IMG/VR virus record: IMGVR_UViG_3300009180_005351
Coordinates: 1-20,869 of that record
Source of the DNA: a virus
Length of the DNA: 20,869 bases
Strand: one strand, 5' to 3'
Positions 1-20,869 of the stretch are shown here, one piece after another. The notes beneath the pieces were generated by a model. It ran no database searches. It worked only from the letters and a program-made list of their open reading frames with translations, and was not told the origin of the DNA. Made by a program: the position numbers and the translations under genes. Position 1 is the first letter of the stretch; every line of letters begins with the position of its first letter.

Positions 1-1184
1 GCAATCTTGTTCTTCTTGGGCAGCTGATCTTTGTCTGAGAGAGCTTTGTACAGTTTCACTGCCTCGTAATCTCCAGCTGAAGCTTCTTCAGCCTCAAACA
101 AGAGCGATCCAAGCCGTCTAGAAGATTCTGTGAACTTGTCTTTTCCAATGACGCTTCTAATGACCGCTGAAGCAACCTTGGGGTCTTTGAACTTTCTTTG
201 CGAAGAATTGAACGAGCCAACAAATTCATCCATGTCTTTGACGGTGTTCTTTTGCACCACTTGCTCTGGAGCGTCATTCTTGATTTCTTGGGTATCTTGG
301 AGAACTTGACCAACTTGTTGTAGAGATGGCGATGGCTTCGGAGTAGCTTGAGGATTCCTGTCAAAGATTGACTTGATCTCTTTGGGTGTTGACCTGGTGA
401 AGTCTTCGATTAGCTCTTCGAGGCTCAAGTACTTTTTGAAGGGTAAATCTCCCAGAGTGATGCCAAGGCTCCTTGACAGTTTTCTAAATCCCTTGAACAA
501 TCCTTCGGGTGGCTTAAGCTTTCCTGCGGTTAGAATGGCTTTGATCTCATCAGCGTTTGGAAGCTCAAACTTCTCCACGTCTTCAGGCTTCATCTTGTCA
601 AAAGGAGTGTTCATGAGATCTTCTTTGACGGACTCAAATTGCTTCTGGACCTCAGGGTCCTTGAGCGCACTCTTCTGATCTTTTTGAACTCTGCTAACGA
701 TCTCTTTTGCGCCTCTGTCTATCATGATCTTGAGCATATTGTAGTCACTCTCCATCTGAGTGATCTTCCCTATCGGGCTTTGCTCCATTCCAAACAGCGC
801 ACGGGTCACAGAAGAGAGTCCAGTTCCGATCTTCGACAGCAGGCCGCCCTTCTTTGGTAAGATGGTATCTATCTCTCTGAATACCACGTCTAGAGTGGCT
901 TTAGTGTTCTCAAAGAACTCTGGCAGAGTGCCTTCATAGTCCTTCAGTTCTTTCTTAAGCTTCTCGCCAACCTCTTGCATTTTCTCGATTGCGGCAGTGG
1001 CTCGATCAAGTATGCCGCTCTCTTCATCTTCTTCAAGGATGAGAGCAGCTTCGTACTTGGGAACGCCTCTAGATTCAGCTATCAACTTTGTTGTTGTGTC
1101 AAGCTGCTCGTATAGCCCATGAATCTCATGAAGAGACTCATAGGCCAGATGTAGTGATGACTTTTTGCTAGATACTTTCTTCAC
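1..1184 (-). CDS. Unknown protein, C-terminus cut by window edge
   Basis: An open frame of about 394 codons runs from a GTG at 1184 down to the window edge with no stop, so the C-terminus is missing. I do not recognise the family. The protein is highly charged and mostly helical in character. It has a Lys/Glu-rich, coiled-coil-like stretch around residues 60-90, a short Gly-containing segment near residue 125 (KKGGLLSKIG), and a Pro/Gln-rich linker around residues 290-320. No signal peptide or membrane segment is visible. The start is uncertain: GTG at 1184 overlaps the end of the dCMP deaminase gene by 17 bases and has no clear SD, and another in-frame GTG lies at 1199. Codon choice is AT-richer than in the middle of the window. 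It could be a virion-associated or scaffold-type protein, but nothing in the sequence proves it. Confidence 0.7.
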   Translation of the reverse strand, partial: MKKVSSKKSSLHLAYESLHEIHGLYEQLDTTTKLIAESRGVPKYEAALILEEDEESGILDRATAAIEKMQEVGEKLKKELKDYEGTLPEFFENTKATLDVVFREIDTILPKKGGLLSKIGTGLSSVTRALFGMEQSPIGKITQMESDYNMLKIMIDRGAKEIVSRVQKDQKSALKDPEVQKQFESVKEDLMNTPFDKMKPEDVEKFELPNADEIKAILTAGKLKPPEGLFKGFRKLSRSLGITLGDLPFKKYLSLEELIEDFTRSTPKEIKSIFDRNPQATPKPSPSLQQVGQVLQDTQEIKNDAPEQVVQKNTVKDMDEFVGSFNSSQRKFKDPKVASAVIRSVIGKDKFTESSRRLGSLLFEAEEASAGDYEAVKLYKALSDKDQLPKKNKI

Positions 1185-1611
1185 CTGAATAACTATCACT
1201 CTTGGCTAAGTACTGCCTGACATCTACACCGCAGCTCACTAGTAGTTCAGCGCCAGACATGTCTCGATACCTCTCAAGGTAGATCACCTCTTTGATACCA
1301 GAGTTGATTATGGACTTTGCGCACTGCCGGCATGGAGAGAGTGTAAGATACAACTTCTTGCGCTTAGGATTGTTGAAGTCAAGCTTGATTAGAGCATTGA
1401 CCTCTGCATGAATGAAGCCGCTACAACCAGGTTCATGACTTTCTGGCTCATGCGGGCCACCTGCATAGTTGCCATTGTAGCCGATTGCTAGAACCTGTGT
1501 ATTGTCTTCAGAGACAACCACGGCACCAACTTGGAACCTTGGATCGTATGAGCGCTTTGCAATAGTCTTTGCAAAATCAATCCAAATCTCATCCCAGCTG
1601 GGTCTTGTCAT
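1168..1611 (-). CDS. dCMP/cytidine deaminase family protein
   Basis: A 147-residue zinc-dependent deaminase of the deoxycytidylate deaminase (ComEB/T4 Cd) type, expected to convert dCMP to dUMP in the cytoplasm and so feed dTMP synthesis. The zinc site is visible: HAE at residues 68-70 gives the His ligand and the catalytic Glu, and SPCRQC at about residues 93-98 gives the two Cys ligands. An N-terminal WDE...FA motif and a GYNG segment near residue 45 are usual for the family. I chose the ATG at 1611 because GGGAG sits five bases upstream; a GTG two codons earlier lies directly against that SD. The gene starts two bases after the DHH phosphoesterase stop, so the pair is probably translated together. 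A role on free cytosine or RNA is less likely given the surrounding nucleotide genes. Confidence 0.9.
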   Translation of the reverse strand: MTRPSWDEIWIDFAKTIAKRSYDPRFQVGAVVVSEDNTQVLAIGYNGNYAGGPHEPESHEPGCSGFIHAEVNALIKLDFNNPKRKKLYLTLSPCRQCAKSIINSGIKEVIYLERYRDMSGAELLVSCGVDVRQYLAKSDSYSGEESI

Positions 1612-1613
1612 GC

Positions 1614-2450
1614 TCACTCCCGGTCAAAGATGGTCTCAATGTTGACTTCTGCTGGAAGATTGAATCCCGCAGCCTTTCTGTGGCCACCACCGCCAAACTT
1701 CTTTGCGACTTCACTCACATCGGAGTCCTCATGATGGGCACGGAGGCTGACTTTCACCTGGCGCGTCTCATGGTCGTAGTACCAGATCACTGCAAAGTCG
1801 CACTTAGGAGACAAAGCCGCACCGATCTCAGACATCCAGTGCGGAGAGTTCACCACAAGCACTTCTTTGCCAGAAATCTTCCTTGGCGAAGCATTCTTTG
1901 CGATCTTTGAGATCACTGTCTTTGAGTATGCAAGGATGTAGGCCCCACGTTCCTGGGCGTTGTCGACCTCGGAATCGTCCAGGTACTTGTCGAACTCCTC
2001 GAAGTCGAACTTCACCATGTCGAATGCAGCCGAGAACTCTTTCGAGTACGGGATCTCCCATTTCCAGAGGTCGCGGTCCTCGATGAACTTAATGAGACGA
2101 GGAGCCTCCTTTCCAGGGTGGAAGAACTTCCAAGCCAGCATGGCTCCGCTGTGGTTCATGTCGAATCGAGTGCAGGAGACATCATGCAGCTCAACCATCG
2201 CCGACTTGTGATGGTCGATCACAATGATGCTCTTGGCTTCCTGCATCAATCGCTTTGTAGTGACGTTGTCGTATGAGAAATCAAGGATGACGACGTTCTT
2301 TGCAGTCACGTCAGGAGGCGGCTCGCCATGCTTTGCAGCGTGGTATTCAGCCCTATCGCCGAGAAGCTTCCATGCAGAATATGCTGCTCCAAATCCGTCT
2401 GTACAGTTCGCGTGATAGATGACTAGATTTACTGCACTTGGCTCGACCAT
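1614..2450 (-). CDS. DHH/DHHA1 family phosphoesterase
   Basis: A 278-residue protein with the two-domain DHH phosphoesterase layout. The N-terminal domain has the metal-binding set: H13/N15/D18 in HANCTDG, D57 in LDFSY, the DHH signature at residues 79-82 (IDHHK) and D125 in EDRD. The C-terminal DHHA1 domain ends with GGGGHRKAAG at about 253-262, the substrate-binding loop. Relatives include NrnA-type nanoRNases, pAp or cyclic-dinucleotide hydrolases, and RecJ. Length and layout are closest to the small-nucleotide phosphodiesterases, so degradation of oligonucleotides or a signal nucleotide is plausible, but the substrate cannot be read from sequence. AAGGA lies five bases before the ATG. The gene follows a 56-base gap that holds a hairpin and precedes dCMP deaminase by two bases. 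Confidence 0.88.
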   Translation of the reverse strand: MVEPSAVNLVIYHANCTDGFGAAYSAWKLLGDRAEYHAAKHGEPPPDVTAKNVVILDFSYDNVTTKRLMQEAKSIIVIDHHKSAMVELHDVSCTRFDMNHSGAMLAWKFFHPGKEAPRLIKFIEDRDLWKWEIPYSKEFSAAFDMVKFDFEEFDKYLDDSEVDNAQERGAYILAYSKTVISKIAKNASPRKISGKEVLVVNSPHWMSEIGAALSPKCDFAVIWYYDHETRQVKVSLRAHHEDSDVSEVAKKFGGGGHRKAAGFNLPAEVNIETIFDRE

Positions 2451-2469
2451 GATTTTCCTTGATTGCTAG

Positions 2470-2494
2470 TTCCGGCTCTAAGTATGAGCTGGAA
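2470..2494 (-). other. Hairpin between cupin and DHH genes
   Basis: Two 9-base arms (2470-2478 and 2486-2494) are inverted repeats with one mismatch around a 7-base loop. They lie in the 56-base gap between the cupin stop and the DHH ATG. No T-run follows on the transcribed minus strand, so it does not look like a classical terminator. It may be an RNA-processing or attenuation hairpin, or chance. Confidence 0.35.
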
Positions 2495-2506
2495 TGGTTG
2501 CAACAA

Positions 2507-2899
2507 CTAACCACGATCGATTATAACACGCTCAGAAGAGGATTTATCACCCATCTCGTAGATTTCTGAGTCTTCTAGAGCAAAGATCTGGTAAGGACAA
2601 CCCGACTGGATAGAGATGCCTAAACCCGGAGTCAAAATAGACTCTTGATACGGAAATTCTTTAGGGTGATCTGCAGAATACTCACAGCCATGAACAACAC
2701 GAATCTTGCCCCTTCTGAGAAACAAGGCTTCGTTCTTTGACGTGTAGTACTTGAGAGAGTTCGAACAGCCAGCTCTCATGAACAAGATCTTCGTATGGAC
2801 GACGTCCATCGAGCCTATGCTAATCTCGTATCCCCACTGCTTGTCTACGACCTTTGATTCGGTCTTCCATGATGTCCTGTAGTCATCTCTGAACTTCAT
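2507..2899 (-). CDS. Cupin-fold protein resembling sugar-phosphate isomerase C-terminal domain
   Basis: A 130-residue single-domain protein with the cupin pattern of type II phosphomannose-isomerase-like proteins. KQWGYEI near residue 20 matches the entry motif, the first cupin box is at about 44-64 (SNSLKYY...NEALFLRRG), and the second is around residues 95-110 (IQSGCPYQIFAL). In active relatives the first box carries HxH and the second an H; here those positions read K-Y-Y and Y, so the usual metal ligands are missing apart from a Glu. It may therefore bind a sugar or nucleotide without classical metal catalysis, or act as a partner subunit. The ATG directly follows the TAG of thymidine kinase, with GGAGG four bases upstream. 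The epimerase two genes upstream suggests a sugar-nucleotide context. Family call is fairly good; function unknown. Confidence 0.7.
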   Translation of the reverse strand: MKFRDDYRTSWKTESKVVDKQWGYEISIGSMDVVHTKILFMRAGCSNSLKYYTSKNEALFLRRGKIRVVHGCEYSADHPKEFPYQESILTPGLGISIQSGCPYQIFALEDSEIYEMGDKSSSERVIIDRG

Positions 2900-3463
2900 C
2901 TAGCCTCCAAACTTGTCAAAGTGCTTAAAGCATCTTGGCTGGTACAGCTCGAGACCTCCCACTTCGACTTCCTGCTCTGGTCGGCCACCGGTCTTTGTGG
3001 TGTAGTAAGCGTCAGCTCCGCAGATGGTGCAAACAGCTGGACATATCTCTATCTTGGTTGCGAACGGCATCATCGATTGCACCTCTTCAAGCGACTCTCC
3101 AGATGATGCCAACTGCAAGGAAGAGACCAGCACTGTCCTACCCTGTTTGAACTGCGCTATAAGCGCTTGCGCACAGCCAGGAATCATAAATGCTTCGTCA
3201 ACGGCTACAACAGAGGGCCTCATAGAGGGCTTCGTGTCCATTACATGACGGCTAATCTCTAGACCATGAGAGACGCGAATCGCAGGGATCTTGCCACCGT
3301 TGTGAGTATTGATGTGGTCTTCACCGTATCTCGAGTCTATGCCTGGTTTAAAGCACATGATGTTGGTCTTCTTGAGAAAGTACCGATCGATCACTGACAA
3401 GAGCTTTGTGGTCTTTCCGCCAAACATTGGACCTGTGAAAATAACGAATTCGTTCATAGACAT
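2900..3463 (-). CDS. tdk: Thymidine kinase (type II, TK1-like)
   Basis: A 187-residue cytosolic thymidine kinase that phosphorylates thymidine to dTMP with ATP, salvaging nucleosides from degraded host DNA. The Walker A loop is GPMFGGKTT at 11-19, the Walker B/acidic motif is VDEA at 88-91, and the C-terminal lid is zinc-bound with C145/C148 (AVCTICG) and C178 plus H181 (RCFKH). The family usually reads DE(A/G)QF at the acidic motif; here it is DEAF, without the Gln. I chose the ATG at 3463 because its A is shared with the TAA of the epimerase (TAATG) and GGAAG lies five bases before. An upstream ATG at 3478 has weaker support. It works with ThyX and the ThyA-type enzyme in pyrimidine supply. 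Confidence 0.92.
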   Translation of the reverse strand: MSMNEFVIFTGPMFGGKTTKLLSVIDRYFLKKTNIMCFKPGIDSRYGEDHINTHNGGKIPAIRVSHGLEISRHVMDTKPSMRPSVVAVDEAFMIPGCAQALIAQFKQGRTVLVSSLQLASSGESLEEVQSMMPFATKIEICPAVCTICGADAYYTTKTGGRPEQEVEVGGLELYQPRCFKHFDKFGG

Positions 3464-4467
3464 TAGATCTTCCACCATTGAAATGTCTTCTCCAGACCAC
3501 TAACTAGACTGTAGAACGGCACATAGCCAAGAGAAGTTGTAGAGTTAGTAATATCAGCAAGAGTGTGCTTTACGTCCCCTGGTCGCTCAGGGGCGTGAAC
3601 AACTTCAAACTTGCCGAACCTTTCTCTGAAAATCTCTAAGATCTGGTTGTTTGATACGCTTCGACCTGTTCCAATATTGAAGACCTCTCCAGACATTCGC
3701 TTCTCAACTTGAGATGCCAAGATGTTTGCAGCCACCACATCGCCAACGTACACCATATCTCTAGTCTGGCTTCCATCGCCATCCGACCTCAACGGAAGAC
3801 CCTTGGAGATCTTGTCACACCAAGCTGAGATTGCCGTGGAGTATGGTGAGTCTCCAAGTTGATTTGGACCGTACACATTGAAGTATCTGAGGCAGACAGA
3901 ATCCACGCCATAGAGCTTGCTTGACATTTTCAAGAAGCTTTCCACCGTAAGCTTCTGCAGAGCATATGGAGATGCTGGATTCTTGTCGGTCCACTCGTCC
4001 GTTGGAAGCTTGGTGGTGTTTCCATACACGGCGCAAGTTGAAGAGAAGACGATCCTCGGCTTGTTCTTGGATCTGGCGACAGCCATGACCAGATCCATCG
4101 TCATATTGACGTTGATCTCTGTGGTCTGTGCAGGATACTCGACAGTGTATGACACCCTTGGATTTGCAGCAAGGTGGAAGATCGTGTCGTACATGCCGCT
4201 CTCTACCCTGTTCAGCACAGCTGGATCTGCAAAGCCTCCATACACCAGCAGGACCATATCTTCTGGTCTCTTCCTGTTAGCCTCAATGCTCTTCTCCCAG
4301 ATGGGAAGTCCAGTAGTGAGCATGTGGCGCACATTGAGTCCCTCGAGGAACTCCACGTGGCCATTCGACATGTCATCGACAACATCGACAGTCCAACCAG
4401 ATTCAACGAGGGCGTGGGTCAAGTTCGATCCGATAAACCCAGCGCCGCCAGTGACTAGAGCACGCAT
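3463..4467 (-). CDS. NAD-dependent sugar-nucleotide epimerase/dehydratase (extended SDR)
   Basis: A 334-residue extended short-chain dehydrogenase of the UDP-glucose 4-epimerase / dTDP-glucose dehydratase superfamily. The N-terminal NAD site is GGAGFIGSN at 7-15, with an acidic DDMS segment at 31-34. The catalytic set is S142-S143-T144 with CAVYG just after, and Y168-x3-K172 in SPYALQK. RYFNVYGPNQ at 194-203 and RDMVYVGD at 236-243 are typical of nucleotide-sugar epimerases. It would interconvert an NDP-sugar in the cytoplasm; which sugar cannot be read. SD GGAGAG lies seven bases before the ATG, three bases after the stop of the methyltransferase gene. The product sugar could go to virion or host-surface glycans or to DNA modification; no glycosyltransferase is present in this window to decide. 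Confidence 0.9.
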   Translation of the reverse strand: MRALVTGGAGFIGSNLTHALVESGWTVDVVDDMSNGHVEFLEGLNVRHMLTTGLPIWEKSIEANRKRPEDMVLLVYGGFADPAVLNRVESGMYDTIFHLAANPRVSYTVEYPAQTTEINVNMTMDLVMAVARSKNKPRIVFSSTCAVYGNTTKLPTDEWTDKNPASPYALQKLTVESFLKMSSKLYGVDSVCLRYFNVYGPNQLGDSPYSTAISAWCDKISKGLPLRSDGDGSQTRDMVYVGDVVAANILASQVEKRMSGEVFNIGTGRSVSNNQILEIFRERFGKFEVVHAPERPGDVKHTLADITNSTTSLGYVPFYSLVSGLEKTFQWWKI

Positions 4468-4470
4468 CGA

Positions 4471-5622
4471 TCACTCTCCATGGAGGTTGTCCTGCATGTG
4501 GAATCTCTTGCCGGTGTCCTTGAGATCTCCACTGAGGTAGCGAAGCACATCGCTGGCCATGTCTCGAGCAGTGCAAGTCGGAACATTCTGGGCTATGTGG
4601 TTCAGGTCCCTGAGTGACGTGAACGGGAAATCATGAGGAATTCCCATCATGTGGAGAGTCTCACGGATGGATAGACCGCGATCCTCAAACGGGTGCATGA
4701 GATGCGTCAGGGTACGTCCCACCATTGCGTTCGTGCGGTCGTAGTAGAATCCAGGAGATCCATCCATGAACCTGCCGCCACCAGCGATCTTTGCCTTGAT
4801 CGATTCCAGTCGCCGAATCTCTCGAGAATCAGGGTAGTTGCTCTTCAGGTATTCGAGGCACTGAGAGAGCAAGCCTTTCTCTGCGAGGTAAGTGTACACT
4901 GAGTGGATTGATCCCTCATCGTGTCCCTTCACAAACTCCTGGTGGGTAGTGTTGTGGTGCTTGAGGATGAACTCGTACGAGCGATATTCCTGCGTGGCAG
5001 ACTTCAGCGTGAACTCATTCTGGTTTGCCGCGCCCTCAGGGACCTGCTTGATGTACTCGTGGTATGGAACAGTGTGCCTGTTGAACGTCGACATCTCTGG
5101 ACAATTTCCATCCCGCCAGTAGAAGTAGAACGTCCTGATCCTTCGCTGCGGGATGCCGTGTAGCATCGTGTTTGTACGGTAGACCGAGAAAGAGTAGTCG
5201 TGCTTCTTTGCCAGGTCGTGGAGACCATCGAGGACCTTCTTGCCCGAGTTTGTGAACAGACCAGGCGCGTTCTCTCCAAAGAACACCTTCGGCTTGACCT
5301 GACCGAGGACAACCTCAGCCGACTCAAACATCCACTTGTTCTTGTCGTCACGAGTCTCATCACTTCGGCTGGTGTTCAGCTGGCTTAGGCCAGCGCAAGG
5401 ACAGACGGAGTTCACAAAGTCCAGCTCGCCCTCTGGGATTACACCACCCTCATCAAGGGAGATGCGCGGTACGTCAGGCCAGTAATTCTGGATGTGCTTC
5501 TCATTGTCGGCAAATGCCTTGTAGCTGAGGTGGTACTGAGGCTTATTTCCAGTCGCCAGGCTACAGCCAATCGCGCTGCCTCCGATCAGAGGAATGATGG
5601 TGGACCACTTCGTATCAGACAT
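4471..5622 (-). CDS. C5-cytosine DNA methyltransferase
   Basis: A 383-residue DNA (cytosine-5) methyltransferase that would transfer a methyl group from SAM to cytosine in phage or host DNA. Motif I is a divergent IPLIGGSAIG at 10-19. Motif IV is CPCAGLS at 74-80 with catalytic C76 (usual PCQGFS). Motif VI is ENAPGL at 117-122, and motif VIII is IPQRRIRTF at 157-165. Motif X-like residues lie near the C-terminus (PTCTARD). The middle section, about 180-310, would hold the target-recognition domain and has no obvious match. The start at 5622 has AGGAG six bases upstream and overlaps the end of the preceding pyrophosphorylase-like gene by 8 bases. No restriction partner is visible, so it is probably an orphan enzyme that protects phage DNA or prepares 5-methylcytosine for further oxidation or modification. 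Confidence 0.88.
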   Translation of the reverse strand: MSDTKWSTIIPLIGGSAIGCSLATGNKPQYHLSYKAFADNEKHIQNYWPDVPRISLDEGGVIPEGELDFVNSVCPCAGLSQLNTSRSDETRDDKNKWMFESAEVVLGQVKPKVFFGENAPGLFTNSGKKVLDGLHDLAKKHDYSFSVYRTNTMLHGIPQRRIRTFYFYWRDGNCPEMSTFNRHTVPYHEYIKQVPEGAANQNEFTLKSATQEYRSYEFILKHHNTTHQEFVKGHDEGSIHSVYTYLAEKGLLSQCLEYLKSNYPDSREIRRLESIKAKIAGGGRFMDGSPGFYYDRTNAMVGRTLTHLMHPFEDRGLSIRETLHMMGIPHDFPFTSLRDLNHIAQNVPTCTARDMASDVLRYLSGDLKDTGKRFHMQDNLHGE

Positions 5623-7162
5623 TCTTTCTCCTGTATTTCGATTCGATCTTCTCGATGGTACCACGCTTCACTAGCTCCTGAAGCAGCGCCCACGTCTCCT
5701 TCCAGTTTCCTTCCTGCTTGTACAGCCCAGGGTACCTCGACTCGGCAATCTTTGCGATCGAGTTGTGATCAGAGGCGCCACCGAGCTCATCCAGGATAGA
5801 AAGCAGGTTGGACTCCTTGTCAGTAGCGAGGTAGTCAAGAGACTTATCGACCTGAACCGTCGCCTTGCTCTCTACCTGCTTTACGGGCTTGGGTGCCATG
5901 ATCTGGCGCTTGGCCTTCTTGAGTTCCTTGAGCTGCTTGGCAAAGTCTGGTTGGGCGCTCATCATCAGCTCGCAGTCCTGCTCAAGAGCAACAGGGGCTG
6001 GGGCTGATTCTTTGATCGGCTTTGGCCCAACGCTCTCCTTGGAGATCGGAGCCGCCGCCCTCTTGAGGGCAAGCTTCTTGTTCTCTCGCAGCCTTCGGTA
6101 CACGCCATACTGGCAACAAGAAATCTCACAGCCGAAGTTTGTAAAATAACCAAGCTCTGACACTTCTCGCATGTGCATCTTCGACTCATCTTCATCGCTG
6201 AGCTCAAAGAAGTTGTCTAGATCGCGTCGGATTGCGTTGATGAGCCTGCGGCCAACCTCAGCTGAGATCGAGTGCTCGAGGTCAGCATAGAAGTAGTTGA
6301 CCGTGTCCATCGCCCCGACGCCAGGCACCACGAACTCATCGTCCTCATCGATGTTCCCAGGATTACCCTCTCGGATCAGAGTCCCAACGTCCGGCATGCG
6401 CGCCAAGTTACAGGAGAAGTGATATCCGTAGTAGTTTCCAATCCCTCTGGTGGAGTTCAGAAACTCAAAGGACTGCTTCATGTCTGGCTTGGTCTTGTAG
6501 AAGTTCACAAACTTGGGTCCCATGTAGGTGAACCAGTACAAGATGTCAGACGGACGAGTGGAACGCTCAGCCAGCTCCTGTGGAGTGGTGCCGAGCTTGT
6601 GGTCGATCGGAGTCCCACCGATGCTCCTGGCATAGTTCCTGGCGGCGACCTGGAGGCTTGTGCGAAGCTCGGTCGTTCCGTAGATCTGCTCCTTTGACTT
6701 TGCGGCAGATTCAAGGTTCTCGCAGAGCTGGAGCTGGTAAGCCTTATCGCTAACCAGACGCTCATAGACTATGAAGTCCGCGCCAGTGTTTCGGACCGCA
6801 ATCTTGACTGTGTTCGACGGACCATAGAACTTGACGATGGCAGAGTTGATCAGCCGGTCCTCAAAGGTCGCCTTTGAGTTGTAGTTCAGGTTCTCGTTGA
6901 GCCAGATGATCTCATCGTGGAAGCTACGGTTTGGGTGGAAGTACGGTACGGACTTTCCATCCACCACAAACCCGTAACCGAACTGCGACTCTTCTTCGGG
7001 CTTGTGCCGGAATTCATCGAAAGTCTGAGACTGTGCAAATCGCACAAGGTACTCTCGACGATTCATCTCCTTGATGAACTTGACAAAGTCCTTCTTCTTG
7101 TCTGAGTCGATCAAAGCGATAAGCTCAGCGTCACTGAGCCTCAAGAGCTGGGCATTTGTCAT
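5615..7162 (-). CDS. Helical HMUDK / alpha-glutamyl-putrescinyl-thymine pyrophosphorylase-like protein with C-terminal winged-helix-like tail
   Basis: A 515-residue protein. The central part has the pattern I associate with the helical domain of 5-hydroxymethyluracil DNA kinases and alpha-glutamyl/putrescinyl-thymine pyrophosphorylases. It has a glycosylase-like helix-hairpin segment RGIGNYYGYHFSCNLAR at 239-255, an acidic loop ending in EFVVPGVGAM at 276-285, and a Cys/Tyr-containing closing motif (CEISCCQYGVYRR, 345-357). In known phages these act on hydroxymethyluracil already in DNA during thymine hypermodification. A Pro/Ala/Lys-rich linker (370-445) leads to a 65-residue C-terminal domain (450-515) that looks like a winged helix. 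No P-loop kinase domain is present, unlike classical HMUDK. The start is ATG 7162, one base after the HAD stop; the longer open frame upstream is antisense-like sequence over the HAD gene. Family assignment is by eye and moderate. Confidence 0.55.
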   Translation of the reverse strand: MTNAQLLRLSDAELIALIDSDKKKDFVKFIKEMNRREYLVRFAQSQTFDEFRHKPEEESQFGYGFVVDGKSVPYFHPNRSFHDEIIWLNENLNYNSKATFEDRLINSAIVKFYGPSNTVKIAVRNTGADFIVYERLVSDKAYQLQLCENLESAAKSKEQIYGTTELRTSLQVAARNYARSIGGTPIDHKLGTTPQELAERSTRPSDILYWFTYMGPKFVNFYKTKPDMKQSFEFLNSTRGIGNYYGYHFSCNLARMPDVGTLIREGNPGNIDEDDEFVVPGVGAMDTVNYFYADLEHSISAEVGRRLINAIRRDLDNFFELSDEDESKMHMREVSELGYFTNFGCEISCCQYGVYRRLRENKKLALKRAAAPISKESVGPKPIKESAPAPVALEQDCELMMSAQPDFAKQLKELKKAKRQIMAPKPVKQVESKATVQVDKSLDYLATDKESNLLSILDELGGASDHNSIAKIAESRYPGLYKQEGNWKETWALLQELVKRGTIEKIESKYRRKNV

Positions 7163-7163
7163 C

Positions 7164-7565
7164 TTAGAGGTCCTCGAGGTGACGTCGATTTTCTTTGCCG
7201 ACGAAGGGATTGTTGACGAAGATGACTTTGGTATCGAGATAGTTGGCGTCGATAGCCTTCCGGATCTCTTGGGCCTGGATCTCATCGTCTTCGTAGAAGT
7301 AATCAACTTGGACACCAAGCCTCGCAAGATCGAGGATAGTCTTGGCTTTGTGCTGTCCAGAAGATACTCGAGTCTTTCGTTCATATGGTACCTGGTTGAA
7401 GAAGACCGTGTTGTTGATTCCGTTCCTGCGGAGGAAGGCAAGGGTCTCTGCCTCCTCCTGCTGGCTACGTCCCGTGATGATCACGTCCTGCGGACCTGGG
7501 CGGATGCCACAGACACCATCGCCAAGGTGGATCACGCCATCGATATCAAAGCCATTTACCTTCAT
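7164..7565 (-). CDS. Small HAD-family phosphatase
   Basis: A compact 133-residue HAD-superfamily hydrolase. Motif I is FDIDG with nucleophile D7 and acid D9, motif II is the TGR at 31-33, motif III is probably K73 in QHKAKT, and motif IV is EDD at 92-94. There is no cap domain, which resembles the phosphatase part of polynucleotide kinase and other capless (C0) enzymes that accept large substrates. It could remove a phosphate from a nucleotide, a nucleic acid end or a sugar/inositol phosphate. Its ATG overlaps the TGA of the FkbM methyltransferase (ATGA), and its stop sits one base before the next gene, so it is translated as part of the same block. Because the block includes an inositol-1-phosphate synthase, dephosphorylation of that product is an attractive but unproven role. 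Confidence 0.82.
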   Translation of the reverse strand: MKVNGFDIDGVIHLGDGVCGIRPGPQDVIITGRSQQEEAETLAFLRRNGINNTVFFNQVPYERKTRVSSGQHKAKTILDLARLGVQVDYFYEDDEIQAQEIRKAIDANYLDTKVIFVNNPFVGKENRRHLEDL

Positions 7566-8281
7566 GCAGCCTTCCGCCGGAAGGTGAAGTCAAACACCTT
7601 CTTCTGCTTGAACATCATGATCGGATGCTCGGTGACTTCCCAGAGGACAGGGTCAAAGAACCGTGCGGGGTACTCCTTGAACCTGCCAGATGTCTTGTGG
7701 AACTCAATCGCGACCGTCTCAACAAAGTCGGGAATCTTATCGATGGTGTCAAGCAGGTCGTACTCCTTGCCCTCGATATCGATCTTCAGGACCTGGGGAC
7801 GGTACTGTTCGAGAAGTGCGCTGAAGTTGTGCGAATCGACCTCGACCGAGACATCGCTTGAGTTGCGTCGCTTTGCGGTGGAGGAAGACACCGAGTTCCG
7901 CTGGGAAGTCGCATAGTAGAACGTGCACTTTGGATCGTTGTGCTCGCTGACAGCCGCGTTCAGGTTCAGGGAATTCGGCGAGTTCAGCTGGAGCATCGCA
8001 AAGTTGTCCGGGCACGGCTCAACTGCAATCACCTGCTTTGCCCCAGCATCCACTGCCATTCGAGCAAATCCACCGATGTTTGCGCCAAGATCCATCACGA
8101 CCTTGCCCTTGACATCGATGTCACCGTAGTTTCGCTGGCACTCCTTGATCGAGTTTGGATCGAAGGTGTCGATTCGAATGTAGTAGCCGCTTGGCAACTT
8201 CTTGACCTTGCACTCGACAAAGTCCCGAAGCTTACCATCAAATCGACGACCGACAGGAAGCTCTTGATTCTCAGTGCTCAC
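7562..8281 (-). CDS. FkbM-type SAM-dependent methyltransferase
   Basis: A 239-residue Rossmann methyltransferase of the FkbM family, which usually methylates sugar hydroxyls or small molecules. The SAM-binding motif I is MDLGANIGGFA at 63-73, the ribose-binding acid lies in AVEP at 86-89, and the family hallmark LKIDIEG is at 165-171 with EYDLL just after. The start is a GTG at 8281 inside a GTGA overlap with the stop of the inositol-phosphate synthase gene, with GGAGG four bases upstream. A longer frame to 8392 would run into coding sequence of that gene and is not supported. Its position between inositol-phosphate synthase and a phosphatase suggests that it O-methylates the same sugar or cyclitol product, but the acceptor is unknown. 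Confidence 0.88.
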   Translation of the reverse strand: MSTENQELPVGRRFDGKLRDFVECKVKKLPSGYYIRIDTFDPNSIKECQRNYGDIDVKGKVVMDLGANIGGFARMAVDAGAKQVIAVEPCPDNFAMLQLNSPNSLNLNAAVSEHNDPKCTFYYATSQRNSVSSSTAKRRNSSDVSVEVDSHNFSALLEQYRPQVLKIDIEGKEYDLLDTIDKIPDFVETVAIEFHKTSGRFKEYPARFFDPVLWEVTEHPIMMFKQKKVFDFTFRRKAA

Positions 8282-9483
8282 TTGACCTCCCGATTTCCGG
8301 ACGGCGTGATCGCGTAGAGGTCTTGGGCCTTGTACGGCTTGTTCTGACGCTCGGTGTACCGCGTTAGGCGGCGCTGGGAGAGGGACTCGCACTCGTAAAC
8401 GGTCTCATTCAGGGTGAGTTGCTGGGGAGGCGTCTTCTGGGTGAAGGCGCTCGGACCACGGAGGGCACCGACCAGACCCATCTCACGGGCGACCTTGAGA
8501 TAGCGCACCGCATCGATGACCACGCCAGCCGAGTTCGGAGAGTCGATGACAGAGAGCTGTGCATCGAGGATGACCGGCGCGCCGAGGAAGCCCTCCATCT
8601 CAACGCGGAAGTTTGCCACTTTGTTGTCACCGTAATACCGAATGTACTCGGACGGACCCGCATGGAGGAATGAACCCTCAGGGTTCACGTTGCGGATCAC
8701 GTTCTGTGCACGGATCACGTTCTCCTTCGAGACCTTCTTGTACTTAAGGCGGGACTGGTCGGTCATGTTCAGGAAGTCGGTGTTACCGCCGACATTTCGC
8801 TGGATGTGGCACTTGACCTTGTGACCACGCTCAAAGGCGAGCTCCTGAATCATCTGGCTGAGAATCGAAGCGCCGAACTGCGACTTCATGTCATCACCGA
8901 TGAGGGGAATTCCAGCATCAATAAACTTCTGCTCCCACTCAGGATTCGAAGCAATAAACACCGGAATGCAGTTCAGGAAGGAGACGCGTGCCTTGAGACA
9001 AGCCTCAGCGTAGAACTCAGTCGCCTTCTGGGATCCGACAGGCAGGTAGTTGATGAGGATATCGACCTTGCGATCGACAAGAACCTGGGTGACATCGACC
9101 GGCTTCTCGTCCGAAGCGCGGAAAGCCTCGTCATCAGAGTAGTTCTCCATGACAGAAGCGATGCCGTCGAGGATGGGGCCCATCTGCACGGTGGGACCAG
9201 CCGGAACATTCTTCTCATAGATCGGAGTGCAGTTGGGCTTCGCAAAGATCGCATCACGGAGCGACTTGCCGACCTTTCGCTTGTCGACATCGAATGCCGC
9301 AACAACCTCGACATCTCGAACATTGTAGCCGCCGATGTCGCCCTTCATCAGGCCATCTCGCTCGGCACCGTTCGTGTAGCCGTTGTAGTAGGTGAGGCCC
9401 TGGTAGAGAGAGCTGGCACAGTTGCCAATGCCAACAATCGCAACGCGGATCTTGGCGGTCTCAGGGGTGTTCTTAGCGGACAT
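8278..9483 (-). CDS. ino1: myo-inositol-1-phosphate synthase, actinobacterial type
   Basis: A 401-residue enzyme expected to convert glucose-6-phosphate to 1L-myo-inositol-1-phosphate using bound NAD. The N-terminal NAD loop is VGIGNCASSLYQG at 17-29. Further matches to the mycobacterial enzyme as I remember it are NYLPVGS, PVFIASNP, a GDDMKSQFGA active-site segment, VGGNTDFLNM and SPNSAGVVIDAVRYLK. It is about 35 residues longer than the ~367-residue mycobacterial form, mainly in a C-terminal tail rich in Arg/Gln. I chose ATG 9483 because GGAG lies seven bases upstream; a second ATG at 9495 has no SD. It overlaps the end of the SGNH-like gene by 11 bases. Actinobacteria use inositol for phosphatidylinositol and mycothiol, so a phage copy either boosts that pool or supplies an inositol unit for modification. 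Confidence 0.92.
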   Translation of the reverse strand: MSAKNTPETAKIRVAIVGIGNCASSLYQGLTYYNGYTNGAERDGLMKGDIGGYNVRDVEVVAAFDVDKRKVGKSLRDAIFAKPNCTPIYEKNVPAGPTVQMGPILDGIASVMENYSDDEAFRASDEKPVDVTQVLVDRKVDILINYLPVGSQKATEFYAEACLKARVSFLNCIPVFIASNPEWEQKFIDAGIPLIGDDMKSQFGASILSQMIQELAFERGHKVKCHIQRNVGGNTDFLNMTDQSRLKYKKVSKENVIRAQNVIRNVNPEGSFLHAGPSEYIRYYGDNKVANFRVEMEGFLGAPVILDAQLSVIDSPNSAGVVIDAVRYLKVAREMGLVGALRGPSAFTQKTPPQQLTLNETVYECESLSQRRLTRYTERQNKPYKAQDLYAITPSGNREVK

Positions 9484-10549
9484 TGTTGACTCCATTGTGA
9501 AGACTATTGAACTTGTCGGTTTCGAGATTCCAGCGGTAAGACTGGGGACTCAGGTGAATGCTCTTGGGACGTTCCATGTACTCGAAGTCGAGTTCTCCGT
9601 TGCTGTTGATAAACTTGGCTGGCCAGTGGAAGATGCGCCAACCGTTCTCAGATCCCATCTTATCCTGGGCAGCATTGAATGTTTCGACCAGCTTAGTACG
9701 TTCTGCCCAAGAACCATAGAATGCCGTACCCTTGAAGAGTCCGGTGCCAGGAAGCTTTCGAGACTCATTCTCGATCGGGAGTAAGTTCACCAGCTCAACA
9801 TTCTTGATTCCGAGCTCCTTGACTTGCTGCTCGAGCTCTGTCGCCAAACGCTGGATCTCAGCCAGCCCGTCAGGAGTCCGCATCAGGTGGTGACGGACAT
9901 CGATGTTGCCGAGGTAGATCGTGATGCTGTCAAGGTCAGAGAGCTTGATACCGGAGCGCTCCTCGATCTTCTTACCGAGTCCATCACGGAGAGTGCTGAA
10001 CAGCGTCAGACCATCATTGCGGCAGACCATCTGGCCAGGGTGGTAGGTCGAGAAACTGTGGCTGTCACCAAAGCAGAGGTTCCGAGTACGCTCGACGTGA
10101 TCGAATCGACGAGTGTTCCGGCAGATCTCATCAAGGCGCTCAGGATCCAGCTGCACGACATCCTTGCTGGTGGACTTGTTCGTCCAGCGGCTCTTGACGC
10201 TAGCGCCAATCATAGGCATGTCGTGGTTCATCACAAAGGTCTGGCCCTTGAAGTCCTGGATTCGCTTGAATCGCCAAACGACGTTGTCATCGATACCGAA
10301 GAAGTAGTTGATCGCGCCGCCGTAGGCAATACCGAGCGAGATGATCAGAACGTCGTAACCCTCGTAGGTGTCACGCTGGCCCAGGATCTCTACGTTCTTC
10401 CATCCGGCATTCACCAGCATGTTGCGGTAGAGCTGGACCCAAGCAGAGTTGTGAGAGTGTTTTGCCTTTGGAGTGACGCGCTCTAGACCGTCAATCGCAA
10501 TCTTGGCGTCCTTGGGGACATTGAAATCCGTGAAGAAGCTAGCAGACAT
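9473..10549 (-). CDS. SGNH/GDSL-like hydrolase or transferase, unknown family
   Basis: A 358-residue protein whose C-terminal half (155-340) carries an SGNH-like catalytic set. A GDSHS nucleophile block is at 161-165 (S163 the probable nucleophile), YLGNIDVRHH with N215 may be block III, and SIHLSP with H332 would be block V. The N-terminal 150 residues contain a hydrophobic strand and small loop (VLIISLGIAYGGAI, 67-80) and look like a separate alpha/beta domain I cannot name. SGNH enzymes hydrolyse or transfer acyl groups on sugars, lipids or small molecules. There is no signal peptide, so it should act in the cytoplasm. The ATG shares its A with the dUTPase TAA (TAATG). Next to inositol-phosphate synthase and an FkbM methyltransferase, it may act on the same intermediate. 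The family call is by motif only. Confidence 0.65.
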   Translation of the reverse strand: MSASFFTDFNVPKDAKIAIDGLERVTPKAKHSHNSAWVQLYRNMLVNAGWKNVEILGQRDTYEGYDVLIISLGIAYGGAINYFFGIDDNVVWRFKRIQDFKGQTFVMNHDMPMIGASVKSRWTNKSTSKDVVQLDPERLDEICRNTRRFDHVERTRNLCFGDSHSFSTYHPGQMVCRNDGLTLFSTLRDGLGKKIEERSGIKLSDLDSITIYLGNIDVRHHLMRTPDGLAEIQRLATELEQQVKELGIKNVELVNLLPIENESRKLPGTGLFKGTAFYGSWAERTKLVETFNAAQDKMGSENGWRIFHWPAKFINSNGELDFEYMERPKSIHLSPQSYRWNLETDKFNSLHNGVNNVR

Positions 10550-10983
10550 TATCGAACTCCCGTGCTACCGAAGGCACCATCGCCTCGAATTGTGTTTTCG
10601 TCATAGAGATTGTTAAGCTCTACGACTTCGACATTATCATAAAAGACCGGAAGAAGTACAAACTGCGTGATCTTATCTCCACCAGAGATAATCTGCGGCT
10701 CAGATCCGACATTCATCATGTGGAGGTGAATCTCACCCTGGTAGTCCTCGTCGACAACGCAGGCTCCAACAACCAGCTCCTTCTTTGCCGCAATGCCGCT
10801 CTTGTTGAAGGCGATCAAAGCATGACCCTTCGGAACGTTTGCCTTGATCCCGCTCGGGATGAGAACGCTACTCCCAGGATTCACCATGTAGACATCTGCG
10901 CTGGGCACAAAGAAGTCGATCCCTGCTGACTGCGGAGTTCCGCGGGCTGGAGTCTTGACGTCACAAATCTTCGAGATTTTCAC
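10549..10983 (-). CDS. dut: dUTPase (trimeric type)
   Basis: A 144-residue trimeric dUTP diphosphatase that turns dUTP into dUMP and pyrophosphate. All five motifs are visible: I AGIDF (20-24), II NKSGIAAK (60-67), III GACVVDEDYQGEI (73-85), IV GDKITQFVLLP (102-112), and V RGDGAFGSTG (133-142), which carries the aromatic residue that stacks on the base. It keeps uracil out of DNA and supplies dUMP to ThyX and to the ThyA-type enzyme. The start codon is GTG inside a GTGA overlap with the preceding small gene, with GGAG five to six bases upstream. A dUTPase that also accepts modified dUTP is not excluded but is not needed. Confidence 0.95.
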   Translation of the reverse strand: MKISKICDVKTPARGTPQSAGIDFFVPSADVYMVNPGSSVLIPSGIKANVPKGHALIAFNKSGIAAKKELVVGACVVDEDYQGEIHLHMMNVGSEPQIISGGDKITQFVLLPVFYDNVEVVELNNLYDENTIRGDGAFGSTGVR

Positions 10984-11255
10984 TTGGTCTCCTTCTTGGA
11001 CTGGCGATAGTTGTTCCAGGCGCCGAGGTATGCAGCGGCGTCTAGGAAATTGTCTTCCTTGTAGTTGTAGGAGTGCCGAGAGAACTTGAGCGCGATCAGC
11101 ATCGCAAACATGTCATCAGCATCGAACTGCTTGCCGGTCATGTTGGAGGCAATCGCTGCGGCACGTTCCAGACCCTCACCGATCGGTCCATACTGCCGTT
11201 CCTTCTCTTCAGAGCGATTGTTGATGATTTCGTCAGCAGCCTTAAGAATGTTCAT
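10980..11255 (-). CDS. Small conserved phage protein, DUF6378-like
   Basis: A 91-residue helical protein. The pattern, an N-terminal helix, then a K-E-R-Q-Y-G segment near residue 20, then DADDMFAMLIALKFSRH and an EDNFLDAAAYLGAWNNY C-terminal block, matches my recollection of the small phage DUF6378 family often found near nucleotide genes. No catalytic residues stand out, although the paired acidic residues (DADD, EDNFLD) and the all-helical character recall MazG-type pyrophosphatases. The ATG at 11255 overlaps the TGA of the ThyA-type gene (TGATG), with AGAGGA about seven bases upstream. A longer frame begins at 11357 but would overlap that gene by 100 bases and has no support. A role in the nucleotide pool is a guess from position. 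Confidence 0.7.
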   Translation of the reverse strand: MNILKAADEIINNRSEEKERQYGPIGEGLERAAAIASNMTGKQFDADDMFAMLIALKFSRHSYNYKEDNFLDAAAYLGAWNNYRQSKKETK

Positions 11256-12073
11256 CAGAAGATCCTCTTCATTATGTTCTTGGTCCATTCGTTGATTTCT
11301 TCCTTGGTCAGCTCCCGTCGGGGTAGCTGGAGCATCTCTTCCTCGACAACGGACCACGTGATGTCGTCTCGGAGCTTGAACTTGGTATTGTTTGGAACTG
11401 GCTCATATTCTATCAGCGCTTTCATCATCTCAAAGTGGCGCTGGTAGACGTGGTAGCTTCCAGCGTGGTGAAAGTATTGACCGAGCTCAGCGTTGATTCC
11501 TCGGGCACAAAGCTCATTCAGCATCATCTGCTGGAACATGCTGAAGGTGAACACATCGTTGCAGAATCCATAGACCGCATCGTTCGATCGCATGTTGACT
11601 GCGAGGTGAAGCTTGCCTGCACGGAGGAAGAACTGGATGTACTGCGTGCAGGGATAGTCCTTATCGTTTCCAGACTTGTGGTGCGGTTGATTTATGGCGA
11701 TCGTGGCTCGGCGGGTGTCATTATCTCGAACGATCTCATCGATGACCCACTGCCACTGGGGCTTCAGGTAAGTCCCGTAGTTCGATTCGACTTCGTTCTT
11801 GTCATCTGCGATCTGACGCCAGATCGCTGCCAACTTCCCGATATTTTCCACACTGCGGTTTGCAGAGAGATACCACAGCCACTCAGCGACGGCATACTGC
11901 GGGCTGAACTTACGTGCTGGAGCCGCAATCATCATGTCTGTAGGGTCTTCTATCACGATGCTCGAGCAAAGCCGCTCGATCACTTTCGATCCACGCGTAG
12001 TGACTTCATCACCAAACGTATCTAGTTCTCTAAGCTCGCCGATGAGCGCAAGTTCAAGGTTTCTGTATTTCAT
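11255..12073 (-). CDS. ThyA-family enzyme, probable deoxypyrimidine hydroxymethylase
   Basis: A 272-residue member of the thymidylate synthase fold family. The catalytic Cys142 lies in DYPCTQYIQF (139-148) and the phosphate/base segment is NMRSNDAVYGFCND (160-173). In E. coli thymidylate synthase the matching segment ends in GLPFN, where the Asn pairs with uracil. Here D173 occupies that place, as it does in T4 dCMP hydroxymethylase (GFRND), which is also the better match around MRSND. HHAGSYHVY at 202-210 is the second nucleotide-binding motif. I infer that it hydroxymethylates dCMP or dUMP instead of methylating dUMP, a view helped by the separate ThyX gene. ATG 12073 is preferred over 12079 because AGGA lies seven bases upstream. 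It follows the polymerase gene by 35 bases. Confidence 0.82.
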   Translation of the reverse strand: MKYRNLELALIGELRELDTFGDEVTTRGSKVIERLCSSIVIEDPTDMMIAAPARKFSPQYAVAEWLWYLSANRSVENIGKLAAIWRQIADDKNEVESNYGTYLKPQWQWVIDEIVRDNDTRRATIAINQPHHKSGNDKDYPCTQYIQFFLRAGKLHLAVNMRSNDAVYGFCNDVFTFSMFQQMMLNELCARGINAELGQYFHHAGSYHVYQRHFEMMKALIEYEPVPNNTKFKLRDDITWSVVEEEMLQLPRRELTKEEINEWTKNIMKRIF

Positions 12074-12108
12074 GGGCATATCCTACTTGGGATTGGTGGG
12101 AAGTACAG

Positions 12109-15100
12109 TCACTTTTCGATGTTTATGACCTTGAGCTTCTGCCACCGAGTCGACATTCCAAAGTCGCCCTTCTCAACTTCTGCGGCTGCAAATGTGAACC
12201 GGTTCAGAGAACTTCCAGCCGCGGCACCCCAGCAGAACATCTTGTGGACCTTTCCTGAGTTCGCCATGCATTCAAGCAAGAGGTAAGGCTTCTTGTTCTT
12301 CGTGAGTTTCGGGATCGCATTTACGATCATGAACCAGTAGATGTCATGTCGGTCGCAGTCATCGATGGACCTGACGTCTTTCTCCTGGAGCCACTTGGAG
12401 ACCTTCTCAGGAATCGCAGATTCGATGTTGAACGATCCGAGGAGTTCTCGGTCGAACTCCATCGTGGTCTGCATGCCCCACTCACCTGCATCAGTCGAGT
12501 CCGCAAGGAGTTCCTTGAGCTTATTCTTACCGAAGAGCGGCTCCTTCTTTGTACGCTTCTTCAGCTGGTCAGCAGATCCAATCACAATATCATGCATCTG
12601 GCGGTATGAGCTGAAGGTCTTTCCCTCACCAACCATGTCCATCGACCCAAATGCTCGGATCTTGATCAGTGACTCCAGCGCCTTCTTGTTGAACTTACTG
12701 TGACGCCACGTGCCATCTTCATTCCAGAGGAGGTCATCAATGCTCTTGTACGGTCGCATTTCAAGAATCTCATCGATCGCCGTGGCACCAACTCCCTTGC
12801 ATGACAGGAAAGAGGGCATGAGCTTGTAGTCACCGATCGCAGCCCAGGACTTCTTCGCGTAGTTGATATCGATCGGAACGATCTTGTAGCCGAGGCTCTT
12901 GACTTCAGAGATCGCCTTCGGTGCCTTCTTGGAACCTGCGGTAGCCTCGAGGTAGGCGATCAGCCACTCCTGCTCATAGTAAGTCATGAGCCACGCACAG
13001 TAGTACGAGTTCATGGCATAGGACACCGCGTGGGACTTGTTGAAGCCGTATCCAGAGAAGTAGCAGATGTTCTCATAGAGCTTATCTGCCGTCCGCTCAT
13101 CGATGCCATTGGCCATCGATCCCTTGACAAACTTCTCTTTGAGAGCCTTGGCCTTCTCAACATTTTCATTGCCAGACCCGACAGGCTTCATCATCTTTCG
13201 AATCTTGTTACATTCAGCCTTCGGGAATCCAGCCACCACGTGGCAAAGTTCCATGACCTGTTCCTGGAAGATGATACATCCGTAGGTCTCTTCCAGGACC
13301 TGCTTGATGAGAGGATGACCGTACTGGACGGTGTCAGGCTCGCTCTTCGACTTGATGAAGAGCTTATCAACCTTTGCACCCAGCGGACCAGGACGGTAGA
13401 TCGAGGTGAGCGTGGCGAGGTCAATCACGTTCACCGGCTTGGCGGCCATGAACAGTTGTTGAGCGCCGCGATTCGTACACTGGAAGATGCCAGCCCATCG
13501 CCCAGAGTGATAGACATAGTCGTACACCTTCTGGTCGTCGAAGTCGATCACCTTCGGTGCCATGTTCTTATCGAACCAGTCCCTGACATCTGAGAACTTG
13601 ATATCGGTCTTTCCCTCCTTCTCAAGGATCAGGGCAATAGTCCGCTCGATCATTCGAAGAGTACCGAGACCGAGGAGGTCAAACTTGACCCAACCGAACT
13701 CTTCGAGGTGCTTGTAGTTCATGCCCTCAACCCAGGGAGTCTGGTGCTCGCCCTTTGCCATGATCAGCGGCATACGCTCACCAATCCGCTCTGAGACGAT
13801 GACACCACCTGCGTGGCGACCAAGAGCCTTATTCTGCTTGAAGAGGACTTGCAGGGGGTCCATGATGTCAGGATGAGATTCGAGGAAGTCCCGAGTCGAC
13901 TTGGAGTACTTCATCGCATCTTCAAGCGTGATGTCAAACCCCTCATCGGCATCTTCATCAACCTTGGCACCTTCCGCGACATCACGCTCGAGGCTAGCCA
14001 GAGCTCGATTCACCTCTTCGAACTCGATTCCGTAGAACCGGCTTACGTCCTTGATGAGACTCTTGAGCTTGAACGTGTTGTAGTTCGAGATCGGGACAAT
14101 GTTTTCCTTGCCAAACTTGTCGCGCATCAGGTGGATGAGCGCATCTCGATCACTGATGTCCGAGTCAATGTCCGGATACTCTGCGCGGTCAATCGAGAGG
14201 AATCTCTCAAAGAGGAGACCGTACTCGACAGGATCTACGTCAGTCACATATAGTACGTAGTTCACCAAGCTTCCGGCACCGGAGCCACGTCCAGGACCGA
14301 CCAACATGTGGTCTCGGGCAAGATCGATGATAGCCTTCATCGTCAGGAAGTACTCGCTGAAGTTCTTCTCCTTGATGATCTGGAGCTCATACTTCAGGCG
14401 CTCGATGTACTCAGGCTTCTGGTGGAGACCACGCTTCACCAAGCCTTCTTTGCAGACATCCAACAGAGCCTTTGCCGCCGTCTTACCTTCAGGAATGACA
14501 TAAGTCGGGAGCTTCATGGAAGTATCGGGCTTCACCTCTCCAACGATGTCATGGGCAATGAAGTGAGTGCGCTCAATCGCATCGATCACGACATCATCAT
14601 CGTAGAAGGTGTACCCGTTCTTCACCTGCTGGTAGGTCTCCCAAACCTGGTTCGCATTCTTCGGGTAGAGCTCGCACTTGAGATCATCGCGGGACTTCGG
14701 GAGAGAATCAGGATTGATCTCAGTGTGGTTGAGCCAGCCAAGCTTCTTGTAGATCTCCCGCTCACGCCAGTGCTCAGGTCGTGAATAGTGGGAATCGCAG
14801 GTGACCACAAGATGCTGAGACATCGAGTTCTTCTTAGCGAACTCAATGATAGCGCGGTTCACAAGGTGTTGGGCAGGAAGCTTGTTGAATTGAAGCTCGA
14901 GGAAGGTGTTCTCAACTCCGACGGCATCTACAAGCTGGTCTACCGTATTTCCGATCTCCCGCATCACCTTTTCGGCGAGGTCGCCGTTATCGAGTATGTG
15001 CGCATCAAGGTCGTTGAAGCCGTACTTCTGTAGCTCCTGGAACACAGAGTAGGCGATCGGACCACCAATGCAGGCGGTGGAGACGAGGAGGTCACCTTTT

Positions 15101-15672
15101 GCAGCCTGCTTGAGCATCTTGTAGTCGATTCGAGGGAATCGGTAGAAACCCTCAGAGTAACCACGGGAGACGAGGTGGAACAGCTTCTGGAGTCCAGAGG
15201 AGTTCTTGGGAAGAACGACAAGGTGGTGGCGCCGCTTCACCGGATCGAAGAACTTGGAAGACTTGGTCTCATCCTCGTTCTCAACGGTCAGGCTGGCACC
15301 CTCAGACTCGACATTCGTGGTCTCATCATCGCCATCCACGGTCGCAACCAGCTTCTTCTCCAGCTGGAGCTCAGGAAGCTTCCCCTCCTTTGAGAGGGTG
15401 TACTGGCGGCTCCACTCGCTGAGATCGGGATGCACATACATCTCACAGCCAGGGATGAACTTGAAGTGCTTGCCAGCCTTGTGCATCTTCTCGGCGTGGA
15501 GATAAGCATGGGCAAAGCCATTCATCTGGCCGTGGTCCGTTAGCGACCAGCCATCGAGGCCATTCTCAACACAGAAGTCAATGTGCTCCTGCGGATATCC
15601 AAGCCCATCGAACGTGGAGAATCCAGAGTGAGAATGGAGACCGAAGAACTTGGTTGGAGTTCGATTTTGCAT
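12109..15672 (-). CDS. dnaE: DNA polymerase III alpha subunit (DnaE-type, family C)
   Basis: A 1187-residue family C replicative polymerase, full length compared with bacterial DnaE (about 1160-1190). The N-terminal PHP domain starts with FGLHSHSGFSTFDG (10-23) and may hold metal-dependent proofreading activity. The palm has GPGRGSGAGS and, around residue 500, PDIDSDISD with the catalytic aspartates. Fingers and later motifs include LGRHAGGVIVS (about 615), IFQEQVM and GYGFNKSHAVSYA. A C-terminal OB-like domain follows (MIVNAIPKLTKNKKPYLLL). No separate DnaQ exonuclease is seen in this window. The ATG has AGGAAG five bases upstream and lies only about 20 bases from an extended -10 promoter. 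It starts the long operon that ends in the modification genes, so replication and modification are probably made together. Confidence 0.97.
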   Translation of the reverse strand: MQNRTPTKFFGLHSHSGFSTFDGLGYPQEHIDFCVENGLDGWSLTDHGQMNGFAHAYLHAEKMHKAGKHFKFIPGCEMYVHPDLSEWSRQYTLSKEGKLPELQLEKKLVATVDGDDETTNVESEGASLTVENEDETKSSKFFDPVKRRHHLVVLPKNSSGLQKLFHLVSRGYSEGFYRFPRIDYKMLKQAAKGDLLVSTACIGGPIAYSVFQELQKYGFNDLDAHILDNGDLAEKVMREIGNTVDQLVDAVGVENTFLELQFNKLPAQHLVNRAIIEFAKKNSMSQHLVVTCDSHYSRPEHWREREIYKKLGWLNHTEINPDSLPKSRDDLKCELYPKNANQVWETYQQVKNGYTFYDDDVVIDAIERTHFIAHDIVGEVKPDTSMKLPTYVIPEGKTAAKALLDVCKEGLVKRGLHQKPEYIERLKYELQIIKEKNFSEYFLTMKAIIDLARDHMLVGPGRGSGAGSLVNYVLYVTDVDPVEYGLLFERFLSIDRAEYPDIDSDISDRDALIHLMRDKFGKENIVPISNYNTFKLKSLIKDVSRFYGIEFEEVNRALASLERDVAEGAKVDEDADEGFDITLEDAMKYSKSTRDFLESHPDIMDPLQVLFKQNKALGRHAGGVIVSERIGERMPLIMAKGEHQTPWVEGMNYKHLEEFGWVKFDLLGLGTLRMIERTIALILEKEGKTDIKFSDVRDWFDKNMAPKVIDFDDQKVYDYVYHSGRWAGIFQCTNRGAQQLFMAAKPVNVIDLATLTSIYRPGPLGAKVDKLFIKSKSEPDTVQYGHPLIKQVLEETYGCIIFQEQVMELCHVVAGFPKAECNKIRKMMKPVGSGNENVEKAKALKEKFVKGSMANGIDERTADKLYENICYFSGYGFNKSHAVSYAMNSYYCAWLMTYYEQEWLIAYLEATAGSKKAPKAISEVKSLGYKIVPIDINYAKKSWAAIGDYKLMPSFLSCKGVGATAIDEILEMRPYKSIDDLLWNEDGTWRHSKFNKKALESLIKIRAFGSMDMVGEGKTFSSYRQMHDIVIGSADQLKKRTKKEPLFGKNKLKELLADSTDAGEWGMQTTMEFDRELLGSFNIESAIPEKVSKWLQEKDVRSIDDCDRHDIYWFMIVNAIPKLTKNKKPYLLLECMANSGKVHKMFCWGAAAGSSLNRFTFAAAEVEKGDFGMSTRWQKLKVINIEK

Positions 15673-15698
15673 TTCTTCCTGCTTGTAGGGTACACCAC

Positions 15699-15707
15699 AT
15701 TATACCA
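15699..15707 (-). promoter_or_regulatory. Extended -10 promoter ahead of the polymerase gene
   Basis: On the minus strand TATAAT (15704-15699) is a perfect -10 hexamer preceded by TGG, giving the extended -10 form TGnTATAAT. No good -35 is seen at 17 bases, which an extended -10 does not require. Transcription would start near 15692, about 20 bases before the ATG. The hexamer sits between two copies of TGTGG (TGTGGTATAATGTGG), a possible operator. It is the only strong promoter I could see in a non-coding gap. Confidence 0.7.
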
Positions 15708-15737
15708 CAACGCGGTGGAGTCTTCACCAAAAGATTT

Positions 15738-15766
15738 GGGGTCTCTCCAATTTCTAGAGAGACCCC
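15738..15766 (-). terminator. Hairpin, probable terminator after the small-gene unit
   Basis: Perfect 10-base arms (GGGGTCTCTC at 15738-15747 and GAGAGACCCC at 15757-15766) flank a 9-base loop. The hairpin begins four bases after the stop of the preceding small gene and is followed on the minus strand by AAATCTTTTGG, an imperfect T-tract. It separates the upstream transcript from the promoter at about 15700. Some read-through is likely because the T-run is short and displaced. Confidence 0.72.
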
Positions 15767-15770
15767 TTCG

Positions 15771-16094
15771 TCACACCCGTTCAAGGGCTTCTTCCTGCCA
15801 GCCGTAGCTTTTTGTTCCGTTCACCAGCAGGTCATAGACGATATAGCACTCCAGCTGGGATTCTTCTGGATTGCACTCTCCACTAATGTGGTCGTCATCT
15901 ACTATCCTGGCTTTTAGCACTATTGCCGGCGTGCCCTCATAGATCCGAAGCGGCTCATCTCTCCATTCTCCATTCTCGTAGACTTCGTCAGTCCAGCAGG
16001 GAGTGGTCATTGGCTTGATGAACGCTACCAGATCTCCAGGAGCAAACTTCGGAAGATCAGTTAAAGAAACCGGTACCCGTCTTCTTCGCGGCAT
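15771..16094 (-). CDS. Small unknown protein, SH3-like beta pattern
   Basis: A 107-residue protein I cannot assign. It opens with a basic stretch (PRRRR) and then has KFAPGDLVAFIKP, a pattern common in SH3-like or KOW beta-barrels, followed by alternating hydrophobic strands (TPAIVLKARI, CYIVYDLLV) and a C-terminal GWQEEALERV. No membrane segment or catalytic motif is visible. The start is uncertain: ATG 16094 overlaps the end of the previous gene by 38 bases and has only a weak SD, yet no later ATG/GTG/TTG keeps the GDLVAF segment. It could start internally at the Met near residue 29, giving a much shorter protein. It is the last gene before the terminator hairpin. Confidence 0.6.
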   Translation of the reverse strand: MPRRRRVPVSLTDLPKFAPGDLVAFIKPMTTPCWTDEVYENGEWRDEPLRIYEGTPAIVLKARIVDDDHISGECNPEESQLECYIVYDLLVNGTKSYGWQEEALERV

Positions 16095-16320
16095 CTTCAA
16101 ACTTCTGCTTCTCTTCAAGAGCCTCGTTGAGCTCCTTCATCATCTTGCTGATGTTTTCCTCGAACAGGGCCTGGTACTCCTTCGTGACGTAGAGCTTATC
16201 ACCCTCAGAGACCAGCTCAAGGGTGCGAAGATTGTCTACAATGTCGGTACCAGTAACGATCGCAAGCTGGACTACCTTTGCGATCTGAGAAATCACGTCA
16301 TCTGAAAGCTTGAACTTCAT
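16057..16320 (-). CDS. Small unknown helical protein
   Basis: An 87-residue protein of unknown function. It opens with MKFKLSDDVISQIAKVVQLAIVTG-type helical sequence, then NLRTLELVSEGDKLYVTKEY, and a strongly charged helix (about 55-80, KMMKELNEALEEKQKFEDA) that may form a coiled coil. No cysteines, membrane segment or signal peptide are present. GAGG lies five bases before the ATG, and the gene starts seven bases after the Fpg/Nei stop, so it belongs to the repair-gene transcript. The similarly sized beta-rich gene that follows overlaps its end by 38 bases. Confidence 0.75.
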   Translation of the reverse strand: MKFKLSDDVISQIAKVVQLAIVTGTDIVDNLRTLELVSEGDKLYVTKEYQALFEENISKMMKELNEALEEKQKFEDAAKKTGTGFFN

Positions 16321-16327
16321 GTTTACC

Positions 16328-17128
16328 TCACGTTTGAACTTGTGGACACCAGTGCGTGGTTCGACCGTCGGGAGTCTCCTCGCGGACAACCTTGTTCCCG
16401 TGCATGTCGGTCTCCCTACTATAAACAAGGAACCTGGAAGAGTATTCGCCAACTTCTCCGTTCAGATCAGAGTAGCTCTTGATGGTCGCGCCACCAGACT
16501 GGTAGCTGGCGCGGATCACCTTCTTGATCGAAGAGTTCAGCGTTGAGAGCTCCATGTTCGACAAGTGACAGACCTTGCGGTGCGGGCTGATCTTCGCAAG
16601 CCATAGCGAGTCCGCCTTGAGATAGTTCCCGACTCCAGAAATCACTGACTGGCTCATGATCGCTTCGCACACTGTCTTGTTCTTCATCTTCATGAGCCGG
16701 TCACTGAACACGTTGTCCGGGACATCCTCATAGAGCATATCGGGACCAAGAGTGTCAAGCTTCTTGACCGTCTCCTCCTTTCCCTGGACGATCTTGAACG
16801 TGCCAAAGTTCCTGGCATCAGTGAAGTACAGAACATCGCCGTCCTGGAACTCGATCATCACCCGGGCATGGGAGCTGCGCTCGGTCTTCCAGCTGCCCGA
16901 CATTCCCAGTGTGTTCCAGATGAACTGGTCGCCTTCAAGGGCGGCAAAGATGAACTTTCCCTTCACGCCCCAGCCTTCGACCTTTGCCGGTAGGGTGACG
17001 CTCGACAAACCCTCGATTGGCTTCTTCAGATATCGACCGCTGAGCGGTGTGATCGCCGTGATGATTTTTCCAGTGCTGAACTTTGCCAGATTATCAGTGA
17101 TCCGGCGGCACTCAGGTCCTTCAGGAAT
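16328..17128 (-). CDS. Fpg/Nei-family DNA glycosylase with an ATT start and zincless finger
   Basis: A 266-residue bifunctional glycosylase/AP lyase that removes oxidised bases. Activity needs the N-terminal proline after Met removal. The conserved PEGPE comes directly after an ATT codon at 17128, and AAGGAGGTG, a near-perfect SD, sits six bases before that ATT. The only upstream ATG (17152) would add eight residues and bury the proline, so I call ATT as the start. Other features: E3, K58 in VKGKFIF, MSGSW at 76-80, the helix-two-turn-helix with N168 (SGVGNYLKADSLW), and a finger ending in DGRTTHWCPQVQ. The finger keeps the conserved Arg256 but has one Cys instead of four, so it is a zincless form as in NEIL1-like enzymes. 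It overlaps the MBD4-like gene by 8 bases. Confidence 0.9.
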   Translation of the reverse strand: MPEGPECRRITDNLAKFSTGKIITAITPLSGRYLKKPIEGLSSVTLPAKVEGWGVKGKFIFAALEGDQFIWNTLGMSGSWKTERSSHARVMIEFQDGDVLYFTDARNFGTFKIVQGKEETVKKLDTLGPDMLYEDVPDNVFSDRLMKMKNKTVCEAIMSQSVISGVGNYLKADSLWLAKISPHRKVCHLSNMELSTLNSSIKKVIRASYQSGGATIKSYSDLNGEVGEYSSRFLVYSRETDMHGNKVVREETPDGRTTHWCPQVQT

Positions 17129-17546
17129 GGTACACCTCCTTAAGCCAGTCATGGTACAGATTCAATGCGTGGTCTCTTGGTTCTACTTGCTGCCAGTCTC
17201 CAACCACAAAGATGCGGTAGGCATCATCCGCATACTTCCCGCAACCGTGCAGGTCCTTTGCGGTCTTCCACTTGCCGGCGAGGTACTCAGAGGAGAACCT
17301 GATCAGCGTAGAGGTGCGCTTCTTGGACATACCCAGCGACTTGATGATCTCTTCGAGGTCAGCTGGATTTGCGCAGGACATCGATGCCGCATCAGGGTAC
17401 TTCTGAAAGAGCTCAGGCAGCACAGCCCTGACCTGCCTGTTTGTGGTGAGGTTCAAGAGAAGGCAGCACACTAGGATCTTCCAGGTGTCACCAAAGTAGG
17501 GCTCTTGGACCAGATTGTGAGGGGACTTAGGTGGTTGCCACGCCAT
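17121..17546 (-). CDS. MBD4-like HhH-GPD mismatch DNA glycosylase
   Basis: A 141-residue helix-hairpin-helix glycosylase that looks like the catalytic domain of vertebrate MBD4 on its own. Matches to MBD4 as I recall it include LLNLTTN at 30-36, the run LGMSKKRTSTLIRFSSEYL at 71-89, the hairpin DLHGCGKYADDAYRIF at 98-113 (MBD4: LHGIGKYGNDSYRIF), and VEPRDHALNLYHDWL at 121-135, where D125 is the catalytic Asp. MBD4 removes T, U or 5-hydroxymethyluracil opposite G. No iron-sulfur cysteines are present, in contrast with MutY/Nth types. No SD precedes the ATG; a TATTCT lies six bases upstream, which could give a leaderless message. It is translationally linked to the Fpg/Nei gene through an 8-base overlap. 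Confidence 0.85.
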   Translation of the reverse strand: MAWQPPKSPHNLVQEPYFGDTWKILVCCLLLNLTTNRQVRAVLPELFQKYPDAASMSCANPADLEEIIKSLGMSKKRTSTLIRFSSEYLAGKWKTAKDLHGCGKYADDAYRIFVVGDWQQVEPRDHALNLYHDWLKEVYHS

Positions 17547-17552
17547 AGTGGC

Positions 17553-17558
17553 AGAATA
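17553..17558 (-). promoter_or_regulatory. Possible leaderless promoter (-10 TATTCT)
   Basis: On the minus strand TATTCT fits the actinobacterial TAnnnT -10 pattern and ends six bases before the ATG of the MBD4-like gene. That gene has no SD. This spacing would put the transcript start at or next to the ATG. No clear -35 is visible, so the call is tentative. Confidence 0.35.
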
Positions 17559-17580
17559 TCACAGTTCTCTCAGCTTTTCA

Positions 17581-17901
17581 TCACTTACTTGATAGCGCGA
17601 GGATAATTGCCATCACAAACTGAACGACGGCAAAGATTGTTACCGCCTTTGTCTTGAACGTGGTGAGGTCATCGATCTGCTTGAGCTTCTCACGGAGCTG
17701 AGACGGTGATGCCACATCGTCGATCTTATCCTTCCACTCGCGCAGCTCCTTGACCTTGTCTTCCTTCAGGCGAAGCTCAGCAATCTCCTGCTTGAGATCA
17801 GCCACTTCGTGGCGCAGTGAGTTTATTCCAATTGCCAATGTCTCAAGTTCCTTGAGTACAAGCCTGGAATACTCGTTCCAGGAGTTCTGCGCTGGGTCCA
17901 T
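17581..17901 (-). CDS. Small coiled-coil protein with C-terminal membrane anchor
   Basis: A 106-residue protein with a heptad-like charged coiled coil from about 25 to 60 (LRHEVADLKQEIAELRLKE), a short break at PSQ, and a single hydrophobic segment at about 86-103 (AVTIFAVVQFVMAIILAL) ending in SSK. It is a tail-anchored type with the N-terminus in the cytoplasm. The layout recalls XhlA-type holin-associated proteins and other phage membrane-anchored coiled coils, but there is no lysin in the window to support a lysis role. The ATG at 17901 has GGAGG four bases upstream; a TTG just before it is an unlikely start. It lies 31 bases after ThyX and 34 bases before the MBD4-like gene. Confidence 0.8.
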   Translation of the reverse strand: MDPAQNSWNEYSRLVLKELETLAIGINSLRHEVADLKQEIAELRLKEDKVKELREWKDKIDDVASPSQLREKLKQIDDLTTFKTKAVTIFAVVQFVMAIILALSSK

Positions 17902-17932
17902 CAATCCTCCGAGCCTGAAACTATACGCTTAT

Positions 17933-18619
17933 CTATACTCTGGACTCGGAGTATGACCTAACACTGACTGGCCAGAACTGCGCGGCAATATCTCTGCACG
18001 CTTCTGCAACCTTCTGGATCTCCCACTGCGCTCCCTCATGAGTTCGAAGGTCAATAAACCTGAGCAAGTTGTTCAGATTACAAGTCCCATAGTACTCAGT
18101 GTAGAGGTTCATGGGAAGAACACCACGAGCCTGCTCGCGACAAACTCCGGCCTCCATCAGCTCGTGGTACAAATTCAAGGACTCATTGTGGAATACCTTG
18201 ATTGCATCAGAGGCCGCGCGACCATAGCTAGCAACATGCGAGTTCACTAGGTTGTCAGTATTGCTAGCCTGCCTGTTGCTCTTGTGCTGCGTCCTGAACA
18301 TGTTCGGCTCATAGAACTCGAGATTCTCATCCGTGTATCGACGAGAGATCTCGTTGTAGGACCAGGTACGGTGACGGTGGTGCTGGGACCTGACGAACAA
18401 CGGGACCTTGAACCTGAAGGTGATCACGTTGTGCTCAAGAGTGGAAGTGTGTCGATGCTCCATCAGGTACTTGATCAGCTTGGAGTCCTTCTCGTCCAGC
18501 TCATCCTTCTGCTTTCCAAAGGAAACCCTGGCGGAGTTGACGACCGTCAGGTCAGTGCCCATGTGTTGGACATACTCCACGCATCCAATTCCGTCACCGT
18601 ACAGCTCGATCCTATTCAT
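17933..18619 (-). CDS. thyX: Flavin-dependent thymidylate synthase ThyX
   Basis: A 228-residue ThyX that methylates dUMP to dTMP using FAD, NADPH and methylene-tetrahydrofolate. The signature RHRTWSYNEISRRY is at 82-95 (family RHRx7S with the adjacent NExSRRY block). HTSTLEHN at about 57-64 and the later REQARGVLP segment, with the Arg that contacts dUMP, are also present. The length is normal for phage ThyX. The ATG follows the ClpP-like stop by three bases, with GAGG further upstream. The window also has a ThyA-fold enzyme; with ThyX covering dTMP, that second enzyme is free to be a hydroxymethylase. Confidence 0.96.
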   Translation of the reverse strand: MNRIELYGDGIGCVEYVQHMGTDLTVVNSARVSFGKQKDELDEKDSKLIKYLMEHRHTSTLEHNVITFRFKVPLFVRSQHHRHRTWSYNEISRRYTDENLEFYEPNMFRTQHKSNRQASNTDNLVNSHVASYGRAASDAIKVFHNESLNLYHELMEAGVCREQARGVLPMNLYTEYYGTCNLNNLLRFIDLRTHEGAQWEIQKVAEACRDIAAQFWPVSVRSYSESRV

Positions 18620-18622
18620 GCT

Positions 18623-19225
18623 CTACTCGACCTCGATATTGACGTCCACGCTCACGGTGAGCTTCGGGATGCGGAGGTGATTGGCAAGGTTGTGCTTCTT
18701 CGCCTCAGTGGCATCGAGGTACCAGTCAGCATGACCACGCTCGTGGACGATCTTCAGGAAGTAGTCGTCCGGCTTGCCACAGTTGCGGGCCATCATCTCA
18801 TAGACCTTGCGGTTGAGGCGCTCGACCTCCTTGGCGTCAGACTTGATCTCCTCGACCTTGCCCCAGGCTCCGCTGGAGACGTCGTGGATCATCACGGTGC
18901 CGTTTGCATCCATGTAACGCATGCCCTCAGCACCAAAGCTGAAGAGGATTGCGCCGCAGGACATCGCCTTTCCCTCAACGATCGTGGCAACAGGGAGCTC
19001 AGATCCCTGGATTGCAGAGATCATCGACATGAGGGAGTAGACCTGCCCTCCGTAGCTGTCGATCACGACAGGAATCACCTTCTGCCCAGTGGAGTGGGCC
19101 TTTGCCATGGCGATCTGGAATTCCTTGGCGGACTCCTCGTCGAACTTATTGACTCGGACGATAACAGGTAGGCTGCGCAGCTCACAGTCCTTGATTAGCG
19201 GGCTGACATTCGTCTTCCAGATCAT
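18623..19225 (-). CDS. ClpP-like serine protease (S14)
   Basis: A 200-residue protein with the ClpP fold. Family landmarks are VVIDSYGGQVYS at 53-64 (oxyanion GG loop), the nucleophile elbow GKAMSCGAILFSFG with S89, VMIHDV with H114, and DWYLDATEAKKHNLANHL with D167, completing a Ser-His-Asp triad. ClpP usually has ASMGA at the nucleophile, here MSCGA. In phages such proteins act as capsid maturation proteases or as stand-alone ClpP homologues that may join or disturb host Clp. Here it sits between ribonucleotide reductase and ThyX with no capsid or portal genes nearby, so a capsid role is not supported. AGGAG lies five bases before the ATG. Confidence 0.88.
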   Translation of the reverse strand: MIWKTNVSPLIKDCELRSLPVIVRVNKFDEESAKEFQIAMAKAHSTGQKVIPVVIDSYGGQVYSLMSMISAIQGSELPVATIVEGKAMSCGAILFSFGAEGMRYMDANGTVMIHDVSSGAWGKVEEIKSDAKEVERLNRKVYEMMARNCGKPDDYFLKIVHERGHADWYLDATEAKKHNLANHLRIPKLTVSVDVNIEVE

Positions 19226-19264
19226 TTCTTCTCCTAGATTATCGGGTTGTCTAACTCTGAGATT

Positions 19265-20869
19265 CTAACCACACTTGGAGTATGAACAAGACTTGCAGGT
19301 AATACATCCCTCCTGGTACACCAGATCTGAAGAATTGCACTCGGGGCAGGACTTTCCAGCAGGCTTGGTGCCGTCTGGGATATAGCCCTTCAGAACCCTC
19401 GCGATGACCTTCGAGAAAGAGAACATGTCGGAGGCCTTATCCTTCTGGACCTGCTCAACGATGTACTGAGTGGGAACTGCGTGCCTCAGAGCAAGGCTTA
19501 TAGTCCTGGTGAAGGCACCCTGCGTCGGGTTGTCGAACAGCGAGGCAATGTCCTTGAACACGACCTCATCATCTCCGATCGGGACCTTGAGATTGTATGT
19601 CGTGACGCCGTCCTTTCGACCATTCTTGGTGAGGATGCCAGTCTTCGCCTTCTTCGGGATCTCGACCTTCTCAGCAAGTCCACAGAACACCTCGTAGGGC
19701 TTGCCATCGAGGAGACCGACCAGGATCATCCACGACTCAGATGTTTCACCATTGCGGACATTAGCCCTGTGGATATCGCACTGGAGCTCCTTGGGTCTCT
19801 TTGGCGCGTGCTGGACCGTCTTCGGCTCGCCCTTCGGCTTGTCCGCAACCAACACTCCGGTCCTGCATCCATCGCGGTATACTGTGAAGCCCTTACAGCC
19901 CGTCTTCCAGGCTCTCATGTAGACTTGTGCGACAGTCTCCTTGGTGGCATCATTGGGCAAGTTGCAGGTCTTTGAGATCGAGTGATCGATCCACTTCTGT
20001 GCCGCAGCCTGAATGTCAACTGACTTCACCCAGTCGATATCGTTTGCAGTGCCTCCCCAGTAGGGAGAGTCCTGAGGCTCAGTCTTGCCCATGGCATCCA
20101 TCCACTTCTTGAACCAGTGGTGGTAGACCGTGAACTCTTGCCACTTGTCACCGAGCTCATCGACAAAGTCGATCTTTGTGTTGTCGTCGTTCACGTTTAT
20201 CTTCTTGCGACGCTTGTACGAGAGCATGAATGCGGGCTCGATGCCGCTCGTGGTCTGGGTAAGCATGGAGACCGAGCCGACCGGCGCCGTTGTCGTGAGG
20301 GCGATGTTGCGGCGTCCCGTCTTCTTCCACAGGTCAAGAGCGCCCGGCTGAAGGGATTCAGTGGCGCGCATGATGTCACTGAGGTACTTGTGGTCCTTCT
20401 CCTTCTTGTAATCCCAGACTGGGAACGCGCCACGCTCGTGCGCCATCACAAGCGATGAATAGTGCGACCACATCGCGAGGTGACTGTAGATTGCCTCGGT
20501 CAGGTTGATCGAATCGTCAGATCCGTACTTGTGGTTGAGCGCCGCCAGCGCATCTCCAAGACCAGTGATTCCAAGACCAGTTCTACGACCATTGAGACCT
20601 GCATCGCGGATCTTGGTCCAGAGATCTCGCTCTATCTTCTTCACGTGGAAGGGCTGAGGGTCCTTGTCGATCTTCTCAAGAATCCTATCAACGCACTCGA
20701 TCTCGAGGTCGATGAGATCGTCCATGAGGCGCTGCGCGGCGTAGACCGTCTTTCCAAACTCATCAAAGTCGAATTTCGCCTGCTCAGTGAATGCATTCTT
20801 GACAAACGACACGGCGTTGACCACCATGAGCCGGCAAGAGTCATATGGGCTGAGCGGTATCTCGCCGCA
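19265..20869 (-). CDS. nrdJ: Class II (B12-dependent) ribonucleotide reductase, N-terminus cut by window edge
   Basis: The C-terminal 534 residues of an adenosylcobalamin-type ribonucleotide reductase, which makes deoxynucleotides from ribonucleotides. The first complete codons read CGEIPLSPYDSCRL, the catalytic loop with the thiyl-radical Cys and neighbouring Glu. TTTAPVGSVSMLTQTTSGIEP follows about 200 residues later (substrate phosphate loop), then the Arg-rich segment YKRRKK. The C-terminal tail has CPECNSSDLVY and GCITCKSCSYSKCG, i.e. a zinc-ribbon-like CxxC pair plus the mobile redox cysteines. The N-terminal part lies beyond the window. It is the first gene of the pyrimidine/replication unit seen here and stops 39 bases before the ClpP-like gene. 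No NrdB-type small subunit is seen, consistent with class II. Confidence 0.93.
   Translation of the reverse strand, partial: CGEIPLSPYDSCRLMVVNAVSFVKNAFTEQAKFDFDEFGKTVYAAQRLMDDLIDLEIECVDRILEKIDKDPQPFHVKKIERDLWTKIRDAGLNGRRTGLGITGLGDALAALNHKYGSDDSINLTEAIYSHLAMWSHYSSLVMAHERGAFPVWDYKKEKDHKYLSDIMRATESLQPGALDLWKKTGRRNIALTTTAPVGSVSMLTQTTSGIEPAFMLSYKRRKKINVNDDNTKIDFVDELGDKWQEFTVYHHWFKKWMDAMGKTEPQDSPYWGGTANDIDWVKSVDIQAAAQKWIDHSISKTCNLPNDATKETVAQVYMRAWKTGCKGFTVYRDGCRTGVLVADKPKGEPKTVQHAPKRPKELQCDIHRANVRNGETSESWMILVGLLDGKPYEVFCGLAEKVEIPKKAKTGILTKNGRKDGVTTYNLKVPIGDDEVVFKDIASLFDNPTQGAFTRTISLALRHAVPTQYIVEQVQKDKASDMFSFSKVIARVLKGYIPDGTKPAGKSCPECNSSDLVYQEGCITCKSCSYSKCG

Follow-up and report, generated by a model that had tools for sequence, protein, structure and literature searches.

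What does a protein of the HMUDK helical family do in a phage locus that shows no sign of the kinase with which the family is usually associated? The question is raised by a 515-residue HMUDK_hel-like protein encoded at positions 5615-7162 (minus strand, as are all features given below) of a 20,869-nt stretch of viral DNA, hereafter the window, this single 20.9-kb contig being all that is known of the phage. The first-pass annotation had placed the gene correctly: the minus frame is open from an ATG at 7162, the plus-strand translation of the same positions contains many stops, and the motifs it quoted are all present, namely RGIGNYYGYHFSCNLAR at residues 239-255, EFVVPGVGAM and CEISCCQYGVYRR. 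Because core identity to independent viral contigs is 43-62%, chance can be excluded for this gene.

The proposed kinship to the HMUDK helical domain is borne out. The window protein matches Pfam HMUDK_hel (PF18723), and not an unrelated family, at 4e-4 (20.3 bits, under the 25-bit cut-off); all 30 aligned relatives match the same profile (best 1.1e-10), and the match lies above the cut-off in 15 of the 16 genomes having any. Profile-profile comparison (hhalign) with the HMUDK_hel proteins of phages M6, ViI and phiW-14 gave an E-value of 1.5e-5 over 247 columns, and in BFVD the window model resembles an HMUDK_hel protein of a Nodularia phage (E 1.6e-3, probability 1.00, TMt 0.59). M6 gp055, ViI 130c and the phiW-14 protein are, like the window protein, stand-alone proteins with G-x-G and CE..KY-type motifs, and the homology extends over nearly the whole domain. 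Weak Pfam matches to DUF612, dDENN, COG2_N and CLP_protease were set aside as chance. Sequence searches of the PDB with the protein and the family profile gave no match, a Foldseek search of the PDB with the full model gave none with E <0.001 (winged helix-turn-helix matches predominated), and the bacterial genomes searched yielded eight pattern matches and no true relative.

In the AlphaFold2 model (mean pLDDT 85 for the full protein) residues 1-376 (6035-7162) form a helical core, mostly with pLDDT >90, that ends in ..RAxAPISKE and contains 89 invariant columns across the 30 relatives. Within it, a G-I-G motif at residues 239-256 (6395-6448; RGIGNYYGYHFSCNLARM), the counterpart of GWGPFMAYEV in M6, may be helix-hairpin-helix-like. 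The core also aligns with DUF2419/Qng1 over 221-231 residues at Z 9.1-9.2 and an rmsd of about 6 Å, values at which all-helical folds may match by arrangement alone; Qng1, an enzyme of queuosine salvage, differs in its RNA-derived substrate and shares 9-10% identity. The core is followed by a Pro/Ala/Lys-rich flexible linker of low pLDDT (residues 377-446, 5825-6034; below 50 at 381-404 and 422-446) and by a compact domain (residues 447-515, 5618-5824) whose predicted fold aligns with the winged helices of MecI/BlaI (Z about 10, rmsd 1.4-2 Å, about 65 residues). The winged-helix tail put forward in the first-pass annotation thus stands as a predicted fold, and it is reasonable to suppose from the model that it binds DNA, but it is confined to the window's clade: in relatives outside that clade the core is followed instead by a short tag like the C-terminus of the phage DNA polymerase.

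No P-loop family matched the helical protein in profile searches, in agreement with the reported lack of a kinase domain. This had been taken for a new architecture; since phage M6 already encodes its P-loop kinase (gp054, PF18748) and its helical protein (gp055, which PF18723 covers over its whole length) as separate genes, it is not one. The label 'aGPT-pyrophosphorylase-like' was dropped, as the amino acid:DNA transferase (ADDT) profile PF18724 has no match in the helical protein, its 30 relatives or 15 cassette contigs, and hhalign against the ADDT of phage Cr30 gave E 0.42. Similarly, the 5-hmdU kinase PF18748 was found neither in the helical protein nor in the 15 cassette contigs (≤293 kb, possibly partial) nor in the complete genome of Aeromonas phage 44RR; the same searches recovered PF18748 in M6 and ViI and PF18724 in Cr30. 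What is new about the helical gene is its gene context rather than its domain layout; the earlier annotation mentioned neither the cassette nor the SGNH partner described here.

Directly upstream of the helical gene, the window encodes a small HAD phosphatase (7164-7565; PNK-phosphatase-like, with DxDG, T, K and EDD motifs and active-site residues conserved among relatives), an FkbM-type O-methyltransferase (7562-8392; profile matches, start uncertain, the ORF overlapping the next), a myo-inositol-3-phosphate synthase (Ino1, 8278-9495) and an SGNH/GDSL-fold protein (9473-10549), and a C5-cytosine DNA methyltransferase homologue identified by profile matches (4471-5664) overlaps the helical gene at its other end. 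Ino1 lies near the helical gene in 57/57 viral contigs with relatives, all of them loci seeded by the helical family, and is accompanied by the SGNH protein in 56 (the single exception is truncated at a contig edge), the HAD phosphatase in 54 and the FkbM methyltransferase in 46. When the search was reversed and seeded by Ino1, 73 newly fetched loci held the SGNH protein in 67 cases, the phosphatase in 66 and the helical protein in 51. HMUDK_hel proteins of thymine-modifying phages are accompanied by a P-loop 5-hmdU kinase and ADDT; the window's family is accompanied by SGNH and Ino1.

One could ask whether the inositol instead serves the infected cell's lipid, glycan or stress metabolism, with the helical gene as a chance neighbour. 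Phages Moby and Cr30 carry Ino1 without the helical family, so Ino1 can serve without it. We nevertheless give this reading very little credence, given the 57/57 linkage, the homology of the helical protein to a DNA-modification family, its fusion to the SGNH protein and the polymerase-like tags on both (see below); even in Cr30, Ino1 adjoins ADDT and a TAGT-like gene.

The SGNH protein is the partner of the helical protein. Its predicted fold aligns with SGNH esterases at Z 12-14, and S163 and H332 are invariant and N215 nearly so; the Asp of the DxxH motif is missing. Fusion of the SGNH and helical proteins is seen in 19 Aeromonas phage records, among them 44RR and 31. The 795-residue fusion of 44RR and 31 (PHROG 17781) has a C-terminal half homologous to the window's helical protein (43% identity, 3.4e-93), and differs from the window's arrangement in being SGNH-fused, in having a symporter rather than Ino1 and in ending in a polymerase-like tag rather than a winged helix. 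A Na+/sugar-type symporter replaces Ino1 in the fusion phages: the records that carry it, at 81-100% identity, are the same 19 that carry the fusion, its gene immediately precedes that of the fusion in 44RR, AS4 and L9-6, and 44RR lacks Ino1.

The symporter bears on which group is handled. That of 44RR has the galactose transporter vSGLT as its nearest match, with the core binding residues kept, though the sequence does not fix the ligand; phage 25 has the SGNH protein without helical protein or Ino1, adjoining a UDP-galactopyranose mutase; and the Ino1 family also covers a synthase of a five-membered cyclitol phosphate (6k96). These observations would fit a reading in which hydroxymethylcytosine is hypermodified and the SGNH/helical pair attaches or trims a sugar-derived group other than inositol, Ino1 and the HAD enzyme making a related cyclitol or supplying a different intermediate. 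We regard this as unlikely, since outside the 44RR type the linkage of Ino1 to the helical gene is invariable (57/57) and the window's Ino1 is far nearer to M. tuberculosis INO1 (1gr0; 318 bits, 8.9e-94 across 351 residues) than to 6k96 (179 bits). It matches Pfam at 6e-21 and the NCBIfam INO1 equivalog at 1.3e-104 (350 bits, under the 638-bit cut-off).

Which base would receive the group is suggested by a thymidylate synthase (TS) homologue at 11255-12079. Its alignment shows a catalytic Cys (C144) and, at the position of TS Asn177, an Asp (D175), predicting a dCMP hydroxymethylase; the Asp is found in all 12 cassette and fusion phages aligned. With MRSND and the Asp it is of the same type as the annotated dCMP hydroxymethylase gp42 of 44RR, whereas the TS of 44RR reads QRSVD...N. 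Several partial contigs yielded no gene of the TS family. The window also encodes ThyX (17933-18619, profile match), which leaves the TS homologue free for another role. Because the homologue is of the dCMP-hydroxymethylase type, the starting base is probably 5-hydroxymethylcytosine (hmC) and not hydroxymethyluracil, and a pathway on cytosine is favoured over the thymine hypermodification of the first-pass annotation. HMUDK_hel homology would still suit a helical protein acting on 5-hmdU, with the kinase and amino-acid transferase encoded elsewhere in the genome, but this is improbable, with a small chance at best, in view of the dCMP-type Asp and of the 15 cassette contigs and complete 44RR genome that gave no PF18748 or PF18724 match; as the main reading it was set aside on account of the residues of the TS homologue and the gene content.

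A link to replication is suggested by the C-termini. SGNH and helical proteins carry lineage-specific C-terminal tags resembling the C-terminus of their own phage's DNA polymerase: PolB ...TLDSFF/TLEGFFS with helical ...SLESFFG/STIEGFFL and SGNH ...NLESFF; PolB ...YSTSLF with ...KSSCLF and ...TINTLF; PolB ...NSIVQF with ...KQIIQF and ...NKIVTF; and, in 44RR, gp43B ...NNLFDMFDI with fusion ...CSLDGLFAI. The same comparison found no such tags on Ino1, HAD or dCMP hydroxymethylase. The C-terminus of T4 gp43 is a clamp ligand (PMC2988020), and the tagged proteins may by analogy bind the sliding clamp. Only group B and 44RR gave matches to a T4-type clamp, which lay under the family cut-off, and none of the 16 records searched showed a bacterial beta clamp. 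The window encodes a bacterial-type DNA polymerase III alpha (12109-15672, profile match), which bears on the absence of the tag from its clade.

We therefore lean towards a hypermodification of cytosine coupled to replication, with the SGNH and helical proteins together putting inositol or methyl-inositol on hmC and the helical protein being the base-handling subunit of a post-replicative system. The dCMP-hydroxymethylase-type enzyme would make hm-dCMP, through which hmC would enter DNA. Ino1 would convert glucose-6-phosphate to inositol-3-phosphate, which the HAD enzyme would dephosphorylate, and the cyclitol may also be O-methylated by FkbM; phages of the 44RR type would replace these steps by importing a solute. 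With a predicted fold similar to those of glycosylase-like enzymes, the helical protein would bind DNA and flip out hmC, and its fusion or operon partner SGNH would act at the 5-CH2OH and install the cyclitol. In most lineages the polymerase-like peptide would tether both proteins to the sliding clamp, and in the window's clade, with its bacterial-type polymerase III, the winged helix would replace this tether. That the phage DNA indeed carries myo-inositol or O-methyl-inositol on hmC by way of a clamp-riding SGNH and HMUDK_hel pair is a narrower proposition, to which we assign a little under an even chance.

The roles within the pair could also be distributed otherwise. Densely clustered polar residues that are invariant (HPNRSFHDE, GTTELR, CEIxCCQ) and the alignment with the queuosine-hydrolase-like DUF2419 fold would suit a helical protein that is itself the catalyst, transferase or glycosylase-like, in the same pathway, and the solved structural neighbours of the SGNH protein, mostly esterases, would suit a role for SGNH in editing the added group, as an esterase or acyltransferase, either ahead of its transfer or following it. 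We hold this to be possible but rather doubtful; the fusion and the common tag favour a joint step on DNA and are not decisive. Inositol has no anomeric carbon. No nucleotidyltransferase or kinase for activation of a donor was identified, which counts against the inositol reading, as do the vSGLT-like symporter of 44RR, the SGNH protein of phage 25 and the Ino1 of Moby and Cr30. A limited literature search found no relevant report of inositol in phage DNA. As inositol shares the formula C6H12O6 with glucose, inositol-hmdC would have the same mass as glucosyl-hmdC, about 419.15 Da, and the first could in the past have been taken for the second.

The proposed inositol pathway has parallels in known systems. 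The glucosyl- and arabinosyl-hmC of T4 and RB69 are likewise post-replicative decorations of hmC in T4-like phages, made by sugar-nucleotide glycosyltransferases (PMC6024577) where the cassette has a cyclitol synthase and the SGNH/helical pair. A search with a T4 beta-glucosyltransferase HMM gave no match anywhere; it was run without a positive control and is uninformative. In the CmoX/CmoY carboxymethylcytosine pathway of phage S-B43, also a cytosine hypermodification, a C5-methyltransferase homologue takes part, as one adjoins the helical gene here; that pathway needs CmoA and an amide ligase (PMC12783734), neither of which was seen within the 20,869-nt window.

Phages 44RR2.8t and 31 are long-known, cultured Aeromonas phages, so this reading of the cassette is directly testable. 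Phage DNA modifications serve against restriction and CRISPR, and a polyol ring, being neither glycosyl nor amino acid, would if confirmed be a new class of modifying group. The inositol-phosphate synthases of at least 483 viral stretches would then acquire a role, the modifying enzymes would be predicted to travel on the replication clamp, and HMUDK_hel would gain a second kind of partner, which would make the domain a base-handling module of general use and not just an accessory to the kinase.

The helical protein of the window (515 residues; minus strand, 7162 to 5615) matches Pfam HMUDK_hel weakly in a profile search (4e-4). The same family is matched by 30 of 30 relatives, the best at 1.1e-10, and profile-profile comparison with the M6, ViI and phiW-14 proteins gave an E-value of 1.5e-5 over 247 aligned columns, which bears out the relation to the HMUDK helical domain proposed in the first-pass annotation; the nearest PHROG is 17781 (3.4e-93), that of the protein from Aeromonas phages 44RR/31. 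The accompanying likeness to aGPT-pyrophosphorylases fell away, as sequence comparisons with the amino acid:DNA transferase family left such kinship unsupported. In an AlphaFold2 model (mean pLDDT 85), residues 1-376 form a helical core and residues 447-515 a winged helix, with a disordered linker between them; the winged helix can be aligned to MecI/BlaI (Z about 10), in agreement with the winged-helix-like tail predicted earlier. Among the matches listed, only two DUF2419 structures from queuosine salvage, 7u07 and 7u5a (Z 9.1-9.2, 221-231 residues), cover the whole core domain, a likeness of the modeled core that, given its helical fold, is suggestive only.

The absence of a kinase domain, also noted initially, stands, but it does not define a new architecture: phage M6 encodes its P-loop kinase (gp054) and helical protein (gp055) as two genes, and the family model spans the 323 residues of gp055 end to end, so a kinase-less helical protein is normal. 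Profile searches recovered the PF18748 kinase in the positive controls M6 and ViI, whereas none was detected in any of 15 cassette contigs, which reach 293 kb, nor in the complete 44RR genome; ADDT was likewise not found in the 15 cassette contigs.

The gene lies in a dense minus-strand run on this 20.9-kb IMG/VR contig. Listed before it are genes for dCMP deaminase, DHH phosphoesterase, a cupin, thymidine kinase, an epimerase and a C5-cytosine methyltransferase homologue; next come a small HAD protein, FkbM methyltransferase, inositol-phosphate synthase (Ino1), an SGNH-like protein, dUTPase and a DUF6378 protein, and the remainder comprises a thymidylate synthase (TS) homologue, the alpha subunit of DNA polymerase III, two genes resembling DNA glycosylases, ThyX, a gene resembling ClpP and an ORF resembling ribonucleotide reductase. 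The overlapping Fpg-like (16328-17152) and HhH-GPD (17121-17546) glycosylase genes form a base-repair pair in a phage whose DNA is probably modified. The phage also encodes a ClpP-like protease (18623-19225) and a cupin-like protein (2507-2899) matching PHROG 7851 (cysteine dioxygenase); in phage Cr30 an annotated cysteine dioxygenase lies 3-4 kb from Ino1.

A profile-based scan for relatives yielded 58 viral loci, and none were found in 84,980 bacterial and archaeal species sampled at one genome per species. With the 44RR entry left out, Ino1 is nearby in 57/57 loci, SGNH in 56/57 (the exception is truncated at a contig edge), HAD in 54/57 and FkbM in 46/57. Searches seeded with Ino1 found SGNH in 67 of 73 newly fetched loci and the helical gene in 51, many of the loci without partners being on contigs that end nearby. 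Across whole records, Ino1 is present in 15/15 cassette contigs and absent from 44RR, 25, PTm1, M6 and ViI. In one cassette (L054, 9153-9623) a nucleoside 2-deoxyribosyltransferase-like gene sits between Ino1 and HAD. Stenotrophomonas phage Moby (L009, 11998-15690) carries Ino1 and a HAD-like gene next to QueC, QueE and a gene resembling queuine tRNA-ribosyltransferase, a neighbourhood suggesting that Ino1 also accompanies genes for deazaguanine modification of DNA. In Caulobacter phage Cr30 (L010, 9726-14251) both adjoin ADDT and a TAGT-like gene, which is a different DNA-modification setting for inositol synthesis.

In the TS family, Asp at the Asn177 position selects cytosine. The window's TS homologue has catalytic Cys144 and Asp175 within MRSND...ND, the pattern that alignment shows in the annotated dCMP hydroxymethylase gp42 of 44RR, unlike the canonical TS of 44RR (QRSVD...PFN). 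Since gp42 is reported from 44RR-type phages (PMC2771037) and, in the window, a separate ThyX (17933-18619, minus strand) can make thymidylate, the base predicted from this dCMP-type homologue is most likely 5-hydroxymethylcytosine (hmC).

In 19 records (44RR, 31 and further Aeromonas phages) SGNH and the helical protein form one polypeptide of about 800 residues. Structural matches of the SGNH model (pLDDT 89) are to SGNH/GDSL esterases, at Z 12-14, and S163, H332 and the GNID motif are conserved. The thymine pathway pairs a kinase with a helical protein; taking this as an analogue, we infer that SGNH would be the catalytic partner. A vSGLT-like sodium symporter lies directly upstream of the fusion in 44RR, AS4 and L9-6, and its close homologues (81-100% identity) occur in exactly the 19 phage records with the fusion; together with the absence of Ino1 from 44RR, this looks like import in place of synthesis for a small-molecule substrate. 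The core sugar-site residues of vSGLT are largely kept in the 44RR symporter, which fits a hexose and inositol alike. In Aeromonas phage 25 (L008, 3731-7002), a stand-alone SGNH homologue adjoins UDP-galactopyranose mutase and an unknown 358-aa protein, with neither Ino1 nor the helical protein; this may be a variant of hmC decoration that uses galactofuranose.

The helical protein and SGNH share a type of short hydrophobic C-terminal peptide that is lineage-specific and resembles the end of the DNA polymerase B encoded by that phage: SLESFFG, NLESFF and polymerase TLDSFF/TLDDWF/TLEGFFS; KSSCLF, TINTLF and YSTSLF; KQIIQF, NKIVTF and NSIVQF; and, for the 44RR fusion, CSLDGLFAI with gp43B NNLFDMFDI. 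In L065, whose polymerase lacks an end of this kind, both proteins are untagged too, and Ino1, HAD and dCMP hydroxymethylase are untagged. Tags also occur on one cassette methyltransferase of another family at the FkbM position (L047, 9235-10005), whose NGIITF is common to polymerase, SGNH and helical protein, and on several C5-methyltransferase homologues in group B cassettes (L051, 7298-8479; L052, 7260-8417; L054, 13202-14413; L058, 12656-13795), e.g. STKTLEEFF and AKTIVDFFA, which is odd if all C is hmC; the same gene in the window (4471-5664) is untagged. In T4, the polymerase C-terminus is a clamp-binding epitope interchangeable between proteins (PMC2988020). A gp45-like clamp was found in 3/4 group B contigs, with scores under the family cut-off; the annotated gp45 of 44RR itself also scores under it. 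The window's clade has neither polymerase B nor tags and is the only one with the winged helix, which may stand in for clamp tethering; with four tagged lineages and two untagged, this correspondence is a pattern, not a statistic.

We propose that hmC would be incorporated into phage DNA, while Ino1 and HAD would supply free inositol, which FkbM may methylate, or the symporter would import it. The helical protein would then flip the base and SGNH would help to place the cyclitol on the 5-CH2OH, the bond being made by SGNH or the helical protein; the proposal is weakest at donor activation. The literature searched, with incomplete coverage, yielded no account of inositol in phage DNA. That phages decorate hmC after replication is known; as far as checked, neither the gene set of this cassette nor the group it is predicted to add is known.
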